64,000 nt of DNA, taken from NCBI RefSeq assembly GCF_001444425.1, contig NZ_CP013189.1:2542001-2606000 (forward strand), in the 5' to 3' direction. The notes below the pieces were generated by a model. The model was given only the letters and a program-made list of their open reading frames with translations. It had not been told where the DNA came from and made no database searches. Below are positions 1 through 64,000 of the stretch, piece by piece. The translations under genes and the position numbers were made by a program. Positions within the stretch are counted from its first letter, which is position 1, and the number at the start of each line of letters is the position of its first letter. Source of the DNA: Pseudohongiella spirulinae (GTDB taxonomy: Bacteria; Pseudomonadota; Gammaproteobacteria; Pseudomonadales; Pseudohongiellaceae).

Positions 1-1
1 C

Positions 2-829
2 ACCGGCATGGGCAAGTCCGGACATATCGCCCGCAAAATTGCTGCCACGTTATCCAGCACCGGCAGCCCGGCCATGTTTGTTCATCCTGCGGAAGCCAGT
101 CATGGAGATCTAGGCATGATCACCGGCAAGGATGTTGTGCTGGCGCTATCCTATTCCGGCACAACGGAGGAGCTGATCAACATACTGCCACTGATAACCC
201 GCAAAGGGGCGACATTTATCAGTATGACGGGCAACAAACAGTCGACCCTGGCACAGACGGCGGACATCAACCTCGATGCCAGTGTCACTGAAGAAGCCTG
301 CCCTCTGGGCCAGGCCCCAACAGCCAGCACCACAGTGGCGCTGGTGCTGGGAGACGCGTTGGCCATGGCTCTACTGGAAGCCAAAGGCTTCACTCAGGAA
401 GATTTTGCCTTCTCACACCCCGGCGGCCGCCTGGGCAGACGCTTACTTCTAAAAGTAAAAGACATCATGAAGGGCGGCGATCTGATCCCGCGTACTTCAA
501 CCAGCACCTTGCTTAAAGACGCCCTGTTCGAAATCAGCAGCAAGGGTCTCGGCATGACAACTGTTGTAAACGAACGCGGCCAGCTATGCGGCGTTTTCAC
601 CGATGGCGACCTGCGTCGCGCACTGGATGCCGGCAAAGACATTCGCACAACACAACTGGCGGATGTCATGTCGCCCAACTTCAAGTCCGTGAACCAGGAC
701 GCCATGGCAGTCGAAGCGGCTCGCTTGATGGAAGATTATCGTATTTACACACTGGTCGTACTTGATCAGCAACAGCAGCTGGCGGGCATCATCCGCATGC
801 ATGACCTGCTGCAAGCCAACGTAGTTTAA
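2..829 (+). CDS. kdsD: D-arabinose 5-phosphate isomerase KdsD (5' end outside window)
   Basis: Interconverts ribulose 5-phosphate and arabinose 5-phosphate in the cytoplasm, the first step of Kdo synthesis for lipopolysaccharide. The visible part begins inside the sugar-isomerase (SIS) domain at TGMGKSGHIARK, followed by HPAEASHGDLGM and SYSGTTEE, and ends with two CBS domains (about the last 130 residues, with FTDGDLRRALD). The family is about 325 residues, so roughly 50 N-terminal residues lie upstream of the window; the ATG at position 8 is internal, not the true start. It is followed 9 bp later by kdsC and then the lpt genes, the standard Kdo/Lpt transport cluster. Identification is by family resemblance and context and is secure. 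Confidence 0.95.
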   Translation, partial: TGMGKSGHIARKIAATLSSTGSPAMFVHPAEASHGDLGMITGKDVVLALSYSGTTEELINILPLITRKGATFISMTGNKQSTLAQTADINLDASVTEEACPLGQAPTASTTVALVLGDALAMALLEAKGFTQEDFAFSHPGGRLGRRLLLKVKDIMKGGDLIPRTSTSTLLKDALFEISSKGLGMTTVVNERGQLCGVFTDGDLRRALDAGKDIRTTQLADVMSPNFKSVNQDAMAVEAARLMEDYRIYTLVVLDQQQQLAGIIRMHDLLQANVV

Positions 830-838
830 GGATCCGGC

Positions 839-1381
839 ATGCAATATACAGGCGATAAGCAGACGCTCGACCAACGTGCCAAAAATATCAGGTTGCTGGT
901 GCTGGATGTTGATGGCGTGCTCACCGACGGTCAACTGTACTTCAGCGAACAGGGCGAAAGCCTGAAGGCGTTTAACACCCTGGACGGACACGGTATCAAA
1001 CTGCTGCAGGCTAATGGCATACAGGTCGCCATAATCTCCGGACGCCGCTCTGCAGCTCTGGAACGGCGTGCCACTGCACTTGGAATCACATTGCTTTGGC
1101 AGGGACGGGAAGACAAGCTGAATGCTCTGCAGGAGCTGCTGCAAAACGCGCCGTATGCACCGCATGAAATTGCCTGTGTAGGGGATGACCTGCCGGACCT
1201 GCCGATAATGCTGGCCAGCGCCCTGGCAATCACAGTACCCAATGCCCATGCCAGTCTGCGGCAATATGCGTCACTTTGTACAGAGCGCCCGGGCGGGCAG
1301 GGAGCGGTGCGCGAAGTAGCCGACTATCTGTTACAGTCACAGGGAAAATACCAGGACATTCTGGACAGCTACACGTCGTGA
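839..1381 (+). CDS. kdsC: 3-deoxy-D-manno-octulosonate 8-phosphate phosphatase KdsC
   Basis: HAD-superfamily phosphatase that removes phosphate from Kdo 8-phosphate in the cytoplasm. The 180-residue length is normal. The HAD nucleophile motif LVLDVDGVLTDG lies near residue 22, motif II is IISGRRSAALE, and motif III/IV is CVGDDLPDLPIM. It is a C0-type HAD with no large cap, as expected of this tetrameric family. It sits between kdsD and lptC in a tight + strand operon (gaps 9 and 7 bp), so it is almost certainly co-transcribed with them. Confidence 0.96.
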   Translation: MQYTGDKQTLDQRAKNIRLLVLDVDGVLTDGQLYFSEQGESLKAFNTLDGHGIKLLQANGIQVAIISGRRSAALERRATALGITLLWQGREDKLNALQELLQNAPYAPHEIACVGDDLPDLPIMLASALAITVPNAHASLRQYASLCTERPGGQGAVREVADYLLQSQGKYQDILDSYTS

Positions 1382-1388
1382 GCACCCT

Positions 1389-2015
1389 ATGAATCTGAAA
1401 GACCTGGCAGGCCGCAAACTAAGCACCATCCGCCTGAGGAACTGGCTGCTGGCACTCGCTCCGGCGGTGATTATCGCCTGGGTAATCACCGGTCGACTTG
1501 GAGTTTCAACAACCGACGAACCCGACACGCCAATGGAAATCGCCGGACAAACACCTTACGAAGCCTTTGGCCGCGGCATCCGGAGCCATATTTTCGACGC
1601 CAGTGGTGAACTGACTTACGAGATCAGTGCCGAGTCTCAGCGCATGTATCCCGATCAAGTTTCTGAATTGGATATACCCATCATCAGAATGTATGAAGCC
1701 AATCAGGAGCGCTGGAATATCTCAGCATTATCAGGCAGAATTCGTGCCACTTCCGGGGGCAGCATACAGCAGCTGGAACTTGAACAGGGTGTGCAGATCC
1801 GCCATGAACTGAATGGCACGGACAGCGTTCGCCTGACAACTGACTGGATTGTTGTAGACGCCGACACTCAGCGCCTTCACACAGATGCCGTGGTCAATGT
1901 TTCTGGCAGCAGTATTACACAACAGGCGGTTGGCATGCGTGCTGACCTGTCATCAGATTCACTGGAATTTTTATCAAATGTTAATGGCCGCTTCTCTAAC
2001 ATCAGCCCGCCGTAA
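1389..2015 (+). CDS. lptC: LPS export ABC transporter periplasmic protein LptC
   Basis: Bitopic inner-membrane protein that passes LPS from the LptB2FG transporter to the periplasmic LptA bridge. The 208-residue product has a cytoplasmic N-terminus, one membrane helix at about residues 19-36 (LLALAPAVIIAWVITG) and a periplasmic beta-jellyroll domain with the family features YEAFGRGIRSHIFDASG and YEISAESQRMYPD. The C-terminal coding region overlaps the start of lptA by about 30 nt, suggesting translational coupling. Position between kdsC and lptA supports the call. Confidence 0.93.
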   Translation: MNLKDLAGRKLSTIRLRNWLLALAPAVIIAWVITGRLGVSTTDEPDTPMEIAGQTPYEAFGRGIRSHIFDASGELTYEISAESQRMYPDQVSELDIPIIRMYEANQERWNISALSGRIRATSGGSIQQLELEQGVQIRHELNGTDSVRLTTDWIVVDADTQRLHTDAVVNVSGSSITQQAVGMRADLSSDSLEFLSNVNGRFSNISPP

Positions 2016-2550
2016 ACCAGTCTTGCTGACTGCGCTGCACTGCCTGCTGAGTCTTTGCTGTCTGCTCATTCCGGCGGCCGGCCTGTCGGCCGTTGCCCCC
2101 TCTGACAGCACTGAGGACATTCTTTACAGTGCCGATGGCGGCGGCAGCATTGAAACAGTTGGCAACGTCAGAACCACTACACTACGCGGCAATGTTCGCA
2201 TTCAACAGGGGCTGATTGTCATATTCGGTGATACCGCCACCCTGGAGCAGGACGTCAGCAGCGGCGACCTGATTCGCGTCACAGTGGAAGGTGAACCCGC
2301 CCGATTTGTACGCAATGCAGAAGACAGCGCGGAAACCATCAATGGCTCCAGCACAAGAATTGTGTATTACAACCAGACAGATACTCAGAGTAACAGCCAG
2401 GTCCTGCTGTCCGTGGTCGAATTCCAGGGCCAGGCCAGCTTTACCCGTGGCCGCACGGCGCTGGAGTGCTCCCAAATCAAACACATTGTTGAAACCGGCG
2501 CGACTGACTCACCCGGCCCTTGCTCCGGCGTGCTGGCGCCCATTGAATAA
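1984..2550 (+). CDS. lptA: LPS transport periplasmic protein LptA
   Basis: Periplasmic OstA-fold protein that polymerises into the bridge carrying LPS across the periplasm. The frame is open upstream, but the start was placed at ATG 1984 (ATG 1978 is an alternative) because this gives a typical signal peptide: a basic segment (ARRKP), a leucine-rich core and cleavage after AAGLSA. The mature part contains the repetitive beta-strand OstA domain ([34 protein letters not shown]). It starts inside the 3' end of lptC and its stop overlaps the lptB start by one base (TAATG), so lptC-lptA-lptB are coupled. Confidence 0.93.
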
Positions 2551-3275
2551 TGGATATTCTGAACGCTTTTAATCTGGCCAAATCTTACAAAGGCCGCCAG
2601 GTCGTCCGCGACGTCTCCATGTCTGTGCGAAGCGGCGAAATCGTTGGCCTGCTGGGCCCCAACGGAGCCGGTAAAACTACCTGTTTCTACATGATTGTCG
2701 GTCTGGTTAATGCCGATAGGGGCCGCATTCTTATCAATGATGAAAACCTGACCGGTCTGCCAATTTTTGCGCGCGCGCGACTGGGACTTGGCTATCTGCC
2801 TCAGGATTCTTCGATCTTCCGCAACCTGTCGGTCGAAGACAATATCATGGCCATTCTGGAAACCCGCAACGACCTCGATAAAGCTGGCCGACAAGAGAAG
2901 CTCGACAGTCTGATTCAGGAGTTTCACATCAATCATATCCGCAAGAACAAGGGTATGAGCCTGTCAGGCGGTGAGCGTCGTCGCACAGAAATCGCCAGGG
3001 CTCTGGCAAATGACCCGCGCTTTATCTTGTTGGACGAACCTTTTGCTGGCGTAGATCCGATCTCTGTCAGCGATATCAAATCGATTATCGAACACCTGAA
3101 GCAGCGCGGCATTGGAGTACTGTTGACCGATCACAACGTCCGGGAAACTCTGGACATCTGCGACAAAGCCTACATCGTCAGCGAAGGCGGTATCATCGCT
3201 GAAGGCAGCTCAGAGCAGATCCTGGCCAATGAGAAGGTCCGGGAAGTCTATCTTGGCAAGAACTTTCACATTTAG
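2550..3275 (+). CDS. lptB: LPS export ABC transporter ATP-binding protein LptB
   Basis: Cytoplasmic ATPase of the LptB2FG LPS extractor. The 241-residue protein has Walker [10 protein letters not shown] (about residue 35), Q-loop [11 protein letters not shown] signature LSGGERRR, Walker [14 protein letters not shown] and the H-loop [11 protein letters not shown], all hallmarks of LptB. The membrane partners LptF/LptG are not in this window, which is usual because they are encoded elsewhere. It is the last lpt gene; rpoN follows about 100 bp later, the conserved lptB-rpoN linkage of Proteobacteria. Confidence 0.97.
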
Positions 3276-3376
3276 ATGGACCGCCGTGATCTTGCAAAAA
3301 CATCACCAACTCGGCATGATGCTTGCTTTCAAATCCTCTGTGCCGGGCACCAGGTTTAAATGAAGTACTTGTCGCC

Positions 3377-4873
3377 ATGAAAATTTCGCTACAGCTAAAA
3401 CTTGGTCAGCAACTGACCATGACACCGCAGCTGCAGCAGGCTATCCGGCTACTGCAGTTATCAACACTGGACCTTCAGAACGAGATCCACGAAGCACTGG
3501 AATCCAATCCCATGCTGGAACTCGACGAGTCACAGGAAGCGCCAGAAAGTACCAACGACTCCTACGAAGAACGCGAACTGGCATTTGATAAGGCAACAGC
3601 CAAAGCCACAGAAGACACCTCTGAAGACAGCAGCGACTCCAAATGGGAAGACAGCATTCCGGAGCAGTTGTCCGTCGACACGCACTGGGACGACATCTAC
3701 CAGAGCACCTACACAACCGGCGGCCCGGCATCTGACAGTGACGACAACGACTTTGAGTCTCGCGATTCCGCCTCAGAAACACTTCAGGATCACCTGAGCT
3801 GGCAGCTCAATCTGACCAATATGTCCGATATAGACCGGCTGATCGGCATGGCCATTATCGATGCCATTGACGCTAATGGTCAGCTGTCAGTCAGTGTGCA
3901 GTCTATTCTGGAAGGATTGCAGGGCGAACTGGAGGTCGACGAGGACGAAGTCATCGCGGTACTGCACCGCATCCAGCAATTCGATCCGGTGGGTGTTGCT
4001 TACCGCGATCTATCCGAGTGTCTGAGCATCCAGTTGCAACAGATTCCGGTTGCGGCCCGAACAGAGGCAATTGAACATGCCCTGGTGCTGGTCAAAGACC
4101 ATCTGGACCTGCTTGGCAGCCGCGACTACGCACAGATCATGCGTCTGGCCCGACTGAAGGAACATGAACTGCGTGATGCAATTGCCATCATCGAAAAACT
4201 TAATCCGCGACCCGGCGCCGACATTGCGCCGGCCAATACCAATTATGTTATACCCGATGTCATTGTCACCAAAGACAAACGCAGTGGCCGCTGGCAGGTC
4301 GAACTAAACCCTGAAACAGCGCCCAGGTTGCGCATCAATGCCGACTACGCAGCACTGGTAAAACGCTCTGAAAACAGTGCAGACAACAATTACCTGAGAG
4401 ACAATCTGCAGGAAGCCCGCTGGTTTCTGAAAAGCCTGCAGAGTCGCAATGAAACCCTGCTGAAAGTCGCCAGTCGAATTGTTGAGCATCAACAGGGTTT
4501 TCTGGAACATGGCGAAGAAGCCATGAAACCCCTGGTTCTGCACGATATCGCCGAAGCGGTTGAAATGCATGAGTCGACCATTTCCCGGGTCACCACACAA
4601 AAATATATGCACACGCCGCGCGGCATCTTCGAGCTTAAGTACTTTTTCTCCAGCCATGTCAGTACAGCTGCCGGGGGCGAATGTTCATCTACCGCCATAC
4701 GTGCCCTGATCAAAAAGTTGGTTGCTTCAGAGAATACCCGCAAGCCGCTGAGTGACAGTAAAATTGCCAAACTGCTGGAAGAGCAGGGTATTAACGTAGC
4801 ACGGCGGACAATTGCCAAGTATCGTGAATCACTGGCGATACCGCCCTCCAACGAGCGAAAACGCCTGGACTGA
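3377..4873 (+). CDS. rpoN: RNA polymerase sigma-54 factor RpoN
   Basis: Sigma-54, needed for transcription from -24/-12 promoters together with NtrC-family activators. The start was set at ATG 3377 because the protein then begins [20 protein letters not shown], the conserved Region I; an upstream in-frame ATG (3323) would add unrelated residues. Region I is followed by an acidic Region II (residues about 50-150), the core-binding domain, and the DNA-binding C-terminus with the RpoN box [11 protein letters not shown] near the end. The 498 residues are typical. The same window encodes a sigma-54 activator (CbrB) and a near-consensus sigma-54 promoter at 24669-24684. Confidence 0.97.
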
Positions 4874-4940
4874 GACCAGTCCGATTGCCAGCAAAGAAGC
4901 AAGGCTCTAGAATGTCGTCTCCGGATAACAGGACCTATTC

Positions 4941-5408
4941 ATGCAACTGACCAGTATTCTTACCCCGGAACGGGTTTTTTGTAATCTGCCCGGGGTCAGC
5001 AAAAAACGCTTTCTGACAACCATCAGCGAAAAGATCGCCAAGTCAGCACCGCAACTGTCCGCCGACTCCATTTACACAGCGCTGCTGGCACGGGAGCAAC
5101 TTGGCAGCACGGGAATCGGCAACGGTATTGCTATCCCGCATTGCCGGGTCGCCGAGTGCGATGCGATCACCGGCACACTGGTCAAGCTGGAAGAAGGCAT
5201 TGATTTTGACGCCGTCGACTCGCAACAGGTGGACCTGTTGTTCATTCTGATTGTACCGGCTGAAGAAACAGCAGAGCATCTCCGTGTGTTAAGCGCGCTG
5301 GCGCACCTGTTCCACCAGGAGGCTTTCTGCCAGGCTTTACGAGCCGCTGCAACAGACCAGGAACTTTACGACACCGCCATTCGATTCGATCAGCAAAGCA
5401 GCCAATAA
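4941..5408 (+). CDS. ptsN: PTS nitrogen-regulatory protein EIIA-Ntr (PtsN)
   Basis: Phosphoacceptor of the regulatory nitrogen-type phosphotransferase system. The 155-residue EIIA domain carries the phosphorylated histidine at residue 67 in GNGIAIPHCR, as well as STGIG and the HLRVLSALAHLF helix. It would accept phosphate from Npr, encoded two genes downstream, and in relatives signals to potassium transport and stress pathways. In most gammaproteobacteria hpf lies between rpoN and ptsN; here the 67-bp gap has no room for it. Confidence 0.95.
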   Translation: MQLTSILTPERVFCNLPGVSKKRFLTTISEKIAKSAPQLSADSIYTALLAREQLGSTGIGNGIAIPHCRVAECDAITGTLVKLEEGIDFDAVDSQQVDLLFILIVPAEETAEHLRVLSALAHLFHQEAFCQALRAAATDQELYDTAIRFDQQSSQ

Positions 5409-5430
5409 CCCTCGTCAGGCAGGTACGCGC

Positions 5431-6315
5431 GTGAAACTCTTGATAATCAGCGGTCGCTCCGGTTCAGGTAAAAGTACGGCGCTTAACATGCTGGAAGACA
5501 GTGGTTATTACTGTATCGATAATTTGCCGGCCAGCCTGTTGCCTGCCTTCATTCAGCGCATCAGCCATGAGCAGCAGGAATTGCCCCGCGTTGCCGTGAG
5601 TATTGATGCCCGCAACATTCCTGATGATCTTAAAAAAGTCCCTGATATCCTGCGAAACCTGCAGGAATCAAGCCTGAACCCGGAAGTGATTTTCCTGGAT
5701 GCCAGCAGCCCGGTACTGATTCGCCGTTTCAGCGAAAGCCGTCGGCGCCACCCGCTTACTACCGACAGCATTGGACTGCGCGAGGCCATCAACAAAGAAA
5801 GGGAATTGCTGGAGCCCATAGCCACTCTGGCCGGATTGTCTATTGACACCAGTTCAATGTCAGTCCATCAATTGCGCGAACTGGTGCGCTCCCGAATACT
5901 GGAGAGAAAGAACGCCAGTCTGTCAGTGATGTTTGAGTCATTTGGATTCAAAAACGGCGTTCCGGTTGATGCCGATCTGGTGTTTGATGCACGCTGCCTG
6001 CCCAATCCGTACTGGGATGCCAGCCTGCGCCATCTCACGGGCAAGGATGCGGCCGTAGTGAGCTTTCTGAGCAGCCATCCCGATGTTGAGGCCATGCTGA
6101 CGGATATCACCCAATATTTGCAACGCTGGCTGCCCAGCTACGAAGCCAGCAATCGCAGCTACATGACTGTCGCCATTGGTTGCACCGGCGGACAGCATCG
6201 CTCTGTCTATCTGTGCGAGCGCCTGTATGGTGAGTTCTCTGACAAAATAAGCAACCTGCAGCTTCTACATCGCGAATTAAGCCGGCCTGCGACCGGGAAA
6301 GTGCAACATGATTGA
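5431..6315 (+). CDS. rapZ: RNase adapter / nucleotide-binding protein RapZ
   Basis: P-loop protein that in E. coli directs small RNAs (GlmZ) to RNase E and monitors glucosamine 6-phosphate. GTG start. The 294-residue protein has Walker A GRSGSGKST near residue 8, GYYCIDNLP, a Walker-B-like segment, and the conserved C-terminal domain motif IGCTGGQHRSVYL. Its 3' end overlaps npr by 8 nt, indicating coupling. No glmY/glmZ-like RNA can be recognised here, so the target in this organism is unknown. Confidence 0.95.
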   Translation: MKLLIISGRSGSGKSTALNMLEDSGYYCIDNLPASLLPAFIQRISHEQQELPRVAVSIDARNIPDDLKKVPDILRNLQESSLNPEVIFLDASSPVLIRRFSESRRRHPLTTDSIGLREAINKERELLEPIATLAGLSIDTSSMSVHQLRELVRSRILERKNASLSVMFESFGFKNGVPVDADLVFDARCLPNPYWDASLRHLTGKDAAVVSFLSSHPDVEAMLTDITQYLQRWLPSYEASNRSYMTVAIGCTGGQHRSVYLCERLYGEFSDKISNLQLLHRELSRPATGKVQHD

Positions 6316-6574
6316 GTCAACCATTACTATTTGCAACAAGGCCGGCCTTCACGCGCGCGCCGCCTCCAAACTGGTCGGCATTGTTAATCAGTTCAACAGC
6401 AAAGTCTCCATTGGCACAGAAAAGCTGGTTGATGCGCACAGCATTCTTTCACTGATGATGCTGGCCGCCGGCAAAGGTACCGTTTTAAAAATCATCGTTG
6501 ACGGCGATGACGAAGAGCAGGCACTGCTGGCTATCACAAAACTCGTTAATGACCGCTTCGATGAAGGCGAATAG
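6308..6574 (+). CDS. ptsO: HPr-like phosphocarrier Npr (PTS-Ntr)
   Basis: Small cytoplasmic phosphocarrier of the nitrogen PTS, relaying phosphate from EI-Ntr to PtsN. The 88 residues match HPr, with the active-site histidine at residue 15 in NKAGLHARAAS and the conserved serine-region helix AHSILSLMMLAAGKGT. It overlaps the rapZ end by 8 nt and is followed by darP 14 bp later. The ptsP gene for EI-Ntr is not in the window. Confidence 0.94.
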   Translation: MIESTITICNKAGLHARAASKLVGIVNQFNSKVSIGTEKLVDAHSILSLMMLAAGKGTVLKIIVDGDDEEQALLAITKLVNDRFDEGE

Positions 6575-6588
6575 GGCTCCGGCACAGA

Positions 6589-7134
6589 ATGACTTCTCCC
6601 AACGATAAAAGCGCGGTCCTGCACGCGGACGATACCGCTGAAAGCAAGACCCGTCGCAAACAACGCATGACTGCCGTGCAAAAACTGGGTGAAGAGCTGC
6701 TGACCCTGAATGCGCGCCAGTTACAACAAATAGAGCTTCCTGAGTCGCTGCTGCAGGCATTAAAGGAATACCAGCGACTACCAAACAAAAATGAGGCGAA
6801 GCGCCGCCAGTTGCAGTTTATCGGCAAGGTCATGCGAGCGGCTGATCATGAAGCAATCGCCGAAGCGTTGCAAAAACTGCGAACGCCCAGTGCTCGCGAG
6901 GTGAGACGTAGTCAGGACATTGAACGTTGGGGGCAACGCCTGCTGAGCGCAGACAATGATGCCCTGGAGGCGTTTCTGGACAAGTGGCCGATGGCGCAGC
7001 GGCAGACGCTGCGACAACTGCAGCGCAACTACAGCACACTGTCAGATACGGCGAGCGAGCACATTGGTTCCGATGATCAACTCATGCGTGCACGACGCAA
7101 GCTGCTTGACTATGTTAAATCAGTCATCAACTGA
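6589..7134 (+). CDS. darP: Ribosome-associated protein DarP (YjgA, DUF615)
   Basis: Member of the DUF615/YjgA family, associated with late assembly of the 50S ribosomal subunit. The 181-residue protein is charged and helical; family signatures include EAKRRQLQFIGKVMR (near residue 65), DIERWGQRLL and KWPMAQRQTLRQL. The N-terminal 25 residues are variable. The gene follows npr closely, an unusual partner since yjgA often neighbours pmbA. Its last 25 nt overlap the 3' end of the convergent LysR gene. Confidence 0.9.
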   Translation: MTSPNDKSAVLHADDTAESKTRRKQRMTAVQKLGEELLTLNARQLQQIELPESLLQALKEYQRLPNKNEAKRRQLQFIGKVMRAADHEAIAEALQKLRTPSAREVRRSQDIERWGQRLLSADNDALEAFLDKWPMAQRQTLRQLQRNYSTLSDTASEHIGSDDQLMRARRKLLDYVKSVIN

Positions 7135-8018
7135 TGAGTCCTGAACAGACCTATCAGTGAGTCACGCAGCCATCTGTGCGACGGATCGCTGTCAGACTGT
7201 CGATGCCAGTACAGATGCATATCCAGAGCAGGCACTTCAAACGGCAATGGCCGTAAAAGCAAGGCGTACTGATCGGCCAGAAAGCGCGGTACGGTCAGCA
7301 CCAGGTCTGTGCCACTGACGACTTCAGCCGCGACCCGATAGTGCTGAACCCGTAGTTGAATTTTGCGCTCTGCCTGGTGTTTCAGCAGCGCCATATCAAC
7401 CTGCCCCAGGCCGCGTCGGCGACTGGACACATGGATATGGCTCATCGCCAGATAGGCGTCCAATGTCAGATTCTGGCCCGCCAATGGGTGATCAGGTCGC
7501 ATGGCACACACATAGTTTTCTTTAATCAGGGACTGATGCGCAACCTGGGCGTCCTCAATCAACGGCACATCGACCGCAAAATCCAGCTCACCACGCGAGA
7601 GTTGTCGAACCAGTTCATGGCGTTTGGTGTAATAACTTTGCAGGGACAAACCTGGCGCATGAGTTTCAAAGTAGGGAAACAGTCGCGGCAATATCACCGC
7701 CTCCGCGAGATCTGTCATGCTGAAGCTATATGTGCGCTCTGCTGATCTGGGGTCAAACTCCTCGCGTTCCAGGACGCTGGCATTGAGCAGATTCAGTGCT
7801 GCCGATATGTTCTGGGCAATGCTGTCGGCCACGGGGGTCGGCAGCATCCCTTTTGATGTGCGCACGAATAACTCGTCATTGAAGACCCGCCGCAGACGTG
7901 ACAGGGCATTGCTGACGGCCGGCTGGGTAATCGCCAGTGTCCTGGCGGCCTGGGTCAGGTTGCGTTCCGTGTAAATGGTGTCAAATACCAGAAACAGATT
8001 AAGGTCCAGTTTTTTCAG
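7110..8018 (-). CDS. LysR-family transcriptional regulator, apparent CTG start
   Basis: Predicted DNA-binding regulator. From an internal ATG (7865) the frame encodes only the effector-binding part, but it stays open upstream to a stop at 8046-8048 and encodes a full LysR winged helix: DLNLFLVFDTIYTERN, TQAARTLAITQPAVSNALSRL, FVRTSKGMLPT. No ATG, GTG or TTG occurs in that upstream frame. The best start is CTG at 8018, preceded at 9 nt by a strong Shine-Dalgarno GGAGAGG, giving a normal 302-residue protein. Alternatively one G is missing from the GGGG run at 8026-8029; an added G would join ATG 8038 in frame. It is divergent from the phosphatase/kinase pair, its likely targets. Confidence 0.85.
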   Translation of the reverse strand: MKKLDLNLFLVFDTIYTERNLTQAARTLAITQPAVSNALSRLRRVFNDELFVRTSKGMLPTPVADSIAQNISAALNLLNASVLEREEFDPRSAERTYSFSMTDLAEAVILPRLFPYFETHAPGLSLQSYYTKRHELVRQLSRGELDFAVDVPLIEDAQVAHQSLIKENYVCAMRPDHPLAGQNLTLDAYLAMSHIHVSSRRRGLGQVDMALLKHQAERKIQLRVQHYRVAAEVVSGTDLVLTVPRFLADQYALLLRPLPFEVPALDMHLYWHRQSDSDPSHRWLRDSLIGLFRTHQLMTDLT

Positions 8019-8060
8019 AACAAAGCCCCTCTCCGCATGACGGAGTCAATCAAATGTATT

Positions 8061-8072
8061 ATTCTCATGAAT
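8061..8072. promoter_or_regulatory. Candidate LysR operator between divergent genes
   Basis: Inverted repeat ATTC-N4-GAAT in an AT-rich stretch of the 103-bp divergent intergenic region. It contains a T-N11-A element, the general form of LysR sites, lies about 45 bp from the regulator start and about 50 bp from the phosphatase start, and is the only clear dyad there. Assignment to this LysR protein is by position only. Confidence 0.4.
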
Positions 8073-8121
8073 GATACTTTAATCTATCAATAACACAAAT
8101 CAATAGCGCGGATTCTGACTT

Positions 8122-8814
8122 ATGAGCCAGTTGTACCTGGTCCGCCACGGACAGGCGTCTTTTGGCGCAGATAATTACGACCAATTATCGCCTCTTGGAT
8201 TGCAACAAGCTCAATGGCTGGGCGACTATTTCAGCGAACTTGGCATTCATTTTGACCGGGTTATCACCGGCTCCATGCTCCGTCAGCAACAGACCGCCCG
8301 GGGCATTCTGCAGTCGATGAACCTGGAACAGTCACTTGAGTGCGACGTCGGCTTTAATGAGTTCGATTTCCATACCCTGGCTGCCGTCTATTGCCAGGTC
8401 GCGGGCATTGAAACACCAGGCACGGCAGACGGTGGACGGCTGTTTTTCCAGATGCTGCGCCGCGCCATGGAAGCCTGGTCCAAAGACGAACTGCACGCTG
8501 CGCATCCGGATTGTGCCAACACCCTGGAGACCTGGCAGCAGTTCTATGACCGTGTTGAACAGGCCTTAAAAAGCATAACAACGGCCGAAACCGAGCAGTC
8601 CGTACTGGTGGTCAGCTCAGGCGGCGCCATGGCCATGGCTGTCGCGCAAGTGTTGGGCTGCGGGGTAGAAACCCTGATTAACCTGAACATGCAGACTCGT
8701 AATACCGGCACCCATCATTTTTACTTCAATCAGCGCGGTCTGCAGCTGACCACTTTCAATAGTCTGCCGCACCTGCAGCGCAAAGACCGGTTGCATTGTT
8801 TGACCTATACCTGA
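8122..8814 (+). CDS. Histidine phosphatase (phosphoglycerate mutase-like) family protein
   Basis: Two-histidine phosphatase-fold protein of 230 residues. The N-terminal phosphohistidine motif LVRHGQAS is intact (His9). In the C-terminal motif, where most members have VSHGG, this protein has VVSSGGAMAM, so the second histidine is serine. From memory this SGG form occurs in a subfamily that neighbours APH-type kinases, so it may be a subfamily trait rather than damage, but activity should not be assumed. The GFNEFDFH segment fits the acid/base region. The substrate is unknown. The APH-like kinase starts 34 bp downstream and the two probably form an operon. Confidence 0.82.
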   Translation: MSQLYLVRHGQASFGADNYDQLSPLGLQQAQWLGDYFSELGIHFDRVITGSMLRQQQTARGILQSMNLEQSLECDVGFNEFDFHTLAAVYCQVAGIETPGTADGGRLFFQMLRRAMEAWSKDELHAAHPDCANTLETWQQFYDRVEQALKSITTAETEQSVLVVSSGGAMAMAVAQVLGCGVETLINLNMQTRNTGTHHFYFNQRGLQLTTFNSLPHLQRKDRLHCLTYT

Positions 8815-8848
8815 TCAGCAAGCTCTAAAATCAAAAGGTATACCACGC

Positions 8849-9868
8849 ATGAGCAATGACCCGATGAACAACAACAACGCACTGGCGAGCTGGCTGCAAT
8901 CTCATCTGCCGGACTGTGACGGGCGCTATCAACTTGAAAAATTTGCCAGCGGGCAATCCAATCCAAGCTATCTGCTGAACTGCGGTGAGCAGCAATATGT
9001 GTTGCGGCGCAAACCACCAGGGCAGCTGCTGGCCTCAGCTCATGCCGTTGATCGTGAATATCGGCTGATCAAGGCATTGCAGGGCAGTGCCGTGCCGGTG
9101 CCGACCGCCCTGGCACTGTGTGAGGATGACGGTGTCATCGGCAGTATGTTTTACATTATGAGCTATGAGGCCGGCGACGTGCACTGGGACCCTGCCCTGC
9201 CGGCGATCGAAACCGGCCAGCGCCGCGCCTATTACCAATCTCTGATCCATACACTGGCCAGTCTGCATAATGTCGATTATGTCTTTGCAGGACTGCAGGA
9301 TTTTGGCCGTCCCGGCAATTATTTTGCACGCCAGCTATCACGCTGGACCAAGCAATATCAGGCGTCAGCCACTCAGACCATAACCGCTATGGATCAGTTA
9401 ATCGACTGGTTGCAGGCCAATCTGCCAGATGACGACGCCCAAAGCAGCATCATTCATGGCGACTATCGCCTGGATAATGTCATGTTTTTCCATAACAGTC
9501 CTGACGTACGTGCCGTGCTGGACTGGGAACTGGCGACACTGGGTCACCCAATGGCCGATCTGGCTTACTACCTGATGGCTCTGCGCCTGCCAGGTGAAGG
9601 CGAAATCAAAGGCCTGCAGGGCCTGGATCTGTCCGCACTGGGCATCCCCGAAGAAGCCGAGCTGATTGATCTGTATTGTCAGGCCCGACAGATAAAATCA
9701 CCCGCCAACTGGGACTTTTACATGGCATTCAGTTTTTTCCGACTGGCTGCCATTTTGCAGGGCGTATACAAACGCGGACTTGATGGCAATGCTTCCAGTG
9801 CCAGGGCGATACGCATGGGGGAGTTGGTCAAACCGCTGGCAGAATTGGGGCTGGCATCTATCAAGTGA
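8849..9868 (+). CDS. APH-family phosphotransferase (ACAD10/11-like kinase)
   Basis: Protein-kinase-like phosphotransferase of the aminoglycoside phosphotransferase superfamily, 339 residues. The N-lobe has YVLRRKPPGQLLASAHAVDRE, the catalytic loop is HGDYRLDNVMF (near residue 205) and the metal-binding motif is VLDWELATLGHPMADL. This subgroup is related to the kinase domain of ACAD10/11, which acts with an acyl-CoA dehydrogenase on hydroxy acids, and usually clusters with fatty-acid catabolism; no such dehydrogenase is adjacent here. It is not predicted to be a resistance gene. It lies 34 bp after the histidine phosphatase. Confidence 0.85.
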   Translation: MSNDPMNNNNALASWLQSHLPDCDGRYQLEKFASGQSNPSYLLNCGEQQYVLRRKPPGQLLASAHAVDREYRLIKALQGSAVPVPTALALCEDDGVIGSMFYIMSYEAGDVHWDPALPAIETGQRRAYYQSLIHTLASLHNVDYVFAGLQDFGRPGNYFARQLSRWTKQYQASATQTITAMDQLIDWLQANLPDDDAQSSIIHGDYRLDNVMFFHNSPDVRAVLDWELATLGHPMADLAYYLMALRLPGEGEIKGLQGLDLSALGIPEEAELIDLYCQARQIKSPANWDFYMAFSFFRLAAILQGVYKRGLDGNASSARAIRMGELVKPLAELGLASIK

Positions 9869-9911
9869 CGAGTGCTACCATCGAGCGAATAATAAAAACT
9901 GAGGTCTGGGT

Positions 9912-10199
9912 ATGCGCGATAAACACGCAAGAGCCTATTGGAAAGCAAATGTCAGAATTCTGGCAACACTGTTAACAGTCTGGGCATTTATATCCTTTGT
10001 TTGCGGCATTCTGCTGGCTGATTTTCTGGACAACTTCCGCTTTGGTGGCTTCAAACTGGGCTTCTGGATTGCCCAGCAGGGCTCCATCTATGTCTTTGTG
10101 ATACTCATTATTGTCTACGTCTTCTGGATGGATCGACTGGACGCCCGCTATCACCGGGACAGCTCAGTGAGTGACCCAGAAAAGGAGACCCAGGCATGA
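9912..10199 (+). CDS. DUF4212 small subunit of sodium/solute symporter
   Basis: Small 95-residue membrane protein with two hydrophobic helices (about residues 15-36 and 52-73) and charged ends. DUF4212 proteins are encoded directly upstream of a class of SSS symporters and are taken to be an accessory subunit. Its stop overlaps the symporter start in an ATGA junction, so the two are translationally coupled. The evidence is family pattern plus context. Confidence 0.88.
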   Translation: MRDKHARAYWKANVRILATLLTVWAFISFVCGILLADFLDNFRFGGFKLGFWIAQQGSIYVFVILIIVYVFWMDRLDARYHRDSSVSDPEKETQA

Positions 10200-11905
10200 A
10201 CGTGCAATTGTGGACCTATGTATTTGTTGCCCTGTCGTTTGGTCTCTACATCGGCATCGCCGTGTGGTCCAGAGCGGCATCAACCAACGATTTTTATGTC
10301 GCCGGTGGCGGTGTTCATCCACTAGCTAACGGCATGGCAACGGCCGCTGACTGGATGTCAGCCGCATCATTCATATCCATGGCTGGTCTGATTTCGTTCC
10401 TGGGCCGCGATGGTGCTTTTTATCTGATGGGATGGACCGGCGGCTATGTGCTTCTTGCCCTGTTGCTGGCACCCTATCTGCGCAAATTCGGAAAATTCAC
10501 GGTACCGGACTTTATTGGCGACCGCTACTACTCTCGCAGCGCACGCATGGTGGCCATCTTCTGTGCCATCTCCGTATCGTTTGTTTATGTCTGCGGCCAG
10601 ATGCAGGGTGCCGGCATTGTGTTTTCCCGCTTTCTTGAGGTCGATATCACTACCGGTGTGATCATCGGCATGACCATTGTATTTTTCTACGCCGTGATGG
10701 GCGGCATGAAAGGCATCACATACACTCAGGTTGCCCAGTACTGTGTGCTGATTTTTGCCTACATGGTGCCAGCCATTTTCATCTCCCTGATGATGACCGG
10801 AAACCCGATACCACAATTGGGTTTTGGCGCCGAACTGACCGAAGAATACGGTGGCGGCTACCTGTTGGACCGGCTGGACAGCCTGAGTGAGGAGCTTGGA
10901 TTTGCCACCTACACAGCCGGGCAACGCGCGACACAGGATGTGTTCTTTATTACGGCCGCTCTTATGTTCGGAACGGCCGGCCTGCCCCATGTCATCATTC
11001 GTTTTTTCACTGTCCCCAGTGTGCGTGATGCCCGCAAGTCCGCAGCCTACGCGCTGGTGTTCATCGCCATACTCTACACAACAGCACCGGCGGTTGCGGC
11101 ATTCGCCAAAACCAATCTGTTGAACACAGTCAACAATGCAAGCTATGAGGAATTGCCCTCGTGGTTTAGCACCTGGGAGACTACCCAGCTTATTCAATTC
11201 GATGATCAGAATGGCGACGGGCGTGTGCAGTACTCCGGCGACCCCGCCATCAATGAACTGACAGTCAACCGTGACATCATGGTGCTGGCCAACCCGGAAA
11301 TTGCCGGCCTGCCCAACTGGGTTGTCGCGCTGGTAGCGGCCGGAGCGCTGGCGGCGGCGCTTTCAACAGCCGCCGGCCTGCTACTGGTCATTTCAACTGC
11401 CGTGTCACACGACCTGCTTAAGCGCAGTATGATGCCAGGTATCAGTGAAAAGCAGGAGCTGCTGTTTGCCAGACTGGCAATATTTGTTGCCATACTGATT
11501 GCCGGCTACTTTGGCATCAATCCGCCCGGGTTTGTGGCCGAGGTTGTCGCATTTGCCTTTGGCCTGGCAGCAGCCTCGTTCTTCCCGGCTATCGTGCTGG
11601 GTATTTTCTATCGGCGCATGAATCGCGAAGGTGCGATTGCCGGCATGCTCAGCGGCTTCCTGTTCACAGCCGCTTATATCATCTTCTTCAAGTTCGTATC
11701 ACCGGAATCCAGCACACCGGAAAATTGGTGGTTCGGCATATCACCGGAAGGCATCGGCACCGTGGGCACACTGATCAATGCAGCGGTCGCCCTGACTGTC
11801 TGCCGGTTCAGCCCGGCGCCACCGCGTGACATTCAGAATATGGTTGAAGAAATCCGGCTGCCCGGCAACGTGCCAACTGTCCCGCTCAGTCATCAGTCTC
11901 ACTGA
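10196..11905 (+). CDS. Sodium:solute symporter, VC_2705 type (acetate/monocarboxylate-like)
   Basis: Inner-membrane Na+/solute symporter of the SLC5/SSS family, 569 residues with about 13 helices. Visible features include the N-terminal DFYVAGGGVHPLANGMATAADWMSAASF, the FTVPDFIGDRYYS segment and a hydrophilic insert with DDQNGDGRVQYSG in the middle, typical of the VC_2705 branch. Relatives with a DUF4212 partner are usually annotated as acetate, pyruvate or similar symporters; the substrate is inferred. It is coupled to the DUF4212 gene and overlaps the convergent mrp gene by 20 nt at its 3' end. Confidence 0.9.
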   Translation: MNVQLWTYVFVALSFGLYIGIAVWSRAASTNDFYVAGGGVHPLANGMATAADWMSAASFISMAGLISFLGRDGAFYLMGWTGGYVLLALLLAPYLRKFGKFTVPDFIGDRYYSRSARMVAIFCAISVSFVYVCGQMQGAGIVFSRFLEVDITTGVIIGMTIVFFYAVMGGMKGITYTQVAQYCVLIFAYMVPAIFISLMMTGNPIPQLGFGAELTEEYGGGYLLDRLDSLSEELGFATYTAGQRATQDVFFITAALMFGTAGLPHVIIRFFTVPSVRDARKSAAYALVFIAILYTTAPAVAAFAKTNLLNTVNNASYEELPSWFSTWETTQLIQFDDQNGDGRVQYSGDPAINELTVNRDIMVLANPEIAGLPNWVVALVAAGALAAALSTAAGLLLVISTAVSHDLLKRSMMPGISEKQELLFARLAIFVAILIAGYFGINPPGFVAEVVAFAFGLAAASFFPAIVLGIFYRRMNREGAIAGMLSGFLFTAAYIIFFKFVSPESSTPENWWFGISPEGIGTVGTLINAAVALTVCRFSPAPPRDIQNMVEEIRLPGNVPTVPLSHQSH

Positions 11906-12704
11906 TCCGGGGAGCGGTGGCATCAATTGCCGAATTGTTCACCGCGCTGACAAGCGTTTCGGCCAGTTCCAGGTACGCCCGGGCAACCGGGCTGTCCGGC
12001 GAACTGAGCAGGAGAGGTGTGCCAGCATCAGTATGTTCGCGAATCGACAGATCCAGTGGCAGAGTAGCAATCACTTGTACACCGTAGTCCTGCGCCAATC
12101 GCTCGCCACCGCCGCTGCCAAAAATCGCTTCACTGTGACCGCAGTTGGAGCAGATATGCATGCTCATATTTTCCACCACGCCCAGAATGGGCACACTGAC
12201 CTTGCGGAACATCTCGATACCTTTTCGGGCATCAAGCAGCGCAACGTCCTGCGGTGTAGTTACAATCACAGCACCGCTGAGCTTGATCGTCTGTGACAGG
12301 CTGAGCTGTATATCTCCGGTTCCGGGCGGCATGTCGATAATCAGGTAATCCAGATCCTCCCATAAGGTATGCTGGAGTATCTGATTGAATGCCCCGACAA
12401 TCATCGGTGCACGCCATACCATCGCCGTTTCCGGTTCGACCAGATAACCGATAGAGTTGGTCTGCAGGCCATGCGCCATAACCGGTTCCATGCTCTGTTT
12501 ATCAAACACGCGCGGCCGGGTGCCTGGCGGCACGCCCAGCATCAACGGCTGACTGGGGCCATAGATATCAGCGTCCAGCAGCCCCACCCTGGCACCGATT
12601 TTTTGCAGGGCAATCGCCAGATTGAGCGCCGTGGTGGATTTACCCACGCCGCCTTTACCCGACGCAATGCAGACAATATGTTTAACTGCTGACAATCCTT
12701 TCAA
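11886..12704 (-). CDS. Mrp/ApbC-type iron-sulfur carrier P-loop ATPase
   Basis: Cytoplasmic MRP/NBP35 ATPase that binds and transfers Fe-S clusters. It has the deviant Walker A SGKGGVGKST, the family signature LLDADIYGPSQPLMLG, IDMPPGTGD, and the cluster-binding CSNC (C-x2-C). The start was placed at TTG 12704, which follows a strong GGGAGG ribosome-binding site at 6 nt and gives 272 residues; a GTG at 12815 would add 37 residues unlike the family. The N-terminal MIP18/DUF59 domain of many Mrp/ApbC proteins is absent, so this is the short form. It converges on the symporter with a 20-nt overlap. Confidence 0.9.
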   Translation of the reverse strand: MKGLSAVKHIVCIASGKGGVGKSTTALNLAIALQKIGARVGLLDADIYGPSQPLMLGVPPGTRPRVFDKQSMEPVMAHGLQTNSIGYLVEPETAMVWRAPMIVGAFNQILQHTLWEDLDYLIIDMPPGTGDIQLSLSQTIKLSGAVIVTTPQDVALLDARKGIEMFRKVSVPILGVVENMSMHICSNCGHSEAIFGSGGGERLAQDYGVQVIATLPLDLSIREHTDAGTPLLLSSPDSPVARAYLELAETLVSAVNNSAIDATAPRISETDD

Positions 12705-12862
12705 TTGACACCTCCCACCGGTCGATAAAACTGCATTATCCAACAAACAGTCTGCTATATTCAGCACCACAACCGCAATTGACCCGACAACCGTTCGGCT
12801 GTTGCGCTTCGACACACTTACGGCCTTGATATTAAGGCGAATGGACGATATAAGATCAGCTT

Positions 12863-13495
12863 ATGACTGTAAGCACTATGACCTGTTCCACTGATCGAAA
12901 CCCGAGGCCGCACGGCTTCCGGAAGACGCCCGTCTGGCTGCTGAGCTGCCTGCTGGCATCGACATGGCTGCCTGGCGGCGCGTTAGCCGAACAGGCGACT
13001 TCCGGCAATGATCCGCTGGTCACGACGCAGGAAGCCTTTGATCACCCTGTCAAATATGCTATTTACTCCTCGGCCTGGCACCTGAGTTCAAATGCTGGCC
13101 TGCGCATCGTCGCACAAAACCAAAGCGATGCAACAATCGAGCTACAGAAAGTTATTTTTACTGATGAAACAGGTGATAAGGAAGATACAGAGCTGGTACT
13201 GGAGTTAAGCGTGCCACCGCAAGGTTGGGCGGAGGCTCAGGTGCCCTATCAGGATCTGCTCAGCGGCAGCGAATGTGTCACCCGTACCATGCTGGAAGAC
13301 TGGAAGCTGGTGGAGATATCCAACTACACACTGAACCCTTCAGTTCGCGGCCTGATCATCGAGGATACCCGTTCCTTCCGCATTTACCAGTGCGTACGCA
13401 GCGTACGCACCTATTGGCGTGATGTGCAAAGTGATGAGATCAATTACGGCTCGCAGTGGTTGATGTATCATTTTGAGCGGCTGCCCATCGACTGA
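12863..13495 (+). CDS. Exported protein of unknown function
   Basis: I do not recognise a family. The 210-residue product begins with a basic N-terminus and a hydrophobic segment (PVWLLSCLLASTWLPGGALA) ending in a plausible signal-peptidase I site, so it is probably periplasmic. The mature part looks like a single beta-rich domain with two cysteines (SECVTRTM and RIYQCVRS) that could form a disulfide. It stands alone, divergent from mrp and convergent with the coiled-coil lipoprotein; the start ATG 12863 is not well supported by a ribosome site, and ATG 12878 is an alternative. Confidence 0.6.
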   Translation: MTVSTMTCSTDRNPRPHGFRKTPVWLLSCLLASTWLPGGALAEQATSGNDPLVTTQEAFDHPVKYAIYSSAWHLSSNAGLRIVAQNQSDATIELQKVIFTDETGDKEDTELVLELSVPPQGWAEAQVPYQDLLSGSECVTRTMLEDWKLVEISNYTLNPSVRGLIIEDTRSFRIYQCVRSVRTYWRDVQSDEINYGSQWLMYHFERLPID

Positions 13496-13537
13496 CGACA
13501 CGCCTGCCGGGCAAGCCTGCGTCCGGCCGATACGCTA

Positions 13538-14152
13538 TCAGTTGCCCAGCGAACGTGCTTCGCGCACCAATTGATCCTTGCGTGCCTCAAGCTCGGAGAT
13601 CAGTGATTTCTGCAAGGGCTCAACGGTTTGACCGTTTTCATCCAGATTTTCGTACTTGCTCTGCTCACTGGCCAGCATTTGCAACAGTTCCTCGGCAGCT
13701 GTAATCGCTTGCGACAGCCGCTCATTGGCTCGTTCGCGACGGCTGATGCGCGCCTCATAATCGGTCAGTTGTCGCTCCAGCTCGACAATTCTCTGTTCCT
13801 GCTCGCGCGCCAGCCGAGCCTGTTCAGCCTGACGTTGTTGTTGCTCCAGCAGGGCAGCCTGGCGAGCCCGCTCAGCCGCTTCGCGCTCTGCCGCTTCCCG
13901 GGCGCGGGCCAGAGCTTCCCGCTCCTCCTGCATTCTCGCCAGCTCTTCGCGCAGCTCTCTCTCGCTGCGTTCAGCTTCCAGTCGGGCAATCTCCGCCTGG
14001 CGTGCCTGCTCCGCCATCTCGCGGGCCTGCGCCTCAGCCTGCTGCTGCGCTAAAATAGCGTCCTGAGCCGACTGCCCGGCGCAGCCGGCAGTCAGTAATA
14101 GAGTGACCACTACCATCAGTGGCATAGTGCCTGAGCGACGTAATTCGAACAT
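13538..14152 (-). CDS. Coiled-coil outer-envelope lipoprotein of unknown function
   Basis: Predicted lipoprotein: after a short basic start (MFELRRSG) and hydrophobic core comes the lipobox LLTAGC, with the lipidated cysteine near residue 24. Most of the rest (about residues 30-150) is a highly charged Ala/Glu/Arg/Gln-rich heptad region, certainly a long coiled coil, followed by a second helical segment. The start was set at ATG 14152, with AGGA upstream, rather than ATG 14206, because this puts the signal sequence at the N-terminus. It resembles DUF4398/YbgF-like envelope coiled-coil proteins only in character; function unknown. It is divergent from the membrane protein at 14279. Confidence 0.7.
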   Translation of the reverse strand: MFELRRSGTMPLMVVVTLLLTAGCAGQSAQDAILAQQQAEAQAREMAEQARQAEIARLEAERSERELREELARMQEEREALARAREAAEREAAERARQAALLEQQQRQAEQARLAREQEQRIVELERQLTDYEARISRRERANERLSQAITAAEELLQMLASEQSKYENLDENGQTVEPLQKSLISELEARKDQLVREARSLGN

Positions 14153-14278
14153 AGCCAGATTCCTGTTAACCCATCGTTTTCGGATCAATTTCGCTAACTT
14201 TAACACACCATGCCAACAGCCCGGACCAATTCTGCAACAAATTGGCTGCCCGGGTGGCTGTTCATCTATAATGCCGAC

Positions 14279-15592
14279 ATGCCCATTTACCGTATCCGCC
14301 TATTTTTGCTGCTGGCTCTGAGCCTGCCCCTGATTCTGGCAGTCATGCTCGCGGCCCTGACATTGCGTCCGACTCCACTTGTGCCGGGCGACGGCACCCT
14401 GCAGGCTGCCGACATCAGACAACTGGAACAGTTGATTGCGGACAACAGCCCTTCCCGACTCAGCAGCAGTGGGCAACGCGAGCTGAGCCTGACAGGCGAC
14501 GAACTTAGCCTGCTGGGCAATTTCGCGCTGAATAATCTGGACCTTCTGCAAGATTCTGCCGTGGCATTCACGATCGATGGTGACCAGGCTTACGGCCAGC
14601 TCAGCATGCCGATATTCGGCAATGTCATACCGCTTTATGCGAACCTTTCTGCTCACTTTGCCCAGCGCGAAGGAGAAGCTCGTCTGGTCTCAGTCAGAGC
14701 CGGTTATCTGCCAATACCCGCCCCTGTGATACGAATAGCCGAGCAGTTGGCTGGCAAGCGACTGGGCAACGCCGATGCGGCAACTCAGGAAATGGCGACT
14801 CTGCGCCATCAAGTGCGGACCATTACACTGGCGAATGATCAGTTGCATCTGCAACTGCACTGGGAGCCTGAAACGCTCACTCGCATCCGTGACCAGGCCC
14901 GGCAGGTGCTGGTGCCGCCGGAGGACCGGGACCGCGTATTGGCTTATCACCTGAGAACTCTGGAACTGTCAGCACAGCTATCTGCGCATGGCCGCTCGGC
15001 CTCCCTGGTTCAATTGTTGCCGCAGTTATTCAAACTCGCCATTCAGCGCAGCGACTCAGATGCGGACACCATCGCGGAAAACCGGGCCTTGCTGCTCTCG
15101 TTATCGCTGTTTGTAAATCGATTACCCATTGACGAACTGATTGCCGTATCAGCAGATACACCTTTGCAGGACACCAGCGGCTTGCAGACCACCTTGTTTC
15201 GCCGCAGTGACCTGAGCCAGCACTTCATTACCTCAGCTGCTCTGGCCGTTTCGGCCGGCGCCGAAATCGCCCAGGTATTAAGTAACATCAAAGAGGTGTA
15301 CGACAGCCAACGACGCAGCGGTTTCAGTTTCAGTGATATGACTGCCAACCTGGCCGGTGTGGCGTTTGCCGAAGCGGCAACGAGCAATCCAGAATCCGCC
15401 CGCAGACTGCAGCGGCGCATGGCCTCAGCCGGTGCTGAAACCGATTTTATGCCCTCGCCGGCGACCGATGCTGACGCCCTCTCGGAAAGCGCTTTTGCAG
15501 ACATTTTTGAAGATCGTAACAGTGATGTATACAATGACCGCCTTGCACAGATCAGCGACCAAATTGCTGTGTTGCCAATTTACCTGGATTAA
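14279..15592 (+). CDS. Membrane-anchored periplasmic protein of unknown function
   Basis: Starts at ATG 14279, giving a 437-residue protein with an N-terminal anchor or signal helix (RLFLLLALSLPLILAVMLAAL) and a large periplasmic part. The C-terminal third contains a helical segment around SAALAVSAGAEIAQVLSNIKEVYD and GFSFSDMTANLAGVAFAEAA; similar GFSF(S/A)D..A...G patterns occur in YfiM-like uncharacterised envelope proteins, a weak recollection rather than an assignment. No catalytic motif is evident. It is divergent from the coiled-coil lipoprotein (126 bp apart), so the two may share regulation, and is followed 9 bp later by the PLP enzyme gene. Confidence 0.65.
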   Translation: MPIYRIRLFLLLALSLPLILAVMLAALTLRPTPLVPGDGTLQAADIRQLEQLIADNSPSRLSSSGQRELSLTGDELSLLGNFALNNLDLLQDSAVAFTIDGDQAYGQLSMPIFGNVIPLYANLSAHFAQREGEARLVSVRAGYLPIPAPVIRIAEQLAGKRLGNADAATQEMATLRHQVRTITLANDQLHLQLHWEPETLTRIRDQARQVLVPPEDRDRVLAYHLRTLELSAQLSAHGRSASLVQLLPQLFKLAIQRSDSDADTIAENRALLLSLSLFVNRLPIDELIAVSADTPLQDTSGLQTTLFRRSDLSQHFITSAALAVSAGAEIAQVLSNIKEVYDSQRRSGFSFSDMTANLAGVAFAEAATSNPESARRLQRRMASAGAETDFMPSPATDADALSESAFADIFEDRNSDVYNDRLAQISDQIAVLPIYLD

Positions 15593-15601
15593 TCCTACAC
15601 C

Positions 15602-16843
15602 ATGAGTTCAAAATCTGACGCTTCCGGTTTCACCACCACCAATCTGCACGCTGACCGCCGCGATCATCCGGAGCATGGTGTTCTGCACAAACCGGTACAC
15701 ACTTCCGTCGCATTTACCTACGACGATGCACACGATCTCGCTGCTGTATTTCAGGGCAAAAAACCGGGTTATAACTATGGCCGTCAGCAGAACCCGACAG
15801 TTAATGCCCTGCAAAACCGCATTACAAAAATGGAACAGGGTCTGACCAGTACTGCATTTGCGACCGGCATGGCGGCCATTGGCTCTGCACTGTTTGCGCT
15901 GCTGCGCCCCGGCGATCACATTATCTCCAGCGCCTTTCTGTTTGGTAACACCAACAGCCTGCTGAACTCCTTTCGCAACTTCGGCATTGATGTCAGCTTT
16001 GTGGACACCACACGCGTGGAAAATGTTGAAGCGGCTCTGACTCCTGCGACCCGGCTGGTGTTTACCGAAACGATCGCCAACCCCGTCACCCAGGTTGCCG
16101 ACCTGAAGCTAATCGGGCAGCTTTGCGCATCAAAGGGAATCATCTATATGGTGGATAACACCATGACTTCGCCCTGGTTGTTCCGGCCAGCCCAGGTTGG
16201 CGCCAGCCTGATTGTCAATTCGCTGACCAAGTATATCGGTGGCCATGGCAATGCACTGGGGGGAATGCTGACGGATACCGGCTTGTATGACTGGGAAAAA
16301 TTCCCGAATATTCTGGACCTGTATCGGCAAGGTGATGTTCGACTCTGGGGCACCACCCAGATTCGTAAAAAAGGACTGCGAGACTTTGGGGCTACGCTCG
16401 GGCCTGAAGCTGCCCACCACCTGGCTGTAGGATCAGAAACACTGCCTTTGAGAATGGATCGCGCCGCCGATAATGCGCAGCGCCTTGCCGAGTTTTGCGA
16501 GTCACACCCCCGGATCAAGAAAGTTTATTACCCGGGTCTGACCACACACCCTCAGCATCAATTGGCCAGGACATTATTCCGCAAACCGGGTGCCATTATG
16601 AGCATCGACCTGCAGGATGATCTGGACTGTTTCGACTTTTTGAACCAACTCGACTGCGTCATCGCCTCCAGCAATCTGGGTGATACCCGAACGCTGGCGA
16701 TTCCTGTTGCTCATACCATCTTTTACGAGATGGGTGCGGAACGTCGCGCATCCATGGGCATCGGCGACAATATGATTCGTTTGTCAGTTGGCATCGAAGA
16801 CATTGACGATCTGCTGAACGATTTTGAACAGGCTTTGAAATAA
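15602..16843 (+). CDS. Cystathionine gamma-synthase-family PLP-dependent enzyme
   Basis: Cytoplasmic PLP enzyme of the Cys/Met metabolism family (413 residues). It shows the phosphate-binding YNYGRQQNPTVNALQ, ATGMAAIGSALFALL, the VDNTMTSPWL aspartate segment and the PLP lysine in NSLTKYIGGHGNALGG. Substrate preference (cystathionine, O-acyl-homoserine or other thiol donors) cannot be read from sequence; the sequence looks like the divergent group labelled simply 'cystathionine gamma-synthase family protein'. The Rieske gene begins 3 bp after its stop, so the two are surely co-expressed, which is unusual for a methionine-pathway enzyme. Confidence 0.88.
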   Translation: MSSKSDASGFTTTNLHADRRDHPEHGVLHKPVHTSVAFTYDDAHDLAAVFQGKKPGYNYGRQQNPTVNALQNRITKMEQGLTSTAFATGMAAIGSALFALLRPGDHIISSAFLFGNTNSLLNSFRNFGIDVSFVDTTRVENVEAALTPATRLVFTETIANPVTQVADLKLIGQLCASKGIIYMVDNTMTSPWLFRPAQVGASLIVNSLTKYIGGHGNALGGMLTDTGLYDWEKFPNILDLYRQGDVRLWGTTQIRKKGLRDFGATLGPEAAHHLAVGSETLPLRMDRAADNAQRLAEFCESHPRIKKVYYPGLTTHPQHQLARTLFRKPGAIMSIDLQDDLDCFDFLNQLDCVIASSNLGDTRTLAIPVAHTIFYEMGAERRASMGIGDNMIRLSVGIEDIDDLLNDFEQALK

Positions 16844-16846
16844 ACG

Positions 16847-17191
16847 ATGATTACACTGTGTCACCACAGCGACATTGAAGAAGGTCGCGCCAAAGGTTTT
16901 GATGTTAACGGCAAGCAGTTATTTGTTGTCAAGAAGGATGATCAGCTTCACCTTTATTACAACTATTGCCCCCACCTGGGCACGCCTCTGGAATGGCTGG
17001 AAGATCAGTTTATGGATCCGGATGGCGTGTTCATTCAATGCGCAACACACGGGGCGCTGTTTGTAGTGGAAGACGGCTTGTGCATACAGGGGCCCTGTAA
17101 GGGCAAATCATTAAAAGCCATTCCGTTTGAAATGGGCAATGGCTTTATGATGGTGGAAGAAGCACATATCGCCACGCTCGGGCGAATCTGA
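16847..17191 (+). CDS. Rieske [2Fe-2S] ferredoxin-like protein
   Basis: A 114-residue soluble Rieske protein. The two cluster motifs are CPHLG (C-x-H) and CATHGALF (C-x2-H), separated by a longer than usual loop (LEDQFMDPDGVF). This matches stand-alone Rieske ferredoxins that supply electrons to oxygenases or act as redox sensors; there is no membrane anchor. It follows the PLP enzyme by 3 bp and converges on the aminotransferase with a 2-bp gap. The partner enzyme is unknown. Confidence 0.9.
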   Translation: MITLCHHSDIEEGRAKGFDVNGKQLFVVKKDDQLHLYYNYCPHLGTPLEWLEDQFMDPDGVFIQCATHGALFVVEDGLCIQGPCKGKSLKAIPFEMGNGFMMVEEAHIATLGRI

Positions 17192-17193
17192 AT

Positions 17194-18396
17194 TCAGCGA
17201 CTTTGCAGCGCATCAACTATGCGCTGGGCGGCCAGTTCCAGGTCAGGCATGCTGCGCGTATAAGCCAGGCGCACATACCTTCTGGCCTGATGCTGCCCGA
17301 AATCGGTGCCCGGCGTCATCGCGACGCCATGTTGCTCCAGCATTTGCTGACAGAACAACTCACAGTCATCTGCAAACGCCCCGATGTCTGCGTAACAGTA
17401 AAAAGCCCCTTGCGGCTGCCATGGCAGACTGAAACCGATGTGTTGCAAGGCGCTGGCCAAAAAGTCGCGACGTTGGCGAAACTCTGACCGTCGCTCTTCC
17501 AGCACGCCTGTCACATCGTCATCGAAAGCATGCAAGGCGGCGTACTGAGAAGGCGTTGATGCGGCGATAAAAAGATTCTGCGCCAGAATATTCGCCATTT
17601 CGCTGAAGGCTTGCGGCACCACTACCCAACCCACACGCCAACCAGTCATACCAAAATATTTTGAAAAGCTGTTTATAACAAAATTATTATCGTCAAATTT
17701 CAGCGCAGTCGGTAAATCGCCCATTGGCGTCACGTCTGCTACGGGCTTAACAAAATCAAGGCCGTGATAGATTTCGTCCATGACCAGATGCATGCCCCGC
17801 TGCCGCGTCCAGTCACTCAATTCAGACATACGGGTGGCGTCAATGACTGCGCCTGTCGGATTAGCCGGAGATGCCAGCCATAATCCCTTGCTGGACTCAT
17901 TGTATGCTGCATCTAACTGCGCAGTGGTCGGTGCCGCCAATCCCGGTGTTTCCGGCGCAATAAGCACAGCCTCAGCACCCATCAGGTGGACATAGTTTCG
18001 GTTACAGGGGTAAGCCGGGTCGGGCATCATGACCTGATCTGATGGATTCAGCAGCAAATTCGACAGCAGTACCAGAGCACCACTGGCACCCGGTGTTACG
18101 ATGATACGACTGACATCTACCTGCACACCGTGGTGCTGAGAATAGAATTGCGCAATGCGCTCCCGAAGAGCTGGCAGACCACTGGCCGGTGTATACTGAG
18201 TTTTGCCGCTGCGCATGGCCCGCACCGCAGCTTCCACAATAAGAGGGTGTGCCGTAAAGTCAGGCTCCCCGACCTCAAGATGCACAATTGACCGACCGGC
18301 TGACTCCAGTTGACGCGCTCGTTCCAGCACATCCATAACCTTGAATGGGTTCACTTTTCGGGTGCGCATTGCCGCTGTCAACTGTCGTTCTGTCAT
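17194..18396 (-). CDS. PLP-dependent aminotransferase, class I/II
   Basis: Fold-type I aminotransferase (400 residues). Key segments are the substrate-binding VGEPDFTAHP, TPGASGALVLL, SPANPTGAVID, the aspartate in VMDEIYHGL and the Schiff-base lysine in NSFSKYFGMTGWRVGW. The start was set at ATG 18396, preceded by AGGA at 5 nt, rather than ATG 18444. It resembles aspartate/aromatic aminotransferases of the AspC/AlaA-like subgroup, but the amino-acid specificity is not decidable here. It is divergent from dksA. Confidence 0.9.
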   Translation of the reverse strand: MTERQLTAAMRTRKVNPFKVMDVLERARQLESAGRSIVHLEVGEPDFTAHPLIVEAAVRAMRSGKTQYTPASGLPALRERIAQFYSQHHGVQVDVSRIIVTPGASGALVLLSNLLLNPSDQVMMPDPAYPCNRNYVHLMGAEAVLIAPETPGLAAPTTAQLDAAYNESSKGLWLASPANPTGAVIDATRMSELSDWTRQRGMHLVMDEIYHGLDFVKPVADVTPMGDLPTALKFDDNNFVINSFSKYFGMTGWRVGWVVVPQAFSEMANILAQNLFIAASTPSQYAALHAFDDDVTGVLEERRSEFRQRRDFLASALQHIGFSLPWQPQGAFYCYADIGAFADDCELFCQQMLEQHGVAMTPGTDFGQHQARRYVRLAYTRSMPDLELAAQRIVDALQSR

Positions 18397-18563
18397 AGTT
18401 CCTGAGCCATACTTTTGAAGCACGAAAAACAAGCTCGGCAACATAACATTTTTTGTAGCCTGAGCGATAATAATCTGGTAGCTTACTGCGCTTGCCGAAG
18501 TCGGCCTGAGTTTTCAGCCGGGATTGCAGGGAATGCAGATCCATGACAGAGGCATAGTTTCTG

Positions 18564-18592
18564 TTGGCAAGCGCGCAGGATCGCGCTACTGT
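18564..18592 (+). promoter_or_regulatory. Predicted sigma-70 promoter of dksA
   Basis: TTGGCA and TACTGT hexamers separated by 17 bp, placing the start of transcription near 18599 and leaving a leader of about 70 nt before the dksA ATG. Both boxes deviate by one or two bases from consensus. Confidence 0.45.
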
Positions 18593-18600
18593 TAAGAGTC

Positions 18601-18634
18601 AAATTTCCGGCCCTGCAACGCTGGGCGGAAATTT
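18601..18634 (+). promoter_or_regulatory. Stem-loop in dksA 5' leader
   Basis: Perfect 9-bp inverted repeat AAATTTCCG / CGGAAATTT with a 16-nt loop, beginning at the predicted 5' end of the dksA transcript. A smaller CGGG-AAA-CCCG hairpin follows at 18635-18645. They could stabilise the mRNA or regulate translation; no known riboswitch is recognised. Confidence 0.5.
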
Positions 18635-18669
18635 CGGGAAACCCGTGAGGGTAAGAGGCCTGGTTAACC

Positions 18670-19122
18670 ATGTCCAAGACGCAAGCAACTACTGCAACCG
18701 ACAGCGCATCCGTGCTGAAAAACTTTACGCCTTACAAGTTAAAAAAAGGCGAAGAGTACATGAACGAGGCTCAGAAAGAGCACTTCAAGGCTATTCTGAG
18801 AAGCTGGCGAAACCAGTTAATGGAAGAAGTCGATCGCACCGTGCATCATTTGCAGGATGAAGCGGCTAATTATCCAGACCCAGCCGACCGTGCTACTCAG
18901 GAAGAAGAATTCAGCCTGGAACTGCGAACCCGGGATCGTGAGCGCAAGCTGATAAAAAAAATCGACTCGACAATCGAAAAAATTGCCCAGGACGATTACG
19001 GTTACTGTGAGTCATGTGGCATTGAAATTGGTATCCGTCGTCTTGAGGCTCGCCCGACGGCCGATAAATGCATTGACTGCAAAACGCTGGATGAAATCCG
19101 CGAAAAGCAATGGGGTGCCTGA
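18670..19122 (+). CDS. dksA: RNA polymerase-binding transcription factor DksA
   Basis: Binds the RNA polymerase secondary channel and works with ppGpp in the stringent response. The 150-residue protein has the N-terminal helices, the coiled-coil tip with the [12 protein letters not shown] acidic segment (needed for activity in E. coli), and the four-cysteine zinc finger CESCG ... CIDC. Length and motif order are canonical. The stop codon lies inside a terminator-like hairpin, and gluQ begins within the last codons of dksA, the conserved dksA-gluQ linkage. Confidence 0.97.
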
Positions 19123-20015
19123 GCGGCACCCCTTCTTACATCGGCCGCTTCGCACCTTCTCCCAGCGGCGCCCTGCATTTCGGTTCATTGCTGGCTGCGC
19201 TGGCCAGCTATCTGGACGCCCGGTCTCATAACGGCCGCTGGCTGCTTCGAATGGAAGACCTTGACCCGGCCCGCGAACCACCCGGTGCCGCTGATCAGAT
19301 TCTCCGCACCCTGGATGTATATGGCCTGCACTGGGACGGCGACGTTGTTTATCAAAGCACACGGCTCGATGCCTACCAGGATGCGCTGGACAGACTGGAA
19401 CAGGTCGGCCTGACCTTCCGCTGCACCTGCTCACGCAAACGTGTCCATGCGCTCGGGGGCGTTTACGATGGCAAGTGCCGCCAGCGCAAATCACCACCCC
19501 GGCAGGATTATGCGATCCGCATGAAAGTGGATGACATTGTCATCTGCGTTGAAGATCAGATACAGGGACTTTACCAGCAACAATTAAAAACGCACTGCGG
19601 TGACTTTATCCTGCGCCGTCGTGATGGCCTGTTTGCTTATCAGCTTGCCGTGGTTGTCGATGACGCCTGGCAGCAAATCACAGATATTGTGCGAGGCTAT
19701 GACCTGCTGGAGTCGACTCCACGGCAAATCTGGTTGCAATCATGCCTGCAGCTCCCGCTTCCACGCTATGCGCACTTGCCTGTTGCCAGCAATGAAGATG
19801 GCCAGAAATTAAGCAAACAGCACTTTTCGCGTGCGTTGAGTCTGACCGAAGGCGCCAACATGATCCGTCAGGCGCTCAGCTTTCTGGCCCATCCTGTACC
19901 CAGCGAGCTGTCAGATGCCCCGGTTTCCGATATTCTGCCCTGGGCAATCCGGAACTGGGATATACAGCGTGTACCCAAGTTGGCTAATATTGTGGTTTCT
20001 CCTCAGCTCAGTTAA
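19110..20015 (+). CDS. gluQ: Glutamyl-Q tRNA(Asp) synthetase GluQ
   Basis: Truncated glutamyl-tRNA synthetase paralogue that attaches glutamate to queuosine in tRNA(Asp). The 301-residue length lacks the anticodon-binding domain, as expected. Class I motifs are [14 protein letters not shown] (HIGH region, here HFGS) and KLSKQ (KMSKS region); zinc ligands are visible in the CTCSRKR and YDGKC segments. The ATG at 19110 overlaps the dksA end by 13 nt and starts just before a GC-rich hairpin, so expression is probably attenuated relative to dksA. cbrX starts 13 bp downstream. Confidence 0.94.
19112..19137 (+). terminator. Hairpin at dksA stop codon, terminator-like
   Basis: GGGGTGCC and GGCACCCC form a perfect 8-bp stem around a 5-nt loop that contains the dksA stop, followed by TTCTT. 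It sits inside the 5' end of gluQ. It looks like a weak intrinsic terminator separating dksA from gluQ, and could also hide the gluQ start region. A terminator between these two genes has been reported in enterobacteria. Confidence 0.6.
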
Positions 20016-20028
20016 TTGTGGACTAGTT

Positions 20029-20205
20029 ATGTATCTGCCTCCTTCAACCCTCATCATTCTGGTGTTCAGCTACTTGCTGTACCTGTTGAGCGTTGAGTGG
20101 GCCATGCAGATGGACGGAGCCTGGTACCGACCATTTATCCTGTGTCTAATGATTATCATGGCCGGGGCCTGGGCATATCGGGAACAAAATTCCGATGAGC
20201 TTTGA
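20029..20205 (+). CDS. cbrX: Small membrane protein upstream of CbrA (CbrX-like)
   Basis: A 58-residue hydrophobic protein with two predicted membrane helices (LIILVFSYLLYLLSV and FILCLMIIMAGAWAY). It starts at ATG 20029, 13 bp after gluQ, and overlaps the cbrA start by 11 nt. In Pseudomonas a small open frame in precisely this place, cbrX, is coupled to cbrA; the assignment here rests on position, size and hydrophobicity. It may tune cbrA translation or bind the CbrA membrane domain. Confidence 0.7.
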   Translation: MYLPPSTLIILVFSYLLYLLSVEWAMQMDGAWYRPFILCLMIIMAGAWAYREQNSDEL

Positions 20206-23122
20206 ACTCAGCACGCTCTTTGCCATCGGCATAGGGTATCTGGCCATCCTGTTCGGCATCGCTTACGTCACCGAGAAAGGCTGGATTCCCGAGCGGATCG
20301 TCCGCCACCCGGTTGTATATGTGCTTTCGCTGGGGGTGTTCGCCAGCGTCTGGTCCTACTATGCCGCAACCGGCAATGCATTCCGGGACGGCTTTGGTTA
20401 TCTGGCTCCATTCATCGGTATTTCGCTGGCCTTTCTGCTATCCCCCCTGGTGCTGCGCCCCATCCTCAATCTGACCAAAACCTATCAGCTCAGTTCGCTG
20501 GCCGACCTTCTGGCCTTCCGATACCGCAGCCCCTGGGCCGGCACACTCACCACACTGGTCATGCTGATTGTTGTTATGCCCCTGCTTTCCCTGCAGATTC
20601 AGGCCGTTGCCAACACGGTTGGGTTGCTGGCACCCGAAGCCACCCAGTTGTCGCTGGCACTGACTTTTTGCCTGTTAATCACCCTGTTTGCCATCTTTTT
20701 TGGAACAGGCAAAGGCTCGGGGCGAGAACGCCACGAAGGCCTGGTGATGACCATCGCTTTTGAGTCCATCGTAAAGCTGGTTGCTCTGCTGTTGGTAGGC
20801 GGATTTGCAGTATTCAAGGGTTTTGGCAGTTTTGACGCCATGGAGCAGTGGCTGCAACAACAACCTGAACTGCTGCGACGACTGAAGGAGCCCGCTCCAC
20901 CGGGCACGTTCCAGGTCATGATGCTGGTGTTTTTTACCGCGGCGGTGGCTACACCGCAGATGTTCTACATGACATTTCACGAGAACAACCACCCGCGGGC
21001 ACTGAGCGTTGCCAGCTGGGGACTGCCACTCTACTTTCTGCTGTTGAGCCTGCCGGTGCTGCCAATACTATGGGCAGGACTCAAGTCCGGCAGCCTGTCG
21101 CCCATGGAGTATTATCCGGTTACGCTGGGCATGGACTATGACAATCCTTTGTTCACCATTATCGGCTTCCTTGGCGGACTCTCGGCCGCCAGCGGACTGA
21201 TTATCGTGATTACATTAGCCTTGTCGACCATGTGTCTGAATCACCTGATCCTGCCTGTCTGGCAACCCAGTGCGCGGCAGGATATCTATCGCTGGCTGTT
21301 GTGGAAGCGGCGCATACTGATTGCCGCACTGATCTGGGGTGGTTTCCTTTTTTATTACATACCCTCTGACAGTCAGAGCATCCGGGCAGTCAGCAATATC
21401 GGCCTGATCGGCAGCCTGCAGTTCCTGCCCGCCATTATCGCATTGCTCTACTGGCCACGCGGCAACAAAAAAGGATTTATGGCAGGGTTGGCGGCAGGCA
21501 CCGCCATCTGGGTCGCCTTCCTGGTTCTGCCGGTTGCAACCGGCATTAACTTTTTCACTCTCGGTGATCTGAATACTCGTGAAATTGTCGCACTGTCGCT
21601 GGTATGCAATGTCACCCTGTTCGTGATTGTCTCATTGCTCACACGCAGTTCAAACGAAGAAAAAATCTCGGCGGATATCTGCTCTGTCGATAACCTGCGC
21701 AGACAACGTCGTGCCCGGGTCACCGCCGGCTCAGCTGACGAGTTTATCAGTCAACTGACCAAACCTCTTGGCGAGCGCACAGCCACGCGCGAAGTCATGC
21801 AGGCACTGCGCGACCTGAACATGGATAAACAGGATCGCCGCCCGAAGTCCTTGCGTCTGCTGCGTGGCCGCCTGGAAGCCAATCTGTCAGGACTGCTGGG
21901 GCCCGCCATTGCGCACGATCTGATTGACCGCTTTCTGCCCTATACAGCCAATAGCGAGTCAGGCGCATCCGATGTAGCAGCCATTGAAAGCCGGATCGAA
22001 GCTTACCGCAGCAACCTGTCCGGCATGGCTGCCGATCTGGACAACCTGCGACGTTATCATCGTCAGATTCTTATGGATCTGCCGCTGGGTGTCTGCTCGC
22101 TTGGACCGGACGACCAGATCATCATGTGGAACCACGCCATGGAAACACTCACGGCCACTACACCCGATGAGGCTGTGGGTCTCCACCTGAGCGAAATCGG
22201 CGAACCCTGGTTCTCCCTGCTCAATCGCTTCCGGGAAGGCGACAACGCGCACCTGCACAAAGTAACCGTCAATGTTGGCGGCAACAAGCGTTACATCAGC
22301 CTGCACAAGGCCGTCATCGAACAATCAGCCAGCCCGCGTATCCGCCAGGATGGTGTGATTATCCTGCTGGAAGACCTCACCGATACTGAGCTGCTTGAAG
22401 AAGAGCTGGCGCATTCGGAACGCCTGGCCTCAATTGGTCGGCTGGCGGCCGGTGTCGCTCATGAAATTGGCAACCCCATCACCGGTATTGCCTGCCTGGC
22501 ACAGAACATTCGTGACGAGACCCAGAACGATGAGTTGCGCACCATGGCCAGACAAATCATTGAACAGACTGATCGCACATCGCGCATCGTTCAATCTCTG
22601 GTAAATTTTGCCCATAGTGGTACGCACAATAAAGCTGATCAACGGCACGAAATTGTTTCCGTTGCAGAATGTATCGATGAAGCCATCACGCTGGTATCAC
22701 TGAACAAGAAAGGCAAATACATGCACTTTGATGTCAGCTGTGAACCGGATGCCCGTATACTCGGTGATTCCCAGCAGCTACTGCAGATCCTGGTCAATCT
22801 GATCAATAATGCCCGTGATGCCAGTCCGGAAGAAAGCACGATTACGGTCTGCTGTGAACGAATTGCAGCATCGGTGCAAATCAGCATCAGCGATCAGGGA
22901 ACCGGCATACCAGATGAAATCCGGGACCGGGTGTTCGAGCCGTTTTTCACCACCAAAGAGCCCGGCGAAGGCACCGGTCTGGGCCTGTCGCTGGTTTACA
23001 GCCTGGTTGAAAACCTCGGCGGACATATTGATATAATGAATGCCAGTGACAGGCAGGATAACCCGGGTGCACGGGTAATCCTCAGTTTTCCCTGTTATGA
23101 TGCCCAGCACGCAAAAGCCTAA
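20195..23122 (+). CDS. cbrA: Sensor histidine kinase CbrA with SLC5 transporter domain
   Basis: Membrane sensor of the CbrA/CbrB system, which sets carbon-nitrogen balance and catabolite repression in Pseudomonas. The 975 residues begin with a Na+/solute-symporter (SLC5) domain of about 13 helices (residues about 5-480), then a linker, a PAS domain (about 620-740, with [17 protein letters not shown]), and a kinase core: H-box [13 protein letters not shown] with the phosphorylated His756, N-box [10 protein letters not shown], and ATP-lid motifs DQGTGIP and [10 protein letters not shown]. Length and order match Pseudomonas CbrA (about 980). It is translationally coupled to cbrX and lies 31 bp before cbrB. 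Whether the SLC5 part transports or only senses is unknown; histidine transport is reported for the P. putida protein. Confidence 0.93.
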
Positions 23123-23153
23123 TGGCCCCGTTTATTATTGACTGAGTAAAACC

Positions 23154-24545
23154 ATGACAGCACAGCACAATGTTCTGGTAGTTGAAGACGAGCAGGTTAT
23201 ACGCACAGCGCTCCGGCGGCTGTTGGAGCGTCACGGCTACCAGGTCAGCGAAGCCGGCTCGGTCAAGGAAGGCGTCGAGCTGCTGGCTCAGAACCACTAC
23301 GACATTGTTGTCAGCGACCTGCGCCTGCCCGGGGCTCCGGGCACCGACCTGATCAAGGCCACCGACACACCGGTATTGATCATGACCAGCTATTCCAGCC
23401 TGCGCTCTGCCATCGATTCCATGAAACTGGGTGCAGTCGACTACATACCCAAGCCCTTTGAACACGAAGAGATGCTGCAGGCTGTTGAGCGCATCATTAA
23501 AGACAACCCCAAACCAACACCAATAAGCAGCAGAGCAAGAGCAGACGATACCGAACACGAACCGCCGGTGCCGGGAATGATCGGTAGCTGCCCTCAGATG
23601 ATGGAGTTATTCCGCCGTATACGCAAAGTGGCCCTGACCAGCTCCACGGTGCTGATCAATGGCGAATCGGGAACCGGCAAAGAACTGGTGGCGCAGGCCA
23701 TTCACAGGCTCAGTGACCGCCACGAGGCAGAGATGATCTCCGTGAACTGCGCCGCGATCCCTGAGAATCTGATTGAGTCCGAGCTTTTTGGCCACGAAAA
23801 AGGCGCGTTTACCGGCGCCACGGCCAATCGGACCGGATTGGTAGAAGCCGCCAATGGCAGCACTCTGTTTCTGGACGAAATCGGCGAGCTGCCTCTGGAC
23901 GCGCAAGCCCGATTGCTGCGAGTGCTGCAGGAAAATGAGATCCGCAAGGTGGGCTCTGTGCAGTCCCGCAAGGTGGATGTACGACTGGTCGCCGCAACAC
24001 ACAGAGACCTCAAACAACTGGTTATCGACGGCGATTTCCGTGAAGACCTCTACTATCGCATTAATGTGATGACCCTGGTGCTACCGCCGCTTCGTGAGCG
24101 CGGTAACGATATTCTGGAGTTGGCTGATGCCATACTCACCCGCACATGCCAACGCCTGAAGTCCCCGATTCTGACATTTACCAATGAGGCCACCCAGGCC
24201 ATTGCCAGCTACTCCTGGCCCGGCAATGTCCGAGAACTGGAAAATGCCATTGAGCGCGCCGTTGTGCTGGCAGAAACATCAGAGATTGGCGCAGAGTTAT
24301 TGGCGATTGATCTGAACAGCAAGAGAGTCATTCGGCCGCTGACCGAACGTACCCGTATTACCGAGACTGATGACGATGACTCGGCTGAAGAGCTGTCTCT
24401 GGAAGATTACTTCCAGAAGTTTGTGCTGGAACACCAGGATCAGATGAACGAGACGCAACTGGCCAAGAAACTTGGCATCAGCCGCAAATGTCTGTGGGAG
24501 CGGCGTCAGCGCTTTGGCCTGCCCCGCAAAAAGAAGCAGGCCTGA
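23154..24545 (+). CDS. cbrB: Sigma-54-dependent response regulator CbrB
   Basis: NtrC-family activator and partner of CbrA. The 463 residues comprise a receiver domain (acid pocket EDE at 11-13, phosphoacceptor Asp55 in VVSDLRLPG, lysine in YIPKPF), a central AAA+ ATPase (Walker A GESGTGKE, sigma-54 contact loop GAFTGA, Walker B TLFLDEIGEL) and a C-terminal Fis-type helix-turn-helix (ETQLAKKLGISRKCLWERR). The intact GAFTGA means it can drive sigma-54 promoters. The most obvious target is the near-consensus -24/-12 promoter 125 bp after its own stop, which in Pseudomonas drives crcZ from the same location. Confidence 0.95.
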   Translation: MTAQHNVLVVEDEQVIRTALRRLLERHGYQVSEAGSVKEGVELLAQNHYDIVVSDLRLPGAPGTDLIKATDTPVLIMTSYSSLRSAIDSMKLGAVDYIPKPFEHEEMLQAVERIIKDNPKPTPISSRARADDTEHEPPVPGMIGSCPQMMELFRRIRKVALTSSTVLINGESGTGKELVAQAIHRLSDRHEAEMISVNCAAIPENLIESELFGHEKGAFTGATANRTGLVEAANGSTLFLDEIGELPLDAQARLLRVLQENEIRKVGSVQSRKVDVRLVAATHRDLKQLVIDGDFREDLYYRINVMTLVLPPLRERGNDILELADAILTRTCQRLKSPILTFTNEATQAIASYSWPGNVRELENAIERAVVLAETSEIGAELLAIDLNSKRVIRPLTERTRITETDDDDSAEELSLEDYFQKFVLEHQDQMNETQLAKKLGISRKCLWERRQRFGLPRKKKQA

Positions 24546-24548
24546 AAC

Positions 24549-24595
24549 TGTTACCGATACTCATCTACCCATTAGTTTAGAGTTATTTGGTAACA
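24549..24595. promoter_or_regulatory. Candidate CbrB upstream activating sites
   Basis: Inverted repeat TGTTACC (24549-24555) and GGTAACA (24589-24595), 40 bp centre to centre, about four helical turns. The pair lies roughly 100-145 bp upstream of the predicted transcription start of the downstream sigma-54 promoter, the normal enhancer distance for NtrC-type activators. Each half is followed within 10 bp by the octamer GATACTCA (24556-24563 and 24604-24611), a further repeat. I recall GTTAC/GTAAC-type half-sites for CbrB in Pseudomonas but cannot verify the consensus here. Confidence 0.6.
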
Positions 24596-24668
24596 CTTTT
24601 CTTGATACTCAGTAGTAGAAACATCGCTTTAATTTATAACTAATTGTTTATAAAGCAAATATTACTTT

Positions 24669-24684
24669 TGGCACACTAAGTGCA
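24669..24684 (+). promoter_or_regulatory. Sigma-54 (-24/-12) promoter of the CrcZ-like RNA
   Basis: TGGCAC then a 6-nt spacer then TGCA. The invariant GG (24670-24671) and GC (24682-24683) are exactly 12 bp apart, the required geometry for sigma-54. The predicted start of transcription is about 24695, directly upstream of the A-rich repeats. No open frame follows, so the product should be a non-coding RNA. Confidence 0.85.
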
Positions 24685-24694
24685 TTAGTAAAGG

Positions 24695-24960
24695 TAATAA
24701 CAATAAAAAAACACAATAAAAATAAAACTCGACAAACAATAATAAATAAACCTGGCATCCAAATAGGTGCAAAATAATAAAAATAATCAAACAGGAAGGC
24801 AGTTTAATCGGGTATGCCGAAGCTGATCGTCACTGTTACTGAACTTGACACGTATTTGTGTCTCCAATAAAAACAAAAGCATCACAAGAACAAAAAGAAA
24901 TAACAACAATAATAATAAACAAATACCTTCCTTGCGGGGGGGTCGAGTCACCCCCCAGAG
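24695..24960 (+). ncRNA. crcZ: CrcZ-like Hfq/Crc-sequestering small RNA
   Basis: The 512-bp gap between cbrB and pcnB contains no credible gene but holds an RNA with CrcZ architecture. Starting at the sigma-54 promoter, it carries at least four A-rich clusters matching AAYAAYAA, the tract bound by Hfq with Crc: about 24696-24706, 24735-24749, 24773-24787 and 24899-24919 (seven consecutive AAY/AAR triplets), plus weaker A-rich stretches at 24711-24727 and 24866-24898. Between them lie possible hairpins, e.g. GACAC/GTGTC at 24847-24862. In Pseudomonas CrcZ occupies this same cbrB-pcnB gap and titrates Hfq/Crc to relieve catabolite repression. The primary sequence is otherwise unlike anything I can align, and the 3' end is uncertain: either the G/C hairpin at 24937-24956 or further toward pcnB. 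Confidence 0.75.
24937..24956 (+). terminator. Strong G/C hairpin at probable 3' end of CrcZ-like RNA
   Basis: GGGGGGT pairs with ACCCCCC around a 6-nt loop. It is very stable but followed by AGAGCATTTC rather than a uridine run, so it may be an imperfect terminator that lets some transcription continue into pcnB, or a protective 3' structure after processing. Confidence 0.5.
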
Positions 24961-25057
24961 CATTTCACCCTGCACTCTTTCTCACTTCCGTGTATTATTG
25001 CAAAAAATCAGTTGGTAGCTGCGCGCATGGATACAGCTCACCAGGATTATTGCGTAT

Positions 25058-26593
25058 ATGGACCCTGACGTGCCGATGTTAAAAAAGCTGACCCGATTCC
25101 TGTTTGGCTCGCCTGCCAAGGTAGTGGACGCTAATCAACCCGAACCTGAACAAGACACTCGCGCCAGCACAAAAACCGGCAAAGCCCGCAAACACTATGC
25201 AACCTCTTCCAATAGTCCAACCCGGGCCAGCAATACATCAAATTTGCTCAAGGAGCTGGATCTTCAGGACGTAGATATCATTGCACGCGAAGATCATTGC
25301 ATTACCCGCAAGAATATCTCCCCCAATGCTCTCAAGGTACTGTATCGACTGAACGATGCAGGATTCCAGGCGTTTCTGGTCGGCGGCGGTGTGCGCGACC
25401 TGCTTTTACAAGGCCATCCAAAAGATTTTGATATCTCGACAGATGCAACCCCGGAGCAGGTTAAAGAGCTGTTCAGAAATTCCCGGGTAGTCGGACGCCG
25501 ATTCAAAATTGCGCATGTCCGCTTTGGGCGTGAAATTATTGAGGTGACCACCTTTCGGGCGCATCACGATATTGAAACTGAAGTTGAAGATGATCAGTCG
25601 CGCCGTCATATCCGCGACCTCGACTCCGCACATACATCCGGCGGCATGATCCTGCGCGACAATGTTTATGGCAGCATTAACGAGGATGCCTTGCGGCGCG
25701 ATTTCACGGTCAACGCGCTGTATTACACCACCAAAGGGTTTGTACTGCTGGACTTTGTGAACGGACTGGCAGACATCAAAAGCCGACAGATACGCATGAT
25801 TGGCGACCCTGATACCCGTTTCCGCGAAGATCCGGTGCGAATTCTGAGGGCCGTGCGCCTGGCCGCCAAACTGGATTTTGACATTGAAAAATCCACCGAA
25901 GCCCCCTTGCCGCGTCTGGCACATCTGCTGCAGTCGATATCATCTGCCAGATTGTTCGACGAAACCGTGAAACTGTTTACGACCGGCAAATCTGCCGAGA
26001 CTTTTGCAATGCTGCGCCACTACGGCATCGCTGAATATCTGTTCAAGCCTGTGCTGAGCTACCTGACCGACGATAATCCGATAGATACACAATTTGTTGC
26101 ACTGGCGTTTCGCAACACAGACCAGCGCCTGGCGCAAGGCAAGTCAATAACCCCCGCGTTTTTGTATGCGGCTCTGCTGTGGCCAGTACTGCGCCATGAG
26201 CTGATGCAGCAGAACGGCAACCGGCGACCCACTGCCACACAGATTCAGCAGACAGCCAGCGATGTGATTGCATCACAGCTACGTTATACGGCAATCCCCA
26301 AGCGTTTTACAGCCATGATGCGGGAAATCTGGGAACTGCAGTGGCGACTGGAACCGGTCAGTAAAAGAGCGGTTGACGGCGCAATGGGGCATCAGCGTTT
26401 TCGCGCCGCCTACGACTTTCTGCTGCTGCGCGAAGAGGCAGGTGAAGATCTGGGCGGAACCGGCGCATGGTGGACCCGTTTCCAGCTGGGAGATCGTGCT
26501 GATCAGGAAAACATGATCGCTGCCCTGCAGAGCGCTAAAAAGAAACGCCCGCGCCGCCGCAAACCACGTAAACAGTCGGAGTCAGCGGATTGA
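25058..26593 (+). CDS. pcnB: Poly(A) polymerase I PcnB
   Basis: Adds poly(A) tails to RNA 3' ends, promoting decay. The 511-residue protein has the nucleotidyltransferase core: FLVGGGVRDLLLQGHPKDFDISTDA (GG motif and DxD) and VEVTTFRAHH-type strand, then RRDFTVNALYY and the RNA-binding RFREDPVRILRAVRLAAKLDF. The C-terminus is a very basic tail (KKKRPRRRKPRK), typical of PcnB and absent from CCA-adding enzymes. ATG 25058 has AGGA 12 nt upstream; ATG 25076 (MLKKLTRFLFG) is equally plausible. folK, which usually follows pcnB, is missing; a deoxynucleoside kinase starts at its stop codon instead. Confidence 0.93.
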   Translation: MDPDVPMLKKLTRFLFGSPAKVVDANQPEPEQDTRASTKTGKARKHYATSSNSPTRASNTSNLLKELDLQDVDIIAREDHCITRKNISPNALKVLYRLNDAGFQAFLVGGGVRDLLLQGHPKDFDISTDATPEQVKELFRNSRVVGRRFKIAHVRFGREIIEVTTFRAHHDIETEVEDDQSRRHIRDLDSAHTSGGMILRDNVYGSINEDALRRDFTVNALYYTTKGFVLLDFVNGLADIKSRQIRMIGDPDTRFREDPVRILRAVRLAAKLDFDIEKSTEAPLPRLAHLLQSISSARLFDETVKLFTTGKSAETFAMLRHYGIAEYLFKPVLSYLTDDNPIDTQFVALAFRNTDQRLAQGKSITPAFLYAALLWPVLRHELMQQNGNRRPTATQIQQTASDVIASQLRYTAIPKRFTAMMREIWELQWRLEPVSKRAVDGAMGHQRFRAAYDFLLLREEAGEDLGGTGAWWTRFQLGDRADQENMIAALQSAKKKRPRRRKPRKQSESAD

Positions 26594-27240
26594 TGCACAC
26601 CATGCCTCGCTACATTGCCGTCGAAGGGCCCATCGGGGTCGGCAAAACCAGCCTGGCAAAACGCCTGGCGGAGTCGTTCAACTATGACATCATGCTGGAA
26701 AAGCCCGAGGAAAATCCTTTTCTTGAGCGTTTCTACAACAACCCGCGCCAGCATGCCCTGGCCACGCAATTGTTCTTCCTGTTTCAGCGTGCACAACAGT
26801 TACAGGCGATCAAACAGGATGACCTGTTCGAGCCCGTGCGCATTGCCGACTTTCTGATCGACAAAGATGTGCTGTTTGCCCAGTTGAATCTGGATCCGGA
26901 TGAGTTCCTGTTGTATCAGAATGTCTTCGATCACCTGACCATCGATGCACCGGCCCCGGATCTGGTCATCTACCTGCAGGCGCCCACCCAGATACTTCTG
27001 CAGCGCATCCAGAAGCGCGGTATTGCTGCCGAACAGACCATTGACGCCGACTATTTGAACCGGCTGAATGATGCCTACACGCGTTTTTTCCACTACTACG
27101 ACCGCTCACCGCTGCTGATAGTCAACTGCAGTGATCTGGATCTGGTGGATGGTGACGACGACTACCAACAATTAATCTCACGCATCATGAGCTCTCCCCG
27201 CGGCGTTCAGTACTTTAATCCAAAACCCACCTTGCTGTGA
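26593..27240 (+). CDS. Deoxynucleoside kinase (dCK/dGK/TK2 family)
   Basis: Cytoplasmic kinase that phosphorylates deoxynucleosides for salvage. The 215 residues have the P-loop GPIGVGKTSLAKRLAE at the N-terminus, the DRS-like/erx segment (RIADFLIDKDVLFAQ), and the lid RIQKRGIAAEQTIDADYL. ATG 26593 overlaps the pcnB stop (TGATG), giving tight coupling; ATG 26602 is an alternative. In related genomes this family lies between folK and panB; here folK itself is absent. Specificity (dA, dG or dC) cannot be read. Confidence 0.9.
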   Translation: MHTMPRYIAVEGPIGVGKTSLAKRLAESFNYDIMLEKPEENPFLERFYNNPRQHALATQLFFLFQRAQQLQAIKQDDLFEPVRIADFLIDKDVLFAQLNLDPDEFLLYQNVFDHLTIDAPAPDLVIYLQAPTQILLQRIQKRGIAAEQTIDADYLNRLNDAYTRFFHYYDRSPLLIVNCSDLDLVDGDDDYQQLISRIMSSPRGVQYFNPKPTLL

Positions 27241-27281
27241 CTATCGGGTCACGCTAAGCTGCATCAGGAAGGGGAAACAAC

Positions 27282-28094
27282 ATGAGTGCACAATCCGATC
27301 GCCAGCACGTCACGCTGGCTACTCTGAACAAGATCAACGCCAAAGGCGAAAAATTCGCCTGCCTGACGGCCTATGATGCGCTCTATGCCCGGCTGCTGAA
27401 TGATGCCGGTGTCGAGGTAATTCTGGTCGGCGACTCGCTGGGCATGGTGTTGCAGGGGCACGACAACACACTGCCTGTGACCATGACAGACATGATCTAC
27501 CACGTGGAATGTGTCAAGCGTGGCAACAGCCGGTCCTTTATCATGGCTGACATGCCCTTTATGAGTTACTCCTCAGAAACGGAAACTCTGGAGAATGCCG
27601 CTGCCCTGATGCGAGCCGGGGCAGAGATGGTCAAACTGGAAGGCGGTGCCTGGCTGGCCAGTTCAACTCGCCTGCTTGCCGAGAGAGGTATTCCGGTCTG
27701 CGTTCACATGGGACTCACCCCACAGTCCATTAACCTGTTTGGCGGCTATCTGGTTCAGGGTCGTAACCCGGAGCAGGCCGAAAAAATGGTTGAAGAGGCG
27801 CTGCAACTACAGGAAGCCGGTGCCAGCATATTGCTGCTGGAGTGTGTACCCGCTTCGCTCGCCAGGCGCATCACAGAAGCGCTCAATATTCCAGTGATTG
27901 GCATTGGTGCCGGACCCGACACAACCGGCCAGGTGCTGGTGCTGCAGGATATTCTGGGCATATCGCCCATCAAACCCAAGTTTGTGAAAAACTTTCTGGC
28001 CGAATCAGACAACGGCATCGCTGGCGCCATCAAGCGTTATGCAGATGATGTAAAACAGGGACACTTCCCTGCGCCGGAACATTGTTTCGACTAA
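27282..28094 (+). CDS. panB: 3-methyl-2-oxobutanoate hydroxymethyltransferase PanB
   Basis: First committed step of pantothenate synthesis, adding a hydroxymethyl group from methylene-tetrahydrofolate to 2-oxoisovalerate. The 270-residue barrel has the magnesium-binding VGDSLGMVLQGHDNTLPVT, the VKLEGG segment, VHMGLTPQS and the catalytic glutamate in ILLLECVP. Length and motifs are canonical. panC follows 18 bp later; panD is not adjacent. Confidence 0.97.
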   Translation: MSAQSDRQHVTLATLNKINAKGEKFACLTAYDALYARLLNDAGVEVILVGDSLGMVLQGHDNTLPVTMTDMIYHVECVKRGNSRSFIMADMPFMSYSSETETLENAAALMRAGAEMVKLEGGAWLASSTRLLAERGIPVCVHMGLTPQSINLFGGYLVQGRNPEQAEKMVEEALQLQEAGASILLLECVPASLARRITEALNIPVIGIGAGPDTTGQVLVLQDILGISPIKPKFVKNFLAESDNGIAGAIKRYADDVKQGHFPAPEHCFD

Positions 28095-28112
28095 TTCCGG
28101 ATACATCTCTCT

Positions 28113-28982
28113 ATGCAAATCTGTTTCACAACTGAATCACTTCGCCAGGCTCTGAACGGTGAACGGCACAAGGGCAACACCATTGCTGTGGTGCCCACCA
28201 TGGGCAACCTGCATGCCGGTCATATCAAACTGGTACATACCGCCAATGAGCTGGCAGACATTACCGTTGCCACGATTTTTGTCAATCCCATGCAGTTCGG
28301 CCGCAATGAAGATCTGGACAAATACCCCCGCACACCGGACGCTGATATCAACAAACTGACTCAGGCCGGCTGTGACTATCTATTCACCCCGCCTGTGTCT
28401 GAAATTTATCCAGACGGTCTGGATCGTCACACAGTGGTGACGGTGCCCGGCATTTCAGAACGTTATTGCGGTGCGAGCCGTCCAGGGCACTTTGATGGCG
28501 TGGCTACCGTGGTCAGCAAACTGTTTAATCTGGTACAGCCAGATCATGCCGTCTTCGGCCTTAAGGACTATCAACAATTTCAGGTGATCCGCAAAATGAC
28601 ACTTGATTTGCGTTTTCCGATCACGCTCACGGGCGTGGCGACAGAGCGCGAACCAAGTGGTCTGGCTATGAGTTCTCGTAATGGCTACCTGAGTTCAGAC
28701 GAAAAGATCACCGCAGCGCAGTTGTACCGCACGCTTCAGGACACAGCAAAGAACGTCGCAGCCACCGGCAATCATTTCCGGCAGCTGGAAAGTGACGCCG
28801 TCAGACAACTGCAAAAAGAGGGGCTGCGGCCCGACTATTTCAGCATCTGTGATGCTCATACGCTGGAACCAGCCGATGATGACACACACCGTCATCCCGG
28901 TCAGAAGCTGGTCATACTGGCCGCTGCATACATCGGCAACACCCGCTTGATTGATAACCTGGAACTGACGCTGACGGCCTGA
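28113..28982 (+). CDS. panC: Pantothenate synthetase PanC
   Basis: ATP-dependent ligation of pantoate to beta-alanine. The 289-residue class I ligase-like fold has PTMGNLHAGHIKLV (HIGH region), FVNPMQFGRNEDLDKYPRT, GLKDYQQFQVI and the KMSKS-like MSSRNGYLS. Slightly longer than the usual 280-285 because of the C-terminus. It is followed by acs at 30 bp; panD, which often follows panC, is not here, so beta-alanine must come from panD elsewhere or another route. Confidence 0.97.
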   Translation: MQICFTTESLRQALNGERHKGNTIAVVPTMGNLHAGHIKLVHTANELADITVATIFVNPMQFGRNEDLDKYPRTPDADINKLTQAGCDYLFTPPVSEIYPDGLDRHTVVTVPGISERYCGASRPGHFDGVATVVSKLFNLVQPDHAVFGLKDYQQFQVIRKMTLDLRFPITLTGVATEREPSGLAMSSRNGYLSSDEKITAAQLYRTLQDTAKNVAATGNHFRQLESDAVRQLQKEGLRPDYFSICDAHTLEPADDDTHRHPGQKLVILAAAYIGNTRLIDNLELTLTA

Positions 28983-29012
28983 GTGCCGCAATAAAAATAC
29001 TGGGAGCAAGCT

Positions 29013-30950
29013 ATGGCAGAAGATAAAGTCTATCCCGTCGACAAAGAGCGAGCCGCTCATAGCCTGATCAATATCGACGATTATCACCGCCTGTATCAAC
29101 AATCAATTGATCAGCCCGACATATTCTGGGCCGAACAGGCAGAGAAGTTTGTCGGCTTTTTTGAACCCTGGAGCAAGGTTTTTGACGGCGAGTTTGCCAA
29201 GGCTCAGGTCGCCTGGTTCAAAGATGCCAAGCTGAATGTCAGCTGGAATTGCATTGATCGCCACCTGCCCCAACGCGCCGATCAGACAGCCATAATCTGG
29301 GAGGGAGATGAGCCCGACAGCAGTCTGCACATCACTTACCGCGACCTGCATCAGGCAGTTTGTCGCATGGCCAATGTGCTAAAAGCGCGCGGTGTCAAAA
29401 AAGGCGACCGGGTGTGCATCTATATGCCCATGATTCCCGAGGCCGCCTATGCCATGCTGGCCTGCACCCGCATTGGTGCCGTTCATTCGGTTGTGTTTGG
29501 TGGCTTCTCGCCCGATGCTATCCGCGACCGCATCCAGGACTCTGATTGTCGCACTGTTATTACAGCCAACCAGGGCGTCCGCGGTGGCAAACTCATCCCA
29601 CTGAAACACAACGTGGACAAGGCGCTGGAGCAGTGCCCGGATGTGCACTCTGTCATTGTGGTGAAGCACACTGAGGCCGACACAGGATGGCATGCGGAAC
29701 GCGATGTCTGGTACCACGAGGCTATTTCCCAGGTCGATGACCAATGCCCTGCTGAGGTCATGGACGCTGAGGACGCCTTATTCATTCTTTATACATCCGG
29801 CTCCACCGGCAAACCCAAGGGAGTGCTGCACAGCACAGCCGGCTACCTGCTGCAGGCCGCCATGAGCCACAAGTACATCTTTGACTACCACGAAGGTGAG
29901 GTTTTCTGGTGCACGGCTGATGTAGGCTGGGTGACCGGACACAGCTATATCCTTTACGGGCCGCTGTGCAACGGCGCAACGACCCTGATGTTCGAAGGCG
30001 TACCCACCTACCCCGATGCTTCGCGCTTCTGGCAGGTGATCGACAAACATCACGTGAATATTTTTTACACCGCGCCTACAGCCCTGCGTGCACTCATGAG
30101 TCTGGGGGACGAGCCAGTCAAGAGCAGCTCCCGCGCATCGCTGCGCCTGCTCGGCTCAGTCGGCGAACCGATTAACCCGGAGGCCTGGGAATGGTATCAC
30201 AAAGTAGTTGGCGAAGAGCGCTGTCCGATAGTCGACACCTGGTGGCAGACTGAAACCGGCTCCACCATGATCAGCCCCATGGCTGGCGTTACTGACCTGA
30301 AACCCGGCTCCGCAACCCTGCCCTTCTTTGGTGTTAAACCAGAACTACTGGATGCTCACGGCAAGGTTATCCAAGGTGCCGGCAAAGGCAATCTGGTTAT
30401 TACACAGAGCTGGCCTTCTCAGATACGTACCGTATTTGGTGATCATCAGCGGTGTGTGGACACTTACTTCAAGGCCTACCCGGGCTATTACTTTACCGGC
30501 GACAGCGCACGCCGTGACAAGGACGGTTACTACTGGATCATTGGCCGGGTGGATGACGTAATCAACGTCTCCGGGCATCGTCTGGGCACCGCGGAGTTGG
30601 AGAGCGCCCTGGTTTTACATCCTAAAGTTGCAGAAGCTGCCGTGGTCGGATACCCACATGATATCAAGGGCAACGCTGTCTATGCCTATGTGACACTGAT
30701 GACTGGCATCAAAGACTCCGACGATTTAAAAAAGGAACTTATTCAATTTGTTGCTGACGAGATCGGGGCCTTTGCCAAGCCGGAAATCGTACAGTTTGCA
30801 CCAGGGCTGCCCAAAACACGCTCCGGCAAAATCATGCGCCGCATTCTGCGCAAGATTGCCGCCAATGAAATAGACCACCTGGGTGATACCACCACGCTGG
30901 CTGAACCCTCTGTCGTAGATAATCTCATCGAACATCGAGTTAACAGGTAA
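29013..30950 (+). CDS. acs: Acetyl-CoA synthetase Acs
   Basis: Activates acetate to acetyl-CoA via acetyl-AMP. The 645-residue ANL-family enzyme has [17 protein letters not shown] (P-loop), [27 protein letters not shown] (hinge) and the regulatory acetylation lysine in [13 protein letters not shown]. The acetoacetyl-CoA thiolase gene starts 5 bp later. In Pseudomonas acs lies downstream of the same pan genes, and acetate use there falls under Crc/CrcZ control; this placement fits such a link but does not prove it. Confidence 0.97.
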
Positions 30951-30955
30951 ACCGT

Positions 30956-32137
30956 ATGCAGGATATCGTTATCGTCGCTGCCGGACGCAGCGCTATTGGA
31001 ACCTTTCAGGGTGACCTGGCTGCTTTGCCGGCCACCGAGCTGGGTGCCCAGATCATCCGTCAGTTAGTACAGCGCACGGCAGTAGACAGCGCGTTGATTA
31101 ACGAGGTGATTATGGGTCAGGTGCTGACAGCCGGCTGTGGTCAGAATCCGGCACGTCAGGCCAGTATCCATGCCGGGCTGGGCGTCGAAACACCAGCCAT
31201 GACCATCAATAAAGTGTGCGGATCCGGTCTCAAAGCAGTGCACCTGGCCGCCCAGGCTATTCAGTGCGGCGATGCCGACATGATCATCGCTGGCGGCATG
31301 GAAAACATGAGCCAGTCTGCGCACGTGTTACCCAATTCGCGCACAGGTCAGAAAATGGGCAACTGGCAGGCAGTCGACACGATGATTCATGACGGTCTGT
31401 GGGACGCCTTCAATAATTATCATATGGGCATCACGGCCGAGAATCTGGTTGAGAAATATCAGATCAGTCGGCAGGAGCAGGACGAATTCGCTTTGGCCTC
31501 ACAGCAAAAAGCCGTTGCTGCGATACAGGCCGGCCACTTCAAACAGGAAATCCTGCCCGTCCAGATTCCTCAGCGCAAAGGGGAGCCAATCATTGTCGAT
31601 ATAGACCAGGGCCCGCGCGCCAATTCGTCTATCGAAGCTCTCTCCCGTCTGCCAGCCGTCTTCAAGAAAGATGGCTCAGTGACCGCCGGCAATGCGTCCG
31701 GGCTCAACGATGGCGCCGCCGCTGTCATCGTCTGCAGCCAGCGCGCTGCGGAGCAGAACGGTCTGACCCCTCTGGTACGGATCAAAGCCTGGGCCAATGC
31801 CGCTGTGGATCCAAAAATCATGGGCATTGGCCCGGTCTCTGCCACTCAACGCTGCCTGGCAAAGGCGGGTTGGGGCATTGATGACCTTGACCTGATCGAA
31901 GCCAACGAGGCCTTTGCTGCCCAATCATTGGCAGTCGCCCGCGAACTCAAGTGGGATATGGACAAAGTTAATGTCAACGGCGGTGCCATTGCATTAGGTC
32001 ACCCGATTGGCGCCTCAGGTTGCCGGGTATTGGTGACACTGATTCACGAAATGATTCGCCGTGATGTTCACAAAGGCCTGGCTACACTGTGCATTGGCGG
32101 TGGCCAGGGTGTGGCAATTGCTGTTGAGCGGGGTTGA
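30956..32137 (+). CDS. Acetyl-CoA C-acetyltransferase (thiolase)
   Basis: Biosynthetic-type thiolase (393 residues) condensing or cleaving acetoacetyl-CoA. The nucleophilic cysteine is in [13 protein letters not shown] (near residue 88), the second active site is [17 protein letters not shown] and the catalytic base cysteine is [10 protein letters not shown]. It resembles AtoB/PhaA. It is the last gene of the pan-acs series and probably co-transcribed with acs, so acetate activation and C4 chemistry (acetoacetate or PHB precursor) are joined. No phaB or phaC is adjacent. Confidence 0.93.
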
Positions 32138-32144
32138 AGTCAAG

Positions 32145-32190
32145 CAAGTGGACAGCCACGACATTCAAGAGTATCCCTGATGTCCACTTG
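32145..32190. repeat. 10-bp inverted repeat between convergent genes
   Basis: CAAGTGGACA and TGTCCACTTG, perfect arms with a 26-nt loop, directly after the thiolase stop. It could be a bidirectional terminator or protective stem, but no T-run follows either arm. Confidence 0.5.
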
Positions 32191-32204
32191 CCACCCTCTG
32201 ACTG

Positions 32205-32245
32205 CCCGGGTATCTGACAACCCGGGTATCTCAACCCAGGTATCT
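32205..32245. repeat. Three direct copies of CCCRGGTATCT
   Basis: Copies at 32205-32215, 32221-32231 and 32235-32245, spaced 16 and 14 bp, the third reaching the SulP stop codon. The two first copies are identical. Too short and irregular for CRISPR; could be protein-binding iterons or a small tandem duplication. Confidence 0.55.
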
Positions 32246-33954
32246 CACAACAAATCCTGAACGGCCTGGTGCTGACTCAGATAGACCTTGCCACTGAGTT
32301 CATGAAGGAAATGCGAGCGTTGCAGGCTGTCCATGACCGGTCCCTTGACCTCAGACAGATGTAACTGAATACCATTGTCTTTCAGCCGGCTGTTAATGGC
32401 CTCCAATGACTCCAGCGCACTCAGGTCAATCTCGTTGACGGCACTGCACATGAGCACCACATGCTTCAAATCAGCCCGTTCCGACACTTCCTTGTAGACC
32501 AGATCTTCAAGAAAACGCGTGTTTGCAAAGTACAGGCTTTCGTCGACCCGCAAAGACAATATCTGTGGATATGTTGTGACATGATGACGATGCACATTGC
32601 GGTAATGCTCGGTGCCCGGCACCTGTCCCACAATGGCCACGTGCGGACGAGAACTCTTGTACAGATGTATCAGCACGGAAACCAGAATACCCGCCGCGAC
32701 ACCGGCCTCCACACCCTCGAGCCAGGTCAGAACGATGGTGGCGGTAACCGCCATGAAATCGGCACGCGAATAACTCCAGGCTTTCTTCAAAATACTGAAA
32801 TCCACCAGTGACCAGACAGCAACGATAATGGTCGCTGACAGCGTCGCTTTGGGCAACCAGGCCAGTAACGGCATCAAAAAGAAGGTCGCCACAGCCATGA
32901 GCAGAGCGGCAAAAAATCCGGCCGCTGGCGTAGCCGCACCGGCATCAAAATTGACAACCGAGCGCGCAAAACCGCCCGCCACAGGAAAACCGCCCGCCAC
33001 CGAGGCTGCCATATTGGAGGCACCGATACCGATTAGCTCCTGATCCGGATCGATGCGTTCACGCTTTTTGGCTGCCAGTCCCTGAGCCACAGACACAGAC
33101 TCAACAAATCCCAGGATAGCAATCAGGGCTGCCGAACCCGCCAGCGCTGACCACAGATCTGGCGAGAAACTCGGCAGTGCCAGCCCCGGCAGGCCGGTCG
33201 GCACATCACCAACCAGAACCAGACCTTTCTCACCCAGGTCCAGAGACCAGGCCGCAAACCCAGTGGCCAATACGGCCACAATCGGACTCAGTCGCGAGGT
33301 GATCACCGCTGTCCGGTCATTCATACCGGCTTTTTTCAGCAAACCCGCCAGTTTGGCCCGCGACCAGAACAGGTAAATCAATGTACCACCGCCGACCAGT
33401 ATCGTCGGCCAGTTCAGGTTATCCAGGGACGCCTGCACACCAGAAGCAATGGATGGCACCAACTGCAGCAGGGTCTGACCGCCTGCGCTGATACCGAGAA
33501 TGCCGGGTAATTGCCCCAGGGCAATAATTACCCCGGAGGCAGTGATAAACCCGGCGATCACCGGATGCGACAAAAAGTTCGCCAGAAAACCCAACCTGAG
33601 CACGCCCAGAATGACCAGAAAAGCTCCCGCCATAAATGCCAGCAGCGTAGCTGCAGCTATCATTTGGGCGGGATCCTGCAACTCCAGCCGGGCCACAGCC
33701 GCCGCGGTCATTAACGATACCACCGCTACCGGACCGACCGACAATGCCCGGCTGGTGCCAAACAGCGCATACACCATCAGCGGCAGGATACTCGCATACA
33801 AACCCATCTCGGGTGGCAGCCCTGCCAGCATCGCATAGGCCAGTGACTGCGGTACCAGCATGACCATGACAATGATGGCCGCCAGGATGTCGTCAGAGAA
33901 CTGCTCGGATCGATACCGACGCGCCCAGTCCAGAATTGGCAGGTACTTTTTCAA
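32245..33954 (-). CDS. SulP-family anion transporter with STAS domain
   Basis: SLC26/SulP inner-membrane transporter, 569 residues, about 12 helices. The signature near residue 23-60 (DILAAIIVMVMLVPQSLAYAML, GLPPEMGLYASILP) and the C-terminal cytoplasmic STAS domain (about 440-560, with VVLMCSAVNEIDLSALESLEAI) are clear. It lies downstream of sqr and a DUF442 protein on the same strand (gap 12 bp), so it may export oxidised sulfur (sulfate or sulfite) formed from sulfide. Substrate is inferred; bicarbonate and dicarboxylates are alternatives in this family. Confidence 0.9.
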   Translation of the reverse strand: MKKYLPILDWARRYRSEQFSDDILAAIIVMVMLVPQSLAYAMLAGLPPEMGLYASILPLMVYALFGTSRALSVGPVAVVSLMTAAAVARLELQDPAQMIAAATLLAFMAGAFLVILGVLRLGFLANFLSHPVIAGFITASGVIIALGQLPGILGISAGGQTLLQLVPSIASGVQASLDNLNWPTILVGGGTLIYLFWSRAKLAGLLKKAGMNDRTAVITSRLSPIVAVLATGFAAWSLDLGEKGLVLVGDVPTGLPGLALPSFSPDLWSALAGSAALIAILGFVESVSVAQGLAAKKRERIDPDQELIGIGASNMAASVAGGFPVAGGFARSVVNFDAGAATPAAGFFAALLMAVATFFLMPLLAWLPKATLSATIIVAVWSLVDFSILKKAWSYSRADFMAVTATIVLTWLEGVEAGVAAGILVSVLIHLYKSSRPHVAIVGQVPGTEHYRNVHRHHVTTYPQILSLRVDESLYFANTRFLEDLVYKEVSERADLKHVVLMCSAVNEIDLSALESLEAINSRLKDNGIQLHLSEVKGPVMDSLQRSHFLHELSGKVYLSQHQAVQDLL

Positions 33955-33966
33955 GTCAGCTCCAGT

Positions 33967-34395
33967 TTAACCTTCGCTCTGCTGGGCCAGCCAACCAGCC
34001 ACACCATTCAGATCGTAACCGGCCTGTGCGCCCAGACGAACCACTTCCTCAGGGGCCATGCCCTTCAATCCGCTGGCCAGCCCCCACAACTGGATGGAAC
34101 GCGTACCACTGCGGCAATAGGCCAGAACCGGCTTGGGCGCCTCATCCAGCGCCTCTGTGAAGGCTGCCACATCCTCCAGACTCAATTGGCCGGACACTAC
34201 CGGAATGTACTTAAAGACCATATCATGATCTTCTGCAACGGCCTGAATTTCCGCTCGCAAGGGTTGACCATGGCTTTCGCCGTCGGGGCGGTTGCAGATA
34301 ATGGTCTTGAATCCGGCGGCTGCCATCATGTCCACATCGTCTGCCGTCAATTGCTCCGCGACTGCAAAATCATCAGTCACCTGCTTAGCCTTCAT
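33967..34395 (-). CDS. DUF442 / TIGR01244 sulfur transferase-phosphatase-like protein
   Basis: 142-residue dual-specificity-phosphatase-fold protein. The P-loop is AYCRSGTRS (cysteine near residue 94), as in the N-terminal domain of Blh, the beta-lactamase-like hydrolase of sulfide-detoxification operons; some members behave as thiosulfate or persulfide sulfurtransferases. It is free-standing here, without the fused persulfide-dioxygenase (ETHE1-type) half. It sits between sqr and sulP, so it probably handles the persulfide made by SQR. Start ATG 34395 has a weak ribosome site (AGGAGT upstream). Confidence 0.85.
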   Translation of the reverse strand: MKAKQVTDDFAVAEQLTADDVDMMAAAGFKTIICNRPDGESHGQPLRAEIQAVAEDHDMVFKYIPVVSGQLSLEDVAAFTEALDEAPKPVLAYCRSGTRSIQLWGLASGLKGMAPEEVVRLGAQAGYDLNGVAGWLAQQSEG

Positions 34396-34422
34396 AAACT
34401 ACTCCTGAACTTTTAAAAAAAT

Positions 34423-35658
34423 TTACACCACATCCGGTGCGACCAGCCATTCCCTGCCTTTCAGCATGCCATTCCAGTAAAGCCACGGCAAAAAATCCTT
34501 CTTCAAAGTCCATGCCATACGCGTCGGGCGACGTCCGTCAAGCAGCCAACCCGGCATACTCGGCAACAACTTACCGCCATAACCAAACTCGGCGAGCACA
34601 ATTTTGCCGCGCTCCACGGTCAACGGGCATGAACCGTAGCCATTATAGCGTGCTTCGCCCTTCGTAACGCCCATATCTGCCAGCATATTAAAGGCCACAA
34701 TCGGCGCCTGCTTACGCGCCGCCGCTGCAGTCTTGGCATTGGGTGCGTTCATGACATCACCCAGCGACCAGATATTCGCGTATCGTTTGTGTTTAAGCGT
34801 TTCCTGGTCCACATCCACCCAGCCGGCCTGATCGGCCAACGGGCTGCTGCGAATAAAGTCCGGCGCCTGTTGTGGTGGACAGACATGCATCATGTCGAAT
34901 TGCATCTCCACCGTTTCCTTGTTGCCGTCCGCATCCGTTTTGTCAAACCACGCCGTGCGCGCTTCACCGTCGACCTTGACCAGGTTATGACTGAAATTAA
35001 GCGTCGCATGGTAACGTTTTACATATTCCATGAGGGCGGGCACATAGTCAGCCACCCCAAACAGCACGCCACCCGCATTGCAAAAATGGATATCAATTTT
35101 ATCGATCAGACCTTGCCTTACCCAATGATCGCCGGACAGATACATGGCTTTTTGAGGCGCACCTGCGCATTTAATGGGCATAGGTGGCTGCGTAAAAATA
35201 GCCTTGCCAGATTTCAGCTCGCTGACCAGCTTCCAGGTATAAGGTGCCAGGTCAAACCGGTAGTTGGACGTCACGCCGTTTTTACCCAGCGTCTCACTGA
35301 GCCCTTCCACCGCATCCCAGTTCAGTTTCAGACCCGGGGCAACAATCAGACGGTCATAGGTCAGTGCCTTACCATCGTCCAGCAGCACCTTATTGTTGTC
35401 GGGCTCAAACCCAGTCACAGCGGCTTTGACCCAAGTGGTACCTCGCGGAATCAGGCTCGCCATCGGGCGCTCAGTCTGTTGCGGGGTAAATACACCGCCG
35501 CCGACCATCGTCCAGCCGGGCTGATAATAATGTTTGTCAGCCTTATCAACCAGAGCAATGTTCAAATCCGGCTTACGTTTCAGGAGACTGGCGGCGGCGG
35601 AGATACCACCAGCGCCAGCACCTACAACCACCACGTCAAAATGCGTTTGATTAGCCAT
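34423..35658 (-). CDS. sqr: Sulfide:quinone oxidoreductase-like flavoprotein
   Basis: Membrane-associated FAD enzyme that oxidises sulfide and reduces quinone. The 411 residues begin with the FAD-binding VVVGAGAGGISAAASL, followed by HYYQPGWTMVGGG, APGLKLNWDAVEG, KCAGAPQKAMYLS (cysteine of the catalytic pair) and VCPPQQAPDFI, and the second nucleotide motif NIWSLGDVMNAPNAKTAAAARKQAP. This pattern belongs to the SQRDL (type II) branch. It heads the sqr-DUF442-sulP series. A GGAGG ribosome site precedes the ATG. The upstream region has an AT-rich dyad at 35714-35743. Confidence 0.88.
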   Translation of the reverse strand: MANQTHFDVVVVGAGAGGISAAASLLKRKPDLNIALVDKADKHYYQPGWTMVGGGVFTPQQTERPMASLIPRGTTWVKAAVTGFEPDNNKVLLDDGKALTYDRLIVAPGLKLNWDAVEGLSETLGKNGVTSNYRFDLAPYTWKLVSELKSGKAIFTQPPMPIKCAGAPQKAMYLSGDHWVRQGLIDKIDIHFCNAGGVLFGVADYVPALMEYVKRYHATLNFSHNLVKVDGEARTAWFDKTDADGNKETVEMQFDMMHVCPPQQAPDFIRSSPLADQAGWVDVDQETLKHKRYANIWSLGDVMNAPNAKTAAAARKQAPIVAFNMLADMGVTKGEARYNGYGSCPLTVERGKIVLAEFGYGGKLLPSMPGWLLDGRRPTRMAWTLKKDFLPWLYWNGMLKGREWLVAPDVV

Positions 35659-35713
35659 TTCTGCCTCCTGATTAAATGTCTTGGCTGATCGATCGTCGAC
35701 AACGATACCATCA

Positions 35714-35743
35714 ATTATATGAAAAGCAGTATAAGCTTATAAT
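35714..35743 (-). promoter_or_regulatory. AT-rich dyad upstream of sqr, candidate operator/promoter
   Basis: Outer ATTATA/TATAAT inverted arms and a perfect 12-bp palindrome TATAAGCTTATA (35730-35741), 55-85 bp upstream of the sqr start. On the minus strand it contains -10-like hexamers (TATACT, TATAAT). Sulfide operons are often controlled by ArsR-type repressors (BigR/SqrR) binding such dyads, but no regulator gene is adjacent. Confidence 0.45.
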
Positions 35744-35794
35744 TCAGAGGACTTATCATGAACCTCCGTCTGTTGCCGGTCAACTGCCGTGCTA

Positions 35795-35808
35795 TTGACG
35801 CAGATCAA
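35795..35808. promoter_or_regulatory. FNR/Anr-like box upstream of sqr
   Basis: TTGAC-N4-ATCAA, one mismatch from the FNR/Anr consensus TTGAT-N4-ATCAA, in the region between sqr and the TonB-receptor terminator. Its centre is about 143 bp from the sqr start, so its target is unclear. Chance occurrence is possible. Confidence 0.3.
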
Positions 35809-35853
35809 TCAGAGTCCGGGCCTGGCAATACTTACTGACATTGGTAAGCAAAA

Positions 35854-35885
35854 AAGCCCCTTCCAGCCAATGCTGAAAGGGGCTT
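35854..35885 (-). terminator. Rho-independent terminator of the TonB receptor gene
   Basis: A 9-bp stem (AAGCCCCTT/AAGGGGCTT) plus a 4-bp CAGC/GCTG extension with a 4-nt loop, and six T residues following on the minus strand. It lies 22 bp after the receptor stop codon. Confidence 0.88.
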
Positions 35886-35906
35886 TTACTATCAACCAGA
35901 CTGCTA

Positions 35907-38900
35907 TCAGAAGTTCAGTCGCAGACCTACCAGATAACGCGGACCAAACTCCTCGTACTCAGAAACCCGGATGGGATCGCCTTCGTAGCGGATACCCGGC
36001 TCACTCAACAGGTTGTTGGCTTCCAGGTAAACGTTGGCATTGTCGTTAAACGTATACCCGACCTTGAAGTCCAGACGGCCGACTTCATCCCAGTAACCAT
36101 CGCCCAGAATATCGCCGTCGCCGATGCTGTCAATCCACTTGGTTCGGTATTGCCAGCTCAGACGGGTGGAAAGACCGTAACGCTCATAGGACAGCGCCAG
36201 GTTGTATATCAGGTCAGATGAACCTGGCAGCTGAATCTTGCGACCGTCAGGCGTTTCGCTTTCGGAATCATTCAGCGTCAGGTTGCCGCGGAAGCCGAAT
36301 CCTGTGGCCCAGTCAGGCAGATTCAGACGCTCAGCGAACGGTTCCAGCGTCTGTGATACCGCGACTTCGAAACCGGCAATATGCCCACTGCCACCGTTGT
36401 CAGTAGTGGTGTAGCTGTACGTTGAACGATCAAAGCCAGGTTGATTCAACACGTCGCTGCCAAAGGTCGGTCGCTGCACGGTGAAAAGCACATCATCCAG
36501 AGACTTGTAGTACGCGCCCACCGAGAAAAAACTGCCTGAAGGCATATACCATTCCAGGTAAGCATCCAGCCCCATGGCTTTTTCCGGCTCAGCCAACGGG
36601 TTGCCACCACTGATGGACTGATTCTCATCCGAGACGTTGAAGTTAGGACGCAGGATGGTGAAATCTGGTCGAGCCGCGCCACTGTTAGCTGAAACACGTA
36701 GCTTGAGCTCATCATTGATGTCCCAGTTCACATGCACACTGGGGAAAAATTGCAGGTTATCACCGCCCACCAAAGCTGGCTGATAAGTGTTGCCAAAACG
36801 CACCAGCGCACTGCCGGTATTATCAACTCGCTCGACACGGGCACCGGCAAGGATGTTACCCCAGTCAAAATAGGTGGTCGCCATGGCGTAGGCGGACAGT
36901 ACTTCTTCTGTTACTTCGTAGTTATTGGTTTCTGATGTGTCAGCCAGCACTTCGGCGAATCCCTGACTTGCCAGGCTGCTCCAAAGATTACGCAGCCCCC
37001 TGTCAGAGAAGTACCGGAAGGTGTAACCCAGCGGCAACTCACCTTTATATGGATCATTGATGGCAAAGTCATCAGTCGTCGGCAAAGCGACACCTGCAGC
37101 CGTCAATGCACCGGGCAGGATTTGCAGTGTCTGGCGAGTGTCTTCCTTGGAACGGTCGTCGTACTGCACGCCAAACTGGACTTCGCTCGGCTGGCCGAAC
37201 AGGTCCATCTCACGTGTCAAATCAAAACGTGCGCTGATGGACTTGCTGTCTTGCAATCTTGTGTTGTTACGCAGGCGAACAAACTCGTAATCCTGCGGAT
37301 CAAGAGAGCGCTTGATGGCACCACGTGAGAAGGAGCCATCCGGATTAACGATAGTCTCAAACAGCTTCACGCCGTGTCGTGTGCGATCGTTGTAGTCATA
37401 AACCACTGTCGGTCTCAGACTGAGCGCGTCAGCACCCCTGGGGCTTCTCCAGGCTGACTGCACAGAGGGACCACCTTCAGCCTTTGAATTGCTGTAGTTC
37501 AGACGCCAAGACGCGTCCCAGATGCCAAAGCGCTGCTCGCCACCCAGTGTGTTTGTGAAAATGCTTTCCAGTGTCTTGTTTGAATTCAATGTGCTGTCTA
37601 ACTCTACCGCGTAAATTGTACCCTGCAGCGGTGTATTGCCAGTCCGGATATCAGCATAGCCACGTGTCACACTGGCACGATCTGTGCGGACTGCACCGTC
37701 ATCAAAATCGAACTCATGAGCATTGCGCATCTCATCATCGGTGAATTCGGTGTAGATGGTGCTGAAGAAGAAATGATGATTGTCCGAAGGGCGGAAATCG
37801 AAACGACCAGAATAGGCGGTGTTGCTGCGCACCAGACGATACAATTTATTCTGGTGAGCATCCGCCCAGGCACGTTCTTCGAAACCAGGCTCACGATCCT
37901 GTGAGTCTTCGCCAGTCTCCCAGTCGGTCTCAAAGTTATCAGTGACCATGTCGCGCTCATAACGTGAGGCTGACAACAGCACACCAAACTGTCCATCCGC
38001 AAAGGTATTGGCAACAAAACCACCGACGTCGTACTGATCGCCACCGCCCAGATCATTGTAACCGGCAGCCACGTTCAAGGCTGACTTGAATCCGGGATAA
38101 TCAAAAGCGCCACGTGTAATAATATCAACGTTACCGGCCAGTGATTCACCCTGCATGGCTGGCGTTACGGCCTTTCGCACAGCAACGGCACTGCCGATGG
38201 CGGCCGGTACGGTATCAGTCCGTGCACGGCGACCGCTGGGGGCAATAACGTTAACGCCGTCGAAGGAAATCGAACTCCAGCGCGACGGTGCGCCGCGCAT
38301 ACTGATGGCGCGCTCCTGTCCCTGATCACGTTCTACCGCGATACCGGGCAGGCGCGACAGAGCGGCGGCAATGTTCTGGTCGGGGAACTGACCCACCGCG
38401 TCGGCGGATACCACGTTAATGATGGCGGCTGAGGAGCGCTGCATCTGCAGGGCTCTGGCTTCGGATTCAGCCTGCGGGCGGGCACCGATCACCACGATAC
38501 TCTCGATGGCCTGATTGTCATCACCCGTGGCACCCAGCACCACGTTGGCCACAGAGACCTGATTACCGGTTACAGTGACCTGGGTCTGACGCGCCGGACG
38601 GCCCAGATAGCTCACATCCAGCGTGTAGTTGCCAACCGGGACGCCGCGAAATGTGTAGCGGCCTTCACTGTTAGTGACGGCAACCACTTCAAATCCACTG
38701 ATGCGCACCTCGGCACCAACCAGAAATCCGCCGCGAATAGCGTCTGTGACCACACCGCTGATTTCTCCGGTTGCGGGGATTGAGCTGGAACCGCTGGCCT
38801 GAGCAATAGTGAGTGTTTCAGCGGCAGGTATCTGTGCCATCAGTTCCGTTGCCGGTACTGCACACAATGCAACCAAAATCGCCTGACGTAACTGTTTTCG

Positions 38901-38915
38901 TTTGAAGATCATCAT
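35907..38915 (-). CDS. TonB-dependent receptor (TIGR01782-like) with N-terminal carboxypeptidase-regulatory-like domain
   Basis: Outer-membrane active transporter, 1002 residues. A signal peptide ends near residue 28 (ATELMAQ). Residues about 48-130 form an Ig-like carboxypeptidase-regulatory domain (GEISGVVTDA...VGAEVRI...GRYTFRGVPVGNY). A TonB-box-like IESIVVIGAR precedes the plug (SADAVGQFPDQNIAAALSRLPGIAVERDQGQ, SMRGAPSRW), then a 22-strand barrel ends in the terminal phenylalanine of LVGLRLNF. The plug signature is that of the Xanthomonas/Caulobacter-type receptors, often for oligosaccharides or other carbon sources; the ligand here cannot be deduced. It is a single-gene unit with its own terminator. 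Confidence 0.92.
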   Translation of the reverse strand: MMIFKRKQLRQAILVALCAVPATELMAQIPAAETLTIAQASGSSSIPATGEISGVVTDAIRGGFLVGAEVRISGFEVVAVTNSEGRYTFRGVPVGNYTLDVSYLGRPARQTQVTVTGNQVSVANVVLGATGDDNQAIESIVVIGARPQAESEARALQMQRSSAAIINVVSADAVGQFPDQNIAAALSRLPGIAVERDQGQERAISMRGAPSRWSSISFDGVNVIAPSGRRARTDTVPAAIGSAVAVRKAVTPAMQGESLAGNVDIITRGAFDYPGFKSALNVAAGYNDLGGGDQYDVGGFVANTFADGQFGVLLSASRYERDMVTDNFETDWETGEDSQDREPGFEERAWADAHQNKLYRLVRSNTAYSGRFDFRPSDNHHFFFSTIYTEFTDDEMRNAHEFDFDDGAVRTDRASVTRGYADIRTGNTPLQGTIYAVELDSTLNSNKTLESIFTNTLGGEQRFGIWDASWRLNYSNSKAEGGPSVQSAWRSPRGADALSLRPTVVYDYNDRTRHGVKLFETIVNPDGSFSRGAIKRSLDPQDYEFVRLRNNTRLQDSKSISARFDLTREMDLFGQPSEVQFGVQYDDRSKEDTRQTLQILPGALTAAGVALPTTDDFAINDPYKGELPLGYTFRYFSDRGLRNLWSSLASQGFAEVLADTSETNNYEVTEEVLSAYAMATTYFDWGNILAGARVERVDNTGSALVRFGNTYQPALVGGDNLQFFPSVHVNWDINDELKLRVSANSGAARPDFTILRPNFNVSDENQSISGGNPLAEPEKAMGLDAYLEWYMPSGSFFSVGAYYKSLDDVLFTVQRPTFGSDVLNQPGFDRSTYSYTTTDNGGSGHIAGFEVAVSQTLEPFAERLNLPDWATGFGFRGNLTLNDSESETPDGRKIQLPGSSDLIYNLALSYERYGLSTRLSWQYRTKWIDSIGDGDILGDGYWDEVGRLDFKVGYTFNDNANVYLEANNLLSEPGIRYEGDPIRVSEYEEFGPRYLVGLRLNF

Positions 38916-39074
38916 GTAACTCCGAATAAATAAAATGCTGCTGATCCGCCATTAGGTGGCGTGTGTTTTTTGAGGATTTGACTGATCACCGTTGCAGGAT
39001 GCTGTGCAGTCAATCAGAAAGCTGGCGCAGTATAGGGGGGGGTATGTGACAGTAATTCTCGATTTGCGTGAACT

Positions 39075-40814
39075 TTATTTGACAAGCTGTGACTCGGGAC
39101 CGTGGCAGGGCCGCACAAGATAGCGTTCCTTCTTCCGGGCAGCCATCATCTGTGTGTCAATCAAAATCAGACCATCAATGCAGTTACCAAAATGTTCGTC
39201 CACACCGAATGCAAGGAATCTGGCTCCCCCCGGTGCACAAAGCTCTGTGTAGTGTTTGTACAGCGTTGGAACTGCCACACCCATCCCGGCCAGTCTGGCC
39301 TTGAGCACGCGAAATGCATCCGGATAACTCTGGCTTGCGTACTGTGCCGCTGGCGTAAAACAGGTGTTGTCTGACACCACATACGGATGATGCGCAATTG
39401 CCAGCATCTCCCGCGAGCGGAAATGCCTGCCATAAAAATCAACCAGCAGGTCACGGGCCGCTACAGGCAACTGACCACTCAAACTGACGGGCCCAAACAG
39501 GTAGCGATACTGCGGGTAGCATCTCAAAAACGCGCCAATGCCGTACCAGAGATAGTCCAGACTGCGCTTGCCCCAATAACGGGGCTGGACAAAACCGCGA
39601 CCCAGCTCCAGGCCCTGCTCGAAATAAGGGTCCATTGTTGGCAGGTAGTCAAAAAGACTGGCCGAATACAGGCCCGGGGTCTGCCGATGCAGACGCCACG
39701 CATCACCCAAACGATAGGCGCCGACGATTTCCAACTCCCTTGCGTCCCACAAAATCAGGTGTTGATAGACACAGTCGAAAATATCAATGTCGCGACGCGA
39801 CTGAGTCCCCTCGCCCACGGCACGAAACGCGATTTCACGCAAACGACCGATTTCACGCATGACTGGAGAATCCGCTCGATAGTCATAGAGCCAGATAAGT
39901 TTACCGTCGTCGGTCTTACCCAGCTGTCTGCCTTCAGCAAACAGTACCCTGGCCAAATCCGCGCGACTTTCTGGCAAGGCAACTGCAGGTTGAGTACGAA
40001 AAACTGGCTTTCCATCGCGACCGAGCCTGTACAGGTGGCGTTTGAACAATTTAACAATCTGCTCTGACGCCAATGGCAATGACTGCCATGAGTCAAACGG
40101 AATCATCTCCCCGATCCGCACGGGCAGATCATGGGATCTTTGTTTGAACATCTCTGTGACCAGCAGCGCAGTAGAGAGTGGCTTGTAGATCATGGACGCG
40201 CTGTAGAACAGCGATGAGTTGCGCCCCTCCAGATGGACGGGCAGAATCGGTGCCTGGGCTCGGGCGGCTATTTTAAGAAAACCATCGTGCCAGCGGGGGT
40301 CACGAACGCCTTGCGGACGCAGCCGGGAAACTTCCCCGGCCGGAAAAATGATCAGCGCGCCCTCGTCGCACAAGTGCTGATGTATGCTTTTCAACTTCGC
40401 TCTCACCGTTCCGCCACTCATATTGTTGACCGGCAGCAGCAGTGGGTGCAGAGGTTTTAGCGCCATCAGCATCTGATTCGACACGACTTTCACATCCGGT
40501 CTGAGCTCACTGATCAACTTGATCAGCGCCAGCCCATCCAGCGAACCGATCGGATGATTGGCAATGATGACCACCCGACCATCAGCGGGAATGCGCTCCC
40601 TCTCGCAGCTCCGGAGCGAGTAACTAAAATTGAAGTAGAGCAGCACCTGCTCCACGAAGTCGATTCCGGTCAGATGCGGATAATCTTGTGCGAATTCCTG
40701 AAACTCACGTTCATGCAGCAGCTTGCTGACCAGAAATTTCAGGGGACGAAAAAGCCATGGCCGACGGTTAAGCTGAGGAAACTGTTGTTGCAGCAGTTCG
40801 TCAACCATAAACAT
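39075..40814 (-). CDS. olsF: Two-domain acyltransferase, OlsF-like (PlsC-type plus OlsB/GNAT-type)
   Basis: The N-terminal half (about residues 30-280) is a lysophospholipid acyltransferase: catalytic ANHPIGSLDG (H-x4-D), FPAGEVSRLRPQG and PVHLEGRNSS. The C-terminal half (about 320-540) resembles the OlsB/hemolysin acyl-ACP N-acyltransferase, with LWDARELEIVGAYRLGD, ELGRGFVQPRYWGKRSLDYLW and GPVSLSG. A single chain with both activities is the OlsF arrangement, which makes ornithine lipids in some bacteria. The start was set at ATG 40814, just after the stop of the upstream phosphatase; ATG 40826 and 40808 are possible. A membrane-phospholipid substitute function, perhaps under phosphate stress, is inferred. 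Confidence 0.75.
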   Translation of the reverse strand: MFMVDELLQQQFPQLNRRPWLFRPLKFLVSKLLHEREFQEFAQDYPHLTGIDFVEQVLLYFNFSYSLRSCERERIPADGRVVIIANHPIGSLDGLALIKLISELRPDVKVVSNQMLMALKPLHPLLLPVNNMSGGTVRAKLKSIHQHLCDEGALIIFPAGEVSRLRPQGVRDPRWHDGFLKIAARAQAPILPVHLEGRNSSLFYSASMIYKPLSTALLVTEMFKQRSHDLPVRIGEMIPFDSWQSLPLASEQIVKLFKRHLYRLGRDGKPVFRTQPAVALPESRADLARVLFAEGRQLGKTDDGKLIWLYDYRADSPVMREIGRLREIAFRAVGEGTQSRRDIDIFDCVYQHLILWDARELEIVGAYRLGDAWRLHRQTPGLYSASLFDYLPTMDPYFEQGLELGRGFVQPRYWGKRSLDYLWYGIGAFLRCYPQYRYLFGPVSLSGQLPVAARDLLVDFYGRHFRSREMLAIAHHPYVVSDNTCFTPAAQYASQSYPDAFRVLKARLAGMGVAVPTLYKHYTELCAPGGARFLAFGVDEHFGNCIDGLILIDTQMMAARKKERYLVRPCHGPESQLVK

Positions 40815-40815
40815 C

Positions 40816-41628
40816 TCAGGCTGCATCCTGTTTACGAGCCACCGGCAGCAATGGCGGCAGTTTGTAAACATCTGCCCGCTGCCGTTGTCGCGTCCAGAAC
40901 AACAGATCCAATTTGCCGTCCTTGTCCTCGGTCAGGGCGGAGCAATTCTCCACCCAGTCACCATCATTGCAGTAAAGCATGCCGTCCTGCTCCGTGATCT
41001 CCGGGTGGTGAATATGACCACAGACGATGCCATCGACGCCGCGTTCGCTGGCATAGCGACAGCCGATCTGCCGATAGCGTGCAATGGCTTCGCTGGCACC
41101 GCTGACCCGCTGTTTTATATAACCGGCCAACGACCAATAATCATGGCCGCGCCAGACCCGGTAGCGGTTGTACCAGCGGTTCACAAACAGCAGCAGCTTG
41201 TAAGCCTTGTCACCAATCCAGGCGTGCATGGGACCGAAGCAGACTTCCTGATCAAACTGGTCACCGTGCATCAGCAGCAGTTTTCGACCATCAGCCAGGG
41301 TATGGATGTATTCCCGATGTATCTCGATATCACCCAAGGCCATGCCATCATAGCGCTGGGCCGGTTCATCATGATTACCTGGCAGGTAGATCACCCGGGT
41401 GCCCTCGCCCGGCAGACTCATCAAACGATGCAGCAGGCGGTTGTGAGCGTCCGGCCAGAGGAATTGTCGGCTCATGGCCCACATATCGATAATGTCGCCA
41501 ATCAGATACAGACAATCAATGCGACTGTGCTCAAGAAAATCGAGCAAGAAGTCAGCTTTGCAGTCCTTGTCGCCAAGGTGAATATCTGAGAGAAATACCG
41601 TGCGGTAGTGTGTGCGTCTGCCCATCAT
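40816..41628 (-). CDS. LpxH-like metallophosphatase
   Basis: Calcineurin-like phosphoesterase of 270 residues. Metal-binding motifs are FLSDIHLGDKD, YLIGDIIDMW, YLPGNHDEPAQ, LLMHGDQFD and CGHIHHPEI. The pattern is that of the 'UDP-2,3-diacylglucosamine diphosphatase-like' group rather than classic LpxH: it is longer and has a cytoplasmic amphipathic segment (AYKLLLFVNRWYNRYR). It is immediately upstream of the acyltransferase gene (stop and start nearly touch), so a shared role in membrane lipid remodelling is likely. Start ATG 41628; the second ATG 41625 is equivalent. Confidence 0.82.
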   Translation of the reverse strand: MMGRRTHYRTVFLSDIHLGDKDCKADFLLDFLEHSRIDCLYLIGDIIDMWAMSRQFLWPDAHNRLLHRLMSLPGEGTRVIYLPGNHDEPAQRYDGMALGDIEIHREYIHTLADGRKLLLMHGDQFDQEVCFGPMHAWIGDKAYKLLLFVNRWYNRYRVWRGHDYWSLAGYIKQRVSGASEAIARYRQIGCRYASERGVDGIVCGHIHHPEITEQDGMLYCNDGDWVENCSALTEDKDGKLDLLFWTRQRQRADVYKLPPLLPVARKQDAA

Positions 41629-41827
41629 CCTGCCCTCCGGCTGGTTGTTGATGGATCTGTAGCTTAGCGACTGTACATAACAGAATTGTCTCGGCGCGGT
41701 GACGGTTGTATGACAATTTTCAGGACTTAAACCGGCTTATTGAATCGGGGGAGCAATTGAACAATTTACTGACTGGCGGTAGCATCAACGCTCTGGCACT
41801 GATTTGACTAAGAAACCGGGAGTAGAT

Positions 41828-42139
41828 ATGGATCTGACTGTAACCGAACAGAAATTGCAGGCACTCAGACAAGAGTTGACGACGCGCATGGAGGGCATTC
41901 AGGCCGATCTTTCGTCGGGACGCAGTCAGGATTCCGAAGAACGTGCACAGGAAAATGAGAACGAAGAGGTTCTGCAGGCGCTTGCAGTCGATGCCCGCAA
42001 CGAGATACGCGAAATCGATGCCGCACTGGCCCGCATTCATGACGGTAGTTATGGCACCTGTACCACCTGCGGAGAAGCCATTGCCACCGCCAGAATTGAC
42101 GCCTATCCCATGGCAGTCAAGTGCATAAACTGCGCCTGA
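41828..42139 (+). CDS. DksA/TraR-family zinc-finger protein
   Basis: Short paralogue of DksA (103 residues) ending in a four-cysteine zinc finger, CTTCGEAIATARIDAYPMAVKCINC. The coiled coil is shorter than DksA and the acidic DPADR tip is absent. ATG 41828 follows a GGGAG ribosome site at 6 nt. Proteins of this size may bind RNA polymerase in the secondary channel like TraR, or act in stress responses; function is not established. It is a single gene convergent with modC. Confidence 0.85.
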   Translation: MDLTVTEQKLQALRQELTTRMEGIQADLSSGRSQDSEERAQENENEEVLQALAVDARNEIREIDAALARIHDGSYGTCTTCGEAIATARIDAYPMAVKCINCA

Positions 42140-42155
42140 ACTATCACATCCCGGC

Positions 42156-43220
42156 TTAAACCAGCGCAGCCGATTTGATAAGCGCCCAGACTTGCATACC
42201 CGGACTGAGCTGCAGTTGCTGCGCAGACCAGGACGTGATCTCGCTCATCAATACCTGCCCATCATTAAGCCTGACACTGGCCAGCACACGCTGGCCGGGC
42301 AATTCATGCAGCCTTTCAATAACAACCGGCAAGTGATTGCGAATGCTGATTTTAGCCGGGTCGTCCAGCGCCAGACTGACATCCCGTGCTTTAATCCTGA
42401 CACGCGAGGAGACAGGGCTGCTGCCAGTCATCTGAAGAAAAAGCTGCACGCCGCCACCTGTTTCGAAGACCTGCGATTCGTATTCATCAACAGAGCTCAG
42501 CATACCGTGCAAAATGCTGGCCGGGCCATCATCGGCAAACAACGGGGAGTCTGCCCGAGTCATGGCTTTTTGCAAGGAGCAGATCTCATCGACACGGCCG
42601 TCACTCATGAAAACCACCCGATCGGCAAGCCGTTGCACCTCATCGGGTGCATGCGTCACCAGCAGCATCGGCACCTCTGATTCCCGCGCCAGCCTATCCA
42701 GAAAAGGCAGAATCTCCCGTTTGGCCTGAGTATCCAGAGCCGCCAGAGGCTCGTCCAGCAGCAGCAGATCCGGACTGCGCAGAAGTGCCCGTCCCAATGC
42801 AACCCGCTGCCGTTGTCCGCCCGAGAGTTGATGAATACGCCGCTCCAGCAAATTGCCTATCTCCAGCAGCTCAAGCACACTTTTTAGAGCCACCCGACGC
42901 TGACCAGCGGGCATCCGGCGCCAGCCGTACAGCAGGTTATGCTTTACATCAAGATGTGGCAGCAGACTATGCTCCTGAAATACCAGCCCGATGCAACGCT
43001 GCTCCGGCCGCACAAAGTCACGATCTGACTGCCAGTCAACTCCGCGGAACCGCACCCGCGTACCGGGCACACGTTCCAGTCCGGCTACCACTCGCAACAG
43101 CGATGTCTTGCCACAGCCCGAACGTCCGAACAGGGCTGTCACCCCATCCGTTTCAAGGTCGACCTGGCACTTCAGTGCAAAGTCGCCTCGCCGCCAGTCG
43201 ACCGCGATGTGAAGACTCAT
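42156..43220 (-). CDS. modC: Molybdate ABC transporter ATP-binding protein ModC
   Basis: ATPase of the molybdate importer, 354 residues. Walker A GRSGCGKTSLLR, Q-loop FQEHSLLPHL, signature LSGGQRQRVALGRALL and Walker B DLLLLDEPLAALD occupy the first 220 residues; the C-terminal part is a molybdate-binding MOP (TOBE) domain (SSRVRIKARDVSLALDDP). Its ATG overlaps the modB stop (ATGA), so translation is coupled. Last gene of the modE-modA-modB-modC operon. Confidence 0.96.
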   Translation of the reverse strand: MSLHIAVDWRRGDFALKCQVDLETDGVTALFGRSGCGKTSLLRVVAGLERVPGTRVRFRGVDWQSDRDFVRPEQRCIGLVFQEHSLLPHLDVKHNLLYGWRRMPAGQRRVALKSVLELLEIGNLLERRIHQLSGGQRQRVALGRALLRSPDLLLLDEPLAALDTQAKREILPFLDRLARESEVPMLLVTHAPDEVQRLADRVVFMSDGRVDEICSLQKAMTRADSPLFADDGPASILHGMLSSVDEYESQVFETGGGVQLFLQMTGSSPVSSRVRIKARDVSLALDDPAKISIRNHLPVVIERLHELPGQRVLASVRLNDGQVLMSEITSWSAQQLQLSPGMQVWALIKSAALV

Positions 43221-43903
43221 ACCTTCACCACATGGAAACGCCGGTTAATGCTGTAGACCAGGAAAAGCACGGCAAATGAAAACACCAGCAACATTAGTGA
43301 AAGGCGGTGCGCGGCCGCGTAGTTCATGGCTTCGGCATGATCATAAATCAGTACTGACAGGACTTTGGTTTCACCCGGTATGCTGCCCCCGAGCATGAGT
43401 ATTACCCCAAACTCGCCAACCGTATGAGCAAAGCTGAGTGTGGCAGCAACAACAAAACCACCGCGTGTCAGTGGCAGGATCACGGTAAAAAAACGATCCA
43501 CCAGCCCGGCACCCAACGATGCTGCTACCTCTACCGGACGTCTGCCCAGCTGATTAAAGGCTTCCAAAAGAGGTTGTACGGCAAACGGCATGGAATACAG
43601 AACCGAGGCCAGCAATATGCCTTCAAACGAAAACGCCAGATGCTGCAGCCCCAGCCACTCCATTGACTGGCCTACCGGACCTCTTGGTCCGAGCGTCATC
43701 AACAGGTAAAAACCCAGCACCGTCGGTGGCAACACCAGCGGCAAGGCGACAACTGCCTGCACAATGGTACGTGCCAGCGAGCGCCCGCTGGCCATCCACC
43801 AGGCAAGTGGTGTGGCAATTACCAGCAAAATCAGGGTGGTCAGTGTACACAGTCTCAGTGTGACCTGAATGGCCTGCCAATCAGCAGCGCTAAGTTCGAA
43901 CAT
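43217..43903 (-). CDS. modB: Molybdate ABC transporter permease ModB
   Basis: Inner-membrane permease (228 residues, five to six helices). It has the PLVLPPTVLGFYLL segment and the EAA loop VAASLGAGLVDRFFTVILPLTRGGF that contacts ModC, both typical of ModB. The start lies 5 bp after modA, the 3' end overlaps modC by 4 nt. Confidence 0.95.
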   Translation of the reverse strand: MFELSAADWQAIQVTLRLCTLTTLILLVIATPLAWWMASGRSLARTIVQAVVALPLVLPPTVLGFYLLMTLGPRGPVGQSMEWLGLQHLAFSFEGILLASVLYSMPFAVQPLLEAFNQLGRRPVEVAASLGAGLVDRFFTVILPLTRGGFVVAATLSFAHTVGEFGVILMLGGSIPGETKVLSVLIYDHAEAMNYAAAHRLSLMLLVFSFAVLFLVYSINRRFHVVKV

Positions 43904-43908
43904 GGTTA

Positions 43909-44673
43909 TTAGTTGGCCTCAGGCATAACAAATCCGTAACGGGTCATGATTTCGCGTGCTGCCTCAGAGCTCATGAACTCAGCAAACGCCTGCGCAGATG
44001 GTTTGCCTCGTCCGCGAAGCGTCAGGACAAAAGCCTGTGTCAGTGGTTCATGCAGAGAGTCGTCTATCAGGGCGTAGGGGTGAATCTGCATCGACGGAAA
44101 CAGGGCCAGCGACAGCGCAATAATGCCGACATCCGCGGCACCCGATTCGGCCATCTGCGCTGCCTGCGCAATATTTTCGCCAAAAACCAGTTTCGACTCC
44201 ACGGCCTGCCAGACTCCCACCGACTGCAGTGCCTCGCGAGCACGCATGCCATAAGGCGCATGGGCGGGCTGTGCGATTGCGATGCGGCGAATATCATCAC
44301 TCAGCAGGTCATTTAAAGTCATCTGTGATGCATCCATTCTGGCGCTCCAAAGTACGATCCGCCCCGTCGCATAGACAGCAGGGTCAATGGCCGTGAGTCC
44401 CTCTGCATAAAGGCGCTGCGGGAAAGCGATATCCGCTGAGAAGAAAACATCGAACGGCGCCCCATTTATAATCTGTGTAGTCAATCGTCCTGATGACCCA
44501 TAAATCACGGAGGCATCGTCGCTATACTCGGGGTAATGCTCAGCAAACAGAGCAACAATCTCATCCAGCGCAAACCTGAGATCTGATGCCGCTGCAATGG
44601 TGAATTCCTGAGCACGCAAAGCGCCAGACCACACACTTAGCTGGAGAAAGCAGAGGAACAGCCAGAACTTCAT
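43909..44673 (-). CDS. modA: Molybdate ABC transporter substrate-binding protein ModA
   Basis: Periplasmic binding protein (254 residues). A signal peptide ends at about GALRA/QEF; the mature part starts with the ModA-type FTIAAASDLRFALDEIVALF, followed by YGSSGRLTTQIINGAPFDVFFSAD and ANP/QPAHAPYG loops that coordinate the oxyanion. Molybdate is the likely ligand because of the operon; tungstate cannot be excluded. It overlaps modE (ATGA). Confidence 0.94.
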   Translation of the reverse strand: MKFWLFLCFLQLSVWSGALRAQEFTIAAASDLRFALDEIVALFAEHYPEYSDDASVIYGSSGRLTTQIINGAPFDVFFSADIAFPQRLYAEGLTAIDPAVYATGRIVLWSARMDASQMTLNDLLSDDIRRIAIAQPAHAPYGMRAREALQSVGVWQAVESKLVFGENIAQAAQMAESGAADVGIIALSLALFPSMQIHPYALIDDSLHEPLTQAFVLTLRGRGKPSAQAFAEFMSSEAAREIMTRYGFVMPEAN

Positions 44674-45473
44674 GAATCCACTCCCAGAATAATATGTGAT
44701 GATTTGATCAGCGCAAACATTTCATTGTCCGTTTTGATATCCATCTCATCCAGACTGCCACGCGTAATCACAGCGGCCAGCGTCACCCCATCGCCAAGAT
44801 CAAGCACGACCTCCGCATTTACCGGACCCGCCTGCACCCGCACCACCCGGCCGCGCAGACAGTTGCGCGCAGATGTCCTGGGCAGCGTATCCGCGGCGGC
44901 GAGTATGATCCACGAGGCTTTTATGAGTGCCATCGCTTCCCGCCCCGGTGTCAGAGCCAGATCATCCGCGCTCTCGTTGGTGACAGTGGCGTGCAACTCA
45001 CCACCAGTGCGCAGTTGCAGACTGACCTCAGTGTTGATGCCACCCCTGGTTGTTTTGTTGACAGTACCCAGCAGGATATTCCGTGCACTGCTTTTCATGC
45101 TCATCCTCTGCAATAAATTCAGCGACGTGATGTCCCCGGTTGCGCTGACAACCTCGCGCATAAAATCGCGCTGCAGTTGTTCCAGACGCGACAGATTGCG
45201 GACCAGGCCTTCACCTGCCGGCGTAAGTTGAGCACCGCCACCTCCTCGGCCGCCATGCTGCACAACAACCAGTGGCTCGCCTGCCAGGTTGTTCATGATG
45301 TCGACAGCATCCCAGGCCGCCTTGTAGGTCATGCCCACGGCCTTTGCCGCGCGACTGATAGAGCCGGTTTCACCCACAGCAACCAACAAAGACAGGCGGC
45401 GTGGAGAGATCTCGCCTGCGCGAGTTGCAAGCGCTATCGGTGCAACAAATGAGCCCAAACCCTCTTCGGACAC
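44670..45473 (-). CDS. modE: Molybdate-responsive regulator ModE
   Basis: Dimeric regulator that binds molybdate and normally represses the mod operon. Of 267 residues, the first 110 form a LysR-like winged helix (LLVAVGETGSISRAAKAVGMTYKAAWDAVD; LTPAGEGLV); the rest is two MOP domains beginning SARNILLGTVN and SARNCLRGRVV. GTG start at 45473 with GGAGA at 5 nt. It leads the operon, so it regulates itself and the transporter. Two operator-like dyads lie just upstream. Confidence 0.95.
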   Translation of the reverse strand: MSEEGLGSFVAPIALATRAGEISPRRLSLLVAVGETGSISRAAKAVGMTYKAAWDAVDIMNNLAGEPLVVVQHGGRGGGGAQLTPAGEGLVRNLSRLEQLQRDFMREVVSATGDITSLNLLQRMSMKSSARNILLGTVNKTTRGGINTEVSLQLRTGGELHATVTNESADDLALTPGREAMALIKASWIILAAADTLPRTSARNCLRGRVVRVQAGPVNAEVVLDLGDGVTLAAVITRGSLDEMDIKTDNEMFALIKSSHIILGVDS

Positions 45474-45504
45474 CCCAGTCTCCGTTTAATCCGCTTTAAG
45501 CAAT

Positions 45505-45520
45505 ATATACCCGAGTAAAT
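45505..45520. promoter_or_regulatory. Operator-like dyad upstream of modE (weaker copy)
   Basis: ATATAC-N4-GTAAAT, with the same 6-4-6 geometry as the stronger dyad 28 bp away. It overlaps a -10-like TATATT on the minus strand, where repression of modE would be expected. Confidence 0.45.
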
Positions 45521-45529
45521 TTCGATAGC

Positions 45530-45551
45530 GATATTTACTCAGGTAAATATC
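45530..45551. promoter_or_regulatory. Perfect 22-bp operator-like palindrome upstream of modE
   Basis: GATATTTAC and GTAAATATC arms (9 bp) flank TCAG. The core ATTTAC-N4-GTAAAT repeats, with changes, at 45505-45520. ModE is the obvious binder, since it is encoded next door and usually autoregulated; the motif also recalls Rrf2/IscR half-sites, so that remains an alternative. It lies 20-40 bp upstream of the CBS-protein promoter as well. Confidence 0.55.
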
Positions 45552-45571
45552 CTTGTCAACCATCAATTCAT

Positions 45572-45600
45572 TTGAGTTCAATCCTGCAGACAGCTAGACT
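45572..45600 (+). promoter_or_regulatory. Predicted sigma-70 promoter of the CBS gene
   Basis: TTGAGT and TAGACT hexamers 17 bp apart, with the predicted start near 45607 and an AGAGGAAA ribosome site before ATG 45637. Hexamer matches are moderate. Confidence 0.4.
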
Positions 45601-45636
45601 CAGGAAAAACAACAATCAAAATCAAGAGGAAACCCT

Positions 45637-46044
45637 ATGCTGCGGTCAGTCAAACTGGAAGATTACATGGTTGAAAAGCCGGTGACGGTTGCGCCGGAAG
45701 CGCCACTGGTAGAAGCGCTGGACCTGATCGTGCATAACCGCGTATCCGGACTGTGTGTGGTGGATGATCAGGGACAGTTTCTGGGCATCCTGTCAGAACT
45801 GGACTGCCTGCGCGGTATCCTCAGCGCCAGCTATGATCAGGCCTCTGTCGGCCAGGTCCGCGATTACATGGTATCTGAGAACATCAACTCTGCACGCCCC
45901 ACCGACGACATCATCGACGTAGCATCCGATATGCTGGCCAAGGGACAACGACGCAGGCCTGTCTTCTCCGCCGACGGTCGTCTGGCCGGCCAGATTACCT
46001 GCCGCCAGATTCTGGCGGCCGTCCGCAAGCTGATCACTGGATAA
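45637..46044 (+). CDS. Paired CBS-domain protein
   Basis: Cytoplasmic protein of 135 residues consisting of two CBS domains (about 8-62 and 75-132), with no fused effector domain. CBS pairs usually bind adenine nucleotides or S-adenosylmethionine and regulate a partner. It has a clear ribosome site. It is divergent from modE and convergent with the SLC13 transporter, which it overlaps by 11 nt; a partner cannot be assigned. Confidence 0.85.
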   Translation: MLRSVKLEDYMVEKPVTVAPEAPLVEALDLIVHNRVSGLCVVDDQGQFLGILSELDCLRGILSASYDQASVGQVRDYMVSENINSARPTDDIIDVASDMLAKGQRRRPVFSADGRLAGQITCRQILAAVRKLITG

Positions 46045-47623
46045 ATGACGCCGGTATGATGCGCAGATCCAGATCCCAGATAACCGGTACCCCAAAGTAA
46101 ACCATCAGCGTGATCAGAATGGTTGCGATGATGTTCAGCGCAAAACCGGTTTTCATCATTTCCGTGATTTTTAGTTTCTCGGTAGCAAAAATGATGGCAT
46201 TCGGCGGTGTTCCCACTGGCAGCATAAAGGCACAGTTGGCCGCCATGGCGCAGGGAATCATCAACGCAAACGGATGAATATCAAGCGCCAGCGCCAGGCC
46301 GGCCACCACCGGCAGAATCATGGTTGCCGTGGCCGTGTTGGAGGTAATCTCTGTCAGGAACAGGATCAACAGTGCGGCGGTGCCAATCATGACTATCAGG
46401 TGCAGACCATCAAGCACAGTCAATTGACTGCCCATCCAGTCTGACAATCCGGTCGCTCTAAAACCGGAGGCGATGGCTAACCCGCCGCCGAACAATAACA
46501 AAATCCCCCAGGGAATCTCTTTTGAATCACTCCAGGCCAGGACACGTGTAGCCTCACCAGAGCGCGCCGGAATTACAAACAGCAGTACCGCTGCAGTCAC
46601 CGCGATCATGCCGTCGCGGATCTCGGGCAGGATGTCCGACCAGATAAATCCCCGGGTAATCCACATAAACGCGGCAAAACAGAACACACTGGCAACGGCT
46701 TTTTCCTCATAGGAAATAGGGCCCAATGCATGCCTTTCCTGCTGTATAAGCTGACGCCCGCCCGGCAATGATTTGATATGCATGGTAAACGCGACCCGCC
46801 CCAAATAAACCCAGCATATCGTCAACAACACTATCACCATGGGCACACCAATCAACATCCAGGACGCAAAGCTGATATCGACACCAAACAGCTCACGAGC
46901 CTGTGCTGCCAGAATGATGTTCGGCGGCGTACCGATTAGAGTACCAAGCCCGCCGATGGTACCGGCATATCCCACCCCAAACAGCAGGGCTTTCTCGAAC
47001 ACCGGGATATCTTCCTCACCCTCTTTTCCCCTCAGTGAATGAGCCACCTGTGCCGTAATGGCCAAAGCCATTGGCACCATCATCATGACGGACGCCGTGT
47101 TGGAGACCCACATGGACAGAAACGCGGTAGCCAGCATGAAACCCAGCAAAATGCGTTGCGTGCTGGTACCGACAAACGCAATGATGGCCAGTGCCATGCG
47201 TTTATGCAGATTCCATTTCTCCATGGCCGTGGCAATAAAAAAACCGCCCAGAAACAGGAAAATGATATCGTCCCCATAAGATGATGTGACGGTAGCACTG
47301 TCCAGTGCACCGGTCACCGGCAAGAGCACAATTGGCAGCAAGGATGTGGCGGGAATGGGTATGGCTTCGGTGATCCACCAGGTGGCCACCCACAAGGTGA
47401 CGCCCAGTACAGCCTTACCTTCATAGCTGAGGCCTTCAGGGGAAAAAAACAACAGCGTAATGACAAATAAGCTTGGTCCCAGCAGCAAGCCTATAAGCTG
47501 AGAACGTGAGTATGGGCCGGGTGCTTCACCGCTCGATGCGGCGCCGGAAGGAATAAGGCTGCGTTTAGTGTGGTTGTGTGAACGCCACAATGATTGCCAG
47601 AGGTTGATCAAGGGATTGCTCAT
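46034..47623 (-). CDS. SLC13/DASS-family sodium-coupled anion transporter
   Basis: Inner-membrane transporter, 529 residues, about 12 helices. It carries the two conserved SNT motifs (MWVSNTASVMMMV and EITSNTATATMIL) with the GTPPN hairpins (LIGTPPNIILA, VGTPPNAIIFA) that bind the substrate and sodium in VcINDY-like proteins. Likely substrates are C4-dicarboxylates or sulfate. A signal of the group, TEAIPIPATSLLPIVLLP, is present. Single gene, 124 bp from the next. Confidence 0.92.
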   Translation of the reverse strand: MSNPLINLWQSLWRSHNHTKRSLIPSGAASSGEAPGPYSRSQLIGLLLGPSLFVITLLFFSPEGLSYEGKAVLGVTLWVATWWITEAIPIPATSLLPIVLLPVTGALDSATVTSSYGDDIIFLFLGGFFIATAMEKWNLHKRMALAIIAFVGTSTQRILLGFMLATAFLSMWVSNTASVMMMVPMALAITAQVAHSLRGKEGEEDIPVFEKALLFGVGYAGTIGGLGTLIGTPPNIILAAQARELFGVDISFASWMLIGVPMVIVLLTICWVYLGRVAFTMHIKSLPGGRQLIQQERHALGPISYEEKAVASVFCFAAFMWITRGFIWSDILPEIRDGMIAVTAAVLLFVIPARSGEATRVLAWSDSKEIPWGILLLFGGGLAIASGFRATGLSDWMGSQLTVLDGLHLIVMIGTAALLILFLTEITSNTATATMILPVVAGLALALDIHPFALMIPCAMAANCAFMLPVGTPPNAIIFATEKLKITEMMKTGFALNIIATILITLMVYFGVPVIWDLDLRIIPASFIQ

Positions 47624-47690
47624 ATCGTGTGGTTTGCCCCGCGGTGCGTCCTGCCCAATTCCCGACCAAGCCTAATTACAGGCCGTCTAA

Positions 47691-47725
47691 AAGTAAAGGG
47701 GCAAGACTCCGCGGGGACGTACCCT
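47691..47725. repeat. Possible REP-like intergenic motif
   Basis: Between the SLC13 and phosphatase genes lies AAAGGGGCAAGACTCC followed by GCGGGGACGTACCCT, with a GGG-ACGTA-CCC type foldback. Elements with GGTACGTCCCC recur near REP-associated transposases in gammaproteobacteria, as I recall; no transposase is present here and only one copy is seen. Confidence 0.25.
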
Positions 47726-47746
47726 CACGCCACTGCAACAATAACT

Positions 47747-49174
47747 CTAATGCGAATGTTCCAGCTCGATATGGCTGTTGCCACCCCAGCAACTGGAGCC
47801 AGTGCGCTCTTCCGGGTTACTGCACAGACGGGTAGGTGTATCGGGACGACGATCAACCAGCCGCTTGCTGTTGTCGGCAAGCCTTTCAATATCAAAGGCA
47901 TCGTACAACTCTCCGGTCGCCGTCCGCGCTTCGTAGACAATACGATCAGACTCAAAATGGATCACCTGGAACAACTGTGTATCTTCAGCCAGTCGGTCCA
48001 TGATTTCCGGCGCAGACTCTCCTATCATATACATCTTGGGTCCAGAGACAGATACCACATACATCGGTCCGGTGCTGTTGAGCTGGCCCGATGCGCCGCT
48101 AGGCACGTTCTCGCCACGCCCGTATGTATGATCATGTCCCTGCAGTACCAGATCAACATTAAACTCGTCAAACACAGGTTGCCAGTGCTCACGCAGTTTG
48201 GGATTGTCACGCCCCAATGACACAGAAAACATGGGATGGTGGTAGGTTACAACAGTCCAACTATTTGGATTATTGCTTAACACCTGACGCAGCCAGCTCA
48301 CCTGAGCCGCCATCATGTCATCATCCTGCAGAGCCTGCTGAGAATCCAGCGCGATATATCGAACGCCCTGATAATCCATGTAATAAACTGTCGAGCGCAG
48401 CGCTGCCGGCCCATTTTTCGGAGAAGTCAGATGCACAGGCCATTGCGGCACCAGCAAACGGGGGCCACTCTCCTGGCTCAGGTACTCATGATTGCCTGCC
48501 GCCGCGAAATTCACCAGCATGCTGTTGATAAAGCTGCCGGCATCAAACCACTCGCCCCATTCGTCATCGTGATTCGCATCCCGGCTGGAATTGACCAGAT
48601 CACCGGCGTGAACCATCACCTGAGCACGCGGTGCGGTGCTGAAGGCCTCACGAATGACTCTGGAAAAATGGGCTTTGACGGCGTTCTGGGCGTCGCCAAA
48701 GTAAATAGCGGTATGCGGTTCAAAACCGGCCTTAGCCGTACGGAACTGAAACCACTCGCTCCATGTGCCATCACCCCTGACCCGGTAGGCATACAGCGTA
48801 TCCGGTTCCAGATCTGTAAAGGTCACATTGTGGTGATGGGCCGTGCCGTTACCGGCTTTAAGCGCTACAGTGTTGCCTTCAATCTGCTTTGATGTCAGGT
48901 GCAGGGCCGGTGTATCTGTTGCAGGACTGATCTGCGCATAAGCCTGATTAACTGAATCACGCGTTCGCCAGCTGACGGTCTGGTTGTGAGCGGGGTCAAC
49001 GGTTGCCGTTAATATAATTCGGTCAGGAAATGCTGTTGGTGCGTAGCGCACTTCGCCGGGTGGCACCAGTGTATTTTGAGCAACAACTACTGGGCTGAAG
49101 CACAGGCTGACCAGAATCAGCAGACCCACGTAAAAAGGAGTTTTATATTCATTATTTGATTGCAGTTGTTTCAT
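47747..49174 (-). CDS. Secreted purple-acid-phosphatase-like metallophosphoesterase
   Basis: Exported phosphoesterase of 475 residues. Starting at ATG 49174 (with GGAG at 6 nt) gives a signal peptide ending near VVVAQ; ATG 49270 would give an unlikely leader. Residues about 30-145 form the N-terminal fibronectin-like domain of purple acid phosphatases (ILTATVDPAHNQTVSWRT, HHHNVTFTDLEPDTLYAYRVRG). The metallophosphatase core has IYFGDAQ, VHAGDLVN, AAAGNHEYL, VTYHHPMF and GHDHTYGRGE. GDAQ replaces the usual GDxG/GDLG tyrosine-bearing motif, so metal use may differ. The substrate is unknown; it may release phosphate from organics outside the cell. Confidence 0.85.
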   Translation of the reverse strand: MKQLQSNNEYKTPFYVGLLILVSLCFSPVVVAQNTLVPPGEVRYAPTAFPDRIILTATVDPAHNQTVSWRTRDSVNQAYAQISPATDTPALHLTSKQIEGNTVALKAGNGTAHHHNVTFTDLEPDTLYAYRVRGDGTWSEWFQFRTAKAGFEPHTAIYFGDAQNAVKAHFSRVIREAFSTAPRAQVMVHAGDLVNSSRDANHDDEWGEWFDAGSFINSMLVNFAAAGNHEYLSQESGPRLLVPQWPVHLTSPKNGPAALRSTVYYMDYQGVRYIALDSQQALQDDDMMAAQVSWLRQVLSNNPNSWTVVTYHHPMFSVSLGRDNPKLREHWQPVFDEFNVDLVLQGHDHTYGRGENVPSGASGQLNSTGPMYVVSVSGPKMYMIGESAPEIMDRLAEDTQLFQVIHFESDRIVYEARTATGELYDAFDIERLADNSKRLVDRRPDTPTRLCSNPEERTGSSCWGGNSHIELEHSH

Positions 49175-49278
49175 GTGTACTCCAGGTGAAATTAATCGCT
49201 GGCCGATATCATAGATGCGCCTGTGTGACATCAACATGATAGTTTCACCACAACCGGATGACGGTTTCAAGTCAAAAA

Positions 49279-49312
49279 AAAGCCGGTATCAGACTGATCT
49301 GAAACCGGCTTT
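49279..49312 (-). terminator. Rho-independent terminator downstream of the lipoprotein gene
   Basis: AAAGCCGGT/ACCGGCTTT stem with an inner TCAG/CTGA pairing and 6-nt loop; eight T residues follow on the minus strand. It lies about 110 bp after the stop of the lipoprotein gene at 49423. Confidence 0.85.
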
Positions 49313-49422
49313 AAAGCGGGGAGATAATCACTACTACTATCAAGGGATAGTCTATCAATGAACACATTTCTGCAGTTCGGACGTAGTCTAGCGGCGGGAT
49401 ATTACAGAATGATGAAGAATTT

Positions 49423-50178
49423 TCAGGAGTTTTGTGACAAGACCAGACGCACGCTGGCCTGCTCGCCAATCTCGATATCAGCACGCACCCGCTGGTCGCT
49501 CAGGGCATCCTGCAATTGGGCGTAAATCCAGCGGCCAGTCTCGTCGCTGGGCGCCGTTATCAAAACAAAAATATCGTTGGCGGCCAGCACGGCGGCAACA
49601 TCCTGCAACTGGCGAACCACATCTTCATGACGACTGCGCAGGCCGCGCGAATCAATCCGGTAAACACTGTGGGTGCGTTGCCGCTCAAGCTGCAACTTGT
49701 CGCGCGCCACCTGTATGCCGGGATGCTGGTCATCCACCTCGGCAGCCCGACGCAGAAACAATTCCGCATTATCAAACTGGCCCTGCCAGGATGCTGTATC
49801 TGCCAGCTGAAGATAACGCTGCAGAATATCCTGCAGGCCATCTTCTGCAACCGTATTGCCAGGATCCAGTGCGAGGGCCCGGTTGAAGTAATGAAACGCA
49901 CTGTCTTCTGGCGGAGTCATCAGGCGATCGGCCCGCAGAGCCCGCAATCCGTTATAGAGAATATCGGCAACATAACGGCGATGACGCTCCGCATCGTCCA
50001 GCTCACGCTGCTGAGCGACAACACTTTCCACATCAATTATCGGTTCAGGATCGACAACCACCCGGGGTGGTTCCTGCATCGGTGGCTGTGTCGCGCACGC
50101 TGTCAGGGTCAGCATGAAAAACAGGCCGGGCATAATACGCACAGTCGTTGAGGCATTTTTGCTGATAGTGAACGTCAT
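49423..50178 (-). CDS. Lipoprotein of unknown function with TPR-like helices
   Basis: Predicted lipoprotein: hydrophobic core LFFMLTLTAC with the lipidated cysteine at about residue 28. A proline-rich linker (PPMQEPPRVVVDPEP) is followed by helices reminiscent of two TPR units (FHYFNRALALDPGNTVAEDGL; NAELFLRRAAEVDDQHPGIQVARDKL) and a C-terminal alpha/beta segment (ndifvlitapsdetgrwiy) that could be an OmpA-like or secretin-like fold. ATG 50178 starts the frame; ATG 50133 is an alternative. I cannot name a family. It lies beyond moeA on the same strand, 32 bp away. Confidence 0.65.
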   Translation of the reverse strand: MTFTISKNASTTVRIMPGLFFMLTLTACATQPPMQEPPRVVVDPEPIIDVESVVAQQRELDDAERHRRYVADILYNGLRALRADRLMTPPEDSAFHYFNRALALDPGNTVAEDGLQDILQRYLQLADTASWQGQFDNAELFLRRAAEVDDQHPGIQVARDKLQLERQRTHSVYRIDSRGLRSRHEDVVRQLQDVAAVLAANDIFVLITAPSDETGRWIYAQLQDALSDQRVRADIEIGEQASVRLVLSQNS

Positions 50179-50210
50179 GACGGCTTTCCGATCCGGGAAT
50201 GATTGCGCCG

Positions 50211-51452
50211 TCAGAATATGTCACTAAACGCGATAAAACTCAATGTATCACCCCGGGCGACCGCCGTATGTGGAGGGATAATTGCCAGACCATCAGCACG
50301 GCTGACGGAACTGAAAACGCCAGAGCTCTGATCATCCAGCGGCTCGACAGCGCGCTGCGCATCGCACCCGGACAGCCTGGCTCGAACGTATTCCTGCCGC
50401 TCGCCTGAACGCGATGCCTCAAATGCCGCCACGACACGATGCAATGGCAGCTCTGCTTGTTCGGCGCCCATCATGGCGAGCAATGCAGGTCGCACCAGCA
50501 GAATAAAGGTGACAAATGCGGAGACCGGGTTACCGGGCAGACCAAAAAACAATGTGTGATTTATCTGACCGAGAGTAAATGGTTTGCCGGGTTTCAGCGC
50601 CAGTTTCCAGATGTCCAGCTGACCCAGTTTCTGCATGACAGCCCGCATATAATCTTCTTCGCCCACAGACACGCCGCCAGTACTGATCACGACGTCATGA
50701 TCCTGACTTAGCTGTTGCAGAATCTTGCGAGTCTGTTCTTCAGAGTCCGGCAAATGGATGACTGACTGTGCTTTGATGCCCAGTCGCGCCAGCATGGCCT
50801 GCAAGACATATCGATTGCTATTGTAGATCTGACCGGCCTGCAGGTCCTGCCCGGGCTCTCTCAATTCACTGCCACTGGTGACCAGTGCCACTGTGGGCAG
50901 TCGCCCGACAGTAACACTGGCGACGCCCGCCGATGCGAGCAGCCCCAGATCGGCAGGCCACAGTCGCTGTCCGCGGCTAACCAGCAAAGCGTGACGGGCG
51001 ATGTCGGCTCCGCATCGGCGGACATTTTCACCTTTGCTGGCAGTTTGAAGAATTCTGACCTGACCTTCACGATCAGCCTGAAAGGGCTCAATGAGCTCAG
51101 TGTTTTCCTGCATGACCACCGAATCAGCACCCGCAGGCAGCGGCGCGCCTGTGAATATGCGGGCAGCACTGCCAGGGTGCAGTGGCCCAGGAGAGCAACC
51201 AGCCGGTATGCGCTGGCTGACAGCCAGCGAGGCATCAGCGACGGCGTCTACTGCACGCACGGCGTAACCATCCATGGCGCTGTTGTCCCAGGGAGGCACA
51301 TCAGAAGCAGCGAAGATGTCGTCCAGTGCCACACGCCCATCGGCATCCTGAAGCGCAACAGTCTCGGGTCGCTGCCGCCCGATTGCCAGCGCCAGCACCC
51401 GGTTTATCGCAGTTGCTACCGGCATCAGGCCAACTGGCTTGTCCCTAACCAC
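50211..51452 (-). CDS. moeA: Molybdopterin molybdenumtransferase MoeA
   Basis: Inserts molybdate into adenylylated molybdopterin, the last step of Mo-cofactor assembly. The family motifs are PPWDNSAMDGYAVR, FTGAPLPAGADSVVMQE, the PTVALVTSGSEL and STGGVSVGEEDYMRAV segments, and FFGLPGNPVSAFVTF. The start is uncertain: GTG 51452 has AAGGA 8 nt upstream and gives 413 residues; ATG 51461 and ATG 51425 are alternatives. All overlap or abut the end of the RmlD-like gene. With modEABC 5 kb away the window is well provided for molybdenum; no molybdoenzyme is visible here. Confidence 0.93.
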   Translation of the reverse strand: MVRDKPVGLMPVATAINRVLALAIGRQRPETVALQDADGRVALDDIFAASDVPPWDNSAMDGYAVRAVDAVADASLAVSQRIPAGCSPGPLHPGSAARIFTGAPLPAGADSVVMQENTELIEPFQADREGQVRILQTASKGENVRRCGADIARHALLVSRGQRLWPADLGLLASAGVASVTVGRLPTVALVTSGSELREPGQDLQAGQIYNSNRYVLQAMLARLGIKAQSVIHLPDSEEQTRKILQQLSQDHDVVISTGGVSVGEEDYMRAVMQKLGQLDIWKLALKPGKPFTLGQINHTLFFGLPGNPVSAFVTFILLVRPALLAMMGAEQAELPLHRVVAAFEASRSGERQEYVRARLSGCDAQRAVEPLDDQSSGVFSSVSRADGLAIIPPHTAVARGDTLSFIAFSDIF

Positions 51453-52350
51453 GACCCGCATCCTTGTACCAGGATTTAACGAGTTTCTGCAGACTACCCT
51501 GCCAGGGTCGCTGTTTGATACCAAAAGTCTCGAATATTTTTTTTGTCGCCAATGTGGAGTTGGCCAGCAGTGGCGGTTCAATGCGGTTGAGATGAATCGT
51601 CAGGTGATCAAGCAGCGCATACACCTGTTCGTCATGCTGCGCGGCGAACTTTATAAGCTGCTGAACAAACTCACTCTCTTTCAGCGGTTCCAGCGCAGCG
51701 TAATGATAGGTGCCCCAAAGGTCTGCATCACAGTCAACCTGCAGGGCGACCGCCAGAATAACCCTTGCCAGGTCTTCAATCGGTGTCGGTGCAATCTTGC
51801 CGCGATTCACGGTCACGGCACCGTCGTTATCGCGCAGCTCCCGAAGCCAGTTTTTTAGACGCTGATCCTGCCCGGGGCCAAACAGCCAGCCGGCGCGCAA
51901 AATCACATGCTGCTTCAGATTGGCCTGAATGGCATCTTCGCCAGCTGCCATGGTGACGCCGTAAACACCCAGCGGTTTTGGCGCATCCTGCTCGTTATAG
52001 GGTAGCTTCTTATCGCCACCAAACACATAAACCGATGACAGATGGATCAATGGGATATGCAAGTGGTCACAGACCTGCGACAGCAGGTCTGGCAGCATAT
52101 GATTGATCTTGTCCGCCTGATCAACGGCGGACTCTGCCGCGCTGACTGCGCCCTGTTGCCCGGCTGCAAAACTGAGTAGATTGATGACCTGATCTGCGCC
52201 GGCATGAGTCAGGGTGCGCGCCGTGCCGACTGGATCATCGACATTGATACCCGCCTCATCAGCGGACTGCCATTCAATCTGCCGCTCATCAAACAGGCGA
52301 ATCAACTCACGCCCGATACTGCTCTGCGCACCTAAAAGTAAGACCTTCAC
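51445..52350 (-). CDS. RmlD-like short-chain dehydrogenase lacking the catalytic lysine
   Basis: Extended SDR of the dTDP-4-dehydrorhamnose reductase (RmlD) family, 301 residues. The N-terminal nucleotide motif is LLLGAQSSIGREL and later HLSSVYVFGG precedes the active site. The expected YGxTKLxGE is YGVTMAAGE: tyrosine kept, lysine replaced by methionine. With no rhamnose genes nearby, it is probably not an RmlD. It may have lost catalysis or use another substrate. Translation is coupled to moeA (8-nt overlap), a pairing I do not know from elsewhere. Confidence 0.8.
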   Translation of the reverse strand: MKVLLLGAQSSIGRELIRLFDERQIEWQSADEAGINVDDPVGTARTLTHAGADQVINLLSFAAGQQGAVSAAESAVDQADKINHMLPDLLSQVCDHLHIPLIHLSSVYVFGGDKKLPYNEQDAPKPLGVYGVTMAAGEDAIQANLKQHVILRAGWLFGPGQDQRLKNWLRELRDNDGAVTVNRGKIAPTPIEDLARVILAVALQVDCDADLWGTYHYAALEPLKESEFVQQLIKFAAQHDEQVYALLDHLTIHLNRIEPPLLANSTLATKKIFETFGIKQRPWQGSLQKLVKSWYKDAGRG

Positions 52351-52376
52351 CGACTATGTAGACTCCGGAGCAGGTA

Positions 52377-52865
52377 TTAGAACGGAATGTCGTCGTCAAA
52401 ATTATCAAACGATGCCGCTGGCTGGGCCTGGCTTCTCTGAGCAGGAGCAGGCGCATTCTGTCTGGGCGCCTGTTGCGGTGCGTCCTGATTCATATCCTGG
52501 CCAAAGCGATCATCACTGCCGGACGACCCCCGCGAATCAAGCATCTGCATCTCATTGGCAACGATCTCTGTCGCATAACGGGTAATGCCGTCCTGCTCCC
52601 AGGAGCGGGTTCGCAGACTGCCTTCTATATACAGTTTGCTGCCTTTTCGCACGTACTCATTGACGATCTCGGCCAGTCGATTAAAAAACACGATCCTGTG
52701 CCACTCAGTCTTTTCCTGAGGCTGACCGGTGTTCTTATCTTTCCACTGATCGCTGGTTGCCAGGGTCACATTGGTGACAGCACCCCCGCTGGGCAAGTAC
52801 CGGGTTTCCGGGTCTTTGCCTACATTACCTACCAGAATAACTTTATTTACGCCGCGGCTTGCCAC
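52377..52865 (-). CDS. ssb: Single-stranded DNA-binding protein Ssb
   Basis: OB-fold protein that coats single-stranded DNA, 162 residues. The start was placed at GTG 52865 ([16 protein letters not shown]), because GGGAGGG lies 8-9 nt upstream; ATG 52883 would put the ribosome site inside the gene. The OB fold spans residues 1-110; a Gln/Pro/Ala-rich linker leads to the acidic tip DDDIPF that recruits repair partners. Divergent from uvrA, the classic ssb-uvrA pair. Confidence 0.95.
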
Positions 52866-53028
52866 CTTGTTGTACCCTCCCATTCGGTTCCGTCTGTGTG
52901 TTCAATAAAGCATAGCACGATTCAACGCCACTCGCCGATAATCAACAGTGCCTCCTTCTTCATTGGCGCCCTTTGCGCTGCCGCCCGGATTTGCCCATAA
53001 TGGCGTGTTTTATTGCAGCGGAACAATC

Positions 53029-55857
53029 ATGGACAACATTACCATTCGCGGGGCGCGCACCCACAACCTCAAGAATGTAAATCTGACCATTCCCCGGGAT
53101 AAACTGATCGTCATCACCGGGCTGTCGGGCTCCGGCAAATCCTCGCTGGCCTTTGACACCCTGTATGCCGAAGGCCAGCGTCGCTATGTCGAATCGTTGT
53201 CCACCTATGCCCGCCAGTTTCTGTCCATGATGGACAAACCCGAGATTGATCACATTGAGGGTCTGTCGCCAGCCATTTCGATTGAGCAGAAGTCGACCTC
53301 GCATAACCCGCGCTCCACCGTTGGCACCATTACCGAGATTTATGACTATCTGAGACTGCTGTTTGCCCGCGCCGGCGAACCCATGTGTCCGACCCACCAT
53401 AAAAAGTTGCAGGCTCAGACCGTCAGCCAGATGGTGGACCAGATTCTGGCCCTGCCCGAGGGCAGCAAGATCATGATTCTGGCGCCGGTCATCCGCGAGC
53501 GCAAAGGCGAGCATCTGCATGTCTTCAAAGAGCTGCAATCCAGCGGTTTTATCCGGGCCCGCATCGATGGCATGGTCACTGAGCTGGACTACCCGCCCAG
53601 TCTTGAGAAGAATAAAAAACACACCATAGAGGCTGTCATTGACCGGCTGAAAGTGCGCGACGACATCCAGCAGCGCCTGGCCGAAAGCCTGGAAACCGCC
53701 CTGCAATTGGCCGACGGCACCGTCAGCGTGGCCTTTATGGACGGCGATGGCGACGAAATGATGTTCTCATCACGTTTCGCCTGTCCGGTGTGCGGCCACA
53801 GCATCAGTGAACTTGAGCCGCGCATGTTCTCGTTCAACAATCCGGCGGGGGCCTGCAACAGTTGTGACGGCCTGGGCGTGAAGCAGTTCTTCGACCCCGG
53901 GCGCATCATCATAGATACGTCTTTGTCCCTGGCTGAAGGTGCCATCCGTGGCTGGGACAGACGCAATTTTTACTATTTCCAGATGCTGACATCACTGGCA
54001 GACCACTATGGTTTTGCGGTCGACCAGCCTTTTGAGAGCCTGACAAAAAGCCATCAGGACGCCATCCTGTATGGCAGTCAGGGCAAAGAAATAGACTTCA
54101 GGTTCATGAATGACCGGGGCGACACCACGGTTCGACGCCACGCCTTTGAGGGCATCCTGCCCAACATGGAGCGGCGCTACCGGGAAACCGAATCGCAGAC
54201 GGTCCGTGACGAGCTGGCCAAATTCCTCAGCTCACACGCCTGCCCGGATTGCGAAGGCACGCGCCTGTGCGCCGACGCGCGTCATGTTTATATCGAAGGT
54301 ACAACCCTGCCACAGATAACGCAGATGACCATTGCTCAGGCCGCTGAATATTTTGGACAACTGCAACTGATTGGTTCACGCGCAACAATTGCCGAAAAAA
54401 TCCTCAAGGAGCTGCAACAACGTCTGCAGTTTTTGATTGATGTGGGACTGAACTACCTGACATTAAGTCGCAGCGCCGACACACTGTCCGGTGGTGAGGC
54501 GCAGCGCATCCGCCTGGCCAGCCAGATCGGTGCCGGGCTGGTGGGCGTGATGTACATTCTGGACGAACCCTCTATCGGCCTGCACCAGCGCGACAATGAT
54601 CGCCTGCTGGCTACCCTCTTCCACCTGCGCGATCTCGGCAACACGGTGATTGTTGTGGAGCACGACGAAGACGCGATACGCGCAGCCGACCATCTGATTG
54701 ATATCGGTCCAGGTGCGGGCGTGCACGGTGGTGAAATTGTGGCACAAGGCGCCTTATCGGATATTATTGGCTCCGGACGCTCTCTGACAGGCCAGTATCT
54801 TTCCGGTGAGCGTCGTATCGAAATACCGGCTAAAAGACAGATTGCCAGGAAAGGACAACAGCTTCGTCTGATCGGGGCATCCGGCAACAACCTGCAGAAT
54901 GTAAATCTGAATCTGCCACTGGGCTTGCTGACCTGTATTACCGGCGTCTCCGGCTCTGGCAAGTCGACGTTGATTAACAATACGCTATACCCGGTAGCCG
55001 CCACCGAACTCAACGGTGCCACCACATTAACCGCCGCACCCCACGAGCGCATTGAAGGCCTGAACAAGCTGGATAAAGTGGTCGACATTGACCAAAGCCC
55101 CATCGGCCGCACTCCGCGCTCCAACCCGGCCACCTATACCGGCATTTTCACGCCCGTGCGCGAGTTGTTTGCGGGCACCCAGGAGGCCCGTTCACGCGGC
55201 TACACACCCGGCCGTTTCAGCTTCAATGTCAAGGGCGGCCGCTGTGAAGCCTGCCAGGGCGATGGCGTCGTCAAAGTAGAAATGCACTTCCTGCCCGATG
55301 TCTACGTGGCCTGCGACATCTGCCACGGCAAACGCTACAACCGCGAAACGCTGGAAGTGAAATACAAGGGCAAAAACATCGCCGATGTGCTGGCCATGAC
55401 CATCGAGGATGCCCGCGAGTTCTTTGATCCGGTGCCGGTCATCGCGCGCAAACTGCAGACCCTGATGGACGTCGGCCTGTCCTATATCTGCCTGGGTCAG
55501 GCCGCCACGACACTGTCCGGCGGCGAGGCTCAGCGCGTCAAACTGGCGCGCGAACTGTCCAAGCGGGACACCGGCCAGACGCTCTACATCCTGGACGAGC
55601 CAACCACCGGCCTGCACTTTGAAGATATCCGCCAGCTGCTGGCGGTGCTGCATCAGCTGCGCGATCAGGGCAACACGATCGTGGTGATTGAACACAATCT
55701 GGATGTGATCAAGACAGCCGACTGGATTGTGGATCTTGGGCCGGAGGGCGGCAGCGGCGGCGGGCAGATCATCGCCGAGGGCACACCTGAGCAGGTGGCG
55801 GCCTGTGAACACTCTTACACGGGGCAGTACCTCAAGCGGCTACTCAGCACTCCGTAG
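53029..55857 (+). CDS. uvrA: Excinuclease ABC subunit A (UvrA)
   Basis: Damage-recognition ATPase of nucleotide excision repair. The start ATG 53029 gives [19 protein letters not shown] and 942 residues, the usual length. Two ABC modules are visible: Walker [10 protein letters not shown] and GVSGSGKST, signatures [11 protein letters not shown] and [12 protein letters not shown], Walker [10 protein letters not shown] and YILDEPTTG. Zinc fingers are [14 protein letters not shown]...CNSCDG and [15 protein letters not shown]...CDICHGKRY. No LexA-type CTG-N10-CAG box is evident in the short gap to ssb. The stop lies in a repeat element (see 55848). Confidence 0.97.
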
Positions 55858-55912
55858 TCCGGCCGCGCTGGCCTGGGACAGTGGGTTAACACTCCGTAGT
55901 TCGGCCGCGCTG
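55848..55912. repeat. Two direct 23-bp repeats around the uvrA stop
   Basis: Near-identical units beginning CACTCCGTAGT and ending GGCCGCGCTG at 55848-55870 and 55890-55912, differing at one base. The first contains the uvrA stop codon. The reverse-oriented octamer GGAGTGTT occurs at 55914-55921 and 55988-55995, the latter at the stop of the PQQ dehydrogenase. Confidence 0.75.
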
Positions 55913-55979
55913 TGGAGTGTTGACGCACTACCCCGGATAGCGCAAGGCGCGGAACTACGAAGTGCCAACCCACTGTCCC
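55875..55979. repeat. Long inverted repeat between uvrA and the PQQ dehydrogenase
   Basis: Left arm 55875-55910 and right arm 55947-55979 are complementary over about 30 bp with few mismatches: 13 bp GGGACAGTGGGTT pairs perfectly with AACCCACTGTCCC, and further in CGTAGTTC pairs with GAACTACG. The loop is about 36 nt. It sits in the 137-bp gap between two convergent genes, without T-runs. Either a strong bidirectional barrier to transcription or a dispersed REP/MITE-like element. Confidence 0.8.
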
Positions 55980-55994
55980 CGGGCTATGGAGTGT

Positions 55995-58157
55995 TTAGTT
56001 GCCGACCGCCGCCGCTAACTGAAGCAGGTAGGCACGCACACTCTCAACCTCTGCGGCACCAATGTCCGCAGCGAACCCAGGCATGCCACGCGACAGCAGG
56101 TTGCCCTCAAGTACGATGCCGTGGAAGGCCTCCTGACTCAGCAGCATGGGGCTGTGGCGCAGGTCCGGCAGCGGGCCGGAGCTCAGACCGACCGGGCCAT
56201 GACAGACTGAGCAGTATGCTCCGTATAGCACGGCACCCACGTCAGGGTTACCTTCGCTGCTGATGCCGGTAAGATCCAGCGGCTGCAGCGGGGTCATGCT
56301 GATGTCAGGTAACTGGCCGTCAGCGTTCAGCTTGAAGGCCATCAGGCGGCCGTTGCGCTGGCGTGGATAGTTGCCTGACAGCAGGCCCATGGTCATGGGA
56401 ATGGCGCCACCCTGGCCGGCCAGCGCCAGCACGTATTGCTCACCGTCCAGCTCATAAGTGACCGGGCCACCCAAAATGGCATCACCCACTTCAAATGACC
56501 AAAGACGCTCGCCATTATCAGTACGGTAGGCGTGGAAGAAGCCATCGGCTGAGCCCTGGAAGACCAGTCCGCCGCCGGTGGACAGCAAGCCGCTGTTGCC
56601 AAACACGGAATAATCAACGGCCCAGCGGGCTGCCTGGGCAACCGGATCCCAGGCCACCAGTTGCGACGCCGGCAGCTCCAGCATGCGAGCTTCATCCTGC
56701 GGATTCACGGTTGGTCCGGGCGCGGCATCCAGACCCAGGTTCCAGCCCACTTCCTGCTCAGCAAACTCGGCCGGATTTGAGTATACGTAGGAGGTATTCT
56801 GAGTAGGCAGGAAGACCAGATTGGTCTGCGGATCATAAGACATGGGATACCAGTTGTGACCACCCAGAGGGCCAGGTATCACTACCGCCGGATCACGCTC
56901 GTAACGGACAATCTCTGCTTCGATGGGACGACCGGTAACGGCGTCCAGACCGCTGGCCCAGTTGATTTCCACGTAATTGTTTCCAGAGATAAACTCACCG
57001 GTGGTTCGGTCAATCACGTAGAAGAAGCCATTCTTGGGCGCCTGCATGATAACTTGCCGCATGCGACCATCAATTTCCATATCAGCCAGAATCATGTGCT
57101 GAGTGGCGGTGTAGTCCCAGGACTCTGCCGGCGTAGTCTGAAAGTGCCAGACATATTCACCGGTAGAGGCGCGCAAGGCCACAATGGATGACAGGAAAAG
57201 ATTATCCCCTTCGCCGTTAGAGCGGATGTGGTGATTCCACGGGCTGCCGTTACCTACGCCGATGTACAGCAGGTCGAGCTCCGGATCGTAGGCCATGGAG
57301 TCCCAGACTGTGCCGCCACCACCCAACCGCCACCATTCGCCAGCCCAGGTTTCTGCGGCCATCTCCATGGCGTCGCTTTCAAAGCCTTCAGCGGGGTTGC
57401 CTGGTACCGTATAAAAGCGCCAGACCTGATCACCGGTTTCAGCATCGTAAGCGGTCACATAACCGCGCACACCCAGCTCGCCACCACCATTGCCGATGAT
57501 GACCTTGCCATCAACAATACGCGGTGCACCGGTAATGGTGTAACGTTTCTCGGGATCAACGGTCATGGTGGACCAGACCTGGCGGCCGGTCTCACGATCC
57601 AGTGCGATCAGGCGACCGTCCAGTGCGCCAAAGTAAACCTTATCGCCCCAGGCGGCCATGCCCCGGTTCACCACATCACAGCAGGCATCCACGGCTTTTG
57701 ATCCCGGCACTTGCGGATCAAAACGCCACAGTTCCTCACCGGTGCGGGCATCCAGCGCAAAGGCTTTGCTCCAGGCCGAGGTGAAATAAATCACCCCATC
57801 GATGACCAGTGGTGTGGCTTCCTGCCCGCGGTCAGTATCGAGTTCAAAGTCCCAGGCCAGGCCGAGGTCGGTCACCGTCGTGCGATTGATCTGGTCCAGC
57901 GGGCTGTTACGCTGTTCAGAATAGGTACGGCCATGAGTCAGCCAGTCACTGGTATTACCCGCTGCCGAGGTGATGCGCGCAGCGTTAACCGGACGCTGCG
58001 CCGTTTCGGTCACTGCCGGTGCCGCATCTTGCGCCGGTTCGGCGGCGCTCTGAGGCGCTGCTGGCTCATCGTTTGAGCAGGCAAATAGTAGTGCTGACAG
58101 CGTCGCCGCCAATAACAGCTTGCCTGAGTTGAATCCCGGCCTGGTCTGGAAAGTCAT
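55995..58157 (-). CDS. PQQ-dependent alcohol dehydrogenase with C-terminal cytochrome c domain
   Basis: Periplasmic quinohaemoprotein dehydrogenase, 720 residues. ATG 58157 gives a lipoprotein-type signal (LLFACSNDEP), so it may be anchored. The beta-propeller contains the vicinal disulfide ACCDVVNRG, WRLGGGGTVWDSMAYDPE, WHFQTTPAESWDYTATQHMI (catalytic aspartate) and PKNGFFYVIDRTTGEF. In the catalytic WDYT, the second position that is Asp in lanthanide-dependent enzymes is Thr, which suggests calcium. A cytochrome c domain with CSVCHG and the axial methionine SRGMPGFA region fills the C-terminus. No pqq synthesis genes are here. The substrate is not decidable. Confidence 0.9.
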   Translation of the reverse strand: MTFQTRPGFNSGKLLLAATLSALLFACSNDEPAAPQSAAEPAQDAAPAVTETAQRPVNAARITSAAGNTSDWLTHGRTYSEQRNSPLDQINRTTVTDLGLAWDFELDTDRGQEATPLVIDGVIYFTSAWSKAFALDARTGEELWRFDPQVPGSKAVDACCDVVNRGMAAWGDKVYFGALDGRLIALDRETGRQVWSTMTVDPEKRYTITGAPRIVDGKVIIGNGGGELGVRGYVTAYDAETGDQVWRFYTVPGNPAEGFESDAMEMAAETWAGEWWRLGGGGTVWDSMAYDPELDLLYIGVGNGSPWNHHIRSNGEGDNLFLSSIVALRASTGEYVWHFQTTPAESWDYTATQHMILADMEIDGRMRQVIMQAPKNGFFYVIDRTTGEFISGNNYVEINWASGLDAVTGRPIEAEIVRYERDPAVVIPGPLGGHNWYPMSYDPQTNLVFLPTQNTSYVYSNPAEFAEQEVGWNLGLDAAPGPTVNPQDEARMLELPASQLVAWDPVAQAARWAVDYSVFGNSGLLSTGGGLVFQGSADGFFHAYRTDNGERLWSFEVGDAILGGPVTYELDGEQYVLALAGQGGAIPMTMGLLSGNYPRQRNGRLMAFKLNADGQLPDISMTPLQPLDLTGISSEGNPDVGAVLYGAYCSVCHGPVGLSSGPLPDLRHSPMLLSQEAFHGIVLEGNLLSRGMPGFAADIGAAEVESVRAYLLQLAAAVGN

Positions 58158-58252
58158 ACCTGTGTTCTCCGCAACTTTATTGTTATCTGTTCCGGAGCAT
58201 AAACAGGCCTTCCGCTCATGGCAAGAGCAGTCGCTCGCTTTCAAAAAGCCAG

Positions 58253-58981
58253 TCAGCGGGCCACAGCCTGCACACTGATGGTCAGTGACACCTCTGTTTC
58301 ACCGGCATCGGCCACCGGCTGAGCCATTTCGCGGCTGTCAGCGGCCATGGCACGCATCATCACGGGGGGCGAAAAATCCATGGCACCAACCACGTTGACT
58401 GAGGCCATGTCAAAATCTGATTTACCCAGTGCCGCCGCCGCACGCTGCACTTTGGACTGCGCCCTGGCGATAGCAGCTTCCATCAGGGAGTCGCGCACTT
58501 CATCGGCTTTTTCTGTACTCAGACGCCAGGACAACTGATTCATGACAAATCCCTGTTCCTGCAGATCGCCTGCCAGCTCCAGCAGCTCTGCCGCATCCTT
58601 TGAGGTCAGACGGATATGCTGTGTCCCGCGCCACACCGGATCCGGCCGGGAAGCCTGCGGCTGGCGATTAAACTGATAGACGCCGTAATGACCGGTGGCC
58701 ACATCCACAGTGCTGCTGCCAGACGCCAGCTGCAGCGCCTCGGCCATCGTTGAGTTGATCGCATCCTGAACTGCCCGGGCATCGCGGTCCTCGACCTCAA
58801 CACGCAACTCAGCCAGCAACTCATCCTGCGCCACCTGGCTGCGCTCCGTGACCGACAAAGTGATCAGGGTTTGCCCCTGCGGCAGCAGTGACGCTGTCTG
58901 CGCCTGGACCAACGTGAACGGCGCAAGCAGCAGTAAGGTTGAAATAAGCCCTGTAACAGGTGCTCTGAAAGCCTTGATCAT
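58253..58981 (-). CDS. Periplasmic SIMPL (DUF541) domain protein
   Basis: 242-residue exported protein with the SIMPL domain, found in bacterial periplasmic and stress-associated proteins of unclear function. ATG 58981 has GGAGA 7 nt upstream and yields a signal peptide ending near LVQAQ. Features are the N-terminal LITLSVTERSQVAQDELLAELRVEVEDRDA and the later DGQAQSKVQRAAAALGKSDFDMASVNV-type helix. It lies just upstream of the PQQ dehydrogenase (95 bp), same strand, and divergent from pxpB. Confidence 0.85.
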   Translation of the reverse strand: MIKAFRAPVTGLISTLLLLAPFTLVQAQTASLLPQGQTLITLSVTERSQVAQDELLAELRVEVEDRDARAVQDAINSTMAEALQLASGSSTVDVATGHYGVYQFNRQPQASRPDPVWRGTQHIRLTSKDAAELLELAGDLQEQGFVMNQLSWRLSTEKADEVRDSLMEAAIARAQSKVQRAAAALGKSDFDMASVNVVGAMDFSPPVMMRAMAADSREMAQPVADAGETEVSLTISVQAVAR

Positions 58982-59041
58982 TGTTTCATCTCCCTGATTC
59001 AAACAGTTGACTGGCGAGGGAAGTTACATAACAGTAGAGCC

Positions 59042-59722
59042 ATGAGCATACCAGAACCCGCCATTCGTTTTGTGACCGAGAATGCCATTATGCTGCAGTT
59101 TGATGAATCGCAGCTGAATGACACGGATCATCAGTTACAACGCCGACTCTGTCAGCTGGCAGAGCAACTGCGCAACCATGAGGGCAGTGCCGCGCTGATT
59201 CAGGAGGCCGTGCCCGCGCCGGCCAGCCTGCTGCTGGTGCTGCACAATGGTCACAGCGCCCGACGTGTGGTGCGACTGGCCGAGTCCCTGGGGGACACGC
59301 TGGAAACTCTGCCGCCTGCCAGTCGTATCATTGAGATCCCGGTAATCTACGACGGTTCAGATTTGCCAACTGTGGCTGATCATACAGGCCTGAGCACTGC
59401 AGATATAATCAAGCTGCACAGCCAACCGCTTTATTTTGTGCAGTGCCTGGGTTTCATGCCCGGTTTTCCGTACCTGAGCGGCCTGGATTCAAGACTTAGT
59501 GTACCGCGCAAGCATAATCCGGCTACGCGTGTAGCTGCCGGATCTGTGGCTATCGGAGGCAGTTCAACAGGCATCTATCCTGTCGAAAGCCCTGGCGGCT
59601 GGCACGTTATAGGACGCACCGATGCCTGCCTCTTCAATCCCGACGGGCAGCCGGAAACCTTGCTGATGCCGGGCGACCAGGTCAGATTTGTGGTTATAGA
59701 AAAGGGGAGCGGTGATGATTGA
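59042..59722 (+). CDS. pxpB: 5-oxoprolinase subunit PxpB
   Basis: One of three subunits of the ATP-dependent bacterial 5-oxoprolinase that opens pyroglutamate to glutamate. The 226 residues belong to the KipI/AHS1 family: FVTENAIMLQFDE at the start, IPVIYDGSDLPTVAD, and the strongly conserved GFMPGFPYLSGLD and PRKHNPATRVAAGSVAIGGSSTGIYPVESPGGWHVIGRT. Overlaps pxpC by 11 nt. Confidence 0.95.
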   Translation: MSIPEPAIRFVTENAIMLQFDESQLNDTDHQLQRRLCQLAEQLRNHEGSAALIQEAVPAPASLLLVLHNGHSARRVVRLAESLGDTLETLPPASRIIEIPVIYDGSDLPTVADHTGLSTADIIKLHSQPLYFVQCLGFMPGFPYLSGLDSRLSVPRKHNPATRVAAGSVAIGGSSTGIYPVESPGGWHVIGRTDACLFNPDGQPETLLMPGDQVRFVVIEKGSGDD

Positions 59723-60665
59723 AATCGTAAACACTGCTCCCCTGCTGACTGTTCAGGATACCGGCCGATTTGGAAACCGGCATCTGGGCATTCCCCGATG
59801 TGGCATGATGGACTCCCTGGCATTGCAGCGGGCCAATTTATTGCTCGGTAATACAGTTGATGCGGCCGGGCTGGAGATCAGCGCCGCACCCGTTACGATC
59901 AGAAGTCTGCAAGACCACAGCATGGTGCTGATGGGCTCAGACATGCAGGCCAGTGTCAACGCTCAGGCGGTGCTGCCGGGTGTCCCATTTACCCTGTCTC
60001 CGGGCGACGTGCTGACACTGACCCGCCCCCGCAGGCCGGGCGAAAGAGCAGTGCTGGCAGTAGCTGGTGGCATAGAAGTGCCTATGAAGTTTGCATCACG
60101 CAGCACCGACCTGAACAACCGTTTCGGTGGTTTTCAGGGCCGAGCACTGAAATCCGGCGATCTGCTGGAGGTCGGCGCCCTGAGCGCTGAAAATATCAGT
60201 CGCTGCAAAATGTCTCGTTCCATAAGACAATTGACCCCTGATCGGATTCTGCGAATTATTCCCGGACCGGATATTCAGTATTTCAGTACACGTGCGCAGG
60301 ACACTCTGTTTCAGAATCAGTGGTGGCTGACACCCCAAAGCAACCGCATGGGACTGAGGCTGGAAGGTGCCACCCTGGCAGTGCCGGCCGAGCATTTACG
60401 CCTGTCCTGCGGGGTGCTGCCAGGGCAGATTCAGGTACCGGCCAGTGGACAACCAGTCATACTGGCCAATGATGCCCAGTCGACCGGCGGCTACCCTGTG
60501 ATTGCCAGCGTCATCAACGCTGATCTCTGGAAACTCGCTTACCTGACACCGGGTGACCCGTTTGTATTCCGGGAGGTCAGCGTTGCCGAGGCTCAGGGAC
60601 TGGCCGCGGCACAGGCAATGGAATTGCAGAAGCTGCGTCAGTATCTGTCATGGGGACAAACATGA
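59712..60665 (+). CDS. pxpC: 5-oxoprolinase subunit PxpC
   Basis: KipA/AHS2-family subunit, 317 residues, that works with PxpB. Diagnostic segments are VQDTGRFGNRHLGIPRCGMMD, NLLLGNTVDAAGLE, FGGFQGRALKSGD and SNRMGLRLEG. It overlaps pxpB upstream and pxpA downstream (ATGA), so the three are tightly coupled. Confidence 0.95.
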   Translation: MMIEIVNTAPLLTVQDTGRFGNRHLGIPRCGMMDSLALQRANLLLGNTVDAAGLEISAAPVTIRSLQDHSMVLMGSDMQASVNAQAVLPGVPFTLSPGDVLTLTRPRRPGERAVLAVAGGIEVPMKFASRSTDLNNRFGGFQGRALKSGDLLEVGALSAENISRCKMSRSIRQLTPDRILRIIPGPDIQYFSTRAQDTLFQNQWWLTPQSNRMGLRLEGATLAVPAEHLRLSCGVLPGQIQVPASGQPVILANDAQSTGGYPVIASVINADLWKLAYLTPGDPFVFREVSVAEAQGLAAAQAMELQKLRQYLSWGQT

Positions 60666-61399
60666 CACAGATTGATCTCAATGCCGACCTGGCCGAAGGC
60701 GGCCCCTGTGACAAGGCACTGTTAACATTGGTCAGTTCAGCCAACATCAGTTGTGGCGCGCACGCCGGGACTGAGCGTGACATCCTGCACGCGATAGACT
60801 GTGCCTTACGGAGTCAGGTACGTATTGGTGCCCACCCCTCATACCCGGACCGCGAATCCATGGGCCGCCGATCCATGAAATTGCCGACGGCTCAACTGCG
60901 CGACAGCATACACTCACAGCTCAACCGCTTGAGCCGGCTTGTGCAGGCATCGGGGGGCAGTCTGCAGCACGTCAAAGCGCATGGTGCGCTCTATAACGAT
61001 GCCGCACAGGATCCTGAATTGGCGGATGAACTGTGCGCCTGGATTAAAGAGTTTGACCCGACACTGGCCGTCGTTGGACTGGCTGGAAGTTACATGAAGG
61101 AAGCCGCCCGACGTCACGGGCAGCGCTTTTATGCAGAAGCCTTTGTCGACAGAGCCTATCAGCCGGATGGCAAATTGCTGCCCCGCGATCAGAAAGGCGC
61201 TGTGCTGCATAATGCGGAGCACGCCATCATGCAGACGCTATCGATCATTCAAAAGGGTACAGTGCTCAGTCACTGTGGTCAGCAGGTCACCCTGTCTGCC
61301 GATACATTCTGCATTCACGGCGACAACCCCGAGGCCTTGCAACTGGCACAGTCTCTGGTTGATCGATTAACCCGATCCGGCATCAGGGTGTGTCAGTAA
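60662..61399 (+). CDS. pxpA: 5-oxoprolinase subunit PxpA (LamB/YcsF family)
   Basis: LamB/YcsF-family subunit, 245 residues. It starts at ATG 60662, with GGGGA at 6 nt and overlap with the pxpC stop; ATG 60650 is also possible. Motifs are IDLNADLAEGG, SANISCGAHAG, IGAHPSYPDRESMGRR and HVKAHGALYNDAAQDPELADEL. The order pxpB-pxpC-pxpA differs from the E. coli pxpA-last layout only slightly. Its 3' end overlaps gspN by 17 nt, convergently. Confidence 0.95.
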   Translation: MTQIDLNADLAEGGPCDKALLTLVSSANISCGAHAGTERDILHAIDCALRSQVRIGAHPSYPDRESMGRRSMKLPTAQLRDSIHSQLNRLSRLVQASGGSLQHVKAHGALYNDAAQDPELADELCAWIKEFDPTLAVVGLAGSYMKEAARRHGQRFYAEAFVDRAYQPDGKLLPRDQKGAVLHNAEHAIMQTLSIIQKGTVLSHCGQQVTLSADTFCIHGDNPEALQLAQSLVDRLTRSGIRVCQ

Positions 61400-62102
61400 T
61401 CAGCTCCTCGCCCAGCACCAGTTTTTGCACCGCGTAATTCTGCGGCTGTCGTAACGGCGCACTTATCTGCAATTCAAATAGATCTGCATCTGTCTCGTGA
61501 TGGTTGTCGGCGGTGATCAACATCTCAAGACCATCCAGCGTCGACAATTGTATGGCGGCGGAACCGATAATCAGTCGTGATGAATCATAACCACTGGACA
61601 CCGTCATCGACGCATCTGACCACAGTCCACGGCCCTGCAGCGCGACCAGCTTTTGATCAGCATCCGTTTCCAGGCGCTGGATCTCCAGGCTGATGTCACC
61701 GGAGACCCTCATGCTGGACTCTCGGATGGCCTGTGAGGCGGGCAGTTCGAGCTGGGTATCAGTCAGACTGAGACGCCCGTGCGAACCGACACAGACTCGC
61801 CCATCCATACCATGCACGGGTAAAGCCGGCGCGGGCAGCATGGCTGTAAACTGCATGCACAATTGACCGCCAAGCAGCGATAGTGGATCGACCTGCCAGC
61901 GAAGTCGCTGCGCCTGCAGACGAAGGCCATGACCGTCAATCAGAGCCAGGGCTGCCTGTCCTTGCCAAATCGAACCCTGCAGGTTGACAAGATGGACGCC
62001 TGCACGATTGCTCACCATGGCCAGTAGTGTTGCCGGCGCCAGCCATACTATCCAGGCCAGCGACAGCAGCAGGACAATCAACACCAACGACCTTATCCTC
62101 AC
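61383..62102 (-). CDS. gspN: Type II secretion system protein N (GspN)
   Basis: Inner-membrane protein of the type II secretion system, 239 residues. The start is GTG 62102, overlapping the gspM stop as GTGA; a longer frame upstream lies inside gspM. It has a short cytoplasmic N-terminus and a single membrane helix (LVLIVLLLSLAWIVWLAPATLLAMV), followed by a periplasmic domain with NLQGSIWQGQAALA and LRWQVDPLSLLGG, typical of GspN. GspN is absent from many T2SS, so this operon is a full-length type. Confidence 0.85.
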   Translation of the reverse strand: MRIRSLVLIVLLLSLAWIVWLAPATLLAMVSNRAGVHLVNLQGSIWQGQAALALIDGHGLRLQAQRLRWQVDPLSLLGGQLCMQFTAMLPAPALPVHGMDGRVCVGSHGRLSLTDTQLELPASQAIRESSMRVSGDISLEIQRLETDADQKLVALQGRGLWSDASMTVSSGYDSSRLIIGSAAIQLSTLDGLEMLITADNHHETDADLFELQISAPLRQPQNYAVQKLVLGEELITDTP

Positions 62103-62605
62103 CCCCGACGGCTCCTGATACGCAAGCTGACACTGACCCCACCGGATGACAAAGGCGTTGCAGCGACACTTTCCACCACGAACTGAGCCGTCGACTCCAG
62201 CTCGGCCAGCCATCCCAGCACCGTCGGCATCTGGCTGTTTTCAATTCTGAGTGACGCGGACAGGCCGTCAGCGGCAGGCTCCAGTGTGCTGACCGTCAAG
62301 CCTGCAGCGCGCGCACTGCTGTCCAGGAACTGCGGCAGTCTGTCGACGGCCGTGCTCTGATCGCCCTGTTCGCGCAAGGCAATCAGCTCTGCGGCCAATT
62401 GTTCAACGGCCACCAGACTCTGCTGCGCCGAGCTCAAACGCTGAGCCGACAATGTCCGCGACTCCTGCAGCGGTACCAGCATCCACATCCAGACACCGTA
62501 AATCAACAGGCAGGCAGTCACCAACAGAAGATAGACCTGCTCCCGTCGGCTACGTTGACGAAACCAGAGATCCAGTGCGCTCAGGCACTGTCTGAGCCAG
62601 CTCAT
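62099..62605 (-). CDS. gspM: Type II secretion system protein M (GspM)
   Basis: Small assembly-platform protein, 168 residues. The N-terminal region contains one membrane helix (QVYLLLVTACLLIYGVWMWML); the periplasmic remainder is a ferredoxin-like GspM domain (LTVSTLEPAADGLSASLRI; VESVAATPLSSGGVSVSLRIRSR). It overlaps gspL by 4 nt and gspN by 4 nt. Confidence 0.88.
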   Translation of the reverse strand: MSWLRQCLSALDLWFRQRSRREQVYLLLVTACLLIYGVWMWMLVPLQESRTLSAQRLSSAQQSLVAVEQLAAELIALREQGDQSTAVDRLPQFLDSSARAAGLTVSTLEPAADGLSASLRIENSQMPTVLGWLAELESTAQFVVESVAATPLSSGGVSVSLRIRSRRG

Positions 62606-63822
62606 AAGCCCCTCCCGCTAATCAACAGACTGGCCTGCTGCCGGTCACCGGCCGAGCTGATATTGCGAGCCTGTGCCGTCAGGCCGGATTCATTCAGGGC
62701 ATCGGTGAATGTCAGAATTTCCGCATTGCTGGCGGCTGTAACGGCCAGTTGCAGCTCGCCCTGGGCGGCACTGAAATTAAGCCGATGTGTATCGATTTGC
62801 GGGTATTGCAATAGCACTGGCGCGACGGCGCTCAGAACCGGCATCAATCCCGACTGGTTTCCACCGCCGCGAAACTGCCTTATCTGCGCTGTGAGCTGCT
62901 GTTCCGCATCCACCAGCATACCCTGAGGCACAGCGCGCCGATACGCTGTCTCAATCTGCTGCTGAAGTCGATCAAAACGGCTGCTGTTCACCTGAATTTC
63001 AACCGCTGCCGACAAGGCAAACAGGGCAACCGCAGCAGCGCTCGCCATTGCTGGCATTTTGAGCGGCTTCCAGAGCCGCTGCCAGCGGACAGGCGCTGCA
63101 AAAGCGCCCTGCCGCAGATTGATTGCGCTGCTTATGCCAGGCTGCAAGGCGTCCCAGGGGTCATGCAGACGCACAACATCAATCTGGCAGTCGACCAACA
63201 ATTCGTTCAAGATCGACTGCACAGCCTGCGTCGTGCTCTCTTGCGACGCAGACACCGTAATCTGTTCCGGCAAGGGGCCCGGTACGTCAGTCAGCAGCGC
63301 AGCAATGGCTACTTGCAGCATATCCGCGGCCACAGTCGTAGCCTGCTGCCCCCACGCCAGATCCACTCTGTTGTTGTCCCGGATATTCATGTGCCAGTGG
63401 CGATGATCAGCCTGCAGCAAATGGGGAATAGCATAACAACGGTCTACCCACAAACCCGCGCGTTCCAACGGCTCAACCAGTTTGCGCAGCATCGTTTTAT
63501 CCAGGTAAGCGGCCGTGACAGTGAGCCCATCCGGCTCCGCCAGGGCAACATGCAGACTGCTGATGTCGGCTGCCACAACAGACTCAAGCTCGAACGGCAC
63601 CAGGCGTGCCAGGTGCTTTTTCTCGGCGGCACTAAAGTGCAGGTGGCGGGTAAGTACATCACTGCCATCCAGCAACAAACACAGCGATGCGCCATCTGCC
63701 ACTGCGACCAGTTCATCGAGTGAACCTTCAACTGACGGACTCAGCCACGTACCCTGCCGGCTGCAAGCACGCCAACGGTAGCGGTCGCTCTGGTCCAGAA
63801 ACTGTACAGCCAGTGTGTTCAT
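62602..63822 (-). CDS. gspL: Type II secretion system protein L (GspL)
   Basis: 406-residue bitopic inner-membrane protein that ties the GspE ATPase to the platform. The cytoplasmic actin-like domain (residues about 1-240, with WLSPSVEGSLDEL and the LARLVPFELE segment) precedes one membrane helix (MASAAAVALFALSAAVEI) and a periplasmic GspL domain ending LLISGRGL. Overlaps gspM by 4 nt. Confidence 0.9.
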   Translation of the reverse strand: MNTLAVQFLDQSDRYRWRACSRQGTWLSPSVEGSLDELVAVADGASLCLLLDGSDVLTRHLHFSAAEKKHLARLVPFELESVVAADISSLHVALAEPDGLTVTAAYLDKTMLRKLVEPLERAGLWVDRCYAIPHLLQADHRHWHMNIRDNNRVDLAWGQQATTVAADMLQVAIAALLTDVPGPLPEQITVSASQESTTQAVQSILNELLVDCQIDVVRLHDPWDALQPGISSAINLRQGAFAAPVRWQRLWKPLKMPAMASAAAVALFALSAAVEIQVNSSRFDRLQQQIETAYRRAVPQGMLVDAEQQLTAQIRQFRGGGNQSGLMPVLSAVAPVLLQYPQIDTHRLNFSAAQGELQLAVTAASNAEILTFTDALNESGLTAQARNISSAGDRQQASLLISGRGL

Positions 63823-63827
63823 ACGTT

Positions 63828-64000
63828 TTACCTGATATCACCATTGTAGCGGGCCAGCGCATAGACGCCATTATCATCCCGGTATATTAAAGATTGCATC
63901 TGGCGCTCCTGATCATCGATCATCACCCTGACAGACGCCAGAAAGTATTGACTGAATACAGAATAAAGCGGCGTTGCATCCTGTTCCGTATCGGCATCTT
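63828..64000 (-). CDS. gspK: Type II secretion system protein K (GspK), C-terminal end only
   Basis: Partial gene running off the window edge; only the last 56 or so codons are visible (reading QYFLASVRVMIDDQERQ and QSLIYRDDNGVYALARY before the TAA at 63828-63830). This is the C-terminal part of the GspK minor pseudopilin, where it lies immediately upstream of gspL in T2SS operons. The assignment is by operon order plus the typical C-terminal ...L..R....R sequence; the diagnostic N-terminal prepilin helix is outside the window. Confidence 0.75.
   Translation of the reverse strand, partial: DADTEQDATPLYSVFSQYFLASVRVMIDDQERQMQSLIYRDDNGVYALARYNGDIR

Follow-up and report, generated by a model that had tools for sequence, protein, structure and literature searches.

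A diverged CrcZ-type RNA predicted between cbrB and pcnB outside the Pseudomonadaceae, in a family that seems to lack Crc

Introduction

CrcZ binds and titrates Hfq via its distal face through six (ARN)n tracts with n of at least 4, and Crc acts as an auxiliary factor, according to the parts of PMC4063720 available to us. The CbrAB system is described as exclusive to Pseudomonadaceae in the parts we consulted of both PMC8871633 and PMC6296734, CbrA is spoken of in Pseudomonadaceae in passages of PMC5715377 and PMC9100948, and passages of PMC5073097 that mention cbrAB transcripts in seawater leave the organism unstated. Our literature searches found nothing on CrcZ together with Marinobacter, and none of the matches listed concerned CrcZ outside Pseudomonadaceae by its title or the start of its abstract. 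Here we ask whether the gap that follows a cbrB homologue in a 64-kb stretch of Pseudohongiella spirulinae DNA (hereafter the window) encodes an RNA of the CrcZ type, how far such an RNA extends beyond Pseudomonas, and whether Hfq and Crc accompany it.

Layout of the locus

Three protein genes frame the locus:

20195..23122, + strand: cbrA homologue, with a long N-terminal membrane part and a histidine kinase
23154..24545, + strand: cbrB homologue, with receiver, sigma-54 AAA+ and C-terminal DNA-binding region (Pfam matches and identity)
25058..26593, + strand: pcnB, the neighbour 3′ of the gap (TIGR01942, 491.7 bits)

The gap occupies exactly 24546–25057 of the 64-kb window (512 bp), between the end of cbrB at 24545 and the start of pcnB at 25058, and is the gene-free gap that an earlier sequence-only reading had reported; the predicted RNA gene sits directly downstream of cbrB. 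The cbrA product has Pfam matches to HisKA and HATPase_c and shares 49% identity over residues 1–966 with its positional counterpart in Pseudomonas fildesensis (L116; tblastn). On the strength of this match, it is a CbrA with a transporter-like N-terminus fused to a kinase and adjoins CbrB; no Pfam SLC5 or STAC match was found in it at E ≤ 1e-3. CbrB itself matches Response_reg and Sigma54_activat, is 63% identical to P. fildesensis CbrB, and combines the sigma-54 AAA+ domain with a conserved, specific C-terminal DNA-binding region. RpoN is present in the genome, and the window encodes it together with cbrAB, the DNA-binding region of rpoN lying at 4388–4864.

Promoter, half-sites and A-rich motifs

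The features of the gap are as follows:

24549..24554, + strand: TGTTAC, putative forward CbrB half-site (F), 120 bp upstream of the promoter; published half-site (PMC6296734, seen in part)
24590..24595, + strand: GTAACA, putative reverse CbrB half-site (R), 79 bp upstream of the promoter; published half-site (PMC6296734, seen in part)
24669..24684, + strand: sigma-54 (−24/−12) promoter TGGCACACTAAGTGCA, by motif; the same at the matching place in relatives
24695..24975, + strand: predicted CrcZ-like RNA, its start inferred from the promoter and its 3′ end from the hairpin
24696..24709, + strand: A-rich motif block 1, at the inferred 5′ end; conserved in the genus
24715..24725, + strand: A-rich motif block 2; from the genus alignment and an A-R-N run
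24735..24745, + strand: A-rich motif block 3; motif and A-R-N run
24773..24786, + strand: A-rich motif block 4; motif, genus alignment and A-R-N run
24866..24876, + strand: further A-rich stretch, only partly conserved in the genus by eye
24893..24919, + strand: A-rich motif block 5, an unbroken run of nine A-R-N triplets; kept in the genus, with variation
24936..24956, + strand: GC-rich 3′ hairpin GGGGGG/CCCCCC, near-invariant in g1 and part of the consensus structure of 12 family sequences

A promoter with its GG and GC 12 bp apart had been proposed from the sequence, and this spacing is present at 24669–24684. TGGCAC-N6-TGC alone has seven matches in the window versus 1.9 expected, so that by itself it is weak evidence; the promoter followed by AAYAAYAA at 5–30 nt occurs once in the 64-kb window, versus 0.01 expected. 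The half-sites TGTTAC at 24549 and GTAACA at 24590 add to what had been noted before. In the parts of PMC6296734 we consulted, CbrB half-sites comprise F and R with a second R site between them and neighbouring centres 20–25 bp apart; the middle half-site (R1) in the window is an imperfect match. Across the window's family (f1), F lies 119–121 bp and R 79–80 bp before the promoter, each in 33 of 36 loci. R distances of 80–81 bp recur in f20, f41 and f24, and f21 has F at 122–125 bp in 14 of 15 loci and R at 102–104 bp in all 15. Motif and conserved spacing together point to a sigma-54 promoter with upstream CbrB half-sites, as expected of CrcZ.

The gap holds ten copies of AAYAAYAA, all on the + strand, against a mean of 0.48 and a maximum of 4 in 2000 dinucleotide shuffles of the gap, none of which reached ten; the repeated tracts described previously are therefore well founded. 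The longest of them is indeed very long, being reached by 0 of 2000 shuffles, although as a strict (AAY)n tract it has n = 6 and not the 7 first given; read as A-R-N triplets, it is nine long (24893–24919). Runs of at least five A-R-N triplets occupy four non-overlapping places, and two runs of four (at 24715 and 24735) were added by eye; the number of tracts is similar to that of CrcZ in the parts of PMC4063720 seen. Several A-rich CA/ARN motifs are predicted to be unpaired, the predicted unpaired fraction being 0.96 at A-rich positions versus 0.53 elsewhere and, counting A's only, 0.97 in motifs versus 0.75 elsewhere.

Similarity to CrcZ and predicted fold

At a relaxed threshold the best Rfam match in the window was CrcZ (RF01675), at 24713–24993 with 33.2 bits and E 5.1e-7 and with the whole model aligned. 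The covariance-model search that the sequence-only reading had suggested thus gave a match (33 bits, E 5e-7), which is the only RF01675 match in the 3.35-Mb genome. At gathering scores there were zero Rfam matches in the window, and routine annotation misses the RNA because 33.2 bits fall under the CrcZ gathering score of 95; the earlier suggestion that it is strongly diverged and has escaped sequence-based ncRNA models holds on the same figures. Weak matches to C0719 and blv_FSE in the relaxed search were set aside as chance. No DNA similarity to the window was found in plasmid records.

The fold of the predicted RNA is modestly better than that of shuffled sequences (z −2.62; 3 of 200 as good). 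The 3′ hairpin at 24936–24956, an addition to the features first noted, has one pair with both bases altered in 4 of 12 family sequences; covariation is thin, with two-sided change in 4 of 12 predicted pairs of the family consensus structure. A T-run 3′ of this hairpin was looked for and none was found, so that the predicted RNA would end in a conserved hairpin with no canonical terminator. The low Rfam score, this lack of a canonical terminator and the thin covariation count against reading the element as a CrcZ-like decoy.

Distribution across the order

We aligned 14 sequences of the genus, the window among them and L003 left out, and found the promoter, the five A-rich blocks and the terminal hairpin kept while the linkers drift; in an alignment of 12 family members the invariant columns are mostly A's of the motifs. 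Comparison of the cbrB–pcnB gaps of relatives, which had been put forward as a check, therefore shows promoter, half-sites and A-rich motifs kept while the rest drifts. Other families retain the promoter, the motifs and (by eye) the closing hairpin on different scaffolds.

For counting, we defined a strict signature as TGGCAY-N6-TGC, 5–60 nt, then AAYAAYAA, within 1200 nt after cbrB. Among the loci fetched via RNA matches (window included, both genes present), 79 of 85 carry it. As this sample is biased towards the RNA, 40 further loci were taken by CbrB alone, picked non-randomly from the listed CbrB matches to cover further families, with the contig-end locus L205 kept. The signature is present in 32 of these 40, against 0.0 in 100 shuffles of each and 0 on the reverse strand. 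The eight loci without it are counted against the reading: two have nothing recognisable after cbrB (L202, L236), two have the promoter without a strict A motif (L206, L220), two have the motif farther off (L235, L239), one is the contig end (L205), and one has its unit more than 2 kb downstream (L207). In all, the signature occurs under 24 family labels, Pseudomonadaceae being one, and of the 390 genomes sampled from the order, 345 have the CbrB C-terminus (127 of 143 genera).

The RF01675 model recovers much less. Within the family it matched 37 of 137 genomes at E ≤ 0.001 and none of the 137 above the gathering score; the filters of this search were stricter, and even the window's own genome was lost. 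In the order sample it matched 71 of 390 genomes, and the 19 above the gathering score comprise 16 of f21 and 3 of f2. All 15 compared f21 loci are 78–92% identical to P. fildesensis L116 over 1.2–3.4 kb, for which reason we take f21 to be Pseudomonadaceae. One f16 genome (G192) is identical to Gilvimarinus agarilyticus L118 over 3005 bp. A scan of named contigs gave six CbrB loci at 59–63% identity among the 80 loci listed, NtrC-type proteins dominating. Promoter and A-rich array are present in four of the six (P. fildesensis, G. agarilyticus, G. gilvus and Dasania sp.); L119 stops 337 nt past cbrB, and neither feature was seen in 4 kb of L117, labelled uncultured Pseudomonadaceae.

In the class sample CbrB matched 53 of 369 genomes, four inside the order and 49 outside. 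The signature was absent from all eight readable loci of those 49, one of which (L315) has a single lone A motif. Three of these outside loci (L315, L317, L319) have CbrB at 59–60% identity without the RNA signature downstream. As the signature is missing although these three keep such a CbrB, the RNA seems to have arisen inside the order and to have been added to an older regulator. Only one of the eight loci has pcnB adjoining the cbrB-type gene, so an RNA elsewhere in the outside genomes is possible. Three in-order loci were read alongside these: L311 carries the signature, in L313 about 180 nt separate the promoter from the motif, and L316 shows neither element. Judged from these sequences, the proposed extension of CbrAB-CrcZ beyond Pseudomonas appears sound and wider than first supposed, reaching many families of the order.

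Several loci depart from the usual arrangement. Promoter and A-rich array stand before pcnB in L062–L065 (f8) and L081 (genome G307, f37), cbrB not being found in the stretch; G307 has zero matches to the CbrB C-terminus. Two or three tandem sigma-54 promoters, each with A-rich motifs, follow cbrB at L069, L121, L212, L213, L230 and L231, the pattern that an in-place duplication of the RNA gene would leave. L072 (f14) and L087 (f45) have promoter and array in a fetched stretch that contains no cbrB and no pcnB; they may be extra copies like CrcY. At L236 (G016, f1 genus g3), CbrB and pcnB are present and the 159-nt span shows no promoter or motif, a possible loss of the RNA.

Hfq and Crc

The genome encodes a protein with the Hfq fold (PF17209, 100.7 bits) and, as read by eye, the distal-face A-R-N residues. 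K31, which we take to be one of these residues, is retained by eye. So are Y25, L26, I30, L32, Q33, Q52 and T61, the distal-face residues given in the parts of PMC6422490 available to us.

PF03372 matches three proteins in the genome. The closest Crc homologue among them (G000:C1:1813165-1813932), a member of the ExoIII family, is 41% identical to Pseudomonas Crc. It fits exodeoxyribonuclease models, and its best PDB match is the exodeoxyribonuclease 2jc5, presumably a Neisseria protein, ahead of Crc 4jg3. All eight catalytic residues checked are kept, so that the ExoIII activity residues lost in Crc are intact here. Crc residues R140, K155, E193, R196, R229, R230, F231 and R233 are all changed, with G, L and A/S at R140, E193 and R229/R230, and the RNA, Hfq and dimer contacts of Crc are accordingly not matched. 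The roles of these residues follow PMC6422490, in the parts of which that we consulted R140E and E193R abolish repression.

Crc homologues were matched in 67 of 74 genomes searched, second matches being fetched in part. In an alignment and tree of 69 rows, a branch supported at 100/99 sets apart 46 proteins without the active site, and 23 are intact; the rows include the query, which is identical to one of them, and the window genome's two proteins are among the 23. Two sequences with an internal stop were left out of table and tree and read apart (L262 dead, L264 intact). A dead-Crc profile was run on the 137 genomes of the family and matched in 124 of them, with 140 matches in all. As its scores overlap, known dead proteins reaching at least 306 bits and intact ones up to 337, residues had to be read. 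All 96 of the 140 matches read, the 30 best-scoring included, have the seven checked active-site residues intact; of the 44 left out of this reading, one, the second nuclease of the window's genome (L309), proved intact in a separate reading. A catalytically dead Crc was thus not found in the genome or among the 96 matches read, and, since all of these are of the intact nuclease type, Crc seems to be absent from f1 as judged by similarity searches and those 96 of 140 matches. A very diverged Crc, or an unrelated co-repressor, may exist in the family.

Two other families look alike in small samples: f22, with one intact protein in each of two genomes, and f29, with two genomes lacking a match at 1e-10 and one with an intact protein. 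Family f4 does have dead-type Crc, in the second matches L371 and L372, and several families retain both nuclease and dead paralogues. Placed by hand on a PcnB tree whose base is unresolved, the Crc-less rows fall in three places (f1 g2/g3; the rest of f1; f22 with f29). As a supported group (99/98) encloses f22 and f29 and its remaining members have Crc, loss is the likelier course for these two; f1 may have lost Crc or may never have had it.

The proposal that the RNA titrates Hfq and Crc consequently divides. Its Hfq half agrees with the presence of Hfq, and of RpoN, in the genome; the suggested check for both genes found hfq and, for crc, an intact nuclease as the closest homologue, leaving the Crc half unsupported.

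Discussion

These results support a diverged CrcZ-type RNA, predicted from sequence, in a CbrB/sigma-54 setting outside Pseudomonadaceae. The RNA equivalent to CrcZ that had been proposed for the gap is upheld, at the level of prediction, by promoter, half-sites, motifs, Rfam match and synteny, and we think it very probable that the gap encodes a CrcZ-like Hfq decoy.

Alternatively, the element might belong to pcnB as a long 5′ leader, with transcription from the sigma-54 promoter passing the hairpin and Hfq on the tracts controlling pcnB (poly(A) polymerase) in cis. This would agree with the missing T-run after the hairpin, with a hairpin end about 100 nt before pcnB, and with f8 (L062–L065) and G307 (L081), where promoter and array precede pcnB and cbrB was not found. 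The last A-rich tract, however, lies about 140 nt from the pcnB start, away from the ribosome site, and L010 shows, by eye, a textbook terminator past its last tract; the tandem units, two or three at each of the six loci named above, and the unit of L072, where 6.1 kb of fetched sequence lacks pcnB, also argue against a leader, which we consider improbable. Chance would be a still poorer explanation: the gap is 38% A and TGGCAC-N6-TGC alone is not rare, with its seven window matches, but no dinucleotide shuffle in 2000 reached ten motifs and the arrangement recurs across families, so we give almost no credence to A-rich intergenic DNA with a fortuitous promoter match. Nor do we find a small protein gene at all believable. 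The reverse strand has an open stretch of about 60 codons, but stops occur in all three forward frames of the window sequence and the linkers of relatives drift with indels not in threes; no conserved coding frame was found on looking at these frames and indels.

A further question is whether Crc function is kept by the ExoIII-type homologue moonlighting as Hfq co-repressor despite its intact active site. It is the closest Crc homologue in the genome, and part of the family has RRKRRE like Crc 137–142 (for example L248, L326 and L329). Against this, the genome's own homologue is changed at R140, K155, E193, R196, R229, R230, F231 and R233, two of these being positions where R140E and E193R abolish repression (PMC6422490, seen in part), and the nuclease and dead groups split with 100/99 support, several families having both paralogues; a moonlighting nuclease is therefore unlikely. 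We somewhat favour a circuit that runs Crc-free in this family, in which case the RNA would titrate Hfq alone.

The preferred reading, a CrcZ-like decoy, would work as follows. By analogy with Pseudomonas, CbrA and CbrB would respond to carbon limitation, and CbrB would bind TGTTAC/GTAACA and fire the sigma-54 promoter, giving a regulatory RNA of about 280 nt that would act like CrcZ. Its roughly six unpaired A-R-N tracts would occupy the distal face of Hfq and so draw Hfq away from the mRNAs that encode non-preferred catabolic functions. Transcription, CbrB control, Hfq binding and the effect on catabolism are carried over here from Pseudomonas work; the computed basis consists of sequence anatomy, conservation, synteny, the presence of rpoN and hfq, and a search in which dead-type Crc was not found. 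An Hfq-only decoy would be the simplest reading of this combination.

The predicted RNA resembles CrcZ of Pseudomonas and Azotobacter (RF01675) in its place between cbrB and pcnB, its sigma-54 promoter with CbrB half-sites, the A-rich motif at its inferred 5′ end, its several ARN tracts, its terminal GC hairpin and its whole-model alignment (E 5e-7). It differs in length (about 280 nt versus a 398-position model), in score (33.2 bits versus a gathering score of 95), in its central core, which is seen by eye in f21, f2, f20 and f35 and is unrecognisable here, and in its setting, since dead-type Crc was not found in the genome. The genome's Crc/ExoIII-family homologue is likewise 41% identical to Pseudomonas Crc, yet has an intact active site and is without key Hfq, RNA and dimer residues. 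RsmY/RsmZ and CsrB carry GGA motifs for CsrA/RsmA, unlike the window RNA with its predicted unpaired ARN tracts for Hfq. Like them, the window RNA would be a decoy whose many repeated motifs soak up an RNA-binding protein, an analogy taken from the parts of PMC4063720 we consulted. CrcY and CrcX are extra CrcZ-type RNAs in Pseudomonas (PMC6296734, seen in part); the window genome has one RF01675 match only.

Taken jointly, our results suggest a CbrAB-CrcZ-Hfq circuit in many Pseudomonadales (GTDB) families, with Crc an optional component, derived a single time from an ExoIII-type nuclease and lacking in f1 and, in small samples, f22 and f29, so that f1 would be a natural Crc-free version; we regard this whole picture as evenly poised between right and wrong. 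CbrAB is called exclusive to Pseudomonadaceae in the parts of PMC8871633 and PMC6296734 available to us, and the RNA signature is found under 24 family labels. A covariance model built on Pseudomonas scores such an RNA under its cut-off while promoter and ARN tracts persist and the scaffold drifts. What Crc contributes could be tested naturally in a lineage that has the RNA and Hfq and apparently no Crc. As a minor observation, some family members (L248, L322, L326, L329 and others) have an ExoIII-type protein with an intact active site that keeps an RRKRRE stretch like Crc 137–142, and this basic patch may therefore predate Crc.
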